Assembly (NCBI GenBank): GCA_016215445.1
Contig: JACRJL010000001.1
Location: 270,449-334,448, forward strand
Direction of reading: 5' to 3'
Length of the DNA: 64,000 bases
Source of the DNA: Candidatus Roizmanbacteria bacterium
GTDB taxonomy: Bacteria > Patescibacteriota > Microgenomatia > UBA1406 > GWC2-37-13
Shown: positions 1 through 64,000 of the stretch, piece by piece
How the letters are laid out: every line of letters begins with the position of its first letter
How positions within the stretch are numbered: the stretch's first letter is position 1
Program-made: the position numbers and the translations under genes
Notes under the pieces: generated by a model
What the model saw: only the letters and a program-made list of their open reading frames with translations
What the model was told of the DNA's origin: nothing
Database searches by the model: none

Positions 1-1497
1 ATTTCCTATCTTCAAGATAAGAAAGACAAAATCAGGGCACTTCTGTTGACGCATGGTCACGAAGACCACATCGGTGCCTTGCCTTATCTTTACGATAGTT
101 TGGGGCGACCTCCAGTTTATGCCAGTAAATTAACTTCGGTTTTCGTAGAAAATAAATTTAAGGAAAATAAGCAAAGGATTACGGTGACAAGAGTAGACTT
201 TGAGAAAGTATATTCTTTCGGAGATTTCCGAGCCTCTTTTGTGAAAATGACTCACTCTATTCCTGATACAACTCATATTATAATTGGTAGCCCCATTGGA
301 TCTTTTTATCACGGACCAGATTTTAAACTGGATCTGACGCCCCCTTATGGTTCGCCTCCGGATTTTTATAAAATAGTCAAATCTGGAAAAGACGGAATTT
401 TATGCCTACTCTCTGACTGTCTCGGGGCGGAACGCCCTGGTTTGACTTTATCTGAATCTATAGTTGGTCAGACCTTTGAAGACGAAATGAGAAAGACTAA
501 GGGCAAATTTATTATGACGACATTTTCTTCAAATATTTCCAGGATCCGCCAATGCGTTGAAGCGGCAATAAAATTCAATAGGAAAATATTCTTTTTGGGT
601 AGATCCATGAAACAAAATAGCCAACTGGCGGCGGAAATAGGCTACCTGCCTGTTCCGGAAAAATTGATTGGCAGGGAGGAAGAACTGATAAAATTACCGC
701 CTAACAAAGTATGTCTTATTGCGGCTGGTAGCCAAGGTCAGTATGGAAGCGCCCTTTCGAAATTAGCCGATAAACAAAATCAATATACAAGGATTAAACC
801 AGGAGACAAGATAATATTTTCGTCAGACCCGATTCCCGGTAACGAAAATGAAGTGTATGGTGTAATTGAAGATTTAGTAGCTCAAGGTGCTGACGTTGTC
901 TATTCTGACATTGCCGATCAGCTCCATTCTTCGGGCCACGGAAACCAAGAGGATTTAAAATTTCTAATAAGGTTTACAAACCCAGCCTACTTCATTCCTA
1001 TCGGAGGAACAATCCGTCATCAAAAACAATATGAAAATTTGGCCGAAGGATTGGGTTACGATAAGAGTAAGGTTTTTTCTTTAAATGAAGGTGAGACGAT
1101 TTGGTTTGATGGAGGAAAGGCATATAAGGGGCAAGAGGTTGAAACAAAAAATATTTATGTCGATGCTTATGGGGTTGGAGACGTTGGCAATATTGTTCTT
1201 CGAGATAGAAAGACGATTTCTTCAGAGGGTGTCGTTTTCTCGTTTGTTATTATAGATAAAACCGGAAGACTAGTGGCAAGGCCAAAAATTGTTTCCCGGG
1301 GATTTGTTTTTGAAAAGGGAGAAGAAAAACTTTATAACGATGCTCTTTTTTTGATTGAAAAAGTGATGAAACCTAAAGGTGGAAAAATTCTTGAATTGAA
1401 TCATATTAAAAGAGAGATTATTGATAATCTTGAAGGATTTTTCTTTAAAGAAAGAGGTAGAAGACCACTGATTGTTGCTGAAATTGTTCAATTATAA
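1..1497 (+). CDS. rnj: Ribonuclease J, N-terminus outside window
   Basis: Metallo-beta-lactamase/beta-CASP ribonuclease, which degrades and matures RNA by endonuclease and 5'-3' exonuclease action. The frame is open from base 1. The zinc motif HGHEDH lies at residues 18-23 of the visible part, so roughly 60-80 N-terminal residues are missing. The TTG at 46 sits inside the catalytic motif and cannot be the start. The beta-CASP region is in the middle, and the late 'PIGGTIRHQ' and 'DAYGVGDVGNIVLRDR' segments are typical of RNase J. recR follows with no gap (TAA then ATG). Family assignment is firm; the J1/J2 distinction is not possible. Confidence 0.95.
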   Translation: MSYLQDKKDKIRALLLTHGHEDHIGALPYLYDSLGRPPVYASKLTSVFVENKFKENKQRITVTRVDFEKVYSFGDFRASFVKMTHSIPDTTHIIIGSPIGSFYHGPDFKLDLTPPYGSPPDFYKIVKSGKDGILCLLSDCLGAERPGLTLSESIVGQTFEDEMRKTKGKFIMTTFSSNISRIRQCVEAAIKFNRKIFFLGRSMKQNSQLAAEIGYLPVPEKLIGREEELIKLPPNKVCLIAAGSQGQYGSALSKLADKQNQYTRIKPGDKIIFSSDPIPGNENEVYGVIEDLVAQGADVVYSDIADQLHSSGHGNQEDLKFLIRFTNPAYFIPIGGTIRHQKQYENLAEGLGYDKSKVFSLNEGETIWFDGGKAYKGQEVETKNIYVDAYGVGDVGNIVLRDRKTISSEGVVFSFVIIDKTGRLVARPKIVSRGFVFEKGEEKLYNDALFLIEKVMKPKGGKILELNHIKREIIDNLEGFFFKERGRRPLIVAEIVQL

Positions 1498-2118
1498 ATG
1501 TCCACTTTACCTAATAATCTAAAAAAAATTTCTTTATTTTTAGAACGCCTGCCTGGTATAGGAGAAAAGACGGCCAATAGATTGGCTTTCTATTTTTTGA
1601 GGCTACCAGAGGAAGATTTAAAAGATTTCTCCGAGAGCATTTCTACTCTTAAAGAAAAAACAAAATTCTGTAAAAATTGCTTTAATTTAACAGAAGACAG
1701 TTTGTGTGAAATATGTTTAGACAGTAAGCGTGATCACTCAATTATCACGGTTGTGGAGACGGTTTTAGATCTGCTTTCTTTTGAAACTGGAAATATCTAT
1801 GACGGCGTTTATCACGTCCTTCAGGGTAAAATTGACCCATTGAACCATGTCGGACCCGACGATATTAAAATAAACGAACTTTTTAAAAGGATTAAGGCGG
1901 CTGGTGAGGTTAAAGAAATAATATTGGCAACCAGTCCTGATATGGAAGGGGAAGCGACAGCTATGTTCATTAAAAACAAGCTGAGCGAATTGACTGATTC
2001 GAGAATCAAAGCCTTAAAGATTACTCGATTGGCATACGGACTTCCCATCGGCGCCAACTTGGAATATGCCGACTACATGACTTTGAAGAAAGCAATTGAA
2101 GGTAGAAATAAATTTTAG
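1498..2118 (+). CDS. recR: Recombination mediator RecR
   Basis: Recombinational repair protein that loads RecA with RecO and RecF. The 206-residue length is normal. A helix-hairpin-helix (LPGIGEKTANRLAFY, residues 18-32) is followed by a four-cysteine zinc site (C58, C61, C70, C73) and a Toprim domain (about 80-175). The ATG immediately follows the rnj stop, so the two are probably co-transcribed. It is convergent with prs, one base away. In many bacteria recR sits with dnaX and ybaB; here those two lie just beyond prs on the opposite strand. Confidence 0.96.
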   Translation: MSTLPNNLKKISLFLERLPGIGEKTANRLAFYFLRLPEEDLKDFSESISTLKEKTKFCKNCFNLTEDSLCEICLDSKRDHSIITVVETVLDLLSFETGNIYDGVYHVLQGKIDPLNHVGPDDIKINELFKRIKAAGEVKEIILATSPDMEGEATAMFIKNKLSELTDSRIKALKITRLAYGLPIGANLEYADYMTLKKAIEGRNKF

Positions 2119-2119
2119 T

Positions 2120-3052
2120 TTAGAGAAGATTTCTAATTTCGTGGGCGATTAAAGGTGCAATAGAAATCTCTCTAAGCTGGGGAAATTTTTGTCCAGGTTT
2201 CAATGCGATACTATTGCTCATAAAAATTTTCTCGATCGGACTCTTTGCGAGAATCACCTGGGCGTCTGGAGAAAAATCGTGATGCACAATACATGCCAAG
2301 ACCCGTTTAGCTCCCCTTTTTAAACAAAATTCAGCCGCATGAACCAAAGTCCCTCCGGAAGTTATAATATCATCGATTATAATACAAGTTTTATTTTTAA
2401 CCTTTCCATAAAGATTTAAAGCCTTTGATTGATGGATTTTTTCAAGATTTCGTCTTTTTTCAATAACGGCAATGTCAACTTTATTGCTGTGGAAAAAATT
2501 TTCTGCAAATGTTTGTGCCCTTTCTACACCTCCTTGGTCTGGAGAAACAATGGCTACCTCTTCTGTATTTTTGTTATTTTTCAAATAATGGGCAACTTCT
2601 TTTCCTAGAATATTAAAAGCAGATAAGTTTTTAAAAGTGATTGAAAATATTCCTTCTGTTCCTTCGTCGTGGAGACTGATTGTGTAGACGCCGCTAAAAC
2701 CAATTGTCTCCAGAAACCTAATAATAACGTTAACCGAAACAGCCTCCCCTGGTAGGTGTTCTCTATTTTGTCGGGCATAACCGAAATAAGGAATAAAAGC
2801 AATTATTTCTTTAGCACCGTTTCTTTTTAAAGCGTCGGCAAAAAAAAATAATTCCATTAAATGAGTGTCAGTAGGATTTGAAGTCGGTTGAATAATGACA
2901 CAGATATCATTTTTTATTTTTTCCTTTATGGAAACGCGGACTTCAGAGTTATCAAAGCGGACGACTTCAGAAGCAGAAAGAGGTATATTAAGTAATTCTG
3001 ATACTTGTTTGCTTAAAATCGGATTGGCTGACCCTGTAAATAGTTTAAGCAT
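2120..3052 (-). CDS. prs: Ribose-phosphate pyrophosphokinase
   Basis: Makes PRPP from ribose 5-phosphate and ATP for nucleotide synthesis. The 310-residue length is standard. Seen are the RQNREHLPGEAVSV region (ATP flexible loop), the SPDQGGVERA segment and the PRPP-binding loop IIIDDIITSGGT near residues 220-231. It lies one base downstream of ybaB at the distal end of the long minus-strand run. No Shine-Dalgarno sequence is visible before the ATG. Confidence 0.95.
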   Translation of the reverse strand: MLKLFTGSANPILSKQVSELLNIPLSASEVVRFDNSEVRVSIKEKIKNDICVIIQPTSNPTDTHLMELFFFADALKRNGAKEIIAFIPYFGYARQNREHLPGEAVSVNVIIRFLETIGFSGVYTISLHDEGTEGIFSITFKNLSAFNILGKEVAHYLKNNKNTEEVAIVSPDQGGVERAQTFAENFFHSNKVDIAVIEKRRNLEKIHQSKALNLYGKVKNKTCIIIDDIITSGGTLVHAAEFCLKRGAKRVLACIVHHDFSPDAQVILAKSPIEKIFMSNSIALKPGQKFPQLREISIAPLIAHEIRNLL

Positions 3053-3053
3053 C

Positions 3054-3317
3054 TTATTTTTGCTGGGACGATATTTCTATCAATTTTCTGGCGGCTAATT
3101 CCTGTGTTTTTTTAACAGCCTCATTGACGGCGTCAGCAATCCTGTTTTCAATAATACCGTCGACTTCGATCGATTCAATTACCTGGTCGCCTCGAAGCGT
3201 TACTTTAACGCCGTTTCTGTCGACGATAACCTGTTCTTTTTGTAAAGCCGACTGCATCTGTTGAGCCTGTTGCTGTAATTTTTGTAAATCTCCTAAACCT
3301 GACAAAGGGTTAAACAT
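3054..3317 (-). CDS. ybaB: YbaB/EbfC nucleoid-associated protein
   Basis: Small DNA-binding protein of the YbaB/EbfC family, 87 residues (typical about 100). The N-terminal Gln-rich helix (LQKLQQQAQQMQSALQKE) and the core 'VTLRGDQVIESIEVD' match the family. It sits between dnaX and prs; dnaX-ybaB is a conserved bacterial neighbourhood. The family dimerises and binds DNA; its precise role is unsettled. Confidence 0.9.
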   Translation of the reverse strand: MFNPLSGLGDLQKLQQQAQQMQSALQKEQVIVDRNGVKVTLRGDQVIESIEVDGIIENRIADAVNEAVKKTQELAARKLIEISSQQK

Positions 3318-3348
3318 ATATAAATTAAGAATTTTTAATTTTCGATTT

Positions 3349-4371
3349 CTATTTATTATAGAATTCCACTAAGGCAATCTCAAGCGGAAGTGATTCAATC
3401 GGTGTTGATCTAAGTAATTGATATGCTTCCATCAATAGTTTAATTAACCGGCTGATTTCAGTAAGTGTTAAAACACTGGTTTTTTCATCTTCAATTTTTA
3501 CCCCTTTTTTTATAAGAAGTTGGACTCTCAACTCTTCCAAAATGTCTTCAATCAAATTTTTAAAGTTTCCTCCATTTTGGGCAAATTCTTCAATCCAGAT
3601 AAAAGTTTTTTTACTATCTTTTTTTTCTATTATTTCCAAAAGGTCATTTTTACCTCTTATACCAAGAAACGATTCCAATTCATCAACTGTCTTTATTTTT
3701 TGCATTGATACTTCTTCTAAAATTTTGGCAGCGTCGCGGAAGGAGTAATCGCTATGATGAGCTATTAATGAATAAAAATCATTTTGGTAGTTCAATTTTT
3801 CGTTTTGACCGACTCTTTTCAACATTGAAACTATATCGGCTTTCAAGCCTTTTCCAAAGTTAACCTTTACACATCGGGAGACTATTGTCTTTGGAAGTTT
3901 TTCTAAATTAGTTGTCGCCAAAATAAATATGGCCGATTCAGGCGGCTCTTCTAGTGTTTTTAAGAGGGCATTGAAACCGTCAGAAGTAATCATGTGGGCT
4001 TCGTCGATAATAAAGACCCTGTAGCGACCCGACATAGGCAAGAATGATGTTTCTTTTATCAGATTCTTTATTTCTTCAATACCGCGGTTTGAAGCAGCAT
4101 CCATTTCGATAACGTCTGTATAAGACGAGGAAGCGATAGACAGACAGTTGACGCATCGGTTACAAGGTTCTATTTGATCTTCCTTTTTATTGAGGCAGTT
4201 GACTGCTTTGGCAAATATTCGTGCCGCCGACGTCTTTCCTGTTCCCTTCTGTCCGATAAATAGAAAAGCATGAGGAAGATTTTTCGACTCCAAGATTTTT
4301 TTAATAGTTTCTTTTACCCTTGAGTTATCGATTTCCGATACAGTTTTTGGTCGGTACTTTAAATAAAACAT
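3349..4371 (-). CDS. dnaX: DNA polymerase III gamma/tau subunit, short form
   Basis: Clamp-loader ATPase. Walker A GQKGTGKT is at residues 40-47, then a zinc module (C59 and the CNRCVNC cluster), Walker B VFIIDEAH and sensor SRC (IVSRCVKV). At 340 residues it has only the AAA+ and collar regions and lacks the tau C-terminus that binds the polymerase and DnaB in E. coli, so it is gamma-like. The ATG lies one base after the ybeY-like stop. The other clamp-loader genes, holB and holA, are elsewhere in this window. Confidence 0.94.
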   Translation of the reverse strand: MFYLKYRPKTVSEIDNSRVKETIKKILESKNLPHAFLFIGQKGTGKTSAARIFAKAVNCLNKKEDQIEPCNRCVNCLSIASSSYTDVIEMDAASNRGIEEIKNLIKETSFLPMSGRYRVFIIDEAHMITSDGFNALLKTLEEPPESAIFILATTNLEKLPKTIVSRCVKVNFGKGLKADIVSMLKRVGQNEKLNYQNDFYSLIAHHSDYSFRDAAKILEEVSMQKIKTVDELESFLGIRGKNDLLEIIEKKDSKKTFIWIEEFAQNGGNFKNLIEDILEELRVQLLIKKGVKIEDEKTSVLTLTEISRLIKLLMEAYQLLRSTPIESLPLEIALVEFYNK

Positions 4372-4372
4372 T

Positions 4373-4723
4373 TTATTTCAAAAGATTCTCTACTCCATGT
4401 TTAATAAGGGTCAAGATAGTTTCCTCTACCTTTCGATTGCGTTCAGCCGCGAGTAAGACAGACTGAGGATAACAGATAATGATTTCTCCAAGCAAAACTT
4501 CGTTATCCTGGTTTTTTTCATTGTAAGGAAAGGCTAAAACAGGAAGAGCCTCGTTTTCCTTTTTGTATGTTAAAGCCAGTTTTTTCATCTTGTTTCTTCC
4601 CACAAAAATAAGGTTGACGGTCATAGTTGAAGGTACTTCTTTAGAGAGAAGTATTTCTTCGGTAAGTCTCTTTAACCGGCTTCGATCCATTTTATAACGA
4701 GAAGAAGAAGTGATATTAACCAT
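4373..4723 (-). CDS. YbeY-like protein, C-terminally truncated
   Basis: Resembles the endoribonuclease YbeY (rRNA maturation) along most of its length, including 'VNLIFVGRNKMKKLALTYK' and the LGEIIIC strand. It ends at '...IKHGVENLLK', exactly where the zinc motif HGxxHxxxxxH should be: the first His is present, the second is Glu, and the last segment is absent. The chosen start (second Met, 116 residues) overlaps rpsU by 8 bases; an upstream in-frame Met at 4753 would overlap it by 38. dnaX begins one base after the stop. Either a catalytically inactive YbeY descendant or a lineage-specific variant. Confidence 0.7.
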   Translation of the reverse strand: MVNITSSSRYKMDRSRLKRLTEEILLSKEVPSTMTVNLIFVGRNKMKKLALTYKKENEALPVLAFPYNEKNQDNEVLLGEIIICYPQSVLLAAERNRKVEETILTLIKHGVENLLK

Positions 4724-4922
4724 ATCTTTTATATATTTTTGTTTTTCTGCCAAAACGGTTTTTTCTTCTTTCTTTTTCCTCTTCTTTACGGACCAAAGAG
4801 GGTTTTTTATAAAATTGTTTTTTCTTTAAGGTGGTGACAATGTCTTCATCAATAAAGACTCTAGTAAATTTTCTGAAAAGAGAATCCTTTGTTTCACCTT
4901 TTTTTTTAGTGATCACAACCAT
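4716..4922 (-). CDS. rpsU: Small ribosomal subunit protein bS21
   Basis: Basic 68-residue protein matching bS21, with the conserved 'DSLFRKFTR' start and an Arg/Lys-rich tail. It is one of the few genes in the window with a strong Shine-Dalgarno sequence (GAGAGGAGG, 13 bases before the ATG). The long upstream leader can fold into a big hairpin. The 3' end overlaps the ybeY-like start. bS21 binds near the anti-SD of 16S rRNA, so autoregulation through the SD is plausible but not shown. Confidence 0.93.
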   Translation of the reverse strand: MVVITKKKGETKDSLFRKFTRVFIDEDIVTTLKKKQFYKKPSLVRKEEEKERRKNRFGRKTKIYKRYG

Positions 4923-4950
4923 AGTAGAACTTACGCCTCCTCTCTAAATT

Positions 4951-5030
4951 AGTTTATAAAGTTTTTAAAGTTTGTAAGGTTCATAAAGTATTTTTCTTTA
5001 TAAACTTTATAATTTTATGAACTTTACGAA
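4951..5030 (-). repeat. Repeat-built imperfect hairpin in rpsU leader
   Basis: The rpsU leader contains about four tandem variants of the 9-mer AGTTTATAA followed, after a short A-rich loop, by their inverted counterparts. Exact pieces include AGTTTATAAAG (4951-4961) against its complement at 4996-5006, and GTAAGGTTCATA (4974-4985) against 5016-5027 with one G-U. The RNA could form an imperfect stem of about 37 bp. A TATAAT for transcription into it lies at 5038-5043, overlapping the stop of the upstream gene. Confidence 0.65.
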
Positions 5031-5038
5031 CTATCTTA

Positions 5039-5875
5039 TTATACACTTTTTATGATTTCAATGAGTTTATTCAAAGTTAGAGAGGAAGGGATAAAGTTTG
5101 GATTTTTCGAAGAAGAGTTTAGAAGCATGTTGCCAGAGGCGTGTAAAAACCAGGTGGCTTTTTTATCTACTTTAAGGATCTTCAGATAGAGGGGTTTTAA
5201 GTCGAGTTTTTTATCCGGTAGGGTTTTAATTCTGACGTTTCCTCTTTCTGGGTTTTTTTTGGCAACAAGCTTATACCCGCTTTTTAGAGCGAGTTTCATT
5301 GTTTCTTCATTTTTTGATTCTAATACGATGCTTCTTCCCCAATGTGATTGGAAGATAAAACCATTTTTTAGCTCCTCTTCGGCGTTGTTTTTTTTGATAA
5401 AGATGTTAAAAACAGCGTCCAGAAAAGGAAAAACAGCCTGTAAAATTAGATAATCCTCCTTCAGAGTTGATTTTAGCCCTCCCTCGATGATTTTATGAAG
5501 CATAAATTCATAATGATCGGCAGCAGGATTAGGAAAATACACTTCTCTAAAATGATCAAAAGAAGTTATCTGGGTGACTATTTTTTCCAAAGCTTTCACC
5601 TGATGTTGTTTCAAATAACCTTCTTTATTCAAGTGTTGGTAAACAAGTTGTGAGGCGCTTGTGTAATCGCTGGTTTGGTGATGGTCGAAGCGCCCCATTC
5701 CTGTATCGACATGGATAATATCTATGTCAGAATCGGCTGATTTATCGTCGAGAGTTGAGCCAGCTGGAACGAACTTTAATTCTGCATTTTGCCACCCAGG
5801 TAAAAAACGTTTGACTAGCCAAACCGACGTAATCGAGTCAATATCAGGAGTTAGATGAGATACTATCGTTTTCAT
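5039..5875 (-). CDS. DHH/MYG1-like putative phosphohydrolase
   Basis: A 278-residue protein with metal-ligand motifs near the N-terminus: 'SHLTPDIDSI' (residues 6-15) and 'HVDTGMGRFDHHQ' around 55-67. This resembles the DHH and MYG1 (UPF0160) families of phosphohydrolases or 3'-5' nucleases. The substrate cannot be inferred. The start codon overlaps the proS stop (ATGA), implying translational coupling. The family-level call is moderate; function is not recognised. Confidence 0.6.
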   Translation of the reverse strand: MKTIVSHLTPDIDSITSVWLVKRFLPGWQNAELKFVPAGSTLDDKSADSDIDIIHVDTGMGRFDHHQTSDYTSASQLVYQHLNKEGYLKQHQVKALEKIVTQITSFDHFREVYFPNPAADHYEFMLHKIIEGGLKSTLKEDYLILQAVFPFLDAVFNIFIKKNNAEEELKNGFIFQSHWGRSIVLESKNEETMKLALKSGYKLVAKKNPERGNVRIKTLPDKKLDLKPLYLKILKVDKKATWFLHASGNMLLNSSSKNPNFIPSSLTLNKLIEIIKSV

Positions 5876-7584
5876 AAACTCTTTATTATATCAGGAAGGG
5901 TGAGTAATTCGGTCTTTTTTTCCATTCTTTTTTTGAGTTCGATTTTGTCACCGCTTCTTTTTGAAACAACCAGTCTGTTTGGAATTCCGATTAGATCGGC
6001 GTCGGCGAATTTTTCTCCTGCTGATACATCTTCCCTATCGTCAAAAAGAACCTCAATATTTCTGTTAACTAATTCCTGATAGATTTGTTGAACTTTTGAA
6101 TTGATAGATTCTTCTTTCAAATCAAGTCCTATCAAGTGGACTTGAAAAGGTGCTATTTCTTTAGGCCAGACAATTCCTTTATCATCATGGTATTTTTCAA
6201 CAATAATTCCCATTATCCTTGACGGTCCGATCCCATAGCAGCCCATGTAGATTGGTTTTTCTTTCCCATCGCGGTCAACAAATTTATAATTAAAAGCTTC
6301 GGTGAATTTTGTATATAGAGGAAAAATATTTCCGACCTCTGAAGCTTTAAAAACTTGATATCTTTCATTACTTTCAGGGTTTAAATCTCCGTCTTTGGCT
6401 ACTTTCAGGTCATAAAATTTTTCAGGGATGGGAATATCTCTTCCGAAATTTACATTGATTGAGTGATAATTAGTTTTATTGGCACCTGTTTCAATATTTA
6501 ATCTTCCTCCGGCTGATTCATCTATATAAAGCTCGACTTCTTTCGGAAGATTTAAGATTCCTGCATAACCAACCTCGGCACCGGTTACTTTTTTGACAGT
6601 TTTTTCGTCTGCCAGTTTTAGCGCTTTACATTTTACGACCTTTCTTAGTTTATCTTCGTTTATATCGTATCCTCCGCGAACCGCCGCGGCAATAATTCGT
6701 TTGTCGTCAGTTTCAAAAATCAAAGTTTTAGTGGTTTTTTCAACAGGAATCTTTAAATATTCAGCGAGTTCTTCAACGCCGATTATTCCTTCTCCTTTGA
6801 CTTCCTTTCGTGGAAGTTTTTCCTTGTCTTCATATTGGACTTTTGGAGCTTGACTGGGTGCAACTTCTCTATTGAAATAAACGTTGTTGGTTTTTTCATA
6901 AAATAGAGTGTCTTCGCCTGTTTCACAGATAGTTTGAAATTCATGAGAATAGTCGTCTGTAAAGGATCCACCTGACGCTAGAGTAATGACAGTGTCTTTT
7001 CCAATTCCCAATCGTTTAAAAATCTTCATATAAACTTCCTTTGATTTTTCGTAGTATTTTTTTAAGTCAGATTCTGTTGTATGAAAACTATAGAGATCTT
7101 TCATTCTGAACTCCCTACCACGGAGTAAGCCGGATTTTACTCGGGGTTCATTTCTAAATTTGTTTTGAATTTGATAGAGACCAAAGGGAAAATCTTTGTA
7201 ACTTAAGACAAATTTTTGAGCTAAAGGTGTGACTACTTCTTCATGGGTTGGGTTAAGAACGTATTCTGTATCATTTTTTGCTTTTGCAAAAATATTTGCT
7301 GGAGTTGTTTTCATAAGAACGTCAACGGTATCAAATCTTCCGGTTTGTTTCCAGCTGCTGATCGGCGTTAGAGCCGGCATAAGGATTTCTTGACCAATAG
7401 TATCCATTTCCTCTCTTATAATCTGTTCAATTCTATTGAGAACTCGGAGCCCAAGAGTTAAATAAGTATATGTTCCTGCCATCACTTGATCAATAAATCC
7501 TCCCTTGATAAGTAAGGTCGCATTTACCGAATCGTACTCTTTTGAACTTTTTTTAGTTTTTCCGAAGAATTTAGAGTAAAGCAT
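5872..7584 (-). CDS. proS: Prolyl-tRNA synthetase (bacterial type, with editing domain)
   Basis: Charges tRNA-Pro. At 570 residues it is a full bacterial-type class II synthetase: motif 2 'FRNEPRVKSGLLRGREFRM', the INS editing insertion (about 225-385), motif 3 with 'GCYGIGPSRIMG', and a C-terminal anticodon-binding domain. A TATAAT 7 bases before the ATG suggests its own leaderless promoter, although it follows two kinase genes on the same strand. Confidence 0.96.
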   Translation of the reverse strand: MLYSKFFGKTKKSSKEYDSVNATLLIKGGFIDQVMAGTYTYLTLGLRVLNRIEQIIREEMDTIGQEILMPALTPISSWKQTGRFDTVDVLMKTTPANIFAKAKNDTEYVLNPTHEEVVTPLAQKFVLSYKDFPFGLYQIQNKFRNEPRVKSGLLRGREFRMKDLYSFHTTESDLKKYYEKSKEVYMKIFKRLGIGKDTVITLASGGSFTDDYSHEFQTICETGEDTLFYEKTNNVYFNREVAPSQAPKVQYEDKEKLPRKEVKGEGIIGVEELAEYLKIPVEKTTKTLIFETDDKRIIAAAVRGGYDINEDKLRKVVKCKALKLADEKTVKKVTGAEVGYAGILNLPKEVELYIDESAGGRLNIETGANKTNYHSINVNFGRDIPIPEKFYDLKVAKDGDLNPESNERYQVFKASEVGNIFPLYTKFTEAFNYKFVDRDGKEKPIYMGCYGIGPSRIMGIIVEKYHDDKGIVWPKEIAPFQVHLIGLDLKEESINSKVQQIYQELVNRNIEVLFDDREDVSAGEKFADADLIGIPNRLVVSKRSGDKIELKKRMEKKTELLTLPDIIKSL

Positions 7585-7591
7585 GAATTTA

Positions 7592-7597
7592 ATTATA
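7592..7597 (-). promoter_or_regulatory. -10 element for proS (leaderless type)
   Basis: TATAAT on the minus strand, 7 bases before the proS ATG. No Shine-Dalgarno sequence lies between. No clear -35 was identified. Confidence 0.5.
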
Positions 7598-7603
7598 AGC
7601 GAT

Positions 7604-8134
7604 TTATTTCATTTTTTCGAGGACTTGTTTGAGGACGGCTTGAGGCGTGATATAAGATGTATCAATTATTAAGTTATAATTTTTTTTATCGGTGAATTCT
7701 TTTACATTTATTTTGTGTATTTTTTTAATTTTGACAAACCAGCTATTTTGTCGATCTTCGACCTTTTCCTTTGCTTCTTTTAAGGCAATTTTTTCCCTTT
7801 TTGAAAATCTTTTATAGCGAATATCGTCTTTGCAAATTAATAATATTTTTAAAATATCAGGTAATTTATTTGCCATCAGACCTGACATCCAACCGTCAAC
7901 GATTAAATTTCCTTGAGCATGGAGCATGTCACGGACTTTATAATCGACGACCTTTGTCAAATTCTCGCTTTGTTCTTCAGCGCCTTCCAGGTTAAGTTTT
8001 TGCTTTGAGGCGTAGTCACGGAAAAGTTGTCCAGTCATGAAAGCAGGCCATTTTAATCTTTTTTCTAGATATCTTAGCAGGGTAGTTTTTCCGGTGCAGA
8101 TTTTTCCGGATATAGTAATTTTATTGTATTTCAT
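7604..8134 (-). CDS. Cytidylate-kinase-like P-loop kinase
   Basis: A 176-residue nucleotide kinase with Walker A GKICTGKTT (residues 10-18) and a lid-like 'KRFSKREKIALKEAKEKVEDRQ' segment, as in cytidylate kinase-like proteins. It overlaps the next gene upstream by 4 bases; that gene encodes a paralogue of similar length and layout. Substrate (CMP/dCMP or another) is inferred from the family only. It could supply the CMP kinase function, since no other cmk is in view. Confidence 0.7.
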   Translation of the reverse strand: MKYNKITISGKICTGKTTLLRYLEKRLKWPAFMTGQLFRDYASKQKLNLEGAEEQSENLTKVVDYKVRDMLHAQGNLIVDGWMSGLMANKLPDILKILLICKDDIRYKRFSKREKIALKEAKEKVEDRQNSWFVKIKKIHKINVKEFTDKKNYNLIIDTSYITPQAVLKQVLEKMK

Positions 8135-8694
8135 TTATGTCTGAAACCCAATTTGTCCAAGACTTTCCCTAAAGTTTCCATTGGACCGGTTTTATAAGTG
8201 TCTATGACTAAATTAAAGTACTTCTTATCCCAAAAGTCATAATCCCCGTATAGTTTTTTCCATTTTTTTTCATTTTCTTCTTCTCTTTGTTTGATCCAGT
8301 GTTTGGCTTCTTCAATGGAAATGTTTTCCCTATTAACAACACGGTCGACTTTTAAGTCCTCGTGAGAACAAAAAAGAAGTACTCTAAGGACGTCTTTGTA
8401 ATTTCTGGCCAAAAAACCCGACAGCCAGGCCTCGTAAATTATATTTTTTTCAATTTTAAGCATTTTTTCACCCATTTCTTCCATTTTCTTTTCATGGTCA
8501 TCGGAACGTGCCACAGCTCCTTGTCTATTTTCATTAATGCCGTGTTTTCGGTCATATTGCCTTTGTAGGGCGCCGAAATTAATATGTTTCCAACCAAGGG
8601 TATGGACGAGGTTTTTTGTTAAGGTTGTAGTACCAACAGCGACTTTTCCAGAAACAGTAATTAAGCGATATTTTGAGTTAAAAGGAGTAATCAT
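8131..8694 (-). CDS. Cytidylate-kinase-like protein with GTTT P-loop
   Basis: Paralogue of the downstream kinase (187 residues). Its P-loop reads GKVAVGTTT, with Thr where Walker A normally has Lys. The same GxGTTT form occurs in archaeal-type cytidylate kinases, so it may be active. It shares the 'VVNRENISIEEAKHWIKQREEEN' lid with its neighbour. TATAAT lies 5 bases before the ATG. The pair could form a heteromer or act on different nucleotides; neither is shown. Confidence 0.65.
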   Translation of the reverse strand: MITPFNSKYRLITVSGKVAVGTTTLTKNLVHTLGWKHINFGALQRQYDRKHGINENRQGAVARSDDHEKKMEEMGEKMLKIEKNIIYEAWLSGFLARNYKDVLRVLLFCSHEDLKVDRVVNRENISIEEAKHWIKQREEENEKKWKKLYGDYDFWDKKYFNLVIDTYKTGPMETLGKVLDKLGFRHK

Positions 8695-8699
8695 AAATT

Positions 8700-8705
8700 A
8701 TTATA
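8700..8705 (-). promoter_or_regulatory. Extended -10 for the kinase pair
   Basis: TGTTATAAT (extended -10, TGnTATAAT) on the minus strand with 5 bases between the hexamer and the ATG at 8694; no Shine-Dalgarno sequence. Confidence 0.55.
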
Positions 8706-8714
8706 ACAAAAAAA

Positions 8715-9785
8715 TTATCGATAAATTTTGATAATGTCGTTGATGGTTATGACTACTGCTAAAGATAACAATATTAGAATTCCGATTAGGTTGGCATATT
8801 TTTCGACATTCTTGTTGAGTCTTTTTTTGGTGACTGCTTCGTATATGACAAACATCAGTCGACCGCCGTCAAGAGCAGGAAAAGGAAGAATATTAATAAT
8901 AGCAAGATTAAATGATAAAAGAGCAATCAATTCCAGATAAGCATTTTTCCCAAACTTTATAGCAGTTTGGGCATATTGGGCAATGCCAACTGGACCGGCG
9001 ACATCGACTTGCGGTCGTTGAAAACTAGCAATTTGTACCAATACTTTCAAAAGTTCCACGGCGATTTTATAAGTGATTTTTGAAGCCTCTATCAATCCAT
9101 AAAAAGGAGCTTGATACCAAGGAAATTTTTTTTCTTCGAAAGAGGTAATTATAACACCGATTGGACCTTCTCCAACTGGCGGATTTTTTCTAGGAGTAAT
9201 GACTACGGGAATCTGCTTTCCGCTTCGGAGAATTGTGATTTTAATTTGTTGTCCGGCATATTTTTTAGAAAGTGCGATAAGATCTTCGGAATTTTTTAGT
9301 TTGGTAGGAGAAGATTGGACTGCTTGAGCATAGAAGGTCAAGACGACATCTCTTTCTTTGAAACCAGCTTTTTCCGCCGGTGAATTTTTGATTACTTTTT
9401 CAACAGTTACTTTATTACTAGGAACAGGAACTCCTTGCGTAAACAGGTAAGAAATAAGAGCCCAGCCTAAAATTAGGTTACCTAGAACGCCAGCAACTAT
9501 GATGAGAGCTTTTTGCCAAGAATTTTTATTAATGAATGCCCTTTTTGACAAGTTTTTATTTTTGATTTCATGATATTCCTCACCATAAAGTTTGACAAAA
9601 CCACCGATGGGTAAAAGATTAATACTATAGAGAGTTTCTCCTATTTTTATTCCAAAAAGTCGTGGTGGCAAACCAAAGCCAAATTCCTCGACCTTGACGC
9701 CTTGTCTTTTCGCGGCCAGAAAATGGCCAAATTCATGGACAAGGACTAACAAAGCTAAAGTAAGAATAAAGATTATAATCGTCAT
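8715..9785 (-). CDS. rseP: Site-2 (RseP-type) zinc metalloprotease
   Basis: Intramembrane protease. HEFGH (H17, E18, H21) lies in the first membrane segment, a PDZ domain spans about 115-200, and the second catalytic motif 'NILPFPALDGGRL' is near residue 305. The 356-residue length is standard for one-PDZ RIP proteases. It sits directly downstream of frr, as in many bacteria, but uppS, cdsA and dxr, which often intervene, are absent here. The substrate, perhaps an anti-sigma factor or signal-peptide remnants, is unknown. Confidence 0.94.
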   Translation of the reverse strand: MTIIIFILTLALLVLVHEFGHFLAAKRQGVKVEEFGFGLPPRLFGIKIGETLYSINLLPIGGFVKLYGEEYHEIKNKNLSKRAFINKNSWQKALIIVAGVLGNLILGWALISYLFTQGVPVPSNKVTVEKVIKNSPAEKAGFKERDVVLTFYAQAVQSSPTKLKNSEDLIALSKKYAGQQIKITILRSGKQIPVVITPRKNPPVGEGPIGVIITSFEEKKFPWYQAPFYGLIEASKITYKIAVELLKVLVQIASFQRPQVDVAGPVGIAQYAQTAIKFGKNAYLELIALLSFNLAIINILPFPALDGGRLMFVIYEAVTKKRLNKNVEKYANLIGILILLSLAVVITINDIIKIYR

Positions 9786-9789
9786 AGAA

Positions 9790-10347
9790 TTATATTTCTC
9801 TGATTTCCGCTTCTTTTTTAGTTTTTATGGTTTCTATTTCTTGAATGAATTCCTGGCTTATATTGTCGATTTCTTTTTCCAGGCGGTATTTTACGTCTTC
9901 GGTCGTTTCCTTTTTCTCAAAGGAGGTCTTAATTTTTTTTCTAACATCGTCTCGAAGATTTCTTATCTGATTTTTCTTATCCTCAATTTTTTCTCCGGCT
10001 GTTTTTATAAATTTCTCTCTTTGTTCTGTAGAAAGGGAAGGGATTTTAATAATAATTTTTGAGCCTTGGACGTTTGGAGAAAGACCTAGTGGTGATTTCA
10101 AGATAGCCTTTTCAATATCAGAAATAACTGATGGATCAAAAGGTATGATTAAAAGTGCTTGAGGTCCTTCTGTCGTGATAGTTGCCATCTCAAGCAGTCT
10201 TAATTTACTTTGACCGCCGTAGGTTTCTACGACAAGGTTTTCCACAAGAGAAGGCGTGGCTCGACCTGTACGAATAGATTTTAAATCCTCTTTTAGTGAC
10301 TCGATTGTTTTTTGACAGCCTCTTTTAAAGTCCGAAGTATAGTCCAT
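9790..10347 (-). CDS. frr: Ribosome recycling factor
   Basis: Splits post-termination ribosomes together with EF-G. From the chosen ATG it is 185 residues, the normal size, with the conserved 'IRTGRATPSLVENLVVETYGG' region and a long C-terminal coiled helix. An in-frame start 15 bases upstream would overlap the tsf stop, so the ATG 2 bases after that stop is preferred. Order rpsB-tsf-frr, with pyrH missing from its usual place. Confidence 0.96.
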   Translation of the reverse strand: MDYTSDFKRGCQKTIESLKEDLKSIRTGRATPSLVENLVVETYGGQSKLRLLEMATITTEGPQALLIIPFDPSVISDIEKAILKSPLGLSPNVQGSKIIIKIPSLSTEQREKFIKTAGEKIEDKKNQIRNLRDDVRKKIKTSFEKKETTEDVKYRLEKEIDNISQEFIQEIETIKTKKEAEIREI

Positions 10348-10349
10348 GG

Positions 10350-10799
10350 TTATATTTCCCAACGGATAATTTTATTTATTTTTATATTTTCTCCAAATTT
10401 TAAGACTGCTTCTTTAATCAAGTCCGAAATTTTTTTGGATGGATCGCGGACATATTCTTGCTCCATCAATTCTTCTACTTTTTCAGCCTTAAGAGAAGCA
10501 ACTTGCATAGATAATTCTTGTCCCAAATTCTGAAACTCTTTGTTATTTGAAACAAAATCAGTTTCGCTTAAAAGTTCTACTAAAGCAGCTACTTTTTTGT
10601 TGTGATGAACGTAGGAAAAAATCGCGCCGGCATTCATTTTTCTATCGGCTTTGTCTTTAACTTTATCAGCTCCCCATTTAGTCAAGAGCTTTTTTGCTTC
10701 ATCGACATTATTTTTGGTTTCTTCAAGAGCTTTTTTGCAGAGAGAAAAGGATACTCCGGTTTCTTGTCTTAACTGTTTAAGCTTCTTTATATCGTACAT
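10350..10799 (-). CDS. tsf: Elongation factor Ts, short form
   Basis: Nucleotide-exchange factor for EF-Tu. The N-terminal UBA-like domain (1-50, 'LRQETGVSFSLCKKALEE') is followed by one core subdomain with the TDFV motif near residue 81. At 149 residues it lacks the second core half and coiled coil of the E. coli protein (about 280), more like the small Thermus form (about 196) but shorter still. Lies 12 bases downstream of rpsB. Confidence 0.94.
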   Translation of the reverse strand: MYDIKKLKQLRQETGVSFSLCKKALEETKNNVDEAKKLLTKWGADKVKDKADRKMNAGAIFSYVHHNKKVAALVELLSETDFVSNNKEFQNLGQELSMQVASLKAEKVEELMEQEYVRDPSKKISDLIKEAVLKFGENIKINKIIRWEI

Positions 10800-10811
10800 A
10801 TAACTTTAATC

Positions 10812-11519
10812 TCAATTTTTGCCTTTTGAATCTTGACTTTTGCCTTGAGAGTAAGCATCAACTATTTCTTTAACAAAATATTCTATCGAAGTTGACGCAT
10901 CATCGTTGCCTGGAATTGGATAGGTAATTAAATCCGGATCGACGTTTGTGTCAACAATACCAATGATGGGTAGTTTTTTTTCCAAGGCTTCTTTGACTGA
11001 ATTCTTTTCTTTTTTAAGATCAACGACAAAAACTGCGTCCGGAAGCTTTTCTAAAGAATCAATCCCGGCATAAAACTTTTCTAATTTATTTAACTTTTTT
11101 TGCAACTGTATCTGTTCGTGTTTAACAAATTTATTCCATTCTCCAGTTTCTTTTTCTTCCCTCATTGTTTTTAATTTTTTCACATTTTTGGAAATCATGT
11201 CAAAATTAGTCAACAATCCGGCTGGCCATTTGACTGTAACATGAGGTATATTATTCTTTTTGCAATTTTCGCTTACAAAAGCTGAAGCGACTCTTTTAGT
11301 GACAACAACGAGAAGCGTTTTATTGTTTTTGCTCAAGTTTGTAACAAAATCCTTAGCTTCTTCAAGAAGTTTTACAGTTTGGGAAAGGTCTATAATTGAA
11401 GTTCCTCTATCCATACTGTAAATATATTTTTTTGCTTTAGGATGAATCTTATTACTTTTATGTCCTAAGTGAGATCCAGCGGTAAATAGTTCCTCTACTT
11501 TTTTATCAGAATTAGTCAT
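10812..11519 (-). CDS. rpsB: Small ribosomal subunit protein uS2
   Basis: uS2, 235 residues, with typical motifs 'LFTAGSHLGHKSNKIHPKAK' and 'WPAGLLTNFDMI'. A TTG start 18 bases upstream is open in frame, but the -10 hexamer TAAAAT lies between the two, so the ATG at 11519 is chosen. A well-spaced promoter gives a predicted leaderless mRNA. Confidence 0.95.
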   Translation of the reverse strand: MTNSDKKVEELFTAGSHLGHKSNKIHPKAKKYIYSMDRGTSIIDLSQTVKLLEEAKDFVTNLSKNNKTLLVVVTKRVASAFVSENCKKNNIPHVTVKWPAGLLTNFDMISKNVKKLKTMREEKETGEWNKFVKHEQIQLQKKLNKLEKFYAGIDSLEKLPDAVFVVDLKKEKNSVKEALEKKLPIIGIVDTNVDPDLITYPIPGNDDASTSIEYFVKEIVDAYSQGKSQDSKGKN

Positions 11520-11527
11520 AACTTTAC

Positions 11528-11556
11528 ATTTTAACAATGAAGAGAGGTTTTTTCAA
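11528..11556 (-). promoter_or_regulatory. rpsB promoter (TTGAAA-17-TAAAAT), leaderless
   Basis: Minus strand: -35 TTGAAA (11551-11556), 17-bp spacer, -10 TAAAAT (11528-11533) with an extended TGT, then 8 bases to the ATG. No room for a Shine-Dalgarno sequence. Near-consensus geometry. Confidence 0.75.
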
Positions 11557-12435
11557 TCATAAATTTAAGGATTTTAGGAAGTTCTTAAACTCTCCATTAA
11601 TTTCTTTGTGTTGGACGGCGAATTCAATAACAGTTTTTAGATATTCAAATTTGTTTCCTGTATCATAATATTTACCATTTTCAATAACTACTGTATAAAT
11701 TGGAACACCCTGTTTTTTGAGAAGATTTATGGCGTCGACCAACCAAATTTCTCCACCTTTTCCAGGTTCTATTGTTCTTAAGGCAGAAAATATTCCTGGA
11801 GGTAGAATATAACCGCCGTGGGTGGCGATATTTGACGGCGCCTCTGACGGTTTTGGTTTTTCAACTATCTTATTAATTTTATAGACGTTATTTTCAACAT
11901 GAGTTAAATCAGCGATTCCATATCTTTTCAGATCTTCCTTATTTTCAATTTTTACTCCGGAAATAATGACTCCTCCCAATTTTTCATAGACTTTTATCAT
12001 CTGCGCTAAACGAGGGGGCTTACTATGGATAAACTCATCTCCCCAAAGAACAGCAAATGGTTCATCTTCGATAGCTGGTTCTGCAGTCAGAACAGGTGTT
12101 CCATTGCCGTAAGGGCCTTTTTGTCTGATATAGATAAAGTTAGCCATTCTTGAAATTCTTTGAATCTCCTCAAGAAGATGTTCTTTTTTTCCAGACATTA
12201 AATTATTTATCAAATCCTGAGATGGTTCATCAAAATGATCTTCGATAGCGCGTTTATTGGCACCTGTAATAATAATAATATTCTCAATCTTCGAATCGAT
12301 TGCTTCTTCGACTACATATTGAATCACGGGTTTATCAACTATAGGCAGCATCTCTTTTGGCATCGCTTTGGTTTGTGGTAAAAACCTTGTACCAAATCCT
12401 GCGGCAGGAATAACTACTTTGGTAATTTTTTTCAT
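11557..12435 (-). CDS. galU: UTP-glucose-1-phosphate uridylyltransferase
   Basis: Makes UDP-glucose for envelope polysaccharides. The nucleotidyltransferase signature 'VVIPAAGFGTRFLPQTKAMPKEMLPI' is at residues 7-32, then 'ITGANKRAIEDHFD' and the 'WGDEFIH' metal/sugar region. 292 residues, full length. Fits with the phosphomannomutase/phosphoglucomutase at 58060, which could supply glucose 1-phosphate. Confidence 0.95.
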   Translation of the reverse strand: MKKITKVVIPAAGFGTRFLPQTKAMPKEMLPIVDKPVIQYVVEEAIDSKIENIIIITGANKRAIEDHFDEPSQDLINNLMSGKKEHLLEEIQRISRMANFIYIRQKGPYGNGTPVLTAEPAIEDEPFAVLWGDEFIHSKPPRLAQMIKVYEKLGGVIISGVKIENKEDLKRYGIADLTHVENNVYKINKIVEKPKPSEAPSNIATHGGYILPPGIFSALRTIEPGKGGEIWLVDAINLLKKQGVPIYTVVIENGKYYDTGNKFEYLKTVIEFAVQHKEINGEFKNFLKSLNL

Positions 12436-12444
12436 ATTATAGAA

Positions 12445-12858
12445 TTACTCGAATTTAATTGTGATAGTTTGTTTAACTTGAATTTGATTATCGACCATTG
12501 CTGTCACCTGAGCAATACCATTTGACGATGATGTTAAGTTAAAAGAAGCTTTTCCGGATTTGTCTGTAGTATTAGTTGAGGTATCAAGGTTTCCTAGGTC
12601 GGTTTGCAATGTAACCTGTTTGTTTGTGAGAGGTAGGTTATTGGCATTTCTAACAAAAACGTTTATTTCTACTTTGTCTGTTCCATTGGCTTTGGCGGTG
12701 AGAGGCCAAGCAAAGATAAGAGAACTATCCGATGAAGGTATCAACTCTTCTTTGGCTCTTGTAAAAGTTTTGATTGGTTGATTAAAAACAACCAACCCGA
12801 CAAAAAGTCCGAAGACTAATACAAAGATAGTTAGTAAACTTTTCAATTTCTTGTCCAT
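12445..12858 (-). CDS. Membrane-anchored Ig-like (Big_1-type) protein
   Basis: A 137-residue protein with an N-terminal hydrophobic helix (about residues 8-27) and an extracellular beta domain (about 50-137). 'NNLPLTNKQVTLQTDLGNLD' and 'TDKSGKASFNLTSSSNGIAQVTA' follow the bacterial Ig-like group 1 (invasin/intimin) pattern. Probably envelope-attached; a surface or adhesion role is inferred from the fold. Ends 9 bases before galU. Confidence 0.7.
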   Translation of the reverse strand: MDKKLKSLLTIFVLVFGLFVGLVVFNQPIKTFTRAKEELIPSSDSSLIFAWPLTAKANGTDKVEINVFVRNANNLPLTNKQVTLQTDLGNLDTSTNTTDKSGKASFNLTSSSNGIAQVTAMVDNQIQVKQTITIKFE

Positions 12859-12903
12859 ATAACACCAAGCTTATCAGGAAGAAGAAAGTTTGTCAAACAC
12901 CCG

Positions 12904-12942
12904 CCTGCCAATCGCCTTCGGCGATTGCCGATGGCGGGCAGG
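12904..12942 (-). repeat. GC-rich REP-like palindrome
   Basis: GC-rich block in an AT-rich background: outer CCTGCC/GGCAGG (12904-12909, 12937-12942), inner AATCGCC/GGCGATT (12910-12916, 12920-12926) and GCC-GAT-GGC (12927-12935), able to fold as a three-way junction. It abuts the stop codon of the upstream kinase fusion. Looks like a dispersed extragenic palindrome; it may also act as a 3' end or terminator. No second copy was found in the window. Confidence 0.6.
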
Positions 12943-14064
12943 TCAGGATATATAGCCCTTTTTTCGAAGAATGTCGAGGATTTTTCGGTTGATAATATCT
13001 GGCGCCAGTATTTTCCCATTTTCTACACAGTCTATCTTGACCCAATGTTTATTTTCCGATGCAAATCTAAGATACATCTTTTCTGACTCAATCCTATTTT
13101 TTAAATCTTTTTCTTCTATATCTTTATTGCCTTGTAAATATTTTTGATCAGATTTTTTTTCCGTTAATTTTATTCCAATTTTCCACGGAACATAAAGGTA
13201 AATTACTATATTTTCCTTAGGCATTTTATGAATTTTATATTCAAGCTCGGATAACCATTCTATAAATTCTTTTTTATCTTTATCACTTTCAAATTTAGCG
13301 CCTTGATGGGCTAAATTAGAACTAACATAACGGTTAGAAACGATTAATCCTCCCCGACTTAAAAAATCATCCATTTCTTTTTTTACAGTAGCCCGATCTA
13401 GTGCGAAAGATAAAGAAGCTAGGTAAGGAGATACTTCATCTATATTTCCAAACTCCCCTCTTAAAAATTTCGCAACAGTTTTACCGTGAAAGGAAGTATA
13501 GTATTGAGGAAAGTCTATATATTTAGCCGTGACGTTTTTGTTTTTAAGGTATTCAATTAAAAGTTTTGCTTGAGTAGTTTTTCCTGAACCATTACCGCCA
13601 TCTATAACAATCAGCTTACCTCTTCGGTTTTTTACTGACTCTACGTGATCAAGAAAATTTTTTAACAGATAAGGAAGCTTTTCTATTGAATATCTTTCCA
13701 GGAAAAAATTATCAGAAGGGTTTCCAGCAATCATTGGCGAAATGACATCGTTACTATCCTGGAAAACTAATCCAAGTACAGGTTTATTTGATATAAGTCC
13801 GTAAACTATTTCTCCTCCAACTCCGTGCGACGGATTAGTGACTTCGGCTATAATGCAGTCAGATTTCTCTATTCTTTCTTTTTCACGTTTAAAGATTTGT
13901 TCTTTTGAAAGCATTTTATCTTGATCAAGAAGCTGTTTATTGATTATTTGATTTCCCGAAGTTAGTTTGAAGCCGTGGTCTTTTATATATTTGACTATTT
14001 TTTTGTATTGCTCCAAATATTTTCCGTCAAAAGAAGTCGAAGCGGTGAAATATATTTTAAGCAT
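12943..14064 (-). CDS. tmk: Fusion: DNPH1-like hydrolase + thymidylate kinase
   Basis: 373 residues from the ATG at 14064; a start 42 bases upstream would add a non-homologous leader. Residues 1-135 resemble the nucleoside 2-deoxyribosyltransferase/DNPH1 family: 'KIYFTAST' and 'CIIAEVTNPSHGVGGEI', with E85 the likely catalytic acid. Residues 148-373 are thymidylate kinase: P-loop GGNGSGKTT (156-164), 'DRA' and 'SNRYVSSNLAHQG'. DNPH1 cleaves abnormal deoxynucleoside monophosphates, so the fusion could combine pool cleaning with dTMP phosphorylation. That coupling is inference; the domain calls are firm. Confidence 0.85.
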   Translation of the reverse strand: MLKIYFTASTSFDGKYLEQYKKIVKYIKDHGFKLTSGNQIINKQLLDQDKMLSKEQIFKREKERIEKSDCIIAEVTNPSHGVGGEIVYGLISNKPVLGLVFQDSNDVISPMIAGNPSDNFFLERYSIEKLPYLLKNFLDHVESVKNRRGKLIVIDGGNGSGKTTQAKLLIEYLKNKNVTAKYIDFPQYYTSFHGKTVAKFLRGEFGNIDEVSPYLASLSFALDRATVKKEMDDFLSRGGLIVSNRYVSSNLAHQGAKFESDKDKKEFIEWLSELEYKIHKMPKENIVIYLYVPWKIGIKLTEKKSDQKYLQGNKDIEEKDLKNRIESEKMYLRFASENKHWVKIDCVENGKILAPDIINRKILDILRKKGYIS

Positions 14065-14113
14065 ATAGAATGGATTTAATATAGCACAAAAGATAGTAAG
14101 TATCAAGAATTTA

Positions 14114-16288
14114 TTAGAGAGTTATTGTGTCACCTGGCTTGATTCTATCTTCCAAAATTAATTTGGCAATTTTATCCTCGATCTCGTTTCGTATAACTCT
14201 TTCTAAGTTTCTAGCTCCGTATCGCGGGTTATACCCTTTCTTTAGTAGAGATTTAATTGTTTCTTCGTCAATTTTTATCCTAACTTGATGTAGTTGAAAA
14301 ACATCTTTGGAAAGTTCGTCCAGGATTTTCTCAGAAATCAATCTTAAAGTTTTATGGGAGAGTTGATTAAAAGTAATTACTCCGTCAAAGCGGTTTATAA
14401 ATTCTGGTAGGAATATGCTTTCATCTTTGGCATTTGATGTAGCTATGATGACGAGATTCTTACAGTCTATATGATGGCCAAATCCATCCATAAAGTAACC
14501 TTCATCAATTATAGTCAAGAAAATATTTAATAAATCTTTATCTGCTTTTTCTATTTCATCTAAAAGTAGAACTCCATAGGGTTGTTCTCTTACGGCAGAG
14601 CTCAAAAGTCCTGGCTCACGACTATTGACGTCGCCGATTAAATGGGGGATGTCATATTTTGATTGATAGTTGGACATATCAAAACGAATAAGATATTTAG
14701 AGATATTGGGAATATTAGTGGAAGAAAAAAACACAGAAGCCACAGCTTTGGCAGTCGCCGTCTTCCCTACTCCGGTCGGACCCAAGAATAAAAAGCTTGC
14801 TAAAGGTTTTTTTCTTTTTCCTATTAACAAAAAAGAGCTTCTTAAGTTGGCAGACAGTTTACTTATTGCTTCTTTTTGTTCCATGACTTGAGAGGAAAGA
14901 AGTGCTTCCAAATGAAGCAGTTTTTCTTTCATTTGAGAACTGATTGTGGTTGGAATATGAGTTTTTTGAGAGAGAATTTCATCAATTATCTCTGGAGTTA
15001 CTTTAGGAAAATTTTTATGATTAGGAGTTTTAGTTTTAGCATAAACACAGGCAGCATCTAAAAGATCGACGGTTTTTTCTGGAAAAGGAATGTAGGTTAG
15101 ATAGAATTCGCTTTTTTCTATTGCATCTATTAGAGAATCATAGGGAATAATGACTTGATGGTAGTCTTCAAAATCGAAAGTTTTTTCTAAAAGGATTTCT
15201 AAAGCCTCATTTTTGGAAACTTCGTATACATCCACTTTATTAAAAAGTTGGCTAATTTTTTCATCAGGTAGGACTTCTTTTTGATAAAAAAAAGGCGATG
15301 TAAGACCAATAAATTGGAGCTGATCAGTTTTAAAATATTTCTTCAAAGAAGTTGAAAAGTCTAAATATTTTTCAAAATCGTCAATAAACAAGATGATATT
15401 TTTTGCTTCAGCAGCCTCATCTAATAGTTCTTCAAAGAAGTTCTCTCTTTGTTTATGATCAACAAATTTATTGAGAATTTTTTCCATATTTAATTTCAGG
15501 ATTCGTCTGTACATCAAATGGACATTCGTTTTACCTAAGTAAATTTTTTTCGCTAAAGCATCAATTATCGTATGTTTACCTACCCCTTCTTCTCCAACAA
15601 TGATGACGTTAGCTTGAGTATTTTTGAGTAGGATTCGTTCTATTTCATTTATTTCCTTTTCTCGGTTGACGATGTTGTTTATGTGGTGCAGATAAGATGA
15701 AGAAGCGAGATCAGTCGTATAGTCGTCAAGATTAGGAGTATAACCTACAGACCAATCTCGAGCTAGAGGCGGGAAAGACAATAAATTGGATAATTTCCAC
15801 CATTTGATCTTTTCGACATGTTGTTGATAGTATCTTTCGAACCAAGCTTCAACCTTTTGCCTGTTCTCTTCATAGAGTAGATGATCATTTACAAATTTTA
15901 CTTTTAAAGCCAATTTTTCTTCTTCCGATGATTTTTTTAGACGCATAAAAAAATAAAGGAAAGGCTGAAGTAGAAAAAAACCCATTGCTATTAAGGGTAA
16001 AAAGATCATAAAAAGGGTTTGAAAGATAAAATAAAAAGAAATAATTGATAACCTCATAAAAAAACCGATTACCTTTGAAATAAAATTGAAAGCGAACCGG
16101 TTCCCCCAATCAGAGAAAGAAAATCCTGGAGTGGTTTTCTTTACTGAAAGATTTCGCCACGGAGAGAAAAGTGTTTTTAATAAAGCAGGTACAGAAAAAA
16201 AATAAGGTAAGAAAATAAAAATATTGATAACGAATTCTCCAAAATTTTTAAAGTTGTCTTTCAAAAAAGATAGTAAATTTCTCTTCAT
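14114..16288 (-). CDS. Membrane-anchored Clp/Hsp100-type AAA+ ATPase
   Basis: 724 residues. Hydrophobic segments at about 17-40 and 70-115 precede two AAA+ modules. Module 1 has GEEGVGKH at 232-239, with His where Walker A has Ser/Thr, and Walker B 'ILFIDDFEKY' at 299-308. Module 2 has a standard GPTGVGKT (503-510), 'LLLDEIEKAD' and a C-terminal 'NPRYGARNLERVI' D2-small domain as in ClpC/ClpB. Likely a membrane-tethered unfoldase; no ClpP-binding loop was recognised and no clpP is in the window. TATACT 6 bases before the ATG. Confidence 0.82.
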   Translation of the reverse strand: MKRNLLSFLKDNFKNFGEFVINIFIFLPYFFSVPALLKTLFSPWRNLSVKKTTPGFSFSDWGNRFAFNFISKVIGFFMRLSIISFYFIFQTLFMIFLPLIAMGFFLLQPFLYFFMRLKKSSEEEKLALKVKFVNDHLLYEENRQKVEAWFERYYQQHVEKIKWWKLSNLLSFPPLARDWSVGYTPNLDDYTTDLASSSYLHHINNIVNREKEINEIERILLKNTQANVIIVGEEGVGKHTIIDALAKKIYLGKTNVHLMYRRILKLNMEKILNKFVDHKQRENFFEELLDEAAEAKNIILFIDDFEKYLDFSTSLKKYFKTDQLQFIGLTSPFFYQKEVLPDEKISQLFNKVDVYEVSKNEALEILLEKTFDFEDYHQVIIPYDSLIDAIEKSEFYLTYIPFPEKTVDLLDAACVYAKTKTPNHKNFPKVTPEIIDEILSQKTHIPTTISSQMKEKLLHLEALLSSQVMEQKEAISKLSANLRSSFLLIGKRKKPLASFLFLGPTGVGKTATAKAVASVFFSSTNIPNISKYLIRFDMSNYQSKYDIPHLIGDVNSREPGLLSSAVREQPYGVLLLDEIEKADKDLLNIFLTIIDEGYFMDGFGHHIDCKNLVIIATSNAKDESIFLPEFINRFDGVITFNQLSHKTLRLISEKILDELSKDVFQLHQVRIKIDEETIKSLLKKGYNPRYGARNLERVIRNEIEDKIAKLILEDRIKPGDTITL

Positions 16289-16294
16289 ATTATG

Positions 16295-16302
16295 AGTATA
16301 AT
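16295..16302. promoter_or_regulatory. Overlapping divergent -10 elements (clp-like / ATP-grasp)
   Basis: Minus strand TATACT (16295-16300) lies 6 bases before the clp-like ATG; plus strand TATAAT (16297-16302) lies 15 bases before the ATP-grasp ATG. The two hexamers share four base pairs, so the promoters should exclude each other. Confidence 0.6.
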
Positions 16303-16317
16303 AGATTTTGTATTTTT

Positions 16318-17298
16318 ATGAATAATAAAATTATAGTTGTACTTTATTCTGAAGCAAAGAGGAAGTATTTTTCTACTGAAGAGCATTATAAAACCGAACT
16401 TGAAGTTTTTCCAAGATCGAAGGTAGTAAAAAAAGAAATTGAAAAATTAGGTTATAAAGTGATACTTTTACCGGGTAATGCTAACTCTTTGATTAAACTA
16501 AAAAAAATTAAACCCTTATTGGTTTTTAATTTGGTAGATTCAGTCTTTGGTAAAGAGGAACTTATTCAAATAATTCCGGCGACTCTGGATTTATTTACTA
16601 TTCCATATACAGGTACAGACGCAATAGGATTGTCAATTAATTCAAGTAAATTTTTGACAAAGGCAATTCTCAATCAGTCTGGCATACCTCAACCAAAATT
16701 TCAATTATTTACTAACAAAAATATTCGATTAGACAATAGTCTCAAATTTCCATTAATTGTTAAGTTGAACGAATCACACGGAAGTTTAGAAATCAATCAA
16801 GACTCAGTGGTTGAAAGCGAAAACAAGCTGAGAAATCGGGTTGGTTTTTTGATCGACAAATATCATCAGTCTGTCATTATTGAGGAATATATTAGAGGAA
16901 AAGAAATAACGGTTTTGATGATAGAAGATAAAGAAGAAAGTATTATTTTAGCCGAAGAAAGAATTTTTTTTAAAAAAGAAAAATATCCCTTGTATAGCTA
17001 TGAAGCAGCTTGGGGTGAAAAAGAGATCTATGATTGCATATCCTATAAATTGAATGAAAAAATAAAAGAAGATGTGAGGAAGGCCTTTAAAATTCTTCAA
17101 TTCAAAGACTATGCTAGATTCGAATTAATAATTGACAAAAATGGCAATCATTTTTTTATAGATCCTAATGCCAATCCTTCATTTGGACCTTATGGGACGA
17201 CAAGCGGGCCCTTCGGTTATCTACTATTTTTGAACAAAATTCGCTTTGTTTCAATTGTGAAAAAAATAATAAATAATGTCTCTCGAAGATTTAAATAA
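16318..17298 (+). CDS. D-Ala-D-Ala-ligase-like ATP-grasp protein (1 of 3)
   Basis: 326 residues with the Ddl-like ATP-grasp layout: N-terminal Rossmann part ending 'LFTIPYTGTDAIGLSINSSK', central 'PLIVKLNESHGSLE', 'VIIEEYIRGKEITVLM', and C-terminal 'FFIDPNANPSFGPYG'. The last replaces the Ddl 'ExNxxPG' metal loop with DPNANPS. It joins a carboxylate to an amine, but the substrate is unknown; the changed loop argues against assigning it simply as ddl. First of three ATP-grasp genes in a row. Confidence 0.75.
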   Translation: MNNKIIVVLYSEAKRKYFSTEEHYKTELEVFPRSKVVKKEIEKLGYKVILLPGNANSLIKLKKIKPLLVFNLVDSVFGKEELIQIIPATLDLFTIPYTGTDAIGLSINSSKFLTKAILNQSGIPQPKFQLFTNKNIRLDNSLKFPLIVKLNESHGSLEINQDSVVESENKLRNRVGFLIDKYHQSVIIEEYIRGKEITVLMIEDKEESIILAEERIFFKKEKYPLYSYEAAWGEKEIYDCISYKLNEKIKEDVRKAFKILQFKDYARFELIIDKNGNHFFIDPNANPSFGPYGTTSGPFGYLLFLNKIRFVSIVKKIINNVSRRFK

Positions 17299-17318
17299 AA
17301 CCTCAATGTTAAATTCTC

Positions 17319-17346
17319 TTGACAAATAGGCAAAATTGTAGATAAT
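17319..17346 (+). promoter_or_regulatory. Promoter TTGACA-16-GATAAT before second ATP-grasp gene
   Basis: Consensus -35 TTGACA at 17319-17324, 16-bp spacer, -10 GATAAT at 17341-17346. The start would fall about 10 bases before the ATG at 17364. Confidence 0.65.
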
Positions 17347-17363
17347 CTTCTTAGTTGAAAAAA

Positions 17364-18812
17364 ATGAAAAAAAGAAATAAAAGAAGATCTCACAGAACTC
17401 CAAAAAAAAATTTAAAAAAAGTTTTTTTGAGAAAGCTTAAGAAAGAAAAAAAGGAACTTGTCATTTATATCTATAATGTTGTTGAAGATGAGTGGTCCTT
17501 TTTATCTGCTATTCAACCAATAGAGAAAAGATTTGAATTAATCAACGAATGCAATGATACATCTGAATGTTATCTTTTTGCCAACGCCAGTGAAAAAGAG
17601 TTTATTTACATTTCTCCAATAGAAATTTCCAACAACTTTAAAAATTATTTTCAATCGATTACAAATAATAAAAAAGTCGACATCTATGTCCCTCAAAAAA
17701 GAACTGGGCTTATTTGCAAAGATTTATATACGGATAAGCAGTTGTTTAGTGATTTAATCCAGAAAGCAAAAAAATACAAAAAAGTGAAATTAATCAGTTA
17801 TGCAACTTCTCCAGAATTTTTGGAATTAAAAGAAAGAATGATCCAGCTCGGACTCAATGTTTTTACACCAGAGGCGCCGGAAATAGAGAACGCATGGACA
17901 GTCAATTTTTTCGGCAGTAAATCAGGTATAAGGCAGTTAGCCCAACAATCAAGAGCTGTAGAGCCTGATTTTATTATGCCCGAGGGAGTAATTTGCGTTG
18001 GAAAACTCGACGCCGCAAAAATTGCCGCCAACACTTATATAAGAGAAAAAGGAGTAGTGTTGAAGACAAATAAAGGAAGCGGTGGCCACGGCGTATTGAT
18101 TTTTAGAGAAGGAGAATTGCCTAGAGACTATAAATCATGCGAAAAGAGAATTTATGAACTTCTATCTGAGGATGGTTATTGGGAGAGGTTCCCGATAATA
18201 ATAGAAGAATTAATTAATGTGAACTATGAGGCTTTTGGCGCTTATCCGAATATCGAATTTAAAATCCACAAAAATGGCAAGATAGACATGTTGTATTACT
18301 GCGTAATGATGGTGACAAAAGAAGGAAAATATTACGGACTTGATATTCACGAGGACGTCTTAAACGAAAGAACAGCGGCGAGAATTACTGATACTGGTTA
18401 CTTCATAGCGGAAAAATATGCCGAAGAAGGTTACAGAGGTCATTTCGATATAGACATGATTGCTGGCAAAAACAGTCATATCTATGTTTGTGAATCCAAT
18501 ACTCGAAATACTGGAGGAACTGATATCTATAAATTAGTCTATGATCTTTATGGTGAAGATTTTTTCTCTGATATATATGTTCTTAATAGAAACGATTACA
18601 AATTTAAGTCACAGATATTTCCTTCTTTCGATAAAATAATAAACATTCTAAAACCTATTGTTTATGACAAAAAGAAGAAGGAAGGAATAGTGCTTTCATC
18701 GGCAGCTCCGGTCAAGGATGGGCTTTTGTATTACACTGTTTTAGGAAAAAACAAAAAAAGAGCTTACAAACTACAACAAGATATGTTTGACCTTCTGGAC
18801 AAAATTAATTAA
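17364..18812 (+). CDS. PGM1-like ATP-grasp peptide ligase (2 of 3)
   Basis: 482 residues from the ATG; an in-frame TTG 9 bases upstream is possible. A very basic start (RNKRRSHR...) is followed by a pre-ATP-grasp region. The ATP-grasp domain has 'VVLKTNKGSGGHGVLIF' and the metal loop 'VCESNTRNTGGTD', the E-x-N-x-R-x-TGG form seen in PGM1-type peptide ligases. Substrate unknown. It has its own promoter but sits 11 bases from the next ATP-grasp gene, so a shared pathway (modified peptide or cell-wall precursor) is plausible. Confidence 0.7.
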   Translation: MKKRNKRRSHRTPKKNLKKVFLRKLKKEKKELVIYIYNVVEDEWSFLSAIQPIEKRFELINECNDTSECYLFANASEKEFIYISPIEISNNFKNYFQSITNNKKVDIYVPQKRTGLICKDLYTDKQLFSDLIQKAKKYKKVKLISYATSPEFLELKERMIQLGLNVFTPEAPEIENAWTVNFFGSKSGIRQLAQQSRAVEPDFIMPEGVICVGKLDAAKIAANTYIREKGVVLKTNKGSGGHGVLIFREGELPRDYKSCEKRIYELLSEDGYWERFPIIIEELINVNYEAFGAYPNIEFKIHKNGKIDMLYYCVMMVTKEGKYYGLDIHEDVLNERTAARITDTGYFIAEKYAEEGYRGHFDIDMIAGKNSHIYVCESNTRNTGGTDIYKLVYDLYGEDFFSDIYVLNRNDYKFKSQIFPSFDKIINILKPIVYDKKKKEGIVLSSAAPVKDGLLYYTVLGKNKKRAYKLQQDMFDLLDKIN

Positions 18813-18823
18813 TATATTTACTT

Positions 18824-19849
18824 ATGAAAAATATTGCCTTTCTTTATAACGTTCGTCATCATTATCCAGACCCAAAAGATTCAAAGACTCTGAAAGAGAC
18901 TGATTTTGACGATCCAGAAACAACTAAATTACAGATAAAATATCTTAGAAAGTTAGGGTATACAGTCTTTCCGATTGAAGCAAATGAAAAAGCTTATCTA
19001 AAGTTGTACCGTCTAAAAAATAAGATTGATTTGGTTTTCAATGTCTCTGAAGGATTACATGGATCTGATCGAGAAGCGCAAATACCAGCTATATTAGAAA
19101 TGCTTCAAATTCCTTATACTGGTTCTGCTCCACTTGCCCAGGCTTTAATGTTGGATAAAGCTAAAGCAAAAGAAATACTTTTAGAAAATAATATTTCAAC
19201 TCTTCCTTTTTATTTATTGGGAAGAAATGACGTTAATTCTAATATTTCCTTTAAATATCCATTGATGGTCAAACCTGTGTCGGAAGGTTCTTCGGCAGGA
19301 ATCACAAATAAAAGTGTTGTTAGAGATTTTGTTCAATTAAAAAAGCAGGTGAATTATATTGAAAAAACATTTGGAGAAAAATCATTGGTTGAATATTATT
19401 TATCGGGAAGAGAATTTTCAGTTGGCATGGTCGGAAATCCTCCGAGGATATTACCTATTTTGGAATCTGATCACTCGCTATTACCTAAAAAATATCTACC
19501 TTTTGATTCTCTTGAGGTCAAATGGTTTTTTGAAATAGAATCTAAAGGACACGATCATCTAAAAATTCCTGCAAAAATTTCTGAATCTTTAAAACGAAAA
19601 ATAGAAAAAATTTGTTATAGTCTCTGGAATGCCATTGGAATTAGGGATTGGTGTCGCATAGATATTCGTTGTGATGAGAATGAAAATCCTTATGTATTGG
19701 AAGTAAACTCACCACCAGGAATTACACCGCCAGAACACGATCCGGCTTGTTATATTGTTAGGATGGCTCAGGCAAGCGGAATGGAATATGAAGATCTTCT
19801 TCAAGAAATAATTTATACTGCAGCTAAAAGATACGGTATAAAAATTTAG
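18824..19849 (+). CDS. D-alanine-D-alanine ligase family protein (3 of 3)
   Basis: 341 residues. Typical Ddl features: 'GLHGSDREAQIPAILEMLQIPYTGS', 'PLMVKPVSEGSSAGI', 'VEYYLSGREFSVGM' and the metal loop 'YVLEVNSPPGITP'. This is the copy most likely to be a true D-Ala-D-Ala ligase for peptidoglycan, though Ddl-like ligases with other substrates are common. The stop codon abuts the 3' end of the convergent tRNA-Val. Confidence 0.78.
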   Translation: MKNIAFLYNVRHHYPDPKDSKTLKETDFDDPETTKLQIKYLRKLGYTVFPIEANEKAYLKLYRLKNKIDLVFNVSEGLHGSDREAQIPAILEMLQIPYTGSAPLAQALMLDKAKAKEILLENNISTLPFYLLGRNDVNSNISFKYPLMVKPVSEGSSAGITNKSVVRDFVQLKKQVNYIEKTFGEKSLVEYYLSGREFSVGMVGNPPRILPILESDHSLLPKKYLPFDSLEVKWFFEIESKGHDHLKIPAKISESLKRKIEKICYSLWNAIGIRDWCRIDIRCDENENPYVLEVNSPPGITPPEHDPACYIVRMAQASGMEYEDLLQEIIYTAAKRYGIKI

Positions 19850-19921
19850 TGGTCGCTGAGGGATTTGAACCCCCAACATCTTCGATGTAAACGAAGCGCT
19901 CTGCCGTTGAGCTAAGCGACC
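19850..19921 (-). tRNA. tRNA-Val (UAC)
   Basis: 72-nt cloverleaf: acceptor GGTCGCT pairs with AGCGACC; anticodon stem CTTCG/CGAAG with loop TTTACAT gives anticodon UAC. No CCA encoded. Probably co-transcribed with tRNA-Ile, 13 bases upstream. Confidence 0.95.
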
Positions 19922-19934
19922 TGGCGTCCTTTTG

Positions 19935-20006
19935 TGCGTGCGGATAGAATCGAACTATCGCTCTGTTCTTTATCAGAGAACTGTTTTACCATTAAACTAC
20001 GCACGC
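19935..20006 (-). tRNA. tRNA-Ile (GAU)
   Basis: 72-nt cloverleaf: acceptor GCGTGCG/CGCACGC, anticodon stem GTTCT/AGAAC with loop CTGATAA giving GAU. No CCA encoded. Confidence 0.95.
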
Positions 20007-20019
20007 TAAACTTTTAAAA

Positions 20020-20028
20020 ATTATAGCA
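20020..20028 (-). promoter_or_regulatory. Extended -10 of the tRNA-Ile/Val unit
   Basis: TGCTATAAT on the minus strand; the start would be about 7 bases before the tRNA-Ile 5' end. Confidence 0.55.
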
Positions 20029-20046
20029 TATTGTTAATAAGTTATA

Positions 20047-20052
20047 TATAAT
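20047..20052 (+). promoter_or_regulatory. -10 element, leaderless, before MgtE/CBS-like gene
   Basis: TATAAT followed by exactly 6 bases and the ATG at 20059; no Shine-Dalgarno sequence. Confidence 0.6.
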
Positions 20053-20058
20053 AAAATC

Positions 20059-21279
20059 ATGCTTTATTTTTCTGAAATAGTTGGGAAAAAGGTCTATACA
20101 GAAGATAAAATCCTCATAGGTAAACTTGAAGATCTCATCTTTTTAATTTCCGAAAACCCAATTGTGACAAAAATACTCGTGAGAAGTCTGGCAGACCAGG
20201 GACTGATCATTTCGACAGATTATTTGCAAAGGATAAACGACAACTTAACAATTGAAAAAGAGTTCCTTTCTTCATACCTTGAAGAAAATGAACTTTATCT
20301 GGTTAAAAACCTACTTGATAAACAGATAATCGATCTTAAAGGAAATAAAATTGTTCGTGTCAACGATGTCGCTTTAAATCAAGATAAAGAAAAATTGACT
20401 CTTGCCGGAGTCGATATTGGTTTTTTGGGATTGGCCAGAAGGATTAGGATATTTGGAGGCGATAACTTTTATAAGTTTATCAGAAGATTTAATCTTAAGA
20501 TGACTTCGGAATTTTTATCTTGGGCTGATATCCAACCTTTAGAGTTAATCCGCGGTGAAGTAAGATTAAAGAAGCAAGAGGCAAAACTTCAGAAAATAAG
20601 ACCAGAAGATTTGGCAGATTATTTGGAACAAACAAATGTCATCAATGCCCGTAAATTTTTGAAAATTCTTGATACGGAAAAAGCCGCTGAAGTTATTAGC
20701 AATTTAAATATAAATTATCAAACATCTTTATTTAAAAGTTTTCGAGCGGAAAAAGCCGCTAAATTTTTGACCTTTATTGATCCAGACGAAGCCGTTGATG
20801 TACTTCTGACTCTGCCAAAAAAAAAGCAAGATGAAATTATCGGTTTATTGAATTCCGAAACAAAAGCCAATATAGAAAGACTTTTGGAATTTTCTAACAA
20901 CCAGATCGGTCGACTAATCACTACTGAGTTTCTCTCGGTTGATCCAAATGACAGTGTTCGTCAAGTTATAGATAGAATAAGAGAGAAAACAATTGATTTT
21001 TCTTCATTAGATTACATTTATGTCGTCAATAAAGAGAGAGAATTGGTTGGTGTTTTGAGTCTTCATGAACTTCTAATGCAAGATTTAGATACTCCTGTTT
21101 ATAAATTCATGACCCAAAACGTCGTCGTTGTCCATTTTACCACTCCTGAAGAAATCGTTGCTAAAAAAATGTTAAAGTATAAACTTTATGCATTACCTGT
21201 AATTGATGAAAACAAACGAATCCAAGGATTGATTACGCTTGACGACATGAACCCATTAATTTTAGATAAAATAAAATAA
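20059..21279 (+). CDS. Soluble PRC-barrel / MgtE-N / CBS-domain protein
   Basis: 406 residues. The N-terminal 'EIVGKKVYTEDKILIGKLEDL' and 'LLDKQIIDLKGNKIVRVNDV' look like two PRC-barrel modules. They are followed by an MgtE-N helical repeat (about 175-285, 'DPDEAVDVLLTLPKKKQDEI') and two CBS motifs (about 295-405). The membrane channel of MgtE is absent, so it is not itself a Mg2+ transporter; it may sense Mg2+ or nucleotides and regulate a partner. The SAM-hydrolase-like gene follows after 3 bases. Confidence 0.75.
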   Translation: MLYFSEIVGKKVYTEDKILIGKLEDLIFLISENPIVTKILVRSLADQGLIISTDYLQRINDNLTIEKEFLSSYLEENELYLVKNLLDKQIIDLKGNKIVRVNDVALNQDKEKLTLAGVDIGFLGLARRIRIFGGDNFYKFIRRFNLKMTSEFLSWADIQPLELIRGEVRLKKQEAKLQKIRPEDLADYLEQTNVINARKFLKILDTEKAAEVISNLNINYQTSLFKSFRAEKAAKFLTFIDPDEAVDVLLTLPKKKQDEIIGLLNSETKANIERLLEFSNNQIGRLITTEFLSVDPNDSVRQVIDRIREKTIDFSSLDYIYVVNKERELVGVLSLHELLMQDLDTPVYKFMTQNVVVVHFTTPEEIVAKKMLKYKLYALPVIDENKRIQGLITLDDMNPLILDKIK

Positions 21280-21282
21280 CAA

Positions 21283-22107
21283 ATGAAGAAATTAATTGTT
21301 GTCGCTGATTTGGCTAATGATAGTTTGAGTTGTGCAGAAATAAAAATTGCCACAGAAGGTTTTTTAAAAGACTCTAAAAACTCCAACATTAGTTTCGTCT
21401 CTTCTACCCCATCAACAATTCATACCGCTTTTTTGATAAATCAGTTAGTAGAGGACATAGAAATGTTTGGTTCACCCTTGGAGACTGTTATATTTCAAAA
21501 TACCGATCCCAGACTTCACTCTAAAGAAAGTATTGATAGAGCCGCCGGAGCTAAACCACTAATTATAAGATTAAAGTCGGGAATCTATCTGATAGGTCCT
21601 AATTCAGGCTATGATTTTTCCATGATCAAATATAGGGTTGAGAAATTATTTATATATAAAGGATTAAACGAAAAAGGCCAGTTTCATTCTCGAGATTTAT
21701 TCTCAAGACTTTCAGCTCATCTTATGGATTATATGGAAGACGAGCTTGAACTAGAAGATATTGAAGTCGATGAAATTCCGAATTTATCAGGATACCATAT
21801 AGGTCACATTGACAATTTTGGCAACATAAAAACGACAATTACCCGTGAGGATTTTAAGGGCAAATATGAATTTGGGGATTTTATTAATATTAAAATCAAT
21901 AAAACTGTAAAAAAAGCTAAATATGTCCCCAATTTATTCGGTGGTACTCCCGGTGAACTAGTTATATATCCGGGTTCTTCAGGTAAAAAAGATAATCGAT
22001 ACTTAGAAATTACTATTTGGCGACATTTTACCGAGGAAAAACCGACAACAGGTATCTTTGAATTTAACTTCCCGAAAATCGGGAGCGAGATTGAGTTACT
22101 TTCTTGA
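21283..22107 (+). CDS. SAM hydrolase-like (DUF62) protein
   Basis: 274 residues of the SAM-dependent chlorinase/fluorinase/SAM hydroxide adenosyltransferase family: 'FHSRDLFSRLSAHL' (family FHxRDxFxPxxAxL) and 'GHIDNFGNIKTTI'. The usual activity is cleavage of S-adenosylmethionine to adenosine and methionine. Co-directional and 3 bases downstream of the MgtE/CBS-like gene. Its stop lies 3 bases before the 16S 3'-flank stem of the convergent rRNA gene. Confidence 0.82.
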   Translation: MKKLIVVADLANDSLSCAEIKIATEGFLKDSKNSNISFVSSTPSTIHTAFLINQLVEDIEMFGSPLETVIFQNTDPRLHSKESIDRAAGAKPLIIRLKSGIYLIGPNSGYDFSMIKYRVEKLFIYKGLNEKGQFHSRDLFSRLSAHLMDYMEDELELEDIEVDEIPNLSGYHIGHIDNFGNIKTTITREDFKGKYEFGDFINIKINKTVKKAKYVPNLFGGTPGELVIYPGSSGKKDNRYLEITIWRHFTEEKPTTGIFEFNFPKIGSEIELLS

Positions 22108-22110
22108 ACA

Positions 22111-22134
22111 ATTTAGTTTATTAAACGGGCTAGG
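22111..22134 (-). other. 16S processing stem, 3' arm
   Basis: On the minus strand this 24-nt segment, downstream of the 16S 3' end, pairs with 23735-23759 (5' flank) along its full length, with one bulged C and one G-U. This is the expected geometry of the pre-16S stem cut by RNase III. Confidence 0.75.
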
Positions 22135-22143
22135 AAAGTTTAA

Positions 22144-22159
22144 GGTCTTATGTAAGACC
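22144..22159. terminator. Hairpin between SAM-hydrolase-like gene and 16S
   Basis: GGTCTTA (22144-22150) and TAAGACC (22153-22159) form a perfect 7-bp stem with a 2-base gap. Downstream U content is modest on both strands. It could be a bidirectional end or part of pre-16S folding. Confidence 0.35.
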
Positions 22160-22185
22160 AATTTCTTTCATAAAGAAAAAAATTA

Positions 22186-23702
<1,517 letters not shown>

Positions 23703-23712
23703 AAAGTTTGTT

Positions 23713-23733
23713 GTCAGACGTATTCCGTCTGAC
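23713..23733 (-). other. Leader hairpin just upstream of 16S
   Basis: Perfect 8-bp stem GTCAGACG/CGTCTGAC with a 5-base loop, between the processing-stem 5' arm and the mature 16S start. Likely part of pre-16S structure. Confidence 0.6.
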
Positions 23734-23734
23734 T

Positions 23735-23759
23735 CCTAACCCGTTTAATGAAACTAAAT
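23735..23759 (-). other. 16S processing stem, 5' arm
   Basis: Complementary to 22111-22134 on the other side of 16S (24 bp, one bulge, one G-U wobble). It shows that the solitary 16S transcript carries its own complete processing stalk. Confidence 0.75.
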
Positions 23760-23787
23760 TTATATTGGCAAGAAAAAACTGTCTCTA

Positions 23788-23837
23788 ATTTTCAAAGAGC
23801 GGAATTTAATTCTATATAACTATATTGAAAAAATCAA
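23788..23837 (-). promoter_or_regulatory. 16S promoter and boxA antitermination motif
   Basis: Minus strand: -35 TTGATT (23832-23837), 17-bp spacer, -10 TAGAAT (23809-23814). Downstream GCTCTTTGAAAAT (23788-23800) matches bacterial rRNA boxA. NusB, a boxA-binding factor, is encoded at 28204. Confidence 0.7.
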
Positions 23838-23844
23838 CCTCATA

Positions 23845-24900
23845 TTAACGGATTATTAGTTTGGTAAGCTGGTCTTTGTGTCGGGCTAATTTAGCTAAAC
23901 CGTTTATTGTCGCGTATTGGTAGCTTTCTTCGCTTAAAACTTTAATCTTAATTTCCTGTTCAAAAAACTTATCCAGTCCTTTTATTAAGGAAAGTCCTCC
24001 TGTTAAAATAATTCCTTTACTCATGACCTCGTCGACTATTTCTGGTGGCGATGTTTCTATTAATTCCTTGATTGCGTCAATAATTTGATTAAAGTTTGTT
24101 AAGAGGGCCTCTTTTATATCAGAACCTTTTATCCTGACAGACTTAGGTAGTCCGGTTTCCAATGATTTTCCCCTAATTGTGGCGTTTTTGTCAATTGAGT
24201 CAAAGCTTAAAAGATTAATTTTCAATTCTTCACAAGTTGCCTCACCCAAAATCAGTCCATATTTCAAATAAATATAGTTATATATAAGTTTGTTCATATT
24301 ATCTCCGGCATTTTTCAAAGTTTTTTGAGATATAATTCCGCCGCTTCCGACTATGGAGAGTTCAATCAATCCTCCACCCAGATCAGCAATTAGATTTGGT
24401 TGATGAGAAAAAATATTTAGATTGCAGCCAGCAGCCGTGGCCAATGGTTTTTCAACTAAAAAAGCTCTTGATACTCCAGCTTTGTATAAAGACTCCTCGA
24501 CCGCTTTTTGTTCAATCTCGGTAGCAACAGGTGGAATTATGGCAATTCCTGTCAATATTGGTTTAATCATTTGATTAGAAAAGTAAAGATAAGCAGATCT
24601 TTCTAGATATTTTTTTAATAGTGCGACTTGGGCATCAAAATCAGAGATGACTCCAGCGATGACTGGACGGACAATTTTAATGAAATCTGGAGTTTTACCT
24701 ATGATTGATTTGGCTTCTGTACCAAAAAAAAGGTAGTCGTTAGTACGGTTGTTGTAGCCTAAATAGGTGGGTTCCCGCAAAATTACTCCCTTGTCTTTTA
24801 TGGCAATTTTTGTCACAGAGGTACCCAAATCAAAATAGATTTCAAAACTCGAAAAAAAGGGCAGTTTAATTTTTGTCAAGAAACTAGTAAAATTGAACAT
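23845..24900 (-). CDS. mreB: MreB-like actin-family cell-shape protein
   Basis: 351-residue actin/Hsp70-fold ATPase: phosphate-1 motif 'YFDLGTSVTKIAI' (about residues 22-34), phosphate-2 'NLIADLGGGLIELSIV', adenosine motif 'GIILTGGLSLIKGL'. Organises lateral wall synthesis. An N-terminal hydrophobic/amphipathic stretch could bind the membrane. Its ATG is one base from the start codon of the divergent gene at 24902, so each promoter lies inside the other's coding sequence. No mreC or mreD nearby. Confidence 0.85.
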   Translation of the reverse strand: MFNFTSFLTKIKLPFFSSFEIYFDLGTSVTKIAIKDKGVILREPTYLGYNNRTNDYLFFGTEAKSIIGKTPDFIKIVRPVIAGVISDFDAQVALLKKYLERSAYLYFSNQMIKPILTGIAIIPPVATEIEQKAVEESLYKAGVSRAFLVEKPLATAAGCNLNIFSHQPNLIADLGGGLIELSIVGSGGIISQKTLKNAGDNMNKLIYNYIYLKYGLILGEATCEELKINLLSFDSIDKNATIRGKSLETGLPKSVRIKGSDIKEALLTNFNQIIDAIKELIETSPPEIVDEVMSKGIILTGGLSLIKGLDKFFEQEIKIKVLSEESYQYATINGLAKLARHKDQLTKLIIR

Positions 24901-24901
24901 A

Positions 24902-26896
24902 ATGAAAAAATTAGATAATATTTTAAGATTCCTTTATGGAAGTCTTTTTTTTCTGACTCCACTGATTTTTGCTCCAATGACTTCTGAACTTTTCGAATTT
25001 AATAAAATGATTTTTATATATGTTGTGACTATTTTGATCTCTTTTGTTTGGCTTCTTAAGATGATTTTATCAAAAAAAATATTGTTCAAAAAGACTCCCT
25101 TAGATATCTTTTTAGTACTTTTTTTATTATTCCAAATTCTCTCAACAGTATTCTCTCTTGATCGTCACAGTTCTTTTTACGGTTATTACGGCCGGTTCAA
25201 TGGCGGTTTATTATCGATAGTTAGTTATATCATACTATATTATGGTCTGGTCTCGAATCCGATTAATGTTATATCTCTTTTAAAGACGTCGATCTATTCT
25301 TCTATCTTCGTGATTATTTGGGGTTTGCCTGGAAAATTGGGGCACGACTTGACCTGTCTTTTGGTATCAAAAGGAAAGAAATTTGATAATTCTTGTTGGG
25401 ATAACGCTACTTTGCAATTTAGACCGGAAGATAGAGTTTTTTCCACTTTGGGTCAGCCAAATTGGTTGGGCGCCTATTTGGCTATCAATTTTTTTATTGG
25501 GCTTTACTTTTTAGTTAAAAACAGAAAGAACATTAAATATACAGTATTGAATACTTTGTATCTTCTTTCCAATTTTATTTTTGTTGTTTTTACGCGGTCG
25601 CGTTCTGCTTTAGCCGCTGTAGGCTTGGGATTGATATTCTTAGTCATTTATTACTTTTACAAAAAAGTAAAAAACAAGGGTAAATTTTTACTTGTTGTTG
25701 TTTCTATTTTTACAGTCTTGATTGGAGTTTTGCTGTATAACCAAAGATCTTTTTTTGATTTACGACTATCCAAAATTAATTCTGCCAATGTTACAGAGTC
25801 GCTTGATATTCGAAAAATTGTTTGGAAAGGTGCCTTAGATCTCGGATTAAGATATCCACTTTTTGGAACGGGTTTAGAAACTTTTGCGTACAGTTACTAT
25901 TTTATCCGTCCAGTAGAACATAATCTGACTTCGGAATGGGATTTCGTCTACAACAAGGCACATAATGAATTTTTTAACTACTTAGCAACAGCTGGATTTT
26001 TGGGTTTAGGCAGTTATCTGTTATTGATAGGGGCTTTTATATATTTTGTAATTTTTCTTATAAAAAATCAGAGCGATAAGAATATCCTTTTGTATTTTTT
26101 TATGCTGATCGCTTATTTGACAATTTTGATTACAAACTTTTTTGGTTTTTCTACTACCATGATTAATGTTTTCTTCTATTTGATTCCCGCATTTGTTTTT
26201 TCTCTACAAGAATTAAATAAAAATAAGGAAGAAACTATTCAACTCAAAAAATTATCAAATTATCAGTATTTATCCATTTTTATTAATTCAATTATTGTCG
26301 CATATTTATTATTTTCGGTTTTTATTTATTGGTTAGCTGATACTTACTATGCTTTAGGCGTAAACTATTCTAAACCGCAGATTTCCGACTATCAAAAATC
26401 TGCTTTTTATTTTGAGAAGGCTATAAAGATAAGAAGAGAGCATGTTTACGAAGATAAAATGTCATCGAGTCTGTCTTATTTAGCTGCAATCGCTGCCTAC
26501 CAAAAACAAACTGATGTCGCAAAACAGATAGTGGCTTTGAGTGATTATTATAATAAGAAAACCCTATCCGAGTCACCTAAAAATATTTTCTATTGGAAAA
26601 CAAGAGCAAAAAATCAATATCTTTTTTACCAAGTGACCTTAGATAATACGAATTTAAATGAAGGTATAAAAGCTTTGTCAACCGGTCAGAAGTTGGCTCC
26701 GACCGACCCAAAAATCCCTTATAGTTTGGCTGTGTATTATTCTCTATTTTATGATCAAGCTAAAGATCCTAATGTTAAAGAAAAAGCAAAACAAATGTCT
26801 CTTTCTGAGATTGATAAAGCTCTCCAATTAAAAAAGGATTTTCAAGATGGTTTAACTCTAAAAAAGGAACTTCTCAAAAAGTACACTTTACTTTAA
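24902..26896 (+). CDS. O-antigen ligase/polymerase-like membrane protein with TPR-like tail
   Basis: 664 residues. About 10-12 hydrophobic segments across residues 10-480, with a Wzy/WaaL-type signature: 'RVFSTLGQPNWLGAYLAIN' and 'GTGLETFAYSYYFIRP...KAHNEFFNYLATAGFLGL'. The soluble C-terminus (about 500-664) has TPR-like helices. Likely ligates or polymerises surface glycan, or glycosylates pilins. An in-frame TTG 9 bases upstream would overlap mreB; the ATG is preferred, with TAAAAT 8 bases before it. Confidence 0.8.
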   Translation: MKKLDNILRFLYGSLFFLTPLIFAPMTSELFEFNKMIFIYVVTILISFVWLLKMILSKKILFKKTPLDIFLVLFLLFQILSTVFSLDRHSSFYGYYGRFNGGLLSIVSYIILYYGLVSNPINVISLLKTSIYSSIFVIIWGLPGKLGHDLTCLLVSKGKKFDNSCWDNATLQFRPEDRVFSTLGQPNWLGAYLAINFFIGLYFLVKNRKNIKYTVLNTLYLLSNFIFVVFTRSRSALAAVGLGLIFLVIYYFYKKVKNKGKFLLVVVSIFTVLIGVLLYNQRSFFDLRLSKINSANVTESLDIRKIVWKGALDLGLRYPLFGTGLETFAYSYYFIRPVEHNLTSEWDFVYNKAHNEFFNYLATAGFLGLGSYLLLIGAFIYFVIFLIKNQSDKNILLYFFMLIAYLTILITNFFGFSTTMINVFFYLIPAFVFSLQELNKNKEETIQLKKLSNYQYLSIFINSIIVAYLLFSVFIYWLADTYYALGVNYSKPQISDYQKSAFYFEKAIKIRREHVYEDKMSSSLSYLAAIAAYQKQTDVAKQIVALSDYYNKKTLSESPKNIFYWKTRAKNQYLFYQVTLDNTNLNEGIKALSTGQKLAPTDPKIPYSLAVYYSLFYDQAKDPNVKEKAKQMSLSEIDKALQLKKDFQDGLTLKKELLKKYTLL

Positions 26897-26915
26897 ATAA
26901 GGTGAGTCGACGATA

Positions 26916-27410
26916 TCAAGGATTGATATTTGCGCTAGAAATTCCCCAGATGCAAGGTATAGTATTATTATCTTTATCTTTGCAGTTTTTATTGCAGTTA
27001 TAAGAAGTTGGACTGCTCAGATAAGGTAGATTTTGCTGATCATTTTCAAGACAGGCATAAAGTTTGTAGTATGTGCCGTCGGTATCTGATTCATAACGGT
27101 AATCAGTATTTCCAAGAGGATCGGTAGCTACTCTCTGCATATAAGTTTTTCCGGTTGAAGGGTCAGAAAACTGTTCTCCGAAAACAAAACCAGGGTCTGG
27201 CGCTTGAGTAGGATAAGCTCGCTTATCTTCATAATAGAGTTCCAAAGCTTTTTGCACCTGTCCTATATCGGCTTTACGCCTCGCATCTCTACCTTTTTTC
27301 AAAGACGTAAAAAAATTTCCTGTTATTAAAGCGGCCAATACTCCAAGGATTATGATAACGATTAAAAGTTCTATTAAGGTAAAACCTTTATTATTACGCA
27401 AGAAACGCAT
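26916..27410 (-). CDS. Type IV pilin/pseudopilin
   Basis: 164 residues with a prepilin peptidase site and hydrophobic helix: KG|FTLIELLIVIIILGVLA (cleavage after G9). The 'KKGRDARRKADIGQVQKALELYY' segment and a C-terminal domain with several Cys are typical of minor pilins. Lies 10 bases downstream of a second pilin gene, 2 kb from the main pilus cluster. Confidence 0.88.
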   Translation of the reverse strand: MRFLRNNKGFTLIELLIVIIILGVLAALITGNFFTSLKKGRDARRKADIGQVQKALELYYEDKRAYPTQAPDPGFVFGEQFSDPSTGKTYMQRVATDPLGNTDYRYESDTDGTYYKLYACLENDQQNLPYLSSPTSYNCNKNCKDKDNNTIPCIWGISSANINP

Positions 27411-27420
27411 TTAAGAAATT

Positions 27421-27939
27421 TTACTTTATACAATAATAACATTCGTCTGCTGGGTCGCCTGTCGGGCATCCTGATTGCTGTGACGCCAAAGTACCATCTT
27501 TATTAAACTTCGTATTACCATTGCTGGCAAACGATTTTGAAGTCGGCTTATAACAAGCTGATACTGTTGGAGGGTCGTTCGTTCCTGTAACCCATATATT
27601 GCCAAGTTGTCCACCTGCCAATTGGACGAAATCTGTTTTCAATTCTCCTGTAGTAACTATATTAGCAACTGCCGTACCGCCTAAAGTTTCGAGTGTTACT
27701 GTCGCTGGGTCTGTGCACGTTGTTGCATCAGTACACCAAGGCATATAGTTTTTTATTGAGTAGAAGCGTACAGAGGCTCCCTGAAATTCTGCAGCCGTAT
27801 TTCTGATACCTGTATCAGTACCTTTTTTTAGCTGTTCAAACGGATCGAGAGCTGCAAGAAGACCAACCGCTAAAGCGCCGAGAAGAGCAATAACAATCAA
27901 AAGCTCAATAAGAGTGAAACCAATTTTGAAGTTTTTCAT
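27421..27939 (-). CDS. Type IV pilin/pseudopilin
   Basis: 172 residues: IG|FTLIELLIVIALLGALA at the N-terminus, then a Cys-rich C-terminal domain (paired cysteines near 'CTDATTCTD' and 'CPTGDPADECYYC'). Probably the first gene of a two-pilin unit. The variable C-terminal domain gives no specific role. Confidence 0.87.
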   Translation of the reverse strand: MKNFKIGFTLIELLIVIALLGALAVGLLAALDPFEQLKKGTDTGIRNTAAEFQGASVRFYSIKNYMPWCTDATTCTDPATVTLETLGGTAVANIVTTGELKTDFVQLAGGQLGNIWVTGTNDPPTVSACYKPTSKSFASNGNTKFNKDGTLASQQSGCPTGDPADECYYCIK

Positions 27940-28017
27940 ATTAAATTCATTATTGAGTATTTTGCATCTTTTGTCAAGAGGTTTATATAAGCACCTTTTT
28001 TATACAAGTATTTTCAT

Positions 28018-28045
28018 TTGTGATGCGGGTTTTTTATGTTATAAT
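28018..28045 (+). promoter_or_regulatory. rpmF promoter (TTGTGA-16-TATAAT), leaderless
   Basis: -35 TTGTGA (28018-28023), 16-bp spacer, extended -10 TGTTATAAT ending at 28045, then 7 bases to the rpmF ATG. Confidence 0.72.
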
Positions 28046-28052
28046 TTTTCAT

Positions 28053-28202
28053 ATGGCTCCCCTACCAAAAAGAAAACATTCAACACAAAGAACAGGTAAA
28101 AGAAAAGCCGCTAAATTAAAATCATTACCTCAATTAGTGAAGTGCGGAAATTGTGGAAAAATGAAGCTGTCTCATCGAGTTTGTAAGTATTGCGGTAAAT
28201 AA
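28053..28202 (+). CDS. rpmF: Large ribosomal subunit protein bL32
   Basis: 49 residues from the internal ATG (MAPLPKRKHSTQRTG...). The longer in-frame start at 28020 would include the -10 hexamer, so it is rejected. A four-Cys zinc ribbon (CGNCGK...CKYCGK) and basic N-terminus match bL32. First gene of rpmF-nusB-rnc-rpsP. Confidence 0.94.
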   Translation: MAPLPKRKHSTQRTGKRKAAKLKSLPQLVKCGNCGKMKLSHRVCKYCGK

Positions 28203-28203
28203 A

Positions 28204-28548
28204 ATGGATCCAAGACATAAAGAACGATTAAAAATTATTCAAGAACTTTACAGTCAGCAATTTACTCCTCAACCGTCTCTCTCAGTTAAATCAAAACTAA
28301 TACAAAAATCGGAAAACGATCTGAACAATCTAATTAAGAAATATGCACCAAAGTTTCCTATAAATAAAATTGCTAAAATAGATTTAGCGATTCTCAAATT
28401 AGCGATTTATGAGTTAACCGTCGAAAAAAGTCAACCGGCCAAGGTTATTATCAATGAGGCGGTTGAATTAGCCAAAGAGTTGGGCAGCGAAAAATCATAC
28501 GCTTTTATTAATGCAGTTTTAGGAAAAATTTATGATACAAAAGCTTGA
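28204..28548 (+). CDS. nusB: Transcription antitermination factor NusB (short)
   Basis: 114 residues, shorter than the usual 130-150. The C-terminal core 'INKIAKIDLAILKLAIYELTVE' and 'PAKVIINEAVELAKELGSEKSYAFINAVLGKI' is diagnostic. Binds boxA RNA in rRNA leaders; a boxA lies before the 16S in this window. One base after rpmF; its end overlaps rnc by 17 bases. Confidence 0.92.
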   Translation: MDPRHKERLKIIQELYSQQFTPQPSLSVKSKLIQKSENDLNNLIKKYAPKFPINKIAKIDLAILKLAIYELTVEKSQPAKVIINEAVELAKELGSEKSYAFINAVLGKIYDTKA

Positions 28549-29230
28549 AAATCTGGAGAAAAAAATAAAAATTTCTTTTAAAGATAAAGATTTATTGACA
28601 AACGTCTTTATCCACAGGTCTTACTTAAATGAGCATAAGAATTTTAGATTGCCGTCTAACGAAAGGCTAGAATTTTTGGGAGATAGCGTTTTGTCTCTTA
28701 TCACATCAGTTTATCTTTTTAAGCATTTTCCTTTTCTTGAAGAGGGCGATTATACAGAAATAAAGAGCGCTGTTGTAAAAACAGATAGTCTAGCTGAATC
28801 ATCAAAGGCATTGGGTTTAAACGAATATTTGTTTTTGTCCAAAGGCGAAGAAAAAAGTCAGGGAAGAATCAATAAAAATCTTTTAGCTGATTCATTTGAA
28901 GCTTTGATAGGCGCTATTTTTTTAGACACGAGTTTTGAAAAGGCCTATCAGTTTGTCTGCCAATTTTTGTTTAAAGACAAGTTGGATTATTTAGTGAAAA
29001 ACAAAAAATATCTTGCACCAAAAAGCAGACTCCAAGAAATTATCCAGGGGAAGTTTAAAACCACACCTCAATATAAAGTTCTCGAGCAGTCAGGACCCGA
29101 GCATAAACGGGTTTTTAAAGTAGGCGTTTTTTTTCAGGGAAAAAAACTGGGAGTTGGAACTGCGCCTTCAAAAAAAGAAGCTGAAGAGGAAGCCGCAAAA
29201 AAAGCTTTTGAAAATTTAGATATTTTGTGA
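28532..29230 (+). CDS. rnc: Ribonuclease III
   Basis: Double-strand-specific endoribonuclease, 232 residues: signature 'NERLEFLGDSVLSL' (about 43-56), the second catalytic acidic cluster 'LLADSFEALIGAIFLD', and a C-terminal dsRBD (about 160-230, ending 'SKKEAEEEAAKKAFENL'). Expected to cut the 16S processing stem described at 22111/23735. The overlap with nusB suggests translational coupling. Confidence 0.96.
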   Translation: MIQKLENLEKKIKISFKDKDLLTNVFIHRSYLNEHKNFRLPSNERLEFLGDSVLSLITSVYLFKHFPFLEEGDYTEIKSAVVKTDSLAESSKALGLNEYLFLSKGEEKSQGRINKNLLADSFEALIGAIFLDTSFEKAYQFVCQFLFKDKLDYLVKNKKYLAPKSRLQEIIQGKFKTTPQYKVLEQSGPEHKRVFKVGVFFQGKKLGVGTAPSKKEAEEEAAKKAFENLDIL

Positions 29231-29236
29231 TATATT
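29208..29236 (+). promoter_or_regulatory. rpsP promoter inside rnc 3' end (TTGAAA-17-TATATT)
   Basis: -35 TTGAAA (29208-29213), 17-bp spacer, -10 TATATT (29231-29236), then 8 bases to the rpsP ATG. Supports separate leaderless expression of rpsP. Confidence 0.6.
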
Positions 29237-29244
29237 TTTAACCT

Positions 29245-29487
29245 ATGGCAGCGACTTTAAGATTATATAGAATTGGAAAAAAAGGCAAACCAGCCTATCG
29301 AATCGTAGTTGTTAATAAGCGTTATAAAGCTAACGGTAGCTATATCGAAGAAGTTGGAACATATGATCCGATGTCTGAACCGGCCGTTTTTAAACTAAAG
29401 AAAGACAGATACGAGTTCTGGATGAATAAAGGGGTCATCGTTTCCGAAGGACTTCGTAAACTTCTTAAACACCAAAAATTAGCTTAA
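29245..29487 (+). CDS. rpsP: Small ribosomal subunit protein bS16
   Basis: 80 residues: 'LRLYRIGKKGKPAYRIVVVNKR' and 'EEVGTYDPM' are the bS16 signature. Its stop overlaps the stop of convergent pilO by 4 bases. Confidence 0.96.
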   Translation: MAATLRLYRIGKKGKPAYRIVVVNKRYKANGSYIEEVGTYDPMSEPAVFKLKKDRYEFWMNKGVIVSEGLRKLLKHQKLA

Positions 29488-30167
29488 AATGGATTTGTTT
29501 TTCGCGGATAAGTTAAATCGAAATCTCCTTCAGGTGAAGCTTCTGAAAATTCAAAATTAACTTTTTCCTTTATAGCTTCCAGTTCTTGAAAGGTTTTCTT
29601 ATCCTGGGTAATTTCACCAACACCAGTTGAAGTTGTTTTACTATAAAAGGTCAGATCAATTCTGATCGATCCTGTTAGCTGAGGATTTAGTTCAATTTTA
29701 TCTGAAGTAATTAGACGACCGCCTTCAAAGTTATATTCGTCTAGAAATTTCATAAACGAGTTTGTATCCCCTACTCCGGTGACTGACAATTTTAATTTAT
29801 TTGGAGAAGACTTGCCAATATTTACAGAATATCCGGTAATAACAAAACCTGTCTTTTGAGACAGAGTTTCCAAAGAATAGATAATAGAAAAATAATCTTC
29901 AATATTAGGAATGAGTTTATTTAAAAGTTTTACATCTTCATCCAATTTTTCGGTCGATGGCAATGTATTTTGAAAAAAAGCCGCTTTCGACTGTAAGCGA
30001 CCAATGTCATTATTTAAAGTTTTTATTCTTGAATTAGTAGCTGCTATTCTGTCAAATCCTGTTTTAATAATTACAATAATCAACAAAAAAAGGAAAATCA
30101 AACCAAATAGATAGACGGCATTTTCCCTAAGAAGGCGCAACAAATAGGGTTTAATTTTAAGTTTCAT
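29484..30167 (-). CDS. pilO: Type IV pilus inner-membrane protein PilO-like
   Basis: 227 residues: short cytoplasmic start, one membrane helix (about 16-36), coiled coil (about 38-75) and a ferredoxin-like extracytoplasmic domain. Together with the pilN- and pilM-like genes immediately upstream (overlapping by 4 and 1 bases) this is the alignment subcomplex of the pilus. Assignment rests on architecture and order; the sequence itself is divergent. Confidence 0.8.
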   Translation of the reverse strand: MKLKIKPYLLRLLRENAVYLFGLIFLFLLIIVIIKTGFDRIAATNSRIKTLNNDIGRLQSKAAFFQNTLPSTEKLDEDVKLLNKLIPNIEDYFSIIYSLETLSQKTGFVITGYSVNIGKSSPNKLKLSVTGVGDTNSFMKFLDEYNFEGGRLITSDKIELNPQLTGSIRIDLTFYSKTTSTGVGEITQDKKTFQELEAIKEKVNFEFSEASPEGDFDLTYPRKTNPF

Positions 30168-30754
30168 TTTACGGTAAAGTCTCGTTTTAGTTGGACGAAT
30201 TTGCCAACAAAACTCAACTCATAATTTTCTTTAGTGTCTATTGTAGCTCCGATAACAGAAAAACTTTTTAAAGAAATTGCCTCGAAATTATTTAAAAAAG
30301 TTTCCGATTCGATAAATCGGAAAAAATTCCGCAACTGAGTAAAATCGGTAAAAGCAATTGTAAAATTAACCTCTCTGTCTTTGTTTATGTTGAAGGATTT
30401 TAAGGAGGCCGATTGGGTACTTTCTCCCAGGGCTGTGTTTAGTAAAGAATAATAGGGAGACGAGTAAGCGTCTTCGCTTAAAAATGTGTTTAAGTCATGA
30501 TATTTTTTTTCAATATAGATGATTTTGGCTTCGTCGCTTGTTTTTTGTTGTAAAATTTGCAAAAGCGTCTTTTTTCTTAATATGAGTTTATCTTCATCAT
30601 CATTTAATTTTTTGATAACTAGAAAAAAAGTAATAAAAAGGGCAAAAAAAACAACCACAAGTCCGATTAGAATATTTTTTAAAAGCACGAAATAATTTTC
30701 GTATTTTTGATAGTCTTCCCGGTTGATTATGAGGTTTATTTTTTTCTTTTTCAT
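30164..30754 (-). CDS. pilN: Type IV pilus PilN-like protein
   Basis: 196 residues: basic cytoplasmic N-terminus with 'INLIINREDYQKYE' (PilN-like, binds PilM), a membrane helix at about 24-48, then coiled coil and a PilN/PilO-type domain. Overlaps pilM and pilO. Confidence 0.78.
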   Translation of the reverse strand: MKKKKINLIINREDYQKYENYFVLLKNILIGLVVVFFALFITFFLVIKKLNDDEDKLILRKKTLLQILQQKTSDEAKIIYIEKKYHDLNTFLSEDAYSSPYYSLLNTALGESTQSASLKSFNINKDREVNFTIAFTDFTQLRNFFRFIESETFLNNFEAISLKSFSVIGATIDTKENYELSFVGKFVQLKRDFTVK

Positions 30755-31764
30755 TATAGATTACCGCCAAAAGTAGAAATAAAAAAAGGAAGATCTTGAG
30801 CGATGTTGTCTACTAATGACGTTTTTTTAATAAAAGAGAGAGGATTAAGAACAGCGGTTGGGATTGACAGTTCTTTCTGAATTAAAGATGTTAATCCAGT
30901 GAAGTTGGCGATATTACCTATAAAATATATAGTAGAGGGTTTTTTTGTACTTATAAATCTTTTTAACTCCAAAACAAATTCCTTCAAAAGAGGCGCAATG
31001 ATAGTTTCCACGGGGTAACTTGATGGATGATCGGGTGAAAAGCCTTTAAGGATTTCAAAGGCTTTTTTTTCATCTGTATCAGTATTGACTCTGACTTCCT
31101 TTAAAAAAAGTTGGAAGCCAAGAGTTAAATTATGACTTTCTTTGAGTGTCGGTATTATTTGATCAAAGTAAGACAGGTTAGTCGAATTGACGCCAAAATT
31201 AATAAGCAAAATATTTTGTTTTCCTTCGCCAATGATTTTTTTGTTAAATTCCAGTAAAAATCGCGAGTTGGCTGAGAGCTCTGTTTCTACAGATTCTGGT
31301 ACGAGGCCTGCTAATTCAATAGTAGTTTGAATTTTCTCGATTAATTTTTTCGCCGCAGCAACTATAAGGATTAATATCTTTTTTTCTTCTTTATATTCTT
31401 GGATTATTTCAAGGTCGATGTTAGTTTCCTCAATTGGCATAGGAATAAACTGGTCGGCCTGATATTTTATGGCAGAAATCAGTTCTTTTTCATTAAGGTA
31501 AGGCATAGTAAGTATTTGATTATATGTTAAAGAATCGGGAATGACGACATTAACGTTTTTTTTAGTAATTTTTATATTACTAATGAGTTTACTAATAGAG
31601 CTGGCTTGTTCTTCAATTGTTTTTTCTAACTCGGCAGTAAAAAAACCTTCTTTTGTCTCCACCTTTCCCAAAGAATAAACTTCAAGTAGATCCCCTACTT
31701 TTTTAGCGTCGGCTAAGTGGGTATATTTTTCACCCATATCTATCGAAAAAAAACTGTCAGCCAT
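30754..31764 (-). CDS. pilM: Type IV pilus assembly ATPase-fold protein PilM
   Basis: 336-residue actin-like protein: start 'FFSIDMGEKYTHLADAK', PilM region 'KNVNVVIPDSLTYNQILTMPYL...AIKYQADQFIPMPIEE', and later 'NILLINFGVNSTNLSYF'. Cytoplasmic partner of PilN. TATATT lies exactly 6 bases before the ATG, so it probably heads a pilM-N-O unit. Confidence 0.88.
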   Translation of the reverse strand: MADSFFSIDMGEKYTHLADAKKVGDLLEVYSLGKVETKEGFFTAELEKTIEEQASSISKLISNIKITKKNVNVVIPDSLTYNQILTMPYLNEKELISAIKYQADQFIPMPIEETNIDLEIIQEYKEEKKILILIVAAAKKLIEKIQTTIELAGLVPESVETELSANSRFLLEFNKKIIGEGKQNILLINFGVNSTNLSYFDQIIPTLKESHNLTLGFQLFLKEVRVNTDTDEKKAFEILKGFSPDHPSSYPVETIIAPLLKEFVLELKRFISTKKPSTIYFIGNIANFTGLTSLIQKELSIPTAVLNPLSFIKKTSLVDNIAQDLPFFISTFGGNL

Positions 31765-31770
31765 GATTTT

Positions 31771-31776
31771 AATATA
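31771..31776 (-). promoter_or_regulatory. -10 element, leaderless, before pilM
   Basis: TATATT on the minus strand, 6 bases before the pilM ATG; no Shine-Dalgarno sequence. Confidence 0.5.
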
Positions 31777-31822
31777 AAGAAAAAAGCTTTAAATATCAAT
31801 AAGGTAAATTCTGAAACTAAAT

Positions 31823-32449
31823 TTAATAAGAATTTCTTAATCTTACTCTTGTCGTATAATGAAGAATTGAACTTTCTTCACTTCTAACCGCATAACAATC
31901 GCCGGAGGAAGTTTTATAGCATATATCAAAGGCTATCAAAACTGTCGGATATGAATAGGCGGCACTAGACTCACAGCCAATAGAAAAATTCTGAACGATA
32001 AGACTCGAGGATGTAAGATCAATTGGAGGATTAGTTGGAGCCGGAGTAGGAGTGCCAGTTGGAGTTGGCCCGGTTGATAGATAGGAAGAATAAGAGGCAA
32101 ATTTATTCTCATTAAGGAGATAACCAAACGTATTGCCGTCTCTGTCTTTAAAATAAAGTGAGGTTGAGTTATATGGAACAGGTTTTGAAGTATCATTGCA
32201 AATAAAATTAGTCACGTCGGCTGGAACTGCGGAATGGATCGTTATAGCTCGGTTACGAATATTATTGGTTATAACATTCAATAGATAATCCCCTTCTCTT
32301 TTTGTGACAGCTAATCGGTAAGTTTTTGTTGTGACATTTGTAATGCTAAAAAGAATTACAAAAACAGTCGGAACAATTAAAACGATGATGGATAATACAA
32401 CAATCATCTCAATAAAAGTAAATCCTTGTTTCAACATATTTTTATTCAA
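31823..32449 (-). CDS. Pseudopilin with Pro/Thr-rich linker
   Basis: 208 residues: QG|FTFIEMIVVLSIIVLIV (cleavage after G9), then a domain interrupted by a Thr/Pro linker (about 128-143, 'GPTPTGTPTPAPTNPP') that could be flexible or glycosylated. PilW/GspJ-like in size. Last of six consecutive pilin genes; its start overlaps the previous gene by 8 bases. Confidence 0.83.
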   Translation of the reverse strand: MNKNMLKQGFTFIEMIVVLSIIVLIVPTVFVILFSITNVTTKTYRLAVTKREGDYLLNVITNNIRNRAITIHSAVPADVTNFICNDTSKPVPYNSTSLYFKDRDGNTFGYLLNENKFASYSSYLSTGPTPTGTPTPAPTNPPIDLTSSSLIVQNFSIGCESSAAYSYPTVLIAFDICYKTSSGDCYAVRSEESSILHYTTRVRLRNSY

Positions 32450-32894
32450 GTATTTTTAAACTAGTTTTTAGCGTTACATTGTAAGTGTCATTAATTTCTT
32501 GCCAATGTACTACAACTTCAACATCGGTTTGACTTACAGGGTTGATACCGATATTAGTTAACTTGACTTCTCTTAAAAAAATATTTGGTGTCCCTAAAAA
32601 ATAACTATCATCGCAGGCCCCTTCAGTAAACCAATCAAAGGAAATGATACAGTAGGTTATTCCGGCGTCGCTTGCATATTGGGTAAAATTAAGCCAATCT
32701 TTGTCTTTTTCCGACTTCACCCATTCTAGAGCTTCTTCTGCATAGTGAGTCGCAAGAATCTTATGCTGGCTAATGGTCAAGGCTCTTAAAGAAAAAATCG
32801 TTACAGCTGTAGCGGTAATAAAAACCAAACTCAAAATAGTGATAAACACCAATACTTCTATTAAAGAAAAAGAATTCTTTACTGTTTTTCCCAT
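32442..32894 (-). CDS. Pseudopilin, PilV/GspI-like
   Basis: 150 residues: NS|FSLIEVLVFITILSLVF at the N-terminus, followed by 'LTISQHKILATHYAEEALEWVK', the pattern of PilV/GspI minor pilins. Lies between two other pseudopilins; 8-base overlap downstream. Confidence 0.84.
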   Translation of the reverse strand: MGKTVKNSFSLIEVLVFITILSLVFITATAVTIFSLRALTISQHKILATHYAEEALEWVKSEKDKDWLNFTQYASDAGITYCIISFDWFTEGACDDSYFLGTPNIFLREVKLTNIGINPVSQTDVEVVVHWQEINDTYNVTLKTSLKILE

Positions 32895-32902
32895 AAATTT
32901 TT

Positions 32903-33385
32903 TTAACAGGAGACTAGACTATTATTTATATTAATAATCCCTATTCTTGAAACTGAGATGTCTATACATTGATTAATTGCAGTGTTTTTAAAACGGATTG
33001 CACTAATGGATAAATTGATATTTAGTCCAAGCGGAGGAAAATCAAAGTCTCCCACTCCTGTAATAGATGTATTGTTTGGATCGAAATTATAAGTTTGGAT
33101 ATTTTGGTATACTCCGGCGCAACCGAACTTTAGAATATATGAATTGGCATCAAGAGTAATTCTATAGCCGTTAAATTGTGAACAACTTTGGTCATATAGA
33201 TCAGATGTAATAGCTTTTTTTTTAGCTAGTTCAAAGATGTCAACAAATTTTTGAGCGTCATTTTTCAACTTAAGTTGTTGGGAATAGATATTAAAATTAG
33301 GTAGAGTCAAGGTAACAAAGATTAGAATAATAGATAAAGTTACTATCAATTCAATCAAAGTAAAAGCAAGATTATTTTTGTCCAT
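32903..33385 (-). CDS. Pseudopilin, GspH/FimT-like
   Basis: 160 residues: [19 protein letters not shown], then 'LPNFNIYSQQLKLKNDAQKFVDIFELAKKKAITS', typical of GspH/FimT minor pilins. Overlaps the upstream pilin gene by 14 bases. Confidence 0.84.
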   Translation of the reverse strand: MDKNNLAFTLIELIVTLSIILIFVTLTLPNFNIYSQQLKLKNDAQKFVDIFELAKKKAITSDLYDQSCSQFNGYRITLDANSYILKFGCAGVYQNIQTYNFDPNNTSITGVGDFDFPPLGLNINLSISAIRFKNTAINQCIDISVSRIGIININNSLVSC

Positions 33386-33782
33386 ATGGTCCGAGACAAT
33401 AGTTGCAATTATTGCCGCACTGGCCGGCGACGCAAGTTGTCCCTCCGGTTTCGAGAAAGGCTCCTAAGGTGTAGTCTGTATTTGAGCCGTTGTAATAATA
33501 AGAATAAGTTTGAGGCTTTGGGTCTCTGGGAAGGCTTTGTAGATATACTATTGGAGTAGTGAGTACATTTAATGTAGTTGCCCAGGTTGAACCATTTGGA
33601 TAACTTCCAACATTGGATCTGTAAATTTCTAAAGCAGTTCTTACTTGTTCCATCTCTGTTCTTCGTTTGGCGTCTCTTGATTGCTTAATTAACTGTGTAT
33701 AAGAAATCGCTGCTACAGCCGCCAATAAACCTATAATGGTGGCGACGACAAGGATTTCGATCAGAGTAAAGCTTTTTTTCAT
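33372..33782 (-). CDS. Pseudopilin, PulG-like
   Basis: 136 residues: KS|FTLIEILVVATIIGLLAAV, 'KQSRDAKRRTEMEQVRTALEIY' and a short Cys-containing C-terminus ('CVAGQCGNNCNYC'). Overlaps its neighbours by 4 and 14 bases. Confidence 0.85.
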   Translation of the reverse strand: MKKSFTLIEILVVATIIGLLAAVAAISYTQLIKQSRDAKRRTEMEQVRTALEIYRSNVGSYPNGSTWATTLNVLTTPIVYLQSLPRDPKPQTYSYYYNGSNTDYTLGAFLETGGTTCVAGQCGNNCNYCLGPYGQK

Positions 33783-34210
33783 TGTTGGCTAGTGATACAG
33801 CAACTTTTATTGGTCGAGTTGCAGTCTTCTGTCTCCAAATATGTACCAGCTGATATATCTTTCGGGCAGATAGAATATTCAGCCGTATCGCAGGTACCGA
33901 CACATTGATAATTACCTCCTAAAGGATCAGCAGGCATAGTTAGAAGGTCGACATTGGCTGTCAGTGAGCTACAGTCGGCAACAGTCGCCGTCAATTTGGC
34001 TCCGGCGGCAGGTATAGCAGAAGGATAGCTAAAATTACAGATTGAATAATACTGTTCAAATGAATTTTGGATTGTTTTTAAGTCGCTTTTCCTTTTAGCG
34101 TCTCGAGCTTTTTTTTGCGCGGTTGAGTATGAAGATGCTCCAAGAGCAACTAATATAGCAATAATACCTATTACAATAAGCATCTCCATCAAAGTGAATG
34201 ATTTTTTCAT
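33779..34210 (-). CDS. Pseudopilin, PulG-like
   Basis: 143 residues: KS|FTLMEMLIVIGIIAILVAL, 'KKARDAKRKSDLKTIQNSFEQYY', and Cys pairs in the C-terminal domain. Strongly related to the flanking pilins, suggesting tandem duplication. Confidence 0.85.
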   Translation of the reverse strand: MKKSFTLMEMLIVIGIIAILVALGASSYSTAQKKARDAKRKSDLKTIQNSFEQYYSICNFSYPSAIPAAGAKLTATVADCSSLTANVDLLTMPADPLGGNYQCVGTCDTAEYSICPKDISAGTYLETEDCNSTNKSCCITSQQ

Positions 34211-34247
34211 ATTTGACTATTTAAGTTTTAATATTTAATAGTTTAAA

Positions 34248-34691
34248 TTATGGCTGAATGACTGTATAACACTTCCCGCTTGAACAGCTACCACAGACGC
34301 CACAGTCGTTCGTGCTATCAGGGTCGGCACTGTTTTCGGCGCAGGCGCACATAGTATAAGTTAATGTACTATTATCAACGTCATAATAGTACTGTTTGTT
34401 TGGTGAGGGGTCGGTCGGAAATCTATTCATATATATGTTACCCGTGCATCCGGCCAGGCTTGACCAACAAACATTTTCTGCAGGTAATGTAGCGGGAAAA
34501 GATGGCGGAGTTTGATCTTGTTTATATAGTTCGAAGGCCTTTTGGATCTGTTTAAGGTCAGATTTCCTTTGTGTATCTCTGGCTCTTTCTCTTGCCGCCA
34601 TAAAATTTGGTAAAAACAAGGCAGAAAGTGTACCAATAATAGCGATGACGACAAGAAGTTCGATTAAGGTGAAGGCAAGCTTATTTTTCAT
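34248..34691 (-). CDS. Pseudopilin, PulG-like
   Basis: 147 residues: [21 protein letters not shown], '[24 protein letters not shown]' and a Cys-rich end ('[12 protein letters not shown]'). First pilin of the six-gene array, 4 bases after holB. Confidence 0.86.
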
Positions 34692-34695
34692 GGTC

Positions 34696-35337
34696 TTAAC
34701 TCATCGTATATTGTTTGTGGATAAAAATCAAGATATGATCAAGGGTTAATTGAGGGTTGAGATTATTATTTTCGAGGAGGGTTTTTAATTTGACAATTTC
34801 TTTAATAACTGAAGGAGCTTTTTTATCGCTACCTAAACGGTCTTTGAAAAAATAAACTGATTCTTCCAAAATAGAACCGATTTCTTTTTTATCAGAAGGG
34901 ACGAAAACCTTGTCGGATAAAAATTTATAATCTTTCTCACTTAAAAGCTTGTTGAAACTGTCTTTAATAGAAGATGCAATTGAAAGATATTTTTTTTCTC
35001 CGAGAAAAACTAATTTTGTTCGGGAAACTATGGTTGGGATGAGTCTTGATTCGTTGTCGGTAGATAAAATAAATAAAGTATTATTTGGCGGTTCCTCAAG
35101 TGTTTTAAGAAAGGCATTTTGAGCTTCCAAAGAAGAGATATGAAAATTTTCCAAAAAATAAACCCGGAGTTCTTTGTGAAAAATACTTGTTTCTTTAATG
35201 AGATTTTTTATTTCTTTGATAGAAAATTCTTTTCCTTCGGGTTTTATCTCAAAGAGCAAATGATTTTTTTCTTTATTTTTTTTTATGTAAGCGATATTTT
35301 CTTTATGACTGCGAGAAACGAGCAAAATGGGAATCAT
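34696..35337 (-). CDS. holB: DNA polymerase III delta-prime-like subunit
   Basis: 213-residue clamp-loader protein without a Walker A motif, as expected for delta'. '[35 protein letters not shown]' and '[14 protein letters not shown]' parallel the DnaX region at 3349. Short compared with E. coli HolB (334). Divergent from pilB across 41 bp. Confidence 0.83.
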
Positions 35338-35366
35338 ATACCTTGCATTTTAACAGAATTTTCCTA

Positions 35367-35372
35367 TATATT
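35367..35372 (+). promoter_or_regulatory. -10 element, leaderless, before pilB
   Basis: TATATT, 6 bases before the pilB ATG at 35379. The surrounding run is AT-rich, so the exact hexamer is less certain. Confidence 0.45.
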
Positions 35373-35378
35373 TAAATT

Positions 35379-37088
35379 ATGAACGTTTCACCGAAACTGT
35401 TACTGGATCAATTGGTAAAAAACGGAAACCTAACACGCGAGGAAGCAGATCATTACGAGGTTTCTAGTCTGCAGAAGAATATTGCTCTTGATCAATATTT
35501 ATTGGAAAAATCCACTTTGTCAAAAATAGATGTCATAAAGGCGATTGCCGAAATCGAGTCAATAGCCTATATTGATTTAAACTCATCTCCGATCGATTCG
35601 CAGGCAGTTGGCATGATTGCTGAACCAATTGCCAGAAAATATCAAGTAATACCCTATCGTTTCGATCCTTCTCAATCAAAAATTTATTTAGCGACGACTG
35701 ATCCTTACAACTCTGCTGTTATTGATTTTTTGGAAAAAAAGACAGGAAAAAAAATTATCTTGGCCTTAGCCGACGGAGAACAGATTCAAAAAATGATTGA
35801 CCTGGCTTATAGCCAAGGTTTATCTCCCGAAGTAAGAGAAGCCTTAAAAGAATACATTCCCAGTAAAGAAGGCAGAAAAACAGAATTGACAAGTATGGCG
35901 ATTCACGAAGCTCCCATTGCCAAAATTGTTTCGACTATTTTGGAATTTTCCATAAAAAGTCGGGCATCTGACGTTCATATCGAACCCGAGGAAAACAGGA
36001 CAAAGGTTAGATACAGGATTGACGGAATACTTCAGGAAAAATTGTCTTTACCGAAAACCATCCACGATGCTTTAATTTCAAGAATAAAGATTCTTTCGGA
36101 GATGAAGATTGATGAAAAACGTATTCCTCAAGATGGCCGGTTTACTTTTAGAATTGGTAACGAGGAAGTTGATTTACGTGTTTCTACTTTACCAACTGTC
36201 AATGGTGAAAAGGTCGTTATGCGACTTTTAAAAAAAACCGGTGGAATTCCCGGTCTACTCGACTTAGGCATGAGAGGACCCCAGTTAAAGGCTGTCGAAG
36301 AGGCAATCCTTAAACCCTACGGAATCATTCTTATCACAGGTCCTACTGGATCAGGAAAAACAACCACTTTGTATTCAATTCTATCTCGACTTAATAAACC
36401 AAGCGTCAATATAATGACTCTCGAAGACCCGGTCGAATATCAAATTGCCGGTATAAATCAGGTGCAAATAAATCCCCAGGCTGGTCTTACCTTTGCCACT
36501 GGTCTTCGTTCATTTTTACGACAAGATCCTAACATCATCTTGGTAGGAGAAATTCGCGATAAAGAAACCACACAACTGGCAATTCAAGCCGCGCTAACAG
36601 GCCACTTGGTTTTTTCAACTTTGCATACAAATGATTCTTCAACGGCAATTCCTAGATTGATTGATCTTGGCGCCGAACCCTTTTTAATTGCTTCGGTACT
36701 GACGGAAGTCATAGCTCAGCGTATCTGTAGACGAATTTGTCAAAGTTGTAAATCCGTTTACGAACCGATCCCCCAAGTAAAAGAAAATATCAAGGAAGTT
36801 TTAGGTAGTTTTTTGCCGAAGATTTATGAAACTCAACCGATAAAATTATCTAAAGGTACGGGTTGCCACGAGTGTAACCAATCGGGTTATTTGGGAAGAG
36901 TAGCCATTTTTGAAGTTTTGAAAGTTTCACCTGGTATTAACAAAATGATATTACAACAAGAGTCAGCCAAAGCCATTGAAGAACAAGCAAGAAAAGAAGA
37001 CCTAATTATGATGAAACAGGATGGGTACTTGAAGGCATTGGAAGGAATAACTACAATTGAAGAGGTATTAAGAGTTGCCGAAACCTAA
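35379..37088 (+). CDS. pilB: Type IV pilus assembly ATPase PilB
   Basis: 569-residue GspE/PilB hexameric ATPase powering pilus extension. N-terminal GspE-N domain (about 1-140), 'SRASDVHIEP', Walker A GPTGSGKT (321-328), Asp box, Walker B 'IILVGEIRD', His box 'TLHTND', and a zinc module (CQSC...CHEC). First of pilB-pilT-pilC. Confidence 0.96.
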   Translation: MNVSPKLLLDQLVKNGNLTREEADHYEVSSLQKNIALDQYLLEKSTLSKIDVIKAIAEIESIAYIDLNSSPIDSQAVGMIAEPIARKYQVIPYRFDPSQSKIYLATTDPYNSAVIDFLEKKTGKKIILALADGEQIQKMIDLAYSQGLSPEVREALKEYIPSKEGRKTELTSMAIHEAPIAKIVSTILEFSIKSRASDVHIEPEENRTKVRYRIDGILQEKLSLPKTIHDALISRIKILSEMKIDEKRIPQDGRFTFRIGNEEVDLRVSTLPTVNGEKVVMRLLKKTGGIPGLLDLGMRGPQLKAVEEAILKPYGIILITGPTGSGKTTTLYSILSRLNKPSVNIMTLEDPVEYQIAGINQVQINPQAGLTFATGLRSFLRQDPNIILVGEIRDKETTQLAIQAALTGHLVFSTLHTNDSSTAIPRLIDLGAEPFLIASVLTEVIAQRICRRICQSCKSVYEPIPQVKENIKEVLGSFLPKIYETQPIKLSKGTGCHECNQSGYLGRVAIFEVLKVSPGINKMILQQESAKAIEEQARKEDLIMMKQDGYLKALEGITTIEEVLRVAET

Positions 37089-37089
37089 T

Positions 37090-38154
37090 ATGGAATTAAA
37101 TAAACTTTTGCAGTTGGTGATTGATAAACAAGCTTCAGATTTGCACATTATTCCGGAATATTTTCCGACTATTCGTGTGGCCGGAGAGCTATTCCAGTTG
37201 ACGACCATGAGTAAAGTTACGGGTGAGATGGCTGAACAGATGTTACTTGGATCTTTGACAGGTGAACAGAAGGAAAATTTTCTCGCCAACCGGGAGTTAG
37301 ACTTGGCAGTTACTTATAATAACGGCCGTTTCCGAGTCAACTTATATTATGCGAAAGGGGTAATTTGCGGTAGTTTCCGACTGATTCCAGCCACTATTAA
37401 AAGTATAGAAGAGCTAGGTTTACCAGCCATATTAAAGAAGTGCGTTGATTTTCGTCAAGGATTAGTTCTTTTGACAGGCCCAACAGGAGAGGGAAAATCA
37501 ACTACTCTAGCCTCAATTATCAATGAAATAAATCATAGATATTCCAAACACATTATTACTATCGAAGATCCAATTGAGTATGTTTACCCGGTTTCAAAAT
37601 CGATCATTTCCCAAAGAGAACTCCACCAAGATACTCATTCTTGGAGTCTGTCTTTAAAGTCAGCTTTGAGAGAGGATCCTGACGTTATTTTAGTTGGAGA
37701 GATGCGAGATTTTGATACAATCTCGTTGGTTTTAACAGCTGCAGAAACCGGTCACTTGGTTTTTTCTACTTTGCATACCAATTCGGCTCCGGAATCAATC
37801 GATAGAATAATTGACATTTTTCCGCCCCATCAGCAGAACCAGGTTAAAAATCAGCTATCGACAGTACTGAAAATGATAGTTACGCAAAGGCTTGTTCCTA
37901 AGCAAAATAGCATTGAAAGAATACCTGCCGCGGAGATTCTTATCAGCAATTCAGCTGTCTCAACTACTATAAGAGAAGGAAAAACTTATCTTATTAACAA
38001 TATTCTTGAAACGTCAGAAGGTGAGGGATTGCTTCTATTTGAGAAAAATCTTTTGTCACTTTATAAAGCCGGGTTAATTTCTAAAGAGACTGCTTTCTCG
38101 TTTGCTATTAGACCAAAGGAACTGGAAAAATTTATAAAAATAAACCGGAGCTAA
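37090..38154 (+). CDS. pilT: Type IV pilus retraction ATPase PilT
   Basis: 354 residues from the ATG one base after the pilB stop; an in-frame TTG at 37075 would overlap pilB. 'ASDLHIIPEYFPTIRVAGEL', Walker A GPTGEGKS, Walker B 'VILVGEMRD', 'STLHTN'. Drives retraction, so the pilus is probably dynamic and could serve DNA uptake, attachment or twitching. Confidence 0.94.
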   Translation: MELNKLLQLVIDKQASDLHIIPEYFPTIRVAGELFQLTTMSKVTGEMAEQMLLGSLTGEQKENFLANRELDLAVTYNNGRFRVNLYYAKGVICGSFRLIPATIKSIEELGLPAILKKCVDFRQGLVLLTGPTGEGKSTTLASIINEINHRYSKHIITIEDPIEYVYPVSKSIISQRELHQDTHSWSLSLKSALREDPDVILVGEMRDFDTISLVLTAAETGHLVFSTLHTNSAPESIDRIIDIFPPHQQNQVKNQLSTVLKMIVTQRLVPKQNSIERIPAAEILISNSAVSTTIREGKTYLINNILETSEGEGLLLFEKNLLSLYKAGLISKETAFSFAIRPKELEKFIKINRS

Positions 38155-38158
38155 ATCC

Positions 38159-39361
38159 ATGATCTTTAAATATAAAGCCCTCAAAGGTACGATTTTGATC
38201 GAAAAACAGATTGAAGCCATTTCAAGTTCTTCTGTTGTTGAGTATCTTCAGAAAAACGGCTATTTTCCAATCTCTGTGACAGAGGTAAAACAGCAAAGAA
38301 TAGATTTTCTAAACGCTCTAAATAATCAAGTAACTTTTAATGACATAGTTGATTTTACTCGTCAAATCGCGATAATGCTCAACGCAGGATTAACGTTGAT
38401 TGACGCTTTGGAGATTTTAAAAAAGCAAGCTAATAAGCCAGGGACTCAAAAAATGATTAATAGTATAGACTCGGATATAAAAGCTGGAGGTTCATTCTCC
38501 TCTGCCTTAAATAAATATCGGGGTAATTTTTCAGGTCTATACATTGCTTTGGTTAGATCGGGAGAAGCGTCAGGAAAACTTGGGGAAATTTTGCTTCGTC
38601 TGGCCGATAACCTTGAAAAAGAAAGAGAATTTAAAAGTAAGTTAAAAGGGGCTCTAATCTATCCGGCATTGATTTTGATAGGTATGTTTGTAGTTATGTT
38701 TATAATGATTACATTTGTTATCCCAAAGCTGCTGGGACTTTATAAAGATTTTAATGTTGAGTTACCAGTTACAACTCAGATATTAATTACAATTTCTTCT
38801 TTTTCTGTAAAATTTTGGCCGTTTATGGCAGTTGGGGTTTTTGCCCTTAGTTATTTTGCTAAAAAATATGTCCAGACAAGGAACGGCAAATATAATCTTG
38901 ATAGTCTTCTTTTGAAACTACCTGTCATTGGAAAAGTCATTTCCATTTCAGCTTTGGTCGACACAACGAGAACGTTAGCTATACTTATAGGAGCCGGTGT
39001 TTCTATTCTTGATGCACTTTCTATCGTGATCGATACTACAGAAAATATGATCTATCAAAAAGCTTTTATAAGTGTAAGCCACAAAGTGGAAAAAGGCCAG
39101 TCGCTTGGAGTTTCCCTCGATCAAGAAGGAATTTTTCCGCCAATTCTTGTTCAAATGAGCCAGGTTGGAGAACAAACCGGCAACCTTGACGATACTTTAC
39201 TTCGTCTTTCAAAATATTTTGAGATGGAGTCGGAAATTTCAGTGAAATCAATGACAACTCTAATCGAACCGATGATTTTAGTTATTTTAGGTTTTGGAGT
39301 AGGATTCTTGGTTCTGTCAGTAATTACGCCGATTTATAATCTGACAAGTTCATTTAAGTAA
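38159..39361 (+). CDS. pilC: Type IV pilus platform protein PilC
   Basis: 400-residue inner-membrane protein with two homologous GspF domains ('FTRQIAIMLNAGLTLIDALEIL' and 'TTRTLAILIGAGVSILDALSIV') and three hydrophobic segments (about 168-192, 217-240, 365-390). Completes the core motor. No secretin and no prepilin peptidase gene are in the window. Confidence 0.94.
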   Translation: MIFKYKALKGTILIEKQIEAISSSSVVEYLQKNGYFPISVTEVKQQRIDFLNALNNQVTFNDIVDFTRQIAIMLNAGLTLIDALEILKKQANKPGTQKMINSIDSDIKAGGSFSSALNKYRGNFSGLYIALVRSGEASGKLGEILLRLADNLEKEREFKSKLKGALIYPALILIGMFVVMFIMITFVIPKLLGLYKDFNVELPVTTQILITISSFSVKFWPFMAVGVFALSYFAKKYVQTRNGKYNLDSLLLKLPVIGKVISISALVDTTRTLAILIGAGVSILDALSIVIDTTENMIYQKAFISVSHKVEKGQSLGVSLDQEGIFPPILVQMSQVGEQTGNLDDTLLRLSKYFEMESEISVKSMTTLIEPMILVILGFGVGFLVLSVITPIYNLTSSFK

Positions 39362-39371
39362 ACAAATTTAT

Positions 39372-41414
39372 TTAATCTTTGGAGATCTCTTCCATTTTAT
39401 GATTATCTATCCTTTTTTCCAATTCTGGAAGTTCGTCGATGGAATAATGCTTTTCTAGATAATCGACCGCTTTCTTTGTTTTTTCGATCATCTGATAGTC
39501 GCTTAGACTGGCAATCTTTAAATCCAAATATCCGTGTTGTTTTATACCATAGATATCGCCTGGTCCTCTTATTTTTAAGTCTTCTTCAGCTAGTTTATTT
39601 CCGTCGTTTGTTTTGGAAAACATTTTCAGTCTTTCAACTATTGTAGAAGTTTCTTTTTCTGTGAAGAGAAAGCAGTAAGATTGTTTGTTACTTCTTCCAA
39701 CACGGCCACGCAGTTGATGAAGTTGAGCCAAACCAAAACGTTCAACCCCTTCAATCAAAATAATAGTTGCATTGGGAATATCAACGCCAACTTCGACAAC
39801 GGGTGTGGCAACCAAAATATCTATTTTTCTATTTTTGAAATCTTCCATAGTTTGGTTTTTTTCTTTAGACTTTATTTTGCCATGGAGAAGTCCGAGATTA
39901 AATTCTGAAAATATTTTTTTAAGGTTTTCGTATTCTGCCTTGGCGGCTTTAATAGATTTCATTGTTTCAATTTCTGATTCTTCAATCAAAGGGCAAACAA
40001 TGAAAACTTGTGAATGGTAAGTGGTGATTTGAGACTTGATCCATCTATAACCGGACGACCTCTTTTCTTTTGGTACAAAAAAAGTTTTAACCTGTTTTCG
40101 CCCGGGCGGCATTTCGTCTATCACAGAAAGGTCAAGTTCTCCATAAAGAGTCAGGGCAACGGTTCGGGGTATTGGAGTTGCCGTCATTGTCAATAAATGC
40201 GGATTGATTCCTTTATTTTTCAATTCTGATCTTTGGGCAACACCAAAACGGTGCTGCTCATCTATAATTACCAACCCAATTTTTCCGAACTTTATTTTTT
40301 TGCTTATTAAGGCGTGTGTTCCAATTATTATGTTTAATTTTTTAATATCCGAGGTGGAATTTGTCTTATGTGATCCTGTTTGTAGACCTATTTTAACTTT
40401 AGTGTTTTTAAATAGTTGAATAATTGTTGAGTAATGTTGTAGGGCGAGAATTTCAGTTGGTGCCATTAAGATAGATTGGTAACCGTTAAGGTATGAAAAA
40501 TAACAGGCTAATGCAGCGATAACCGTTTTACCGCTTCCCACTTCGCCCTGCAAGAAACGGTTCATTGGTTTCTGACTCTTTAGGTTTTCGGAAATTTCCT
40601 CCCAAACGCGTTTTTGGGCATTAGTTAATTTAAAAGGAAGGTTATCAACAAATTGTTTTAAGGACAGTTCATGGTTTATCCCCATGGTAAATCGGTTGCC
40701 CACTTTTTCTTTTTCCCATTCTTTTTTTACCAAACGGTTTGTAAGTTGGATTACTGATAGTTCGTCAAAAGCCAATCTTTCGCGCGCTTTTCGGGCAGAC
40801 TCTATAGAATCCGGGAAATGAATCTGTTTATAAGCGATGTTTTCTTTAATTAGGTTGTTGAAAGAAATTACCTGTTCTGGAAAAATTTCTGCCGGATTAT
40901 TTTCAACATTGTTTAGAACATTAAACATTTTTTCTCGGATTGTTTTTGAAGAGAGTCCCCTTTTCTCAGGATAGATAGGAATGATTCTTCCAGTATGAAT
41001 TTTTGTATTATTAAGTTCATACTCTTTAGGTTTCATAGATAGTTTCTTTCCGTATCTTTCACAGATTCCTGAAATACTTAAGATCATTCCTTTTTTAAAT
41101 AATCTAAGGAGATACGGTTGATTGTAGAATCCCAGTTCGATTTCTCCAGTATCATCCTTGAGTTTGAAAACCTGAATCCTTAAACCGGTTCTGGTGACTT
41201 GATATTTCGAATCCGATATTTGTCCTGTTAAGGTGACTGTTTCGCCTGGTTGAACAGCTTTAATTTTGGAGATTAAAGAATAATCTTCATAGCGGGAAGG
41301 AAAATAATTAATCAGATCATAATAGTTCTTGATTTCCAAGGATTGAAGTTTCTTGATTGTTACGGAACTGGTTTTCGGAAGGGACGCTATAGGTTCTGTT
41401 AAATCCATGAACAA
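39372..41414 (-). CDS. recG: ATP-dependent DNA helicase RecG
   Basis: 680-residue branch-migration helicase: N-terminal wedge/OB domain (about 50-150), Walker A 'GEVGSGKTVIAAL', DEQH box 'LVIIDEQHRFGVAQR', 'TMTATPIPRT', and 'QLRGRVGRSNKQSYCFL'. Starts at ATG 41414 or two codons later. Lies 4 bases after a 36-codon membrane ORF. Confidence 0.96.
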   Translation of the reverse strand: MFMDLTEPIASLPKTSSVTIKKLQSLEIKNYYDLINYFPSRYEDYSLISKIKAVQPGETVTLTGQISDSKYQVTRTGLRIQVFKLKDDTGEIELGFYNQPYLLRLFKKGMILSISGICERYGKKLSMKPKEYELNNTKIHTGRIIPIYPEKRGLSSKTIREKMFNVLNNVENNPAEIFPEQVISFNNLIKENIAYKQIHFPDSIESARKARERLAFDELSVIQLTNRLVKKEWEKEKVGNRFTMGINHELSLKQFVDNLPFKLTNAQKRVWEEISENLKSQKPMNRFLQGEVGSGKTVIAALACYFSYLNGYQSILMAPTEILALQHYSTIIQLFKNTKVKIGLQTGSHKTNSTSDIKKLNIIIGTHALISKKIKFGKIGLVIIDEQHRFGVAQRSELKNKGINPHLLTMTATPIPRTVALTLYGELDLSVIDEMPPGRKQVKTFFVPKEKRSSGYRWIKSQITTYHSQVFIVCPLIEESEIETMKSIKAAKAEYENLKKIFSEFNLGLLHGKIKSKEKNQTMEDFKNRKIDILVATPVVEVGVDIPNATIILIEGVERFGLAQLHQLRGRVGRSNKQSYCFLFTEKETSTIVERLKMFSKTNDGNKLAEEDLKIRGPGDIYGIKQHGYLDLKIASLSDYQMIEKTKKAVDYLEKHYSIDELPELEKRIDNHKMEEISKD

Positions 41415-41418
41415 TATT

Positions 41419-41529
41419 TTACCTTATAAATAAAGGCGCTAACGATGACAAAATCAAAAGGAGTGAAGATATAACGACAATCACTTTCCATAATGAATCT
41501 TTTTTTATTTTTCGCCCTAAGATTTTCAT
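41419..41529 (-). CDS. 36-residue single-pass membrane peptide
   Basis: ATG to TAA, 36 codons: a basic start (MKILGRKIKKDSLWK) followed by one hydrophobic helix (VIVVISSLLLILSSLAPLF) and a final IR. TATAAT lies exactly 6 bases before the ATG, the pattern of the leaderless genes around it, and recG follows after 4 bases. General form resembles tiny bacterial membrane peptides such as Prli42, but no homology is claimed. Function unknown. Confidence 0.65.
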   Translation of the reverse strand: MKILGRKIKKDSLWKVIVVISSLLLILSSLAPLFIR

Positions 41530-41535
41530 AGCTTT

Positions 41536-41541
41536 ATTATA
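41536..41541 (-). promoter_or_regulatory. -10 element, leaderless, for the small ORF and recG
   Basis: TATAAT on the minus strand, 6 bases before the 36-codon ORF. Confidence 0.55.
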
Positions 41542-41559
41542 CGAAAATGTTTACAGTTT

Positions 41560-41568
41560 TGATATACT
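41560..41568 (+). promoter_or_regulatory. Extended -10 for the PBP gene, leaderless
   Basis: TGATATACT (extended -10) with the hexamer ending 6 bases before the ATG at 41575. Confidence 0.6.
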
Positions 41569-41574
41569 GTTTTA

Positions 41575-44127
41575 ATGTATTTATCACGCCGTTTGCGTTT
41601 TCGACAGCAATATTCTCGACAAAAACTTGTCGTTTACGGTTTGATTTTTGCGACAGCCGCAATTATTGTCGGTTTCATATTTTCTTTTGGTCTTTTTGCC
41701 TGGTATGCAAAAGATTTACCTTCTCCTTCCAAGCTTTCTCAGGTCACAGGTTACTCGACGGTTTTTCAAGATAGAAACGGAAAAATTCTTTATGACATGT
41801 ATAAGGATAAGAATAGAGTACCAGTTTCTTTTTCGGAAATCCCTGACTATCTTAAGCAAGCGACAATTTCCATTGAAGATAAGAATTTTTATAAACATGG
41901 TGGTATTTCTCAATTTGGCATAATAAGAGCCGCGATTAATATTTTGTTGGGCCGCGGCCTTCAAGGAGGATCAACTATCACCCAGCAGCTGATTAAAAAC
42001 GTTCTGCTGACATCAAGACAGACCATATCAAGAAAAATTCAGGAGATGATTTTAGCCCTTGAGGTAGAACGACGCTATAAGAAAGACGAAATTCTTCTCA
42101 TGTATCTAAACGAATCTCCTTATGGCGGCAGTTTTTGGGGAGTCAAAACTGCCTCTAAGGGTTATTTTGGCAAAGATGTGAAGGATTTAACTTTGGTCGA
42201 ATCGGCAATCCTTGCTGGGTTACCGCAGTCTCCGAGCAACTACTCGCCTTTTATAGGCAAAAAAGATGCTTGGCGGTCGCGGACGAAAGATGTGCTACGC
42301 CGGATGAGAGAAGACGGTTATATTAACAGGGAAAGAGAAAAGAAAGCCTTGAACGAACTCGAAAAAATCAGATTTACTTCTCCAAAATTAACGATAGACG
42401 CTCCCCATTTTGTATTTTACGTCAAGGATAAAATTGAACAGGAATATGGAGGTAAACTGATTGATCAGGGTATTAAAATCAAGACGACTCTTGATTTGGA
42501 GGTTCAGAAAACAACAGAAAAAATTGTCAGCGAGGAGATAGAAAAATTAAAAGGTCTAAATGCAACTAACGGCGCTGTCGTAGTTCTAGACTCCAAAACT
42601 GGAGACATCCTCGCTATGGTGGGTTCTTATGATTTTAACGACGAAAAATTCGGCAAATTTAATGCGGCATTAGGACTAAGACAACCAGGAAGTGCTATTA
42701 AACCTATAACTTATGCAACGGCCTTTGAAAAAGGTTATACTCCGGCGACTGTGTTGATGGATGTAAAAACCGAATTTTCATCTGGTTCGTCAGTTGATAA
42801 ACCTTATACTCCTGTAAACTATGACGCCAAATTCAGAGGTCCGATGCAGGTAAGATTTGCTTTAGGCAACTCGGAAAATATACCGGCGGTCAAAATGTTG
42901 GCTATGGTTGGAGTTCGTGATTTTTTGCAAAAAGCTTCAGAGATGGGTATCTCAACTTTTGCACCGACCCAGGAGAACCTGAATCGTTTTGGTTTGGCCG
43001 TGACTTTAGGAGGTGGCGAGACTACCTTACTCGACCTAACTTCTTCCTTTTCTGTATTTGCTTCAAGTGGTCAAAAAAAAGAGACGGCATCAATTTCGGA
43101 AATCACAGATTTCAAAGGAAAAAAAATTTATAAACAAGTGCGGGTACGCGAAAAGCAAGTCATCACACCAGAAGTGGCTTTTTTGATTTCTCATATTTTA
43201 TCTGACAATAATGCCCGTCTCGATGTTTTTGGACCAAATTCATATCTAAATATTCCCGGAAAAACAGTAGCGGTAAAAACTGGAACTACAGATGACAAGC
43301 GCGACAACTGGGCAGTTGGCTATACGAAATCAATTACAGTCGGAGTCTGGGTCGGTAATAATGATAATTCAGCTATGAATCCAAAAATCGCCTCTGGTGC
43401 GACAGGCGCCTCGCCGATTTTTTACAGGCTTATGAGGGAATTACTGAAAGATCATGATGACGGAATTATGAATAAGCCGGACAAAGTTAAGGCATTAAAT
43501 ATTGATTCTTATTTGGGAGGTTTACCCAAGGATGGTTATCCGACAAGGAGTGAGTATTTTATTGACGGGACAGAACCAAAGGACATCTCTCCATATTACA
43601 AAAAAATAAAAATCTCCAAAAGTAACGGTAAGTTGGCCAACGACGTCGAAGTTAAAAACGGAAATTTTGAGGAAAAAGAATTTATAGTTATAACGGAAAG
43701 CGATCCTGTTTCCGCTGACGGGAAAAACCGCTGGCAGGAGGGAATTGATGCTTGGCTAAAAGATCAGGGTGATCCTAAATTTCATCCTCCAACCGAAACT
43801 TCAGATTCTTCTTCGGAAGACGTGATTGTTTCCATAAAAAATCCGCCGGGTCAGCAAACTGTGAATTCTAATAACATAGAGATAAAGGCAAAAATAATAA
43901 GCCTGGCCAAGATAAAAAATGTGAAAATAAAAATTAATGGAAGTGAAGTAAAGTCGATTGACGGTGATAGGGAGGAAATTGACGAGACGATTAATTTAAC
44001 GGATGGCGCTTATGAACTTCAGGTTGTTGCCACGAATGAAAAAGATAAGCAGGGTGAATCAACTCTCAAATTCGGAGTTAATAAACCTTGGGATTATTCT
44101 ATACCAACTCCAACGCCAACTCCTTAG
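41575..44127 (+). CDS. Class A penicillin-binding protein (PBP1a-like)
   Basis: 850-residue bifunctional peptidoglycan synthase. Membrane helix at about 18-43; GT51 glycosyltransferase with catalytic E101 in 'SIEDKNFYKHGG' and 'GGSTITQQLIKN'; transpeptidase with SxxK S373-K376, SxN S433-E-N435 and KTGT 568-571. The C-terminus adds an Ig-like domain (about 740-840) and ends in a Pro-Thr repeat. Main wall synthase of this window; substrate supply fits the Ddl-like protein. Confidence 0.96.
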   Translation: MYLSRRLRFRQQYSRQKLVVYGLIFATAAIIVGFIFSFGLFAWYAKDLPSPSKLSQVTGYSTVFQDRNGKILYDMYKDKNRVPVSFSEIPDYLKQATISIEDKNFYKHGGISQFGIIRAAINILLGRGLQGGSTITQQLIKNVLLTSRQTISRKIQEMILALEVERRYKKDEILLMYLNESPYGGSFWGVKTASKGYFGKDVKDLTLVESAILAGLPQSPSNYSPFIGKKDAWRSRTKDVLRRMREDGYINREREKKALNELEKIRFTSPKLTIDAPHFVFYVKDKIEQEYGGKLIDQGIKIKTTLDLEVQKTTEKIVSEEIEKLKGLNATNGAVVVLDSKTGDILAMVGSYDFNDEKFGKFNAALGLRQPGSAIKPITYATAFEKGYTPATVLMDVKTEFSSGSSVDKPYTPVNYDAKFRGPMQVRFALGNSENIPAVKMLAMVGVRDFLQKASEMGISTFAPTQENLNRFGLAVTLGGGETTLLDLTSSFSVFASSGQKKETASISEITDFKGKKIYKQVRVREKQVITPEVAFLISHILSDNNARLDVFGPNSYLNIPGKTVAVKTGTTDDKRDNWAVGYTKSITVGVWVGNNDNSAMNPKIASGATGASPIFYRLMRELLKDHDDGIMNKPDKVKALNIDSYLGGLPKDGYPTRSEYFIDGTEPKDISPYYKKIKISKSNGKLANDVEVKNGNFEEKEFIVITESDPVSADGKNRWQEGIDAWLKDQGDPKFHPPTETSDSSSEDVIVSIKNPPGQQTVNSNNIEIKAKIISLAKIKNVKIKINGSEVKSIDGDREEIDETINLTDGAYELQVVATNEKDKQGESTLKFGVNKPWDYSIPTPTPTP

Positions 44128-44513
44128 TAGCTAATGTTGACTGAAATTTTAGGTTGACTTTGAGATCTCATTTTTTGAACATAATCTTGTCCCAGAGGGT
44201 AAGCCCGAATAGAATCCTCAGGAGCTATAGAATAACTTATCACCTGATATACTGCTGTTCCGACATGGCCGCCAACATCAAAAAAAGTAACTTCAACTTC
44301 TTTTCCATGAATGTTATTTGCGGTATCCTCAGTAGCTCTAATTAACATTTCTTCGTCAGCCTTTTCATTTAAGTCTAAAACAGGTTTGCTAAGTGGAGTC
44401 ATTGTTCCAAAGCCTTTCCAAACTCTTCCATCGACATCTCTTTTTTTTTCATAAATCAATAGAAGATGGGGACTTTGTAAAACTTCTTTTCTTTGTGTTT
44501 TTAACTCTGCCAT
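44124..44513 (-). CDS. Conserved-looking hypothetical protein, 129 aa
   Basis: Not recognised. 129 residues, no membrane segment or signal; mixed alpha/beta composition with 'EVTFFDVGGHVGTAVYQVISYSI' as the most structured part. Its stop overlaps the PBP stop by 4 bases (convergent). It lies upstream of nothing obvious; pheT on the same strand is a different unit. Confidence 0.65.
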   Translation of the reverse strand: MAELKTQRKEVLQSPHLLLIYEKKRDVDGRVWKGFGTMTPLSKPVLDLNEKADEEMLIRATEDTANNIHGKEVEVTFFDVGGHVGTAVYQVISYSIAPEDSIRAYPLGQDYVQKMRSQSQPKISVNISY

Positions 44514-44534
44514 TTCAATAGTGTACTATAGGGC

Positions 44535-46415
44535 TTATATTTTTTCAAGTTCTTTTTTGGCTTCTTCCTCGGTAATATTTCGGGAAGTTGAAGAATAATA
44601 AAAACGAAGGGTCAGTTTATTTTCATATAGAGTAACCACCTCGATTTTTTGCATAAGTTTAGATTGTTCGGCCAAGCTTCTTATGACCTCGTAGGTCATT
44701 TTTGGCCCCAGCTCAAATGTTTTATCAAGCTTAATGACGGCAAAAGGATTGATAGGCTGATATTTTGGAAATTGTTTATAGTTATCAATTAACTGTTGAA
44801 AATCAATTTCAGCCATGAAAACGTTGTTTTTTTCTGTTATTTTCGGTAAGGGCAATTTATTAATTGAGCCTACATTTAATTCCTTATAAACAGCTTCAAT
44901 GATTCCTTTAAGTTCAAAATAATCAGTGTTGACAGCAATCCCCAAATTATAGTTTTCTTGTGGTAGGTCGTTTTTCCTGGGAATATAAATTTTTGCGATT
45001 TCAAATAATCTTAACGTTTCTTTTTTCCCTGTGTTTTCCTTAATATTTTTGTATAGGGAAGGAAGAAGCGTCTTTCTCATATATTCTATTTCTTCGGAGA
45101 TTGTGTTTGACAGTCTCAAGTGATCTTTTATATTCAATGGCCAATCCTCTATCATCTTTTTGGATATCATAGAATAGTTGATAACTTCGTTTAAGCCAAG
45201 ATGTTTTAAAAATGTTTTTATTCTATTTTGAAAAACGAAAAGATTTTCCATTTCTTTGGGTTGTTCTACGTAAGCTGGTGGTTGAAGCAGGGATGGAATA
45301 TTGTGGTATCCGTAAATTCTGGCAACTTCCTCAACTAAATCTTCTTGGATTGTGATGTCATATTTTCGATGTGATGGCACAGCAACAAAGTATTTTTCCG
45401 CTTTTTTATCGACAGAAAATCCCAAATTTGTCAGAATTGTAATAATAGTTTTTGGATCGATTTTTATTCCAATTAACCTGTCGAATTTTTCCTGATTAAT
45501 TTCAATCACTTTACCTTGGTATTTTTCAGGATATATGTCTTGGATCTTGGAGACAATCTTTCCTTGGCAGTATTTTTCTATAAGTTCGGAAGCAGTAACG
45601 GTTGTTGCCTCAACTCTCTCTTCGTCAAGACCTTTTTCAAAAAATGTTGCGGCAATGGTCCTTTGTCCGGTCGTCATGGTTGTCTTTCGAATTTTGCTTT
45701 TGTTATAAGTCTGAACGAACAAAAGAACCCTTTTGGTTTTTGAAGTGATGGCCGAATTCAATCCGCCCATGATGCCGCAGAGGTCAATTAGTTTTCCCGA
45801 TCCGTCCTCTATCACGACATCTCCTCCCGGCAGCGTGATTTCCTTCTCATCCAGGGTTACGAGTTTTTCGCCTTTTTTGGACTCTCTGACAATCATTCGA
45901 TGATCTATGATCTTGTCATAATCGAACATATGTATTGGTTGGCCAAAGGTAAGCATCAAGTAGTTTGAAACGTCAACGACATTATTTATTATTTTAACTC
46001 CGGCTTTTGCAAGTCTATCTTTGATAAAATCCGGTGAATCTTTGATGACTATTTCATCATAAATTATTGCTGTAAATCTTGAGACTAGATCTGGGTTGCG
46101 GATTTCGACTTTGAGATCGTAGCCTTTTCCTTCTTTTATTTTACTGAATTTCAAATCTTTCAAAGGATTGGACTTTAATTTTGCTTTTTTACCGAACATT
46201 GGCAGTATGGCAACAGCTTCTTGGGCAATGCCGAGTACAGATGCATAATCAATCCTATTAGATATGATCTCGATGTCATATATATAATCGTTGCCAATCT
46301 TTTCGACAGATTCAATGGAGGGTCCGCAAAGAGATAGATATTCCCTGATTTCATCCGGATTTGCATTGGTTTCAAGATAATCAAGAAGCCAATTATGGGT
46401 AATTTTTATATTCAT
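44535..46415 (-). CDS. pheT: Phenylalanyl-tRNA synthetase beta subunit, EMAP-less
   Basis: 626 residues from the ATG just after the pheS stop ('MNIKITHNWLLDYLE'). An upstream in-frame start would overlap pheS by 62 bases. The usual tRNA-binding EMAP/OB domain (about residues 40-150 in other bacteria) is missing: the B1 start runs straight into 'YDIEIISNRIDYASVLGIAQE'. B3/4, B5 and the C-terminal FDX-ACB domain ('PFAVIKLDKTFEL...') are present. Confidence 0.93.
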   Translation of the reverse strand: MNIKITHNWLLDYLETNANPDEIREYLSLCGPSIESVEKIGNDYIYDIEIISNRIDYASVLGIAQEAVAILPMFGKKAKLKSNPLKDLKFSKIKEGKGYDLKVEIRNPDLVSRFTAIIYDEIVIKDSPDFIKDRLAKAGVKIINNVVDVSNYLMLTFGQPIHMFDYDKIIDHRMIVRESKKGEKLVTLDEKEITLPGGDVVIEDGSGKLIDLCGIMGGLNSAITSKTKRVLLFVQTYNKSKIRKTTMTTGQRTIAATFFEKGLDEERVEATTVTASELIEKYCQGKIVSKIQDIYPEKYQGKVIEINQEKFDRLIGIKIDPKTIITILTNLGFSVDKKAEKYFVAVPSHRKYDITIQEDLVEEVARIYGYHNIPSLLQPPAYVEQPKEMENLFVFQNRIKTFLKHLGLNEVINYSMISKKMIEDWPLNIKDHLRLSNTISEEIEYMRKTLLPSLYKNIKENTGKKETLRLFEIAKIYIPRKNDLPQENYNLGIAVNTDYFELKGIIEAVYKELNVGSINKLPLPKITEKNNVFMAEIDFQQLIDNYKQFPKYQPINPFAVIKLDKTFELGPKMTYEVIRSLAEQSKLMQKIEVVTLYENKLTLRFYYSSTSRNITEEEAKKELEKI

Positions 46416-46416
46416 A

Positions 46417-47454
46417 TTAAAATTGTTCCAAGAATCTGATATCTCCGCTGTAATAATTTCTAATATCATCGAGTCCATATTTCATCATAATGACTCTTTC
46501 GATTCCAAATCCAAATGCCCATCCAGAGAATTTTTTTGGATCTATACCTCCCTCAGTCAAAACATTAGGGTGGACCATACCTGTTCCGCCAAGTTCCAGC
46601 CAACCTGACTTGCAAACTTTACATTTATTTTCATTTACTTTTGAAGTTCCTTTGCAGACAGTACAAGTGACATCAACCTCAAAGGATGGTTCCGTAAACT
46701 GAAAATGATGAGGTCTTAATCTAGTTTTTGTTCCTTTACCAAAATATTTTTCGGCAAAATAATCAAGAGTACCTTTGAGATTAGTGATATTTATGTCGAG
46801 ATCAACGCAAAGACCCTCAAACTGGAAGAACATCGGAGTATGGGTTGCATCCCAATTTGGTCTATAACACTTCGAAATATTTATCATTCTAATAGGAGGT
46901 TTTCCGACACGTTTCATTTCCCGATTTTGGCCATTCGAAGTATGTGGGGTCAAAACCATTTTTCCAAATTTTAGATTTTCAGGGAAATCAATATATGATG
47001 TTTCAAAATCGTCTCGAGCAGGGTGACCTTTAGGCATGTTCAAAGCTTCAAAAGCGCTATATTCCCAGTCAACCTCAGGATAGGAAACGCGGATAAATCC
47101 GATTTTTTCAAAAATTTTTGTGATTTCTTCAATAGCGAAAGAAACAATGTGAAGGCTACCTATTGGGAAAGTTTTTCCTGGAAGAGTCGAGTCAAAGAAC
47201 TTGTCTGATTTTTTTTCTGATAGTTCTTTTCTTTTTACTTCGATTAATCGAAGAAACGAATTTTTTAATTCGTTTACTTTTTTACCGTATTCTTTTTTTT
47301 CTTCTGTTGGGATGTCATTAATTTTTTTCAGAAAGTCATTTATGATTCCGTTTCTTCCCAAATATTTAATCTGTAGATTAGTCAATTCATCATTGTTGGA
47401 AATATTCTTGAGCTCGTTGTGAAATTCTTTATTTGTATCGTCCAAATTGACCAT
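46417..47454 (-). CDS. pheS: Phenylalanyl-tRNA synthetase alpha subunit
   Basis: 345 residues: N-terminal coiled coil (about 1-90) and class II core with 'LTPHTSNGQNREM', 'YRPNWDATHTPMFFQFEGL' and 'GWAFGFGIERVIMMKYG'. A four-Cys knuckle-like insert (CTVCKG...CKVCKS, about 262-280) is present. Contains near its 5' end the 16-bp palindrome also found around the TrpR-like gene. Confidence 0.95.
   Translation of the reverse strand: MVNLDDTNKEFHNELKNISNNDELTNLQIKYLGRNGIINDFLKKINDIPTEEKKEYGKKVNELKNSFLRLIEVKRKELSEKKSDKFFDSTLPGKTFPIGSLHIVSFAIEEITKIFEKIGFIRVSYPEVDWEYSAFEALNMPKGHPARDDFETSYIDFPENLKFGKMVLTPHTSNGQNREMKRVGKPPIRMINISKCYRPNWDATHTPMFFQFEGLCVDLDINITNLKGTLDYFAEKYFGKGTKTRLRPHHFQFTEPSFEVDVTCTVCKGTSKVNENKCKVCKSGWLELGGTGMVHPNVLTEGGIDPKKFSGWAFGFGIERVIMMKYGLDDIRNYYSGDIRFLEQF
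47238..47253. repeat. CTTCGATTAATCGAAG palindrome inside pheS
   Basis: Perfect 16-bp palindrome identical to the core of the intergenic palindromes at 61112-61131 and 61680-61697. It lies about 200 bases into the pheS coding sequence. Coincidence is possible but an exact 16-mer match is unlikely in 64 kb. Confidence 0.6.
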
Positions 47455-47475
47455 GAAGAAAATTATAGCAGAAGT

Positions 47476-47820
47476 TTATTTTACTTTCTCGACCACTTTT
47501 GCAAAGACTTGAGGATGTTCGCCGGCCAATTTAGCCAGAATTTTTCTGTCTAATTCAATTTTTTTCGCTGCTAATTTTTGGATAAACTGACTGTAAGTCA
47601 AACCCAAAGGGCGAACCGCCGCATTGAGTCTAATTATCCAAAGTTTCCTGAACTCTCTTTTTTTTTGTTTTCGACCGGTAAAAGCGTATTCTCCGGCATG
47701 GAGGACAGCTTCCTTTGCTTTCTGAAACTGTTTGTGCCTTGTCATCCAGTAACCCTTGGCAAGTTTAAGAACTTTTTTATGTTTCCTTTTGCTTTGAATT
47801 CCTGATTTAACACGAACCAT
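47476..47820 (-). CDS. rplT: Large ribosomal subunit protein bL20
   Basis: 114 residues, very basic N-terminus ('[13 protein letters not shown]') and the typical core '[21 protein letters not shown]'. Position between rpmI and pheS is the classical infC-rpmI-rplT-pheST order. Confidence 0.97.
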
Positions 47821-47821
47821 A

Positions 47822-48025
47822 TCATTTTTTGCCCAACATTTTTAACAATTTTCTCTTATAAGATCCACTCACTGTATTCATTTTTTTCATGCGCCTTAAC
47901 CATTTTTTATTCTTTTTAGATTTTAAGTGGCGAAAACCCTTAGATCTATGAAGGACTTTTCCTTTTGCGGAAACTCTAAATCTTTTGACGGCGGATTTCC
48001 TAGTTTTTTGTTTATTTTTAGTCAT
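47822..48025 (-). CDS. rpmI: Large ribosomal subunit protein bL35
   Basis: 67 residues with '[25 protein letters not shown]', the bL35 signature. One base before rplT. Confidence 0.95.
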
Positions 48026-48049
48026 AGTGAAGTTTCTATTATAACTTTG

Positions 48050-48586
48050 TTACTTCTTTTTTGCAACCACACTTCGGATCACTCTACCTTCAAACTTGGG
48101 AGGTTTGGAAACATTTACGTCGCCAAGAGCAGCTATATATTTATTTACTAAATCAAAGGCCATCTGCCTTTTACCCATTTCTCTACCCCTTAAAGTTAGA
48201 TTGATTCTGACCTGATGTCCATCGGCCAAAAATTCCTTGCCTTTGTTTTCCAATCTTGTCAAGTCGCCTTCAGCGATAAATAAACCAAGGCTGACATCTT
48301 TTGTCGTACTTTTCTTAATGCCTTTTTTCGCCTCTTTGGCTTTTTTCTCCTCCTGGTAGAGAAATTTTTTAAAGTCAATAATCTTTGCCACTGGAGGTTG
48401 AGCTTTTGGAGCGATTAAAACCAAATCTAATTCGGCTTCTTGAGCTTTTCTTAAAGCTTCTTCTTTAGTGATGACTCCTATTTGTTCTCCTTTTTCATTT
48501 ATAACCCTCAAGGTCGGAGCCTCAATCCTGAAATTGATGAAATAATACTTTCGTGGTTGATACCTTGGTCTATGAAAAGTTCTCAA
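48050..48586 (-). CDS. infC: Translation initiation factor IF-3
   Basis: 178 residues: N-domain 'NFRIEAPTLRVINEKGEQIGVITKEEAL', lysine-rich linker, and C-domain ending 'FEGRVIRSVVAKKK'. The start is TTG at 48586, overlapping thrS by 17 bases; infC commonly uses a non-ATG start, so this is kept. IF-3 controls start-codon selection, of interest where leaderless mRNAs seem common. Confidence 0.94.
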   Translation of the reverse strand: MRTFHRPRYQPRKYYFINFRIEAPTLRVINEKGEQIGVITKEEALRKAQEAELDLVLIAPKAQPPVAKIIDFKKFLYQEEKKAKEAKKGIKKSTTKDVSLGLFIAEGDLTRLENKGKEFLADGHQVRINLTLRGREMGKRQMAFDLVNKYIAALGDVNVSKPPKFEGRVIRSVVAKKK

Positions 48587-50321
48587 TTTGAGATTTTAGA
48601 TTTGAAACAAAATCGGAAATTGTAATTTGGCCTAAATCTTTACCTTCGCGGGTTCGGACAGAACATTTTCCAGTTCCCGCCTCTTTCTCTCCAATTATAA
48701 TCATATAGGGAATTTTTTGCAACGTTGTTTCCCTGATTTTTGCTCCAAGTGTTTTACTGTCATTATTGAGCTCGACACGGATTAACTCCTTTTTCAACTC
48801 TTCTTTAATTTTTAAGGCATAATCCTGAAATTTGTCTGAAATTGGTAAAATGGCGACCTGAACCGGTGCAAGCCATAGAGGAAAAGCTCCAGCGTAATGT
48901 TCGATCAAGAACGCAATTGTTCTTTCAAATGCGCCAAGAGAAGCACGATGAATTACGACAGGCTCTTCCTCTTGTCCTTCCTTGTTGATAAATCTGAGAT
49001 TGAATCTTTTTGGCATGACAAAGTCATACTGAACTGTAAAGGCCGTATCTTCCTTACCGTTGACGTTTTTCATTTGCACGTCTATTTTCGGGCCGTAAAA
49101 AGCCGCCTCGTTTTCAGCCTCAAAATAAGGAACTTTTTGATTTTTAAGGACGTCTCTAAGGATATTTTCGGCGAAGTTCCACATTTCATCATCTTTATAA
49201 TATTTTTTTGAATCTCCCCTTACTCCAAGGGAAAGTCTGTACCTATAATCTATTCCAGCCTTGAGTCCCAGAGCTTTATTGATGAAATCAATCAGATCCA
49301 AAACGCCTACTATTTCTTCTTTTGCCTGATTTTTTGGTGTTATTATATGGGCATCAGAGAGTAAAAATGTTCTTACTCTCATTAGCCCTGTTAATTCACC
49401 ACTTTTCTCATAACGGAATTGAGGTGAAATTTCAGCATAGCGGATCGGCATTTCGTGATAGGAATGGGGTCGAATTTTAAAAAGAGCGAAGTGGTGAGGA
49501 CAGGTCATTGGTCGTAGTATTAATTCCTCTTCATCCACGATCATTGGTGGGTACATCGTTTCCTTATAGTATGGATAATGTCCCGAAGTCCTGTAAAGAT
49601 CGACTTTAGCAATTGGCGGCGTGGAGACGTGTTGATAGCCTCGCTTTATCTCTTCATCAACGATAAATCTTTCCAATATTCTTTTTATAGTGGCTCCCTT
49701 GGGCATAAGTAAAGGTAAACCTTTCCCGACCAGATCGGAAAAAGCGAATAGATCCAAATCTTGGCCTAGTTTTCTATGATCTCTTTTTTTGGCTTCTTCG
49801 ATCATTTTTAAATGATTTTCCAATTCATCTTTTGTCGGGAAGACAGTGCCATAGATTCTTGTCAACATTTTGTTCTTTTCATCGCCTCGCCAATAGGCTC
49901 CGGCAACAGAAAGAAGTTTGAAATGGCGTAACTCTTTGGAAGGATTTTCTACATGACCCATCTTACAAAGGTCAAGGAAGTCTCCTGGATCGTTTGTTTG
50001 GAGTTTCTTTCCTTGCTTCGCAAATTCTGTCGCCATCTCTATTTTATATTTATTATCTTTGAATAACTTTTTCGCTTCGGGAAGGGTTACTTCTTTGAAT
50101 GAAAATCCTTTCCAAGTAGGAAGTATCTCTTTCATTTTAGCTTCGATTTTGGGAAAATCTTCTTCCGAAATATTCCATTTCCCCATATCAAAGTCCTGAT
50201 AGAATCCGTTTTCTATGGCAGGTCCAATGGCATTCAAAGCACCAGGATAAAGTTGTTTTACAGCGTGAGCTAGCAAATGAGCGCACGAATGTCTGAGATT
50301 GTCTAAATTTTGTTTGTCCAT
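48570..50321 (-). CDS. thrS: Threonyl-tRNA synthetase lacking the TGS domain
   Basis: 583 residues; begins directly with the editing-domain region ('NLRHSCAHLLAHAVKQLYPGA', HxxxH zinc/editing motif) and lacks the N-terminal TGS domain of E. coli ThrRS (642). The catalytic core has motif 2 'RYEKSGELTGLMRVRTF' and the anticodon-binding domain is at the C-terminus. Preceded by a Thr-codon leader peptide and terminator. A TAGAAT 7 bases before the ATG could be a second, attenuator-independent leaderless promoter. Confidence 0.96.
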   Translation of the reverse strand: MDKQNLDNLRHSCAHLLAHAVKQLYPGALNAIGPAIENGFYQDFDMGKWNISEEDFPKIEAKMKEILPTWKGFSFKEVTLPEAKKLFKDNKYKIEMATEFAKQGKKLQTNDPGDFLDLCKMGHVENPSKELRHFKLLSVAGAYWRGDEKNKMLTRIYGTVFPTKDELENHLKMIEEAKKRDHRKLGQDLDLFAFSDLVGKGLPLLMPKGATIKRILERFIVDEEIKRGYQHVSTPPIAKVDLYRTSGHYPYYKETMYPPMIVDEEELILRPMTCPHHFALFKIRPHSYHEMPIRYAEISPQFRYEKSGELTGLMRVRTFLLSDAHIITPKNQAKEEIVGVLDLIDFINKALGLKAGIDYRYRLSLGVRGDSKKYYKDDEMWNFAENILRDVLKNQKVPYFEAENEAAFYGPKIDVQMKNVNGKEDTAFTVQYDFVMPKRFNLRFINKEGQEEEPVVIHRASLGAFERTIAFLIEHYAGAFPLWLAPVQVAILPISDKFQDYALKIKEELKKELIRVELNNDSKTLGAKIRETTLQKIPYMIIIGEKEAGTGKCSVRTREGKDLGQITISDFVSNLKSQIENFS

Positions 50322-50328
50322 AATTTTA

Positions 50329-50334
50329 ATTCTA
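50329..50334 (-). promoter_or_regulatory. Possible internal -10 for thrS
   Basis: TAGAAT on the minus strand, 7 bases before the thrS ATG and downstream of the attenuator. It would allow unattenuated expression; it may instead be incidental AT-rich sequence. Confidence 0.3.
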
Positions 50335-50357
50335 AACTATTAAATAGATTGTAGCAT

Positions 50358-50408
50358 AAAAAAACCCTCCTCTTGGGAGGGATAATCTATGCTACAGGAC
50401 TACCCCTC
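50358..50408 (-). terminator. Threonine attenuator: competing hairpins and terminator
   Basis: RNA regions in order on the minus strand. Region 1: ACTACC within the Thr codons (50419-50424). Region 2: GGTAGT/GAGGGG (50399-50408). Region 3: CCCTCC (50376-50381). Region 4: GGAGGG (50365-50370) plus seven U (50358-50364). 1:2 pairs over 6 bp, 2:3 over 7 bp with one G-U, 3:4 over 6 bp with a 5-base loop. 3:4 plus the U-run is an intrinsic terminator and 2:3 excludes it. TGTAGCAT (50389-50396) and ATGCTACA (50350-50357) can also pair around the terminator. Confidence 0.85.
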
Positions 50409-50409
50409 A

Positions 50410-50451
50410 CTAAGAGATGGTAGTTGTAGTAAATTTAATTTCTTTTTTCAT
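50410..50451 (-). CDS. Threonine leader peptide (13 aa)
   Basis: ATG to TAG, encoding MKKEIKFTTTTIS: four consecutive Thr codons (ACT ACA ACT ACC) followed by Ile and Ser. TATAAT ends 6 bases before the ATG, so the leader peptide itself is predicted to be translated from a leaderless start. The ribosome stopping at the TAG would cover region 2 and let the terminator form; stalling on the Thr codons would free region 2 to form the antiterminator. Analogous in logic to E. coli thrL, but controlling a synthetase operon. Confidence 0.85.
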   Translation of the reverse strand: MKKEIKFTTTTIS

Positions 50452-50457
50452 ATTATT

Positions 50458-50485
50458 ATTATACTTCTATTTTTCGTCTTGTCAA
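50458..50485 (-). promoter_or_regulatory. Promoter of the thr leader/thrS operon (TTGACA-16-TATAAT)
   Basis: Minus strand consensus -35 TTGACA (50480-50485), 16-bp spacer, consensus -10 TATAAT (50458-50463), then 6 bases to the leader-peptide ATG. It begins 4 bases past the tRNA-Val 3' end. Confidence 0.85.
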
Positions 50486-50489
50486 ATAG

Positions 50490-50563
50490 TGGTCGCGACA
50501 GGACTTGAACCTGTGACCTTTTCAATGTCAATGAAACGCTCTAGCCAACTGAGCTACGCGACC
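50490..50563 (-). tRNA. tRNA-Val (GAC)
   Basis: 74-nt cloverleaf, acceptor GGTCGCG/CGCGACC; anticodon stem TTTCA/TGAAA, loop TTGACAT gives GAC. No CCA encoded. Upstream TAGAAT on the same strand is a possible -10. Confidence 0.94.
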
Positions 50564-50657
50564 TACCTTTACAATTCTACCAAAAATTTCAATTTTTTGA
50601 TCAATAAATTAGCCTCGAATTGTAGGTTTTTTAATATAGGACTATTTATGTAGTTGC

Positions 50658-50686
50658 TTGACATACCTATAGTTTTATGCTATAAT
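50658..50686 (+). promoter_or_regulatory. Full consensus promoter (TTGACA-17-TATAAT)
   Basis: -35 TTGACA (50658-50663), 17-bp spacer, extended -10 TGCTATAAT ending at 50686. The strongest promoter seen in the window; start near 50693. Confidence 0.88.
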
Positions 50687-50694
50687 ACTGTCAG

Positions 50695-50742
50695 ATCCTA
50701 AGGTTTTTCAGATTTTTCTTGAAAAGCTTTAGGATTTTTTTT
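50695..50742 (+). terminator. Terminator-like hairpin between promoter and ORF
   Basis: 16-bp stem (arms 50695-50710 and 50720-50735, two G-U pairs), 9-base loop, then a run of U to 50742; the ATG starts at 50743. It has the form of an intrinsic terminator at the very 5' end of the transcript, leaving about 50 nt of RNA if used. Either an attenuator, a separate small RNA, or a 5' stabilising stem that also hides the start codon. Confidence 0.75.
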
Positions 50743-51309
50743 ATGAGAAAAATAATCCTAATGTTAATGATTACAGGTCTGTTTCTCTTCAAAGGCGGAG
50801 CTGTTATGGCTGAATATCAAGCCGGTGGATCTGCCCAACTGTCTTTGTCGGTTAAAATCGCTAAAGAAGAACAAAAGGCTCAGGACCTTAAAAGAAAGGA
50901 ATTGGCTATAAAATCTGTTTTAAACCGTTATGACTCGCCTATGGCTGGAGATGCAAAAAGCTTTATTGAAACATGTACTAAATACAACTTAGACTGTTAT
51001 TTACTTCCCTCTATTGCAGGCTTGGAGTCTACTTTTGGCCGGTTTATTTGGCCTAATTCATACAATGCCTTTGGGTGGGCTCGTGGATACATGATGTTTG
51101 ATAACTGGGGAGAAGGTATTGATACAGTTGGAAAAGGCTTAAGAGAAAATTATATGGATAACTGGGGCGCTTTGGGCGTCTATGAAATCGGACCAATCTA
51201 TTCTGAAAGCGCTACTTGGGCTGTTAGAGTGGAATGGTTTAAAAAAGAATTTGAAAAAGAAGAGGAAAAGTTATCATTGATTTCCTCTGATTTTCCTGTA
51301 AAATTGTAA
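50743..51309 (+). CDS. Secreted lysozyme-like (glucosaminidase-type) protein
   Basis: 188 residues from ATG 50743. A TTG start 24 bases upstream would lie inside the hairpin and is rejected. Signal peptide about 1-22 (cleavage near AVMA|EYQ). Lysozyme-like domain: 'KYNLDCYLLPSIAGLESTFGRFI' with a likely catalytic Glu (LES) and 'NAFGWARGYMMFDNWGEGIDTVGKGLRENY'. A homologue is encoded at 52811 on the other strand. Probably cleaves peptidoglycan; the exact bond is unknown. Confidence 0.75.
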   Translation: MRKIILMLMITGLFLFKGGAVMAEYQAGGSAQLSLSVKIAKEEQKAQDLKRKELAIKSVLNRYDSPMAGDAKSFIETCTKYNLDCYLLPSIAGLESTFGRFIWPNSYNAFGWARGYMMFDNWGEGIDTVGKGLRENYMDNWGALGVYEIGPIYSESATWAVRVEWFKKEFEKEEEKLSLISSDFPVKL

Positions 51310-51313
51310 TCTA

Positions 51314-52183
51314 ATGCATAGCTACAAAGTTAAAAAACTTCCGAAAAATACCGTTGAAATCAACCTTACCATACCTACGGCAGACATTTTAAAAGAAAAA
51401 AATGAAGCTTTTTTGAGATTGCAAAAAGAACTGACTGTTGAAGGTTTCCGTAAAGGTAAGGTTCCTGTGCCAATTGCTCAAAAACATCTCTCCAACGACG
51501 CAATATATCAGGAATTGATGAGAATATTACTCCCAAAGATTTACGAAGAGATCTTGAAAAAGGAGTCCTTGAGGCCGATTATGAATCCAAAAATAGAGCT
51601 TATAAAAGCAAAAGAAAATGAGGATTGGGAAATAAAAATAAGCTTGGCTGAAAAACCTACAGTCGACTTGAAGGAATATAAGAAAGCCGTTAAAGAGGTA
51701 AAAGCTAAAAGTAAAAAAGATGACATTTGGGTGCCTGGTAAAGATAAATCACCTGGTGAGAAAAATCCAGAAGCAGAAAAAAGCAAGCTCTTAAATCCAA
51801 TCCTCGAGGCCATTCTCAAGGAAGTAAAGGTCGAGGTTTCTGATCTTATTCTCGAAGAGGAACTGAGCCATAGACTAGCTCGTTTAGTGGATGATGTCGA
51901 AAAAATTGGTTTGACTACAGACGCATACCTTAAATCAAAAAATCTTACCATGGATCAGTTAAAGACAGGCTTCCGTCGGGAAATTGAAGACACTTACAAG
52001 CTTGAGTTTTTATTGTCAGAGATTGCCGATAAAGAAAACATCAAAGTTGAAAAAGAAGACTTGGATAAGCTTTTACTTAATATAAAGGATGAAAAAGAAA
52101 GGAAAATAGCTGGAGAGAACAGCTATTACTACGCCTCGATTATAAGAAAGCAAAAAACCCTTGACTTCCTCCTTGCCCTATAG
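51314..52183 (+). CDS. tig: Trigger-factor-like chaperone without PPIase domain
   Basis: 289 residues. The ribosome-binding signature 'VEGFRKGKVPVPIAQKHL' is near residues 38-55, followed directly by the C-terminal chaperone arms (from about 115). The FKBP-type PPIase domain of normal trigger factors (about 430 residues) is absent, replaced by a charged linker (about 125-160). Should still bind the ribosome exit and nascent chains. Confidence 0.82.
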   Translation: MHSYKVKKLPKNTVEINLTIPTADILKEKNEAFLRLQKELTVEGFRKGKVPVPIAQKHLSNDAIYQELMRILLPKIYEEILKKESLRPIMNPKIELIKAKENEDWEIKISLAEKPTVDLKEYKKAVKEVKAKSKKDDIWVPGKDKSPGEKNPEAEKSKLLNPILEAILKEVKVEVSDLILEEELSHRLARLVDDVEKIGLTTDAYLKSKNLTMDQLKTGFRREIEDTYKLEFLLSEIADKENIKVEKEDLDKLLLNIKDEKERKIAGENSYYYASIIRKQKTLDFLLAL

Positions 52184-52189
52184 TAAAAT
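52161..52189 (+). promoter_or_regulatory. Promoter TTGACT-17-TAAAAT, leaderless
   Basis: -35 TTGACT (52161-52166), 17-bp spacer, -10 TAAAAT (52184-52189), then exactly 6 bases to the ATG at 52196. The -35 lies inside the end of the trigger-factor gene. Confidence 0.7.
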
Positions 52190-52195
52190 TCTTGT

Positions 52196-52807
52196 ATGCA
52201 AAAACCTGGAGCTAACCAAAAGTCCCAAACAACTATTCCTTATAAAAACCCTTTAGAGAGCCTTCGTGATTTAGGCACAAATACAGCTAAAAAAACCGCC
52301 GATGCTTTTGGAAAAATAGGTGGTGGTATGCTCGATCAGTTTTTTGGCGAAAATGATTCTGACGAAGAAAACGGTCGAGATTTATCAAGTCAAAATGAAT
52401 CAAAAAAAAGCCAAAAAAAGCAGGAAGCCAAGGTTTTTAATTACCAGGAATATTACGAGAATACTTTGGTTAAGCGCCAGATTACAGAGTTGACTGAACA
52501 AATAAAAAAGGAAATTGAAGCGATAAAGAGAGCCGACTCTTCTCTTATCCAAGACGTCAAAGATATACAAAAGCTTACAGTTGATCAACTACCGGAAAAG
52601 CCGGGGATTTATCACATCCGTTTCTTAGAAATTGTTTTAAGCATATTAAGAGTTCTTCGGGCAAAAGTCGGAGAATCAAGGACATGGTTACAGGCTTTAA
52701 TGTCACGAAAGAAAAAAAGAGGTTCTTTATTTGCCGCTCGCGGTAAAAAACAAGGTACGCAGTATTCACTTTCTCAGGAACTTCAAAGTGCCAGATCGGT
52801 ACAGTAA
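52196..52807 (+). CDS. Hypothetical protein with coiled coil, 203 aa
   Basis: Not recognised. A low-complexity Gln/Ser/Lys-rich start and acidic stretch (about 50-70), then a helical region (about 85-130, 'LVKRQITELTEQIKKEIEAIKRA'), a possible small domain 'LPEKPGIYHIRFLEIVLSILRVLRAKV' and a very basic tail. No signal peptide or membrane helix. Own leaderless promoter. Convergent with the lysozyme-like gene downstream. Confidence 0.7.
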   Translation: MQKPGANQKSQTTIPYKNPLESLRDLGTNTAKKTADAFGKIGGGMLDQFFGENDSDEENGRDLSSQNESKKSQKKQEAKVFNYQEYYENTLVKRQITELTEQIKKEIEAIKRADSSLIQDVKDIQKLTVDQLPEKPGIYHIRFLEIVLSILRVLRAKVGESRTWLQALMSRKKKRGSLFAARGKKQGTQYSLSQELQSARSVQ

Positions 52808-52810
52808 AGT

Positions 52811-53401
52811 TTATTCAAGCGCTCTAAGGAAAGTATTTACTCCATGAGCCCAGCTTCCCTGAGAAGGTGGCGTATACTTTTTCATAATTGCAGAAGCTGT
52901 TACAAGGCCTTTATCGATGTACTCTTTTTTAATCCCTTTAGCCACAGTTTCGATAGCTTCGTCATAAGAGTCAAATTTAGTCACAGTAGTTCCGTAAATC
53001 CCCCACCCCCAGCAGTTGTGGGAATCATCAGGGATAACTCGGCAAAGGTTGGATTCCTGCATGGCAATAGCAGGTAGGAGCCTGTAGTCAAACTGATAAA
53101 AATCAGAAACCTCAACTATCTTATCTGCCCAGTTATAAAGGGGTGAGTTATATTTTCTAAAAAAGGCTTTTAAATTGGCGGCACGGCCATCTGCTAAAGA
53201 AACCTCTGTATTGGAACCCTTATTGTTTATGGGTGCATTAGATGAATAAAACTGGCTATTTTTGTCCTCATTAATATCGCTTAAAATTTTTTCAATTTGT
53301 GCCTGTTTATCAAATACGGCAAAAGCTTTCACTGTCAAAAAAAAATTTATACCTGCTAAAAAGATAAAGAGCACAAAATAAATAAAGCCTTTCTTAAGCA
53401 T
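52811..53401 (-). CDS. Secreted lysozyme-like protein (paralogue)
   Basis: 196 residues. Signal/anchor about 5-28. Domain shared with the protein at 50743: 'FRKYNSPLYNWADKIVEVSDFYQFDYRLLPAIAMQESNLC' (Glu in QES likely catalytic), 'NCWGWGIYGTTVTKFDSYDEAIETVAKGIKKEY'. Five Cys-poor extracytoplasmic residues aside, the fold resembles glucosaminidase/transglycosylase proteins. TATAGT lies 6 bases before the ATG. Confidence 0.75.
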   Translation of the reverse strand: MLKKGFIYFVLFIFLAGINFFLTVKAFAVFDKQAQIEKILSDINEDKNSQFYSSNAPINNKGSNTEVSLADGRAANLKAFFRKYNSPLYNWADKIVEVSDFYQFDYRLLPAIAMQESNLCRVIPDDSHNCWGWGIYGTTVTKFDSYDEAIETVAKGIKKEYIDKGLVTASAIMKKYTPPSQGSWAHGVNTFLRALE

Positions 53402-53407
53402 AGTTTA

Positions 53408-53413
53408 ACTATA
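53408..53413 (-). promoter_or_regulatory. -10 element, leaderless (lysozyme-like gene)
   Basis: TATAGT on the minus strand, 6 bases before the ATG at 53401. Confidence 0.55.
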
Positions 53414-53442
53414 GTTGAAGCCCAAATATTTGTCAAATTACT

Positions 53443-53448
53443 TATAAT
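53443..53448 (+). promoter_or_regulatory. -10 element, leaderless (HD-domain gene)
   Basis: TATAAT, 8 bases before the ATG at 53457, divergent from the lysozyme-like gene across 55 bp. Confidence 0.55.
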
Positions 53449-53456
53449 GTTGACCT

Positions 53457-54146
53457 ATGATTGAAAAAGGGAGATACGATTATTTATATTTTTTTGATCT
53501 TTATAAAAAGGTAGAGACACTAAATAAGTTGGATAAAGAACAAGAGATTATAGAAGGCCTTTTAACTTTACTTAAAAATCATGACTACCAAAGCTACAAA
53601 CATACATTGATAGTTGAAGAGCTATCTATCGAGTTAGCAAATGAAGCGGGTTTGTCTTTTGAGGAAATATACTTAATTTCAAATGGAGCCAAATTGCACG
53701 ACATTGGTAAGCTATTTGTTCCAAGCGATGTTTTAAAAAGGCAAAACAATCGTTTTTTAAATTATAAACAATATGAAATACTTCGAAAACATGCGGAGAT
53801 GGGTGTTGACATCATCAATAGTTTTACGACGCCACAAGGTGTTTTAAAAGTTAATCCAGTTTATGCCTTAATTGCCGAACAACATAATATAGGTGGAGGC
53901 TTGGTACTTCCTACAAAAGAAGATTTAGATCGTCGTCATCCTTTGGTCCCTTTTATTACTATTGCCGATGTACTTGCTAGTACTCGAGATCTTGGAAGAA
54001 CATATCAGAATACTGGAAATTTGTTAAAAATCAGGGATTGGATAGAAGATAGATTTGATAGATCTGTTTTTCCCGGTAGTCTTAGGCAACCTTTTAACAG
54101 ATTAATTTCAAAAAAACGGGGACAGTATTTCAATTCAGCTACTTGA
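53457..54146 (+). CDS. HD-domain phosphohydrolase
   Basis: 229 residues. HD core: 'YKHTLIVEELSIELANEAG' (first His), 'NGAKLHDIGKLFVPSDVL' (HD at about 82-83) and 'HAEMGVDIIN' then 'AEQHNI', the HDIG layout. Substrate, whether (p)ppGpp, cyclic dinucleotide or nucleotide, is unknown; no partner domain is present. Possibly leaderless. Confidence 0.8.
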   Translation: MIEKGRYDYLYFFDLYKKVETLNKLDKEQEIIEGLLTLLKNHDYQSYKHTLIVEELSIELANEAGLSFEEIYLISNGAKLHDIGKLFVPSDVLKRQNNRFLNYKQYEILRKHAEMGVDIINSFTTPQGVLKVNPVYALIAEQHNIGGGLVLPTKEDLDRRHPLVPFITIADVLASTRDLGRTYQNTGNLLKIRDWIEDRFDRSVFPGSLRQPFNRLISKKRGQYFNSAT

Positions 54147-54179
54147 AAATTTAATAGCGGTATATAATAAGCTTAAATA

Positions 54180-54782
54180 ATGAATATTATTCAAAAAATA
54201 ATCATTCTTATTTCTTCCTTTCTCCTTTTAATCGGAGCAGTTATTTTACTTTTGGGTATTCTGCCTGGTTCAATTTTCATGATCTATTCAATTTTATTGA
54301 TTACCTTTTCCTTATTTTTCATTTTTGTTACTTCTCGAGTTAGTAAATCAGATAAAAGTGTTAAAAGCATGATAAAAACTGAAGAAGTCAATCCGGTTCT
54401 TTATTCAGCCCGTTCTGTTTTCCCATTTCAAATTTTTCCTGATCACTATATAGTGCAGGAAAAAGGTCTTTATATCGTCAGGAAAACTTTCTTCATGACA
54501 GCTTGGACAGAAATGATTCCAATAAAAGACGTTGCCAGCGTTCGTATCTATGTCGGTCCTTTTTTTGCTTCTCTGACAATATTAAGAAAGATTTTACCCA
54601 CAACTTCCATAGAATTGAGAAATCTCTGGAAAAAAGATGCCATTAAAATGAAAGAAGTACTTGACGGGCTTATTATGACTGAAGCAGAACTGATTGATAT
54701 TCCTGAGCATATTTCTACAAAAACTAAAAAGGAAATCTTAACCGAAATAGGCACTGAAAAAGAAGTCGAAAAAGAGATCTGA
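54180..54782 (+). CDS. Membrane protein with PH-like domain, 200 aa
   Basis: Two N-terminal hydrophobic helices (about 5-28 and 30-52) followed by a soluble region (about 75-165) with 'YIVQEKGLYIVRKTFFMTAWTEMIPIKDVASVRIY', like bacterial PH domains of membrane proteins. The acidic tail is Glu-rich. TATAAT 11 bases before the ATG. Function unknown. Confidence 0.7.
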   Translation: MNIIQKIIILISSFLLLIGAVILLLGILPGSIFMIYSILLITFSLFFIFVTSRVSKSDKSVKSMIKTEEVNPVLYSARSVFPFQIFPDHYIVQEKGLYIVRKTFFMTAWTEMIPIKDVASVRIYVGPFFASLTILRKILPTTSIELRNLWKKDAIKMKEVLDGLIMTEAELIDIPEHISTKTKKEILTEIGTEKEVEKEI

Positions 54783-54789
54783 CTTCGTT

Positions 54790-54798
54790 TGATATAAT
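54790..54798 (+). promoter_or_regulatory. Extended -10 of tRNA-Arg
   Basis: TGATATAAT; the start would fall about 5 bases before the tRNA 5' end. Confidence 0.6.
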
Positions 54799-54809
54799 AT
54801 AGAATGATT

Positions 54810-54881
54810 GCTCCCATAGCTTAACGGATAGAGTACTTGTCTTCGGAACAAGTGGTGGGGGTTCGATTCCTCCTGGGAGCA
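54810..54881 (+). tRNA. tRNA-Arg (UCG)
   Basis: 72-nt cloverleaf, acceptor GCTCCCA/TGGGAGC, anticodon stem CTTGT/ACAAG, loop CTTCGGA giving UCG. No CCA encoded. Confidence 0.93.
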
Positions 54882-54897
54882 CACTTGGGTCCATATG

Positions 54898-54906
54898 TGT
54901 TATTCT
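54898..54906 (+). promoter_or_regulatory. Extended -10, leaderless, before PT-rich membrane protein
   Basis: TGTTATTCT with the hexamer ending 6 bases before the ATG at 54913. Confidence 0.45.
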
Positions 54907-54912
54907 AAATAA

Positions 54913-55710
54913 ATGGAGCATAACAACCAAGTTCCATCAATTATTTCTTCTTTCCAACTACCTAAACAAAATCAATCATCTTCTAAAGATTGGCTAAATA
55001 TTATACTGCGAACGTTTTTAATAGTTGATGTTATTGTTTTTGCAATAATTATCATTTTTTTATTTTTAAAAAAACAGCTATCATCAAACAAATTAACTGG
55101 TACTTCTTCTATCACTCCCTCTATAACAATTAGTCCTACTTTATCTCCACTTGAAATCCGTTTATATGCGCCTACTCTTGTCTTACCTTCACTGACGTTA
55201 ACGCCTACACCTATTTTGATACCTTCACCTACTCCTATTATTTTGAAGACCTATACCTCGCCAGTAATTGGAGACGATTTTTATTCTTTTCAGATAACAT
55301 ATCCATCAAATTGGGTTGCTGATGAAAAATATAATTCAGGAGAATCTAAGTCACTATCTTTAACGTTAATAAACGAGAATAATGAGTCTATTGTTATAGC
55401 TCAGGGAAAACTTTATGTTGGTATATGTGTTTATTATGATGACTCGGATTATACAAGTTTTAGTGGTGAAGGGCAGTTTTTTTCTTCTTATTCTCAGTTA
55501 AGTAAACCTTCTCTTTGGAGGATAAGTCAAAATAAAGATGATTCTATTCAGATACGAACAATTTGTGAAAAAGCTCCAGATAGGTACGTTAACGTAACAA
55601 AAATCGGCTGGATTGGTATACAATTTCTCTCTTCAACAAAGGAAATTCAGTCAATTTTAGAAACAATAGTTTTAAAACCCACTGCTACTACAAAAACTAT
55701 ATTTGATTAA
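54913..55710 (+). CDS. Membrane-anchored protein with Pro/Thr-rich stalk
   Basis: 265 residues: cytoplasmic start, one membrane helix (about 33-57), a Ser/Thr/Pro stalk (about 65-120, 'LTPTPILIPSPTPI'), then an extracytoplasmic beta-rich domain (about 120-265, 'DDFYSFQITYPSNWVADEKYN'), similar to PsbP-like/'lipoprotein-like' folds only in general form. Surface protein of unknown role. Confidence 0.7.
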   Translation: MEHNNQVPSIISSFQLPKQNQSSSKDWLNIILRTFLIVDVIVFAIIIIFLFLKKQLSSNKLTGTSSITPSITISPTLSPLEIRLYAPTLVLPSLTLTPTPILIPSPTPIILKTYTSPVIGDDFYSFQITYPSNWVADEKYNSGESKSLSLTLINENNESIVIAQGKLYVGICVYYDDSDYTSFSGEGQFFSSYSQLSKPSLWRISQNKDDSIQIRTICEKAPDRYVNVTKIGWIGIQFLSSTKEIQSILETIVLKPTATTKTIFD

Positions 55711-55723
55711 TAAAACTTATTTA

Positions 55724-55752
55724 TTGTGAGTAAAGGCAGCCTTTGATATACT
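55724..55752 (+). promoter_or_regulatory. tRNA-Lys promoter (TTGTGA-17-TATACT)
   Basis: -35 TTGTGA (55724-55729), 17-bp spacer, extended -10 TGATATACT ending at 55752. Confidence 0.65.
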
Positions 55753-55777
55753 TATAGGGTTAATTTATTGATTACCA

Positions 55778-55850
55778 GGGTCCGTAGCTCAACTGGTAGA
55801 GCAGTGCCCTCTTAAGGCATTGGTTGAGAGTTCGAGTCTCTCCGGACTCA
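55778..55850 (+). tRNA. tRNA-Lys (CUU)
   Basis: 73-nt cloverleaf: acceptor GGGTCCG/CGGACTC (one G-U), anticodon loop CTCTTAA giving CUU. No CCA encoded. The methyltransferase-like gene begins 8 bases later. Confidence 0.93.
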
Positions 55851-55858
55851 CTAAAAAA

Positions 55859-56407
55859 GTGATCTATTTTATTTTATACCTACTATTGGTTCTGCTTTTA
55901 TTGGCATTTCTAATTTTAATGTCTGTTTACACGCTTTCTTTAATTTATTCTTCAATAAAAGGTTCACCCTATGTGGCGACCAGAAAGAAAAGGGTTGAAG
56001 AAATATTAAAAGACGCAAATTTAAAAAAAGGTGAAATATTTTACGAACTCGGGAGCGGAGACGGCAGAATTTCAAGATTGGCAGCGAAAAAATATGGAGT
56101 AAGAAGTGTCGGGATTGACGTCAATCCAATACTCGTTTTCTGGTCTAATTTTTTGACTAAAATGCATGGACTCGACGACTGTAAATTTATAAAAATGAAT
56201 ATCTTCGATTTTGATTTTTCAAAAGCAGACTATCTTTATATTTTTTTGATGCCTGTTCTAATAGATAAGTTAATTCCAAAGCTTAAAAAAGAACTAAAGA
56301 AAGGAACTTTGATTATTTCCCATGGATTTAAAGTCAAGGACAAAAAAATAAAGTTGGTAAAAACGACCGAGGCGAAGATGTTCAATACTTACTACTATAG
56401 AATTTAA
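55859..56407 (+). CDS. Membrane-anchored SAM-dependent methyltransferase-like protein
   Basis: 182 residues from GTG 55859. An upstream TTG would lie inside tRNA-Lys and is rejected; an ATG at 55919 is an alternative but would cut the membrane helix. Hydrophobic helix about 3-32, then a class I Rossmann fold: 'GEIFYELGSGDGRISRLAAKKYG' (SAM motif I, about 63-78) and 'GIDVNPI'. Resembles lysine methyltransferase-like (DOT1-type/KMT) small proteins. Substrate unknown. Confidence 0.75.
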   Translation: MIYFILYLLLVLLLLAFLILMSVYTLSLIYSSIKGSPYVATRKKRVEEILKDANLKKGEIFYELGSGDGRISRLAAKKYGVRSVGIDVNPILVFWSNFLTKMHGLDDCKFIKMNIFDFDFSKADYLYIFLMPVLIDKLIPKLKKELKKGTLIISHGFKVKDKKIKLVKTTEAKMFNTYYYRI

Positions 56408-58011
56408 ATAATCTCTTCTTTTCTTTTCCTGACAAAAGAGATCCATTCCTCGACGACTTCAAACAGGAGTTTAAACGGTGCTTCGATTATAAAATCAAAA
56501 ATAAAGATAAAAAAATTTAGTTTGGCAATTTCCGAGGAGAAAAATTTTCCAAGGGATAGAATCGGCATGAAAAAGAAATCCACAAGCGGAGTGAGGACTC
56601 CTTGTTTGTCCTCCAATCTTAACTCCTTTGTAACTTGCCTAATTCTATAGGAAAAAAAAGTGACGACGCTGACGAAAAAAATAAAGATAGCTTGGCTGAC
56701 AAGGTTAAACTGTAGATAGATCAATCCTTCATAGATTAAAGATAAAGTTACAAAAAACGTCAGGGAGTAGAAAACAGTAAATCCGAAGATAAGCATCGGT
56801 CTTCTATATCGCCCTTTTTTAGGCATAAAAGCAACCTGCGTTTCAAAGCTTCTATTAGCATCGATTATATCGATTAGACGTTGATAGATTTTCTTAGTAT
56901 TTTCCTCTCCCGGGACGCGGAAAAAAGCGAGAATAATTGCCATCAATATTGGCGGGAAAATGCTATTGATAATAATTGACGTTTTGTTAACCTCACCGTA
57001 AACATACAAAGAAAGAGGAAATTCCAAAATAAGAGCAAAAACCATTTTTGTCAAAAGGATATATATAAAACTTCTTATAGCTAGATTTCTGACACGGTTT
57101 CCTAACTGTTGATATTTGTCTCGACAAGTTTGCTCAACCTCCGACCATAGTTTTTCCTTATCGGTTAAAATATTTCCTATATTCTGAAATTTATTCTTCA
57201 TTAAGTCAAAAAGAATCAAGAATGGAGGCAGTTGTTTACGGGTAAATTTTGTTAGATTATCTACGAAAGGATTAGCAACCATATCGTCGATTTTCTTGAA
57301 AATTGAAGGTAGTTCACCGGTTAGTTTACTGATTTCGGATGTAGAATAGCTTGCCAGTGTTTTATAAAAAGTGGTAAAAAGATGATAACGTAGATAAGAA
57401 CGATCACTTTTACCGTAGATTTTTTCTACAGCAACTAAAAAATATGCATCTTTTTGATCATCTTTCAAGCCCTCAATTTTTATTTTTTTCCTTAAGACTT
57501 GATAGATAAAAAAAGTAAAATTGGCGTGGGTCTGAGCTGACTCCGGCCTTAAATTTTCTTCTATTTCACAAGTTAATATATCAATAAGGAATTGATTGAG
57601 GTATTGTTGCATTTCCGCCTGGCGCCCGCCGACAAGCTGTCTTCTCAAAGTTGTATATTTGTCTATCAGACTTTGGGTTTTAATAATATCTTCACCACCG
57701 AGAGTGGAGTTGTCGAAATATCTCGCCCACAAAAGTTCGCGAAGCAGGTTCTCCGCCTCACCCTTTCCGTCCGAGTTCAAAGAAAAACGGCGTCTCAGGA
57801 TGCGTTCAATCGCAGCCCTTAATATTAAATGATCTTCGCGGAATTCAACCGCATTTCTCATTTTTTCGTAGACTAGGGCAAAAAAGGACACGGTTTGCGA
57901 TACAGAAAGGGCTGAGACATCATCAGGCCTGGTTTTGGCTTTAACTCCATTTAAAGCGCTCAAAAGCGCGCTTGTGTACTGGGAAAGAACGATTTTGCCT
58001 TCTTCAGCCAT
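56404..58011 (-). CDS. Large helical membrane protein, unknown
   Basis: 535 residues, not recognised. The cytoplasmic-looking N-terminal helical region (1-300) is followed by four or so hydrophobic segments (about 303-325, 335-355, 400-425, 430-450) and an amphipathic C-terminus (485-535). Overlaps the convergent methyltransferase by 4 bases. TATAAT lies 9 bases before the ATG. Confidence 0.7.
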   Translation of the reverse strand: MAEEGKIVLSQYTSALLSALNGVKAKTRPDDVSALSVSQTVSFFALVYEKMRNAVEFREDHLILRAAIERILRRRFSLNSDGKGEAENLLRELLWARYFDNSTLGGEDIIKTQSLIDKYTTLRRQLVGGRQAEMQQYLNQFLIDILTCEIEENLRPESAQTHANFTFFIYQVLRKKIKIEGLKDDQKDAYFLVAVEKIYGKSDRSYLRYHLFTTFYKTLASYSTSEISKLTGELPSIFKKIDDMVANPFVDNLTKFTRKQLPPFLILFDLMKNKFQNIGNILTDKEKLWSEVEQTCRDKYQQLGNRVRNLAIRSFIYILLTKMVFALILEFPLSLYVYGEVNKTSIIINSIFPPILMAIILAFFRVPGEENTKKIYQRLIDIIDANRSFETQVAFMPKKGRYRRPMLIFGFTVFYSLTFFVTLSLIYEGLIYLQFNLVSQAIFIFFVSVVTFFSYRIRQVTKELRLEDKQGVLTPLVDFFFMPILSLGKFFSSEIAKLNFFIFIFDFIIEAPFKLLFEVVEEWISFVRKRKEEII

Positions 58012-58059
58012 ATAGCCTATATTATATAAAATATATATGTCGGATACAAGGAAAGTAAT

Positions 58060-59445
58060 TTAATCGGAAACGGCTCCGAGAGAGATAATTTTCTCTTTTA
58101 CTTTAGCGAGTTTCTCTTTCATTAATTCTTCTTTATCAGCTTCCAGGTTGAGTCTAATTAGAGGTTCGTTGTTTGAACCGCGGATATTAAAGCGCCAATC
58201 AGGATAATCAACGGAAATTCCATCCATCCAATCAATGGTTCCGTCTTTGAAGCTTTCCGATATTTTTTTAAGGAAGTTCTGGTTGTTTTCATTTTCTGGT
58301 AGCTTAAAGTTAAATTCTCCTGATTCATAAGAGGATAAAAGTTCAGTGATTATTTCCGATAGAGGTTTATTATACTTGGATAAGACATCCATCAAGTAAT
58401 AAATGACTCTGACCGAACTTTCAGCTCCACCTGTTTCACGGAAAAAATAATGGCCGGACGATTCCCCGGAAAAAGCACCATTTTCTTTATTAAGAGTTTC
58501 TGTTATTAAAGCGTGCCCAACCATATTTATTATCGGCGTTCCGCCAAAATCCTTTACCACTTTGACAGTGTTTCTTGTATAACGGATATCAACTAAAATT
58601 TTTTCATTTTTATTCCTGGTTAAAATCTCTCTGGCAATTAAAGCCGAAATTAGTGTTGAAGGTATAATCTGGCTTTTTTCGTCGATAAAGAATATCCTGT
58701 CTCCGTCTCCGTCTGTGGCGATACCAAAGTTAGCTTTTTCTTTTTTAATTCTTTCCTGAAGGTCTTTGAGAGTCTCGAATTTTATCGGGTTGGCTTCATG
58801 AACAGGCATATTTCCATCGAGTTCAAAATTCATTTTGATTAATTCACAATTTGTTCTTTTAAAAATTTCTTCAAGATATAAAGCGCCCATAGCATTGGCA
58901 GTGTCAGCGATGACTTTAAACTTATTTATTTTAGGATTGACTAATTGAAAGGCATAATCGACTTCTTCTTTGACAACTTCTTTGTTTATCAGCTTGCCTT
59001 CGCTTTCAGGAAAAGTAAACTCGTTTTTCAAAGCCAAATTCTTTACTTCATCCATACCAGTATTTTTAGAGACTTTGATTAATTTGTTATCCACCCGATA
59101 AAAAAACTTTATGCCGTTCCATTGTTTAGGGTTGTGTGAAGCTGAAATTTGGATACCGGCGTCGTACTTAAAATGATAGACAGAAAAATAGACTGTCGGT
59201 GTGGAAGAAAGTCCGATATCAACTACAGTGATACCTAGATTTAACAGTGTTTTCCTGACGACTTCGTTTAAAGAAGGAGAAGATAATCTCATATCTCTCC
59301 CGAGGGCAATAGTCAGATTTTTTTTACCTAGTTTTTCTGTAAAGAATTGATAAATTGCGTTTGTGACAGTAACGATGTTAGTTTCATTTAACTCTGTAGG
59401 GTATATACCTCTGATGTCGTAGGCTCTAAAAATTGATGAATCCAT
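58060..59445 (-). CDS. manB: Phosphomannomutase/phosphoglucomutase
   Basis: 461-residue alpha-D-phosphohexomutase: N-terminal 'FRAYDIRGIYPTELN', active-site serine loop 'GIQISASHNPKQWNG', metal loop 'ATDGDGDRIFF', sugar loop 'GESSGHYFF' and C-terminal 'DGISVDYPDWRFNIRGSNNEPLIRLNLE'. Supplies mannose 1-phosphate or glucose 1-phosphate; the latter would feed GalU. Confidence 0.94.
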   Translation of the reverse strand: MDSSIFRAYDIRGIYPTELNETNIVTVTNAIYQFFTEKLGKKNLTIALGRDMRLSSPSLNEVVRKTLLNLGITVVDIGLSSTPTVYFSVYHFKYDAGIQISASHNPKQWNGIKFFYRVDNKLIKVSKNTGMDEVKNLALKNEFTFPESEGKLINKEVVKEEVDYAFQLVNPKINKFKVIADTANAMGALYLEEIFKRTNCELIKMNFELDGNMPVHEANPIKFETLKDLQERIKKEKANFGIATDGDGDRIFFIDEKSQIIPSTLISALIAREILTRNKNEKILVDIRYTRNTVKVVKDFGGTPIINMVGHALITETLNKENGAFSGESSGHYFFRETGGAESSVRVIYYLMDVLSKYNKPLSEIITELLSSYESGEFNFKLPENENNQNFLKKISESFKDGTIDWMDGISVDYPDWRFNIRGSNNEPLIRLNLEADKEELMKEKLAKVKEKIISLGAVSD

Positions 59446-59454
59446 GAAATTAAA

Positions 59455-60144
59455 TCATAAATAATAACAAGCTAGGATGTCAAGCGATTTCTTCAGTGAA
59501 TAAGGGTTAGTTGAGGTTTTTTGGGATAGATCTATTTTGTGAAAAGAATCATAAAAGCTGACGAGATTGTTTAGTTGCCATTTTGAAGCCTGGTTTTTTA
59601 ATTTGACGATTTGCCAAGATTGTAATTTACTGCTGATTTGATTCGACTTAACAAGTAATAAATTTTTTAAATGACGGATTATCATTATAAAAACAAAATT
59701 TTCGTCTACTGTTTCGGTTAATTGATTCAAAATTACTAAAAAGTTTTTTAAATTACCTGGATAAAGTGCGTCTTGAAGTTTAAAAATATTTTGGGAAGGC
59801 TTAAGTTCTTTTATTATGCCTCCAATTGGAAACTTCAGTTCTCGGGCGGAGATTTCTTCTTCCCAGTCGACAACTTCAACGGATTTATCTTTGATGATTT
59901 GCTCGATAATTTTATTGATTTTTAAATTTAATTTTCTTGATAATCTTTTGTTGATATTGGATGTAAAAAAGACTTTGTTTTGGCTAAAAAGAGATTGAGA
60001 TTCGCCCATCCATGATGGGATATTTTCCAAATCCGAGGCAGGAATTTCTATAATTTGAATTTTTTTACTTTCGTAGTTTTTTTTGAGGCTGGAATAGTAA
60101 TCTCGCGAAGCAGTTGAATCTTCACCGCAGACTATTGTTAACAT
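59455..60144 (-). CDS. holA: DNA polymerase III delta-like subunit
   Basis: 229 residues, short for HolA (about 340). The start 'LTIVCGEDSTASRDYYSSLKK' and 'SQSLFSQNKVFFTSNI' fit the delta N-terminal domain, and the helical collar region includes 'DALYPGNLKNFLVILNQL'. Moderately divergent. TATAAT 6 bases before the ATG; divergent from pfkB-like gene across only 14 bp. Confidence 0.75.
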   Translation of the reverse strand: MLTIVCGEDSTASRDYYSSLKKNYESKKIQIIEIPASDLENIPSWMGESQSLFSQNKVFFTSNINKRLSRKLNLKINKIIEQIIKDKSVEVVDWEEEISARELKFPIGGIIKELKPSQNIFKLQDALYPGNLKNFLVILNQLTETVDENFVFIMIIRHLKNLLLVKSNQISSKLQSWQIVKLKNQASKWQLNNLVSFYDSFHKIDLSQKTSTNPYSLKKSLDILACYYL

Positions 60145-60146
60145 GT

Positions 60147-60156
60147 TAATATTATA
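60147..60156. promoter_or_regulatory. Interlocked leaderless -10 elements (holA / PfkB-type)
   Basis: The 14 bp between the two start codons contains minus-strand TATAAT (60151-60156, 6 bases before the holA ATG) and plus-strand TAATAT (60147-60152, 6 bases before the ATG at 60159, with TG at extended -10). They overlap by 2 bp, and all other promoter parts lie in coding sequence. Confidence 0.6.
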
Positions 60157-60158
60157 CT

Positions 60159-61061
60159 ATGTACGATCTTATCTCCGTTGGTAACATTAGCATTGATCTT
60201 TACTTTAAAGGGAAAACTTTTACTCAAAATAAAGACAGGTTTTTCTTGGCTTTGGGTGGAAAATATTATGCGGATTTTTTTCATGAAGATATTGGCGGGG
60301 GTGGAGTTAACGTCGCGGTTGGCGTTTCAAAATTGGGATTGAGAACTTCAGTATTTGGAAAGATTGGCGATAATGCTTATAAAGAAGTTATCTTAAAAAA
60401 ACTGACAGACAAAAAGGTTTCAACTGAATTTTGTCAACTTGAGGACGATTATTACAAGATCTCTTCAATTTTGTTAACTGATAAAGGCGAAAGGACCGTG
60501 ATACATTATGAAACTTCAAGTCATTTATTAAAAGAATTTTTTCTTCACAAAGATTTAAAGAAAGCCAAAAATATTTATTTTTCACCCCTAGAGCATTTGG
60601 ATTTAAAAGAAAAAAAGAAAATGATTACATATTTAAAAGGAGACAAAACTTTGACTTTTGTCAATCTATCAGCGCTTGATTGTCGAAGGCCAGTAAAGGA
60701 TCTGGTTGGGTTTTTTGACGCTCTTGACGTTTTAATAATCAATTCCCATGAATATTCGGAATTGATCAAAAGAACTTATGAGAAAATCGATTTTAGAAAA
60801 ATGGAAATAAAATTACCTTATTTAAAAGATAGAATTTTAATAGTTACTGATGCTGAAAAGGGTAGTTACGGTTATCAAAATGGACAGATATATTTTCAAG
60901 AGGCTGTTAAACCTAAAAAAATCGTTGACACGACCGGTTGCGGCGATGCCTATACTGCCGGATTTATAGCTCAATACATAAAATCCAAAAATATTCTTTT
61001 ATCAATGCAAAAAGGAGCAGAATACTCGTCGAAAAAATTAGGACGAGTTGGGGCGAATTGA
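60159..61061 (+). CDS. PfkB-family carbohydrate/nucleoside kinase
   Basis: 300 residues: 'GGGGVNVAVGVSKLGLRTSVFGKIGDN' (PfkB signature 1, about 47-73) and 'VDTTGCGDAYTAGFIAQYI' (signature 2, catalytic Asp about 265). Phosphorylates a sugar or nucleoside; the substrate is not deducible. Followed by a 180-bp regulatory-looking gap. Confidence 0.88.
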   Translation: MYDLISVGNISIDLYFKGKTFTQNKDRFFLALGGKYYADFFHEDIGGGGVNVAVGVSKLGLRTSVFGKIGDNAYKEVILKKLTDKKVSTEFCQLEDDYYKISSILLTDKGERTVIHYETSSHLLKEFFLHKDLKKAKNIYFSPLEHLDLKEKKKMITYLKGDKTLTFVNLSALDCRRPVKDLVGFFDALDVLIINSHEYSELIKRTYEKIDFRKMEIKLPYLKDRILIVTDAEKGSYGYQNGQIYFQEAVKPKKIVDTTGCGDAYTAGFIAQYIKSKNILLSMQKGAEYSSKKLGRVGAN

Positions 61062-61075
61062 GTAACCTACAAACA

Positions 61076-61114
61076 GTCTTTCAATCTTCGAGCAAAAATC
61101 TTCAAATGAAAGAC
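61076..61114 (+). repeat. Inverted repeat GTCTTTCA/TGAAAGAC downstream of PfkB-type gene
   Basis: 8-bp perfect arms at 61076-61083 and 61107-61114, the second running into the palindrome at 61112-61131. These could be alternative RNA folds or the 3' end of the PfkB-type transcript; no U-run follows. Confidence 0.4.
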
Positions 61115-61131
61115 TTCGATTAATCGAAGTC
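61112..61131. promoter_or_regulatory. Operator-like 20-bp palindrome
   Basis: Perfect palindrome with core CTTCGATTAATCGAAG, about 110 bp upstream of the TrpR-like gene. The same core occurs at 61681-61696 and inside pheS. Confidence 0.6.
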
Positions 61132-61194
61132 GGAAAAGTGACCTATCGAATTAAATTTAGCCTCAATACATTCTTAATCTACTAAAATGTTAAA

Positions 61195-61242
61195 TATAGT
61201 CCGTTGATATGAGTTACTTTGATTAATTAAAGTAACTCATAT
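61195..61242 (+). promoter_or_regulatory. Putative promoter/operator of the TrpR-like gene
   Basis: Perfect 14-bp inverted repeat (61207-61220 and 61229-61242) with an 8-base centre (GATTAATT), ending in the start codon at 61241. Its middle, ACTTTGATTAATTAAAGT, is a variant of the nearby palindromes. A possible -10 TATAGT (61195-61200) puts the start at the left arm. Binding here would block transcription; the RNA hairpin would also touch the ATG. Confidence 0.6.
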
Positions 61243-61672
61243 GACAAGAATTTCCCGTTTTCCCGTAGATGACAAAGTTTTAGAGAAACTTTATTTGTTA
61301 ATGTTTGAAGTTGTTTCTTCAATGGATGAGGAAGAGGAATTTTCCAAGATAATAAACGAATTATTATCACCTACTGAAAAAATAATGATCGCCAAAAGAA
61401 TTGCCATAATTTATTTATTGATGAAGAAGATAAATTATACAAATATTTCTGATGTTTTAAAGGTATCTTCAGAAACGATCGCTAAATTCAAAATGATAAT
61501 GATTAAGAATGGTGAAATAAAGAAAGTTTTAGGAGGAATTGTTGGAGTCGAGAAGGTTAAGAACTTTTTCGAAGAATTATTAACCTCTGAGCCAGGAACT
61601 TACGGAGTTGACTGGAAACTAGCTTGGAAAAAGAAAATTGAAATACAACGTAGAAAGGTAAGAGGAATCTAA
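61241..61672 (+). CDS. TrpR/YerC-family DNA-binding regulator
   Basis: 143 residues. 'LLSPTEKIMIAKRIAIIYLLMKKINYTNISDVLKVSSETIAKFKMIMIKNG' matches the TrpR/YerC helix-turn-helix (about 42-92). N- and C-terminal extensions are longer than YerC. Flanked by three related palindromes, which suggests autoregulation. Ligand not known; TrpR itself binds tryptophan, but YerC-type proteins need not. Confidence 0.8.
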   Translation: MTRISRFPVDDKVLEKLYLLMFEVVSSMDEEEEFSKIINELLSPTEKIMIAKRIAIIYLLMKKINYTNISDVLKVSSETIAKFKMIMIKNGEIKKVLGGIVGVEKVKNFFEELLTSEPGTYGVDWKLAWKKKIEIQRRKVRGI

Positions 61673-61679
61673 TCAATCT

Positions 61680-61697
61680 ACTTCGATTAATCGAAGT
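61680..61697. promoter_or_regulatory. Second operator-like palindrome, between convergent 3' ends
   Basis: Perfect 18-bp palindrome ACTTCGATTAATCGAAGT between the stops of the TrpR-like and SDR genes. It could also fold as a shared 3' hairpin, though no U-run follows on either strand. Confidence 0.55.
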
Positions 61698-61700
61698 ATC

Positions 61701-62447
61701 CTATTTTAGATGCGATCCTCCATCAATATAGATAATATTTCCATTTAGAAATCTTGACTTGTCGTTTATTATCATTAAGATCGAATTGGCAATGTCTTCT
61801 GGAGTTGATACACGCCCTAATGGATTATTTTTTTCAAAGGTTTTCCACATCTCATCACTATTTTCACCTATATCAACCCACATTTGCGTTTTTGTCGTAC
61901 CAGGTCCAATAGCATTTGTTCTGATGTTATACTTTCCCAAATAAAGAGCCATCGCTTTTGTAAAAGCAATAGTTCCTGCTGTGCCAATACAGTAGGCAGG
62001 ATAATCAGGATCTGGTTTTTCTCCAAGAGATGAAACAATAATAATTAAGTTAGCGTTGTCCTGATTTTTCATTAAGGGTAAACCATATTTCGTACAAAGA
62101 AAGTTGCCGTTAATCTTTGTATTTACAACGTCTTGCCAATCTTTAAACGAGGCAATTTCAATAGTTTTAGGTATATCTATCCCGGCATTACTAACTAACA
62201 CATTTAATTGTCCGTATTCGGTCTTGATTTTTTCAAAAACCCTTTTTACATTTTCTTCAGATTTGACATCGAGTTTTACAAGAATGGCCTTTCCACCTTT
62301 TTTAGTAATTTCATTTATAACCCTTTCACCTTTCGGTTTATTCTTTAAGTAAGTTACGTAAGTTATATATCCATTTTCTGCTAAATTTATCGCGATCGCC
62401 CTACCTATGCCTTGAGAAGATCCAGTCACAAGAGCTACTTTTTTCAT
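61701..62447 (-). CDS. SDR-family oxidoreductase-like protein lacking the catalytic Lys
   Basis: 248 residues with the short-chain dehydrogenase fold: TGSSQGIGRA at 8-17, 'NAGIDIP', and 'INGNFLCTKYGLPLM'. The YxxxK motif reads Y-C-I-G-T, so the catalytic Lys is Thr; the Ser of the triad is present ('IIIVSSLG'). Either inactive as a dehydrogenase or using a changed mechanism. TATAAT 6 bases before the ATG. Confidence 0.85.
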   Translation of the reverse strand: MKKVALVTGSSQGIGRAIAINLAENGYITYVTYLKNKPKGERVINEITKKGGKAILVKLDVKSEENVKRVFEKIKTEYGQLNVLVSNAGIDIPKTIEIASFKDWQDVVNTKINGNFLCTKYGLPLMKNQDNANLIIIVSSLGEKPDPDYPAYCIGTAGTIAFTKAMALYLGKYNIRTNAIGPGTTKTQMWVDIGENSDEMWKTFEKNNPLGRVSTPEDIANSILMIINDKSRFLNGNIIYIDGGSHLK

Positions 62448-62453
62448 AAGGAA

Positions 62454-62459
62454 ATTATA
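62454..62459 (-). promoter_or_regulatory. -10 element, leaderless, for the SDR gene
   Basis: TATAAT on the minus strand, 6 bases before the ATG at 62447. Confidence 0.6.
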
Positions 62460-62497
62460 CTATTAATTTCAGAATTTTCTTACATTAAGTTTATTTT

Positions 62498-62953
62498 CTA
62501 TCGATTTGCTAATAGAATGTATGTCATGCCGCAGGCGACGGCGTCGGCCTCATCATCTTGTTTAATACTAATTCCGGTTGTGAGTTTGATCATTTTCTGA
62601 ACAGATTTTTTATCAGCCTGTCCATATCCGGTTATTGATTGTTTTATCTGAAGCGGCGTCAAAAATTCTACTTTAATTTTATTTTGGGCCGCTAATAGAA
62701 GAGAAACTCCTTGAGCTTGCGCTACCCTAATAAAAGTTTTTTGGTTTTTGAAAAACAGTAATTGTTCAAGAACGACGACTTCCGGTTTATATTTGACAAA
62801 AATTTTTTTTAACTCTTTATAAATTTGTTCTAAACGAACTTCAGTTGAATTAGTTTTTGCCGTCTTAATAAGCGCGGAAGCGACGTACTTCGAATTTTTA
62901 AAAATTGCATATCCGGTTTTTTCAATACCGGAATCGATCGAAAGGATCGTCAT
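62498..62953 (-). CDS. ruvC: Holliday junction resolvase RuvC
   Basis: 151 residues: D7 ('ILSIDSGIEKTGYA'), E63 ('VVVLEQLLFF'), and D134/D137 ('QDDEADAVACG') form the catalytic acidic site. Also 'RVAQAQGVSLLLAA' and 'GYGQADKKSVQKMI'. Lies about 25 bases downstream of the 23S 3' end on the same strand; ruvA/B are not in view. Confidence 0.95.
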   Translation of the reverse strand: MTILSIDSGIEKTGYAIFKNSKYVASALIKTAKTNSTEVRLEQIYKELKKIFVKYKPEVVVLEQLLFFKNQKTFIRVAQAQGVSLLLAAQNKIKVEFLTPLQIKQSITGYGQADKKSVQKMIKLTTGISIKQDDEADAVACGMTYILLANR

Positions 62954-62976
62954 AGTAGGTAAGTATTAAAATAACA

Positions 62977-64000
<1,024 letters not shown>

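Follow-up and report, generated by a model that had tools for sequence, protein, structure and literature searches.

A candidate threonine leader-peptide attenuator, probably read from a leaderless message, upstream of thrS in a Candidatus Roizmanbacteria genome

Almost no member of the Candidate Phyla Radiation can be cultivated, so that little is known of how their genes are regulated. Elsewhere the classical amino-acid leader-peptide attenuators are thrL, hisL, trpL and pheL of E. coli, and the pheM leader attenuates E. coli pheST. Described controls of thrS are a translational operator bound by ThrRS in E. coli and, in Firmicutes, a T-box that responds to uncharged tRNA-Thr. Leaderless attenuators with polycysteine runs have been described in mycobacteria (Canestrari et al. 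2020, cited in PMC9094748), with leaderless candidates also given in the consulted parts of PMC4633059, and the consulted parts of PMC1262725 give no conserved terminator hairpins for mycobacterial cys leaders. Leader peptides have been predicted before hisS paralogues in bacilli (His codons; PMC2965389, consulted in part) and before trpS and leuS in Streptomyces, i.e. Actinobacteria (PMC1262725). The authors of PMC2965389 knew of no such case outside Proteobacteria and Actinobacteria before their own from Firmicutes hisS, and the text of that paper does not mention thrS. Among the open-licence papers found on ThrRS and leaders it is, by title, the only one to treat attenuation of synthetase genes, and no report of such attenuation in Patescibacteria, the Candidate Phyla Radiation or Microgenomates was found in the open-licence literature.

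The present study analyses the DNA upstream of thrS in one window, meaning the whole 64,000-nucleotide stretch examined, in which all elements of the leader lie on the minus strand. A tRNA-Val gene (GAC; 50489..50563) is directly 5′ of the leader promoter P1, whose -35 hexamer TTGACA (50480..50485) and -10 hexamer TATAAT (50458..50463) match all 12 of 12 promoter positions with a 16-nt spacer. The -10 hexamer lies 6 nt 5′ of the leader ATG, a placement that recurs in relatives. The leader ORF (50410..50451; 13 codons, MKKEIKFTTTTIS), probably leaderless, runs from the ATG at 50451 to a TAG stop at 50412-50410 and contains four consecutive Thr codons, ACT ACA ACT ACC (50419..50430), the Thr residue being specific across relatives. 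Region 1 (ACTACC-A-TCTC, 50414..50424) overlaps these codons; region 2 (GAGGGGTAGT, 50399..50408) can pair with region 1 or with region 3 (TTATCCCTCC, 50376..50385), and region 3 makes an antiterminator with region 2 or a terminator with region 4 (GGAGGG, 50365..50370, the 3′ arm of the terminator stem), which is followed by the seven T of an intrinsic terminator (50358..50364). A further stem flanks the terminator, with its 5′ arm (TGTAGCATA, 50388..50396) inside the 2:3 loop and its 3′ arm (TATGCTACA, 50350..50358) present solely in read-through RNA. Next come a -10-like TAGAAT (50329..50334), possibly a basal leaderless promoter (P2), 7 nt 5′ of the thrS ATG, then thrS (48570..50321; PF00587, PF03129, PF07973), the first downstream gene, and, in line 3′ of it, infC, rpmI, rplT, pheS and pheT (44535..48586). 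The promoter, the 13-codon ORF with its adjacent Thr codons, the gap of 6 between -10 and ATG and the co-strand gene order had all been described in a sequence-only reading of this DNA, and each is as described; its placing of the stop codon 10 bases before region 2 has to be corrected, as the stop ends 1 nt 5′ of that region. On the plus strand, positions 50658-50737 hold a divergent promoter, also matching 12 of 12 positions, followed immediately by a terminator-like hairpin and T-tract before a plus-strand ORF.

We interpret the thrS leader, with a probability of about 0.87 judged from sequence, as an attenuator by which the ribosome senses threonine for the thrS-infC-rpmI-rplT-pheS-pheT transcript. 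With the classical attenuators it shares a leader ORF rich in cognate codons, alternative 1:2, 2:3 and 3:4 pairings and an intrinsic terminator before the target genes; it differs from them in that it would target thrS, where theirs are biosynthesis operons, and in that the leader is apparently leaderless without a Shine-Dalgarno (SD) sequence, region 1 lies over the Thr codons and there is an extra flanking stem. Like pheM it would be leader-peptide attenuation of an aminoacyl-tRNA synthetase operon, but for another amino acid, and here pheST is co-directional and downstream of thrS. The mycobacterial polycysteine attenuators resemble it in having a short leaderless ORF with a run of cognate codons and a related gene behind, but are actinobacterial and concern cysteine, while the bacilli hisS and Streptomyces trpS and leuS leaders, likewise predicted peptides before a synthetase gene, belong to other phyla and other amino acids. 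The E. coli operator and the Firmicutes T-box also respond at thrS to threonine or to the state of ThrRS, but without a Thr leader read by a ribosome. Rfam leader families gave no match above cut-off in the window (the best was Phe_leader, 19.2 bits against a cut-off of 55) and Thr_leader was not among the matches. Leader-peptide attenuation itself is known; what appears to be new is a Thr attenuator of thrS that is leaderless, has a flanking stem and belongs to a phylum for which no earlier report was found, which agrees with the earlier impression that a Thr-codon attenuator before thrS looks new in a genome of this kind.

In the mechanism we propose, RNA polymerase would start at, or a few bases from, the leader ATG, and a ribosome would load on the leaderless message. 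A shortage of charged tRNA-Thr would halt this ribosome at the Thr codons, where it would sit on region 1 and leave region 2 to pair with region 3 (GAGGGGTAG with TTATCCCTC), so that 3:4 would be blocked and transcription would continue into thrS and the genes behind it. With ample Thr-tRNA the ribosome would move on to the stop codon, which ends 1 nt 5′ of region 2, and would occlude that region, so that 3:4 would form and terminate transcription. In the absence of translation 1:2 would form, likewise freeing region 3 for region 4. In read-through RNA the segment just past the U-tract would pair with the 2:3 loop and may lock the open state, and P2 at the thrS ATG would supply a basal leaderless thrS message outside the switch.

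Folding of the leader RNA is consistent with these alternatives. Between the start of the leader ORF and thrS there are 133 nt, whose fold, at -38.9 kcal/mol (z -4.8), none of 200 shuffles equalled. Region 1 pairs with region 2 (ACTACC.TCTC with GAGGGGTAGT) in 6+4 bp, region 2 with region 3 in 9 bp ungapped (p=0.010) or 11 bp in a ribosome-masked fold, and region 3 with region 4 as CCCTCC/GGAGGG before the seven T. With the RNA masked as far as 10 nt beyond the codon in the A site, an assumed footprint, 2:3 formed when that codon was Thr1 or Thr4 and 3:4 formed when it was the stop codon. The three pairings proposed in the sequence-only reading thus exist, with 1:2 and 2:3 longer than the 6 and 7 bp given, and its regions 1-4 stand, although it overlooked the fifth element, the pairing of TGTAGCATA with TATGCTACA around the terminator. 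As a single ungapped helix 1:2 was no better than shuffles in the window (p=0.13) and beat them (p<0.05) in just 6 of 30 leaders, while 2:3 did so in 22 of 30.

Covariation was assessed by an alignment-free swap test, in which the duplex energy of each region with the partner from its own species is compared with that with partners from other species, across 28 leaders; L018 and L053 (ORF overruns region 2) and L012 and L125 (no terminator found by script) were dropped. The own partner was better for 1:2 (z -4.7), 2:3 (z -7.1) and 3:4 (z -7.1), each with none of 2000 permutations as extreme, and for the flanking stem (z -6.0, 0/2000). Control pairs gave z -0.2 (1:3), -1.5 (2:4) and -2.3 (1:4, 23/2000), the last because regions 2 and 4 are alike. 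Removal of five close relatives, leaving 23 leaders, changed the values to -4.0, -6.6 and -7.1. Regions 1-4 change jointly, reading CUCC/GGAGGG/CCCUCC/GGAGGG in many leaders, CCGC/GCGGGG/CCCCGC/GCGGGG in L016 and L017, and CCACG/GCGUGG/CCACGC/GCGUGG in L121. RNAalifold returned no consensus pairs from the 28-leader MAFFT alignment, a result ascribed to register shifts, and for this reason the swap tests were used together with pair counts for the named structures. In the latter, paired cells and covariation score exceeded all 500 shuffles, and all slid registers, for both 1:2+3:4 and 2:3, with some bias in favour of the structure since it was drawn from one member. Other counts were less decisive: the number of pair types was weakly above chance (21 and 24 of 500 shuffles as high), 58 of 500 shuffles had as many 2:3 pairs changed on both sides, and a slide of -1 equalled or exceeded the 1:2+3:4 structure on pair types and on pairs changed on both sides. 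Covariation of all three pairings across species, proposed earlier as a check, was therefore found by swap test and pair counts. The antiterminator 2:3 and the terminator 3:4 are mutually exclusive, an ORF with a cognate-codon run and an intrinsic terminator precede the first structural gene, and a protector pairing 1:2 over the control codons is detected by swap test and pair counts and weakly by single-helix shuffles.

Relatives were compared through thrS, which is present in 69 of 72 genomes of the family; the closest among named records is that of a Candidatus Roizmanbacteria MAG (LBST01000010.1, 85% identity). Upstream DNA was taken from 67 family loci, of which 64 were usable (at least 60 nt), and by curation 30 of the 64 have a Thr leader (29 of them curated directly and the thirtieth, L119, identical to L081). 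Three further leaders from records outside this set bring the curated total to 32. Examples are MKNNIVITTTTDSC, MNKYILINTTTTFSC, MFNLRLVNTTTTTFL and MMSPRNITTTTTT. Curation was by eye, both in the choice of ATG and in the inclusion of L007, L120, L125 and L132, which have fewer than three Thr in five codons; the remaining 28 of 32 have at least three. The Thr share of 134/469 in curated leaders is inflated by selection, and an unselected test is given by an automatic scan for an ATG ORF followed 5-90 nt downstream by a terminator in 60 upstreams (the 64 minus four filed under an identical named record). At least four Thr in six codons together with a terminator occurred in 18 of the 60, while any other amino acid at that density occurred in none, and 20 rounds of dinucleotide shuffles gave none. 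At three or more of six codons the scan found Thr 24 times, Ile three times and K, R, N and G once each. Thr codons in the curated leaders were ACT 53, ACC 50, ACA 29 and ACG 2, i.e. the third base varies while the Thr residue is kept. A script detected the terminator stem and its U-tract in 30 of the 32, and each of the 28 swap-test leaders has its stop codon 0-5 nt 5′ of region 2. Relatives that bear a leader, whose thrS are 45-85% identical, have thus kept the Thr-codon leader, the stop beside region 2 and the terminator.

The comparison with related genomes, also proposed in the earlier reading, supports its interpretation, though by curation a Thr leader is present in 30 of 64 family upstreams and absent from the other 34, including three from the same genus (L010, L011, L014) whose thrS are 63-86% identical. 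In L010 the terminator and the segment past the U-tract are kept before thrS and the leader ORF is missing, so that the locus looks like a decayed attenuator. Other thrS leaders were seen as well. Thr-rich leaders, e.g. STLFTTPRG, precede thrS in L058, L069, L070 and L071 (WWE3 and Dojkabacteria) with no classical terminator by script, and a downstream segment in common suggests another read-out. In L033, L035, L038 and L045 a different conserved leader, CAACCTCAAAGAGAAGCG, with TGGAACC in three of the four and no thrS-proximal Rfam match in any, is perhaps a reduced T-box.

Translation of the leader without an untranslated 5′ region is likely from the position of its promoter and the rarity of SD sequences. 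In 21 of 32 leaders the ATG has a -10 hexamer (at least 4/6, with a -35 of at least 3/6) 4-9 nt 5′ of it, against a mean of 3.5 and a maximum of 11 in 200 shuffles, and only 2 of 32 have an SD of at least 4 nt before the ORF; the earlier suggestion that the peptide is read without a leader thus has statistical support. Among window ORFs of at least 120 aa, 28 of 59 have a -10 (at least 5/6) at leaderless spacing (9.4 in shuffled sequence) and SD motifs are at chance (3 versus 2.6), though the 16S rRNA 3′ end retains CCTCC. No promoter separates the end of tRNA-Val from the leader ATG in L022 and L024, where the two abut and tRNA processing could release a leaderless end. The thrS ATG, too, has a -10-like box (at least 5/6) 4-9 nt 5′ of it in 22 of 32 loci with a leader (shuffled 6.6) and in 17 of 29 other family members (shuffled 6.1), the latter being the loci of the 60-upstream set without a curated leader, minus two in which no thrS N-terminus was found. 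This box is probably a basal leaderless promoter, P2, independent of the switch, from which thrS may be transcribed bypassing the attenuator. The attenuator may then tune rather than gate thrS, controlling part of its transcription, which limits the earlier claim that the whole operon depends on it. No SD precedes thrS in 31 of 32 leader loci, a point against the attenuator as regards translation of the long read-through RNA.

The frequency of P2-like boxes before thrS also bears on whether the switch is needed at all, since thrS might be expressed solely from a leaderless P2, with the terminator serving the tRNA-Val transcript and the Thr ORF a by-product. A tRNA-Val directly upstream is shared by the window and eight further loci with a leader, among 11 scanned that had been picked for a visible tRNA, and in two of the 11 (L020, L025) the tRNA is present and the leader absent. 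We consider this explanation improbable, because the window leader has its own 12/12 promoter past tRNA-Val, leader loci L016 and L124 have no tRNA at all in the DNA scanned with Rfam, Thr runs recur where no other amino acid reaches four of six codons, and regions 2 and 3 co-vary, something that a simple terminator would not require. Slightly less probable again is translational attenuation, where stalling would alter RNA stability or how accessible the thrS start is, and the hairpin with its U-tract would be a processing signal. Here the co-variation of 3:4 and the terminators, stem plus U-tract, of 30 of 32 curated leaders argue for termination, and 31 of 32 thrS have no SD to hide, although the co-varying flanking stem does lie partly downstream of the terminator and the WWE3 and Dojkabacteria leaders (L058, L069-L071) are rich in Thr without an intrinsic terminator found by script.

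That threonine is sensed by a protein or a tRNA, through a T-box or an operator of the E. coli thrS type, with the ORF incidental, seems very unlikely. It would leave aside the in-frame Thr codons with varied third bases and the stop 0-5 nt before region 2 in 28 swap-test leaders, and no T-box (RF00230) was matched in the window at gathering score or in 50200-50700 at E≤5; T-box-like leaders do occur at some other thrS, with 39.7 bits in L052 and 35.7 bits in L094 (Rfam cut-off 93). T-box calls made by motif pattern were discarded as unreliable: Rfam at gathering score gave none in 11 T-box-like or other thrS-leader loci, and with an E-value threshold, in eight loci, it gave partial matches below cut-off in L052, L094 and L095 alone.

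Thr leaders of the attenuator type extend beyond the family of the window. A covariance model (R1) built from 28 leaders had matches at E≤0.01 in at least 76 of 281 class genomes, and at E≤1e-4 there were at least 34 matches, 13 of them the model's own source leaders; counts in these 281 genomes, and in the 379 phylum genomes below, are lower bounds (stricter filters above 40 genomes). Among the matches listed at E≤1e-4, 17 of 21 new ones precede thrS, by up to about 340 nt, and fall in seven families other than that of the window. thrS was called by coordinates in at least eight of the 17, by NCBIfam in two (L167 above cut-off, L171 below) and by reading the translated N-terminus in seven. 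Of the remaining four, those in G026 and G126 precede an epimerase gene and one in G017 a DAHP synthase-like gene, while for the one in G294 no family was found. Of the 379 phylum genomes at least 13 match at E≤0.001, including six from outside the class; in two of these six (L327, L331) Thr runs precede an ORF that reads as thrS-like.

Weaker matches to R1 include leaders with runs of other codons, which were read individually as sequence only, the covariation tests having covered Thr leaders. In the same genome as the window a MKITNSKDIVHHHLPNGG leader with terminator (L178; G000:C2:258800-261000, match 260725-260809) precedes hisS (TIGR00442, 356 bits, above cut-off), and similar leaders precede hisS in L184, L298 and L299. 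As hisS is present in 68 of 72 genomes and such leaders were found in 3 of 30 hisS loci read, plus L184, they are lineage-specific. Other matches to R1 in this genome have no clear cognate gene (L179, without a leader ORF, L180 and L181). A Cys leader, MKTILSLCCCAPSF, precedes a PF01053 gene in L187 that is closest to cystathionine gamma-synthase, below the NCBIfam cut-off. Tyr-rich leaders in L186 and L189 (tandem in L189) precede a 354-355 aa ORF without Pfam or NCBIfam family and with tyrS directly behind. Phe/Tyr leaders with terminators were found before DAHP synthase (L182, L337, L341), prephenate dehydratase (L336), prephenate dehydrogenase (L344) and pheS (L345, 385 nt further); L337, L341 and L345 pass NCBIfam cut-offs and the others were assigned by Pfam domains. 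Phe leaders (FFFF, FFFCFF) also occur downstream of thrS at L038:5941 and L045:5897. The Rfam Phe_leader model had matches at E≤0.01 in at least 103 of 187 class genomes, none above cut-off among the matches listed, and of 12 such loci read some have no Phe run.

The epimerase gene already mentioned has a TTTT leader in L348 (G026:C11:7700-10500) and L349 (G126:C12:6300-10300) and is of NAD-epimerase fold, accompanied by a Kbl-like acyltransferase gene and, in G026, by thrS directly behind the pair. Both genes score below NCBIfam cut-offs and their substrates are thus putative; the leader suggests that the pair is Thr-controlled and perhaps run towards threonine. Further leaders were noted before less usual genes, i.e. 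MDFKLYNFITDILHHHPLVAG in L190 before a protein that joins an acetyltransferase domain to a first part like histidine racemases (NCBIfam E 1e-20, below cut-off), and Tyr runs in L330 and L335, outside the class, before Pfam GCS2 (glutamate-cysteine ligase family 2, above cut-off). Pfam and NCBIfam gave no family for ORFs behind leaders L159, L185, L186, L188, L189 and L197, and NCBIfam, tried alone, none for those behind L181, L191, L194 and L196. The idea of a leader at every synthetase gene was rejected, as no leader with terminator was found at V, I, L, M, P, S, G, W and Y synthetase loci in ten family genomes, in a survey that leaves out L261, L262, L264, L268, L271, L272, L279-L281 and L287 (wrong ORF, neighbour or short upstream) and L204 and L240 (start uncertain).

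Taken with the Thr leaders, these sequences lead us to think it somewhat better than an even chance that Microgenomates have a class-wide network of ribosome-read, often leaderless attenuators with one code word per amino acid. The targets would be thrS and the epimerase/Kbl-like genes for Thr, hisS for His, DAHP synthase and the tyrS operon for Tyr/Phe (some in tandem), pheS for Phe and the cystathionine-synthase-like gene for Cys. The epimerase/Kbl pair is known for threonine breakdown, and if the network is true a Thr leader would mean that the pair is run in reverse, making threonine; more generally, the codon run would show which amino acid a gene of unknown function serves.

A leader-peptide attenuator is among the few regulatory mechanisms that can be read from sequence together with the signal. 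If the thrS attenuator is real, these small genomes sense amino-acid supply through ribosome stalling, which is relevant in cells thought to depend on the amino acids of others. It would extend a textbook mechanism to a major bacterial branch and to leaderless messages, and would give a route by which an amino acid may be assigned to unknown genes behind such leaders.
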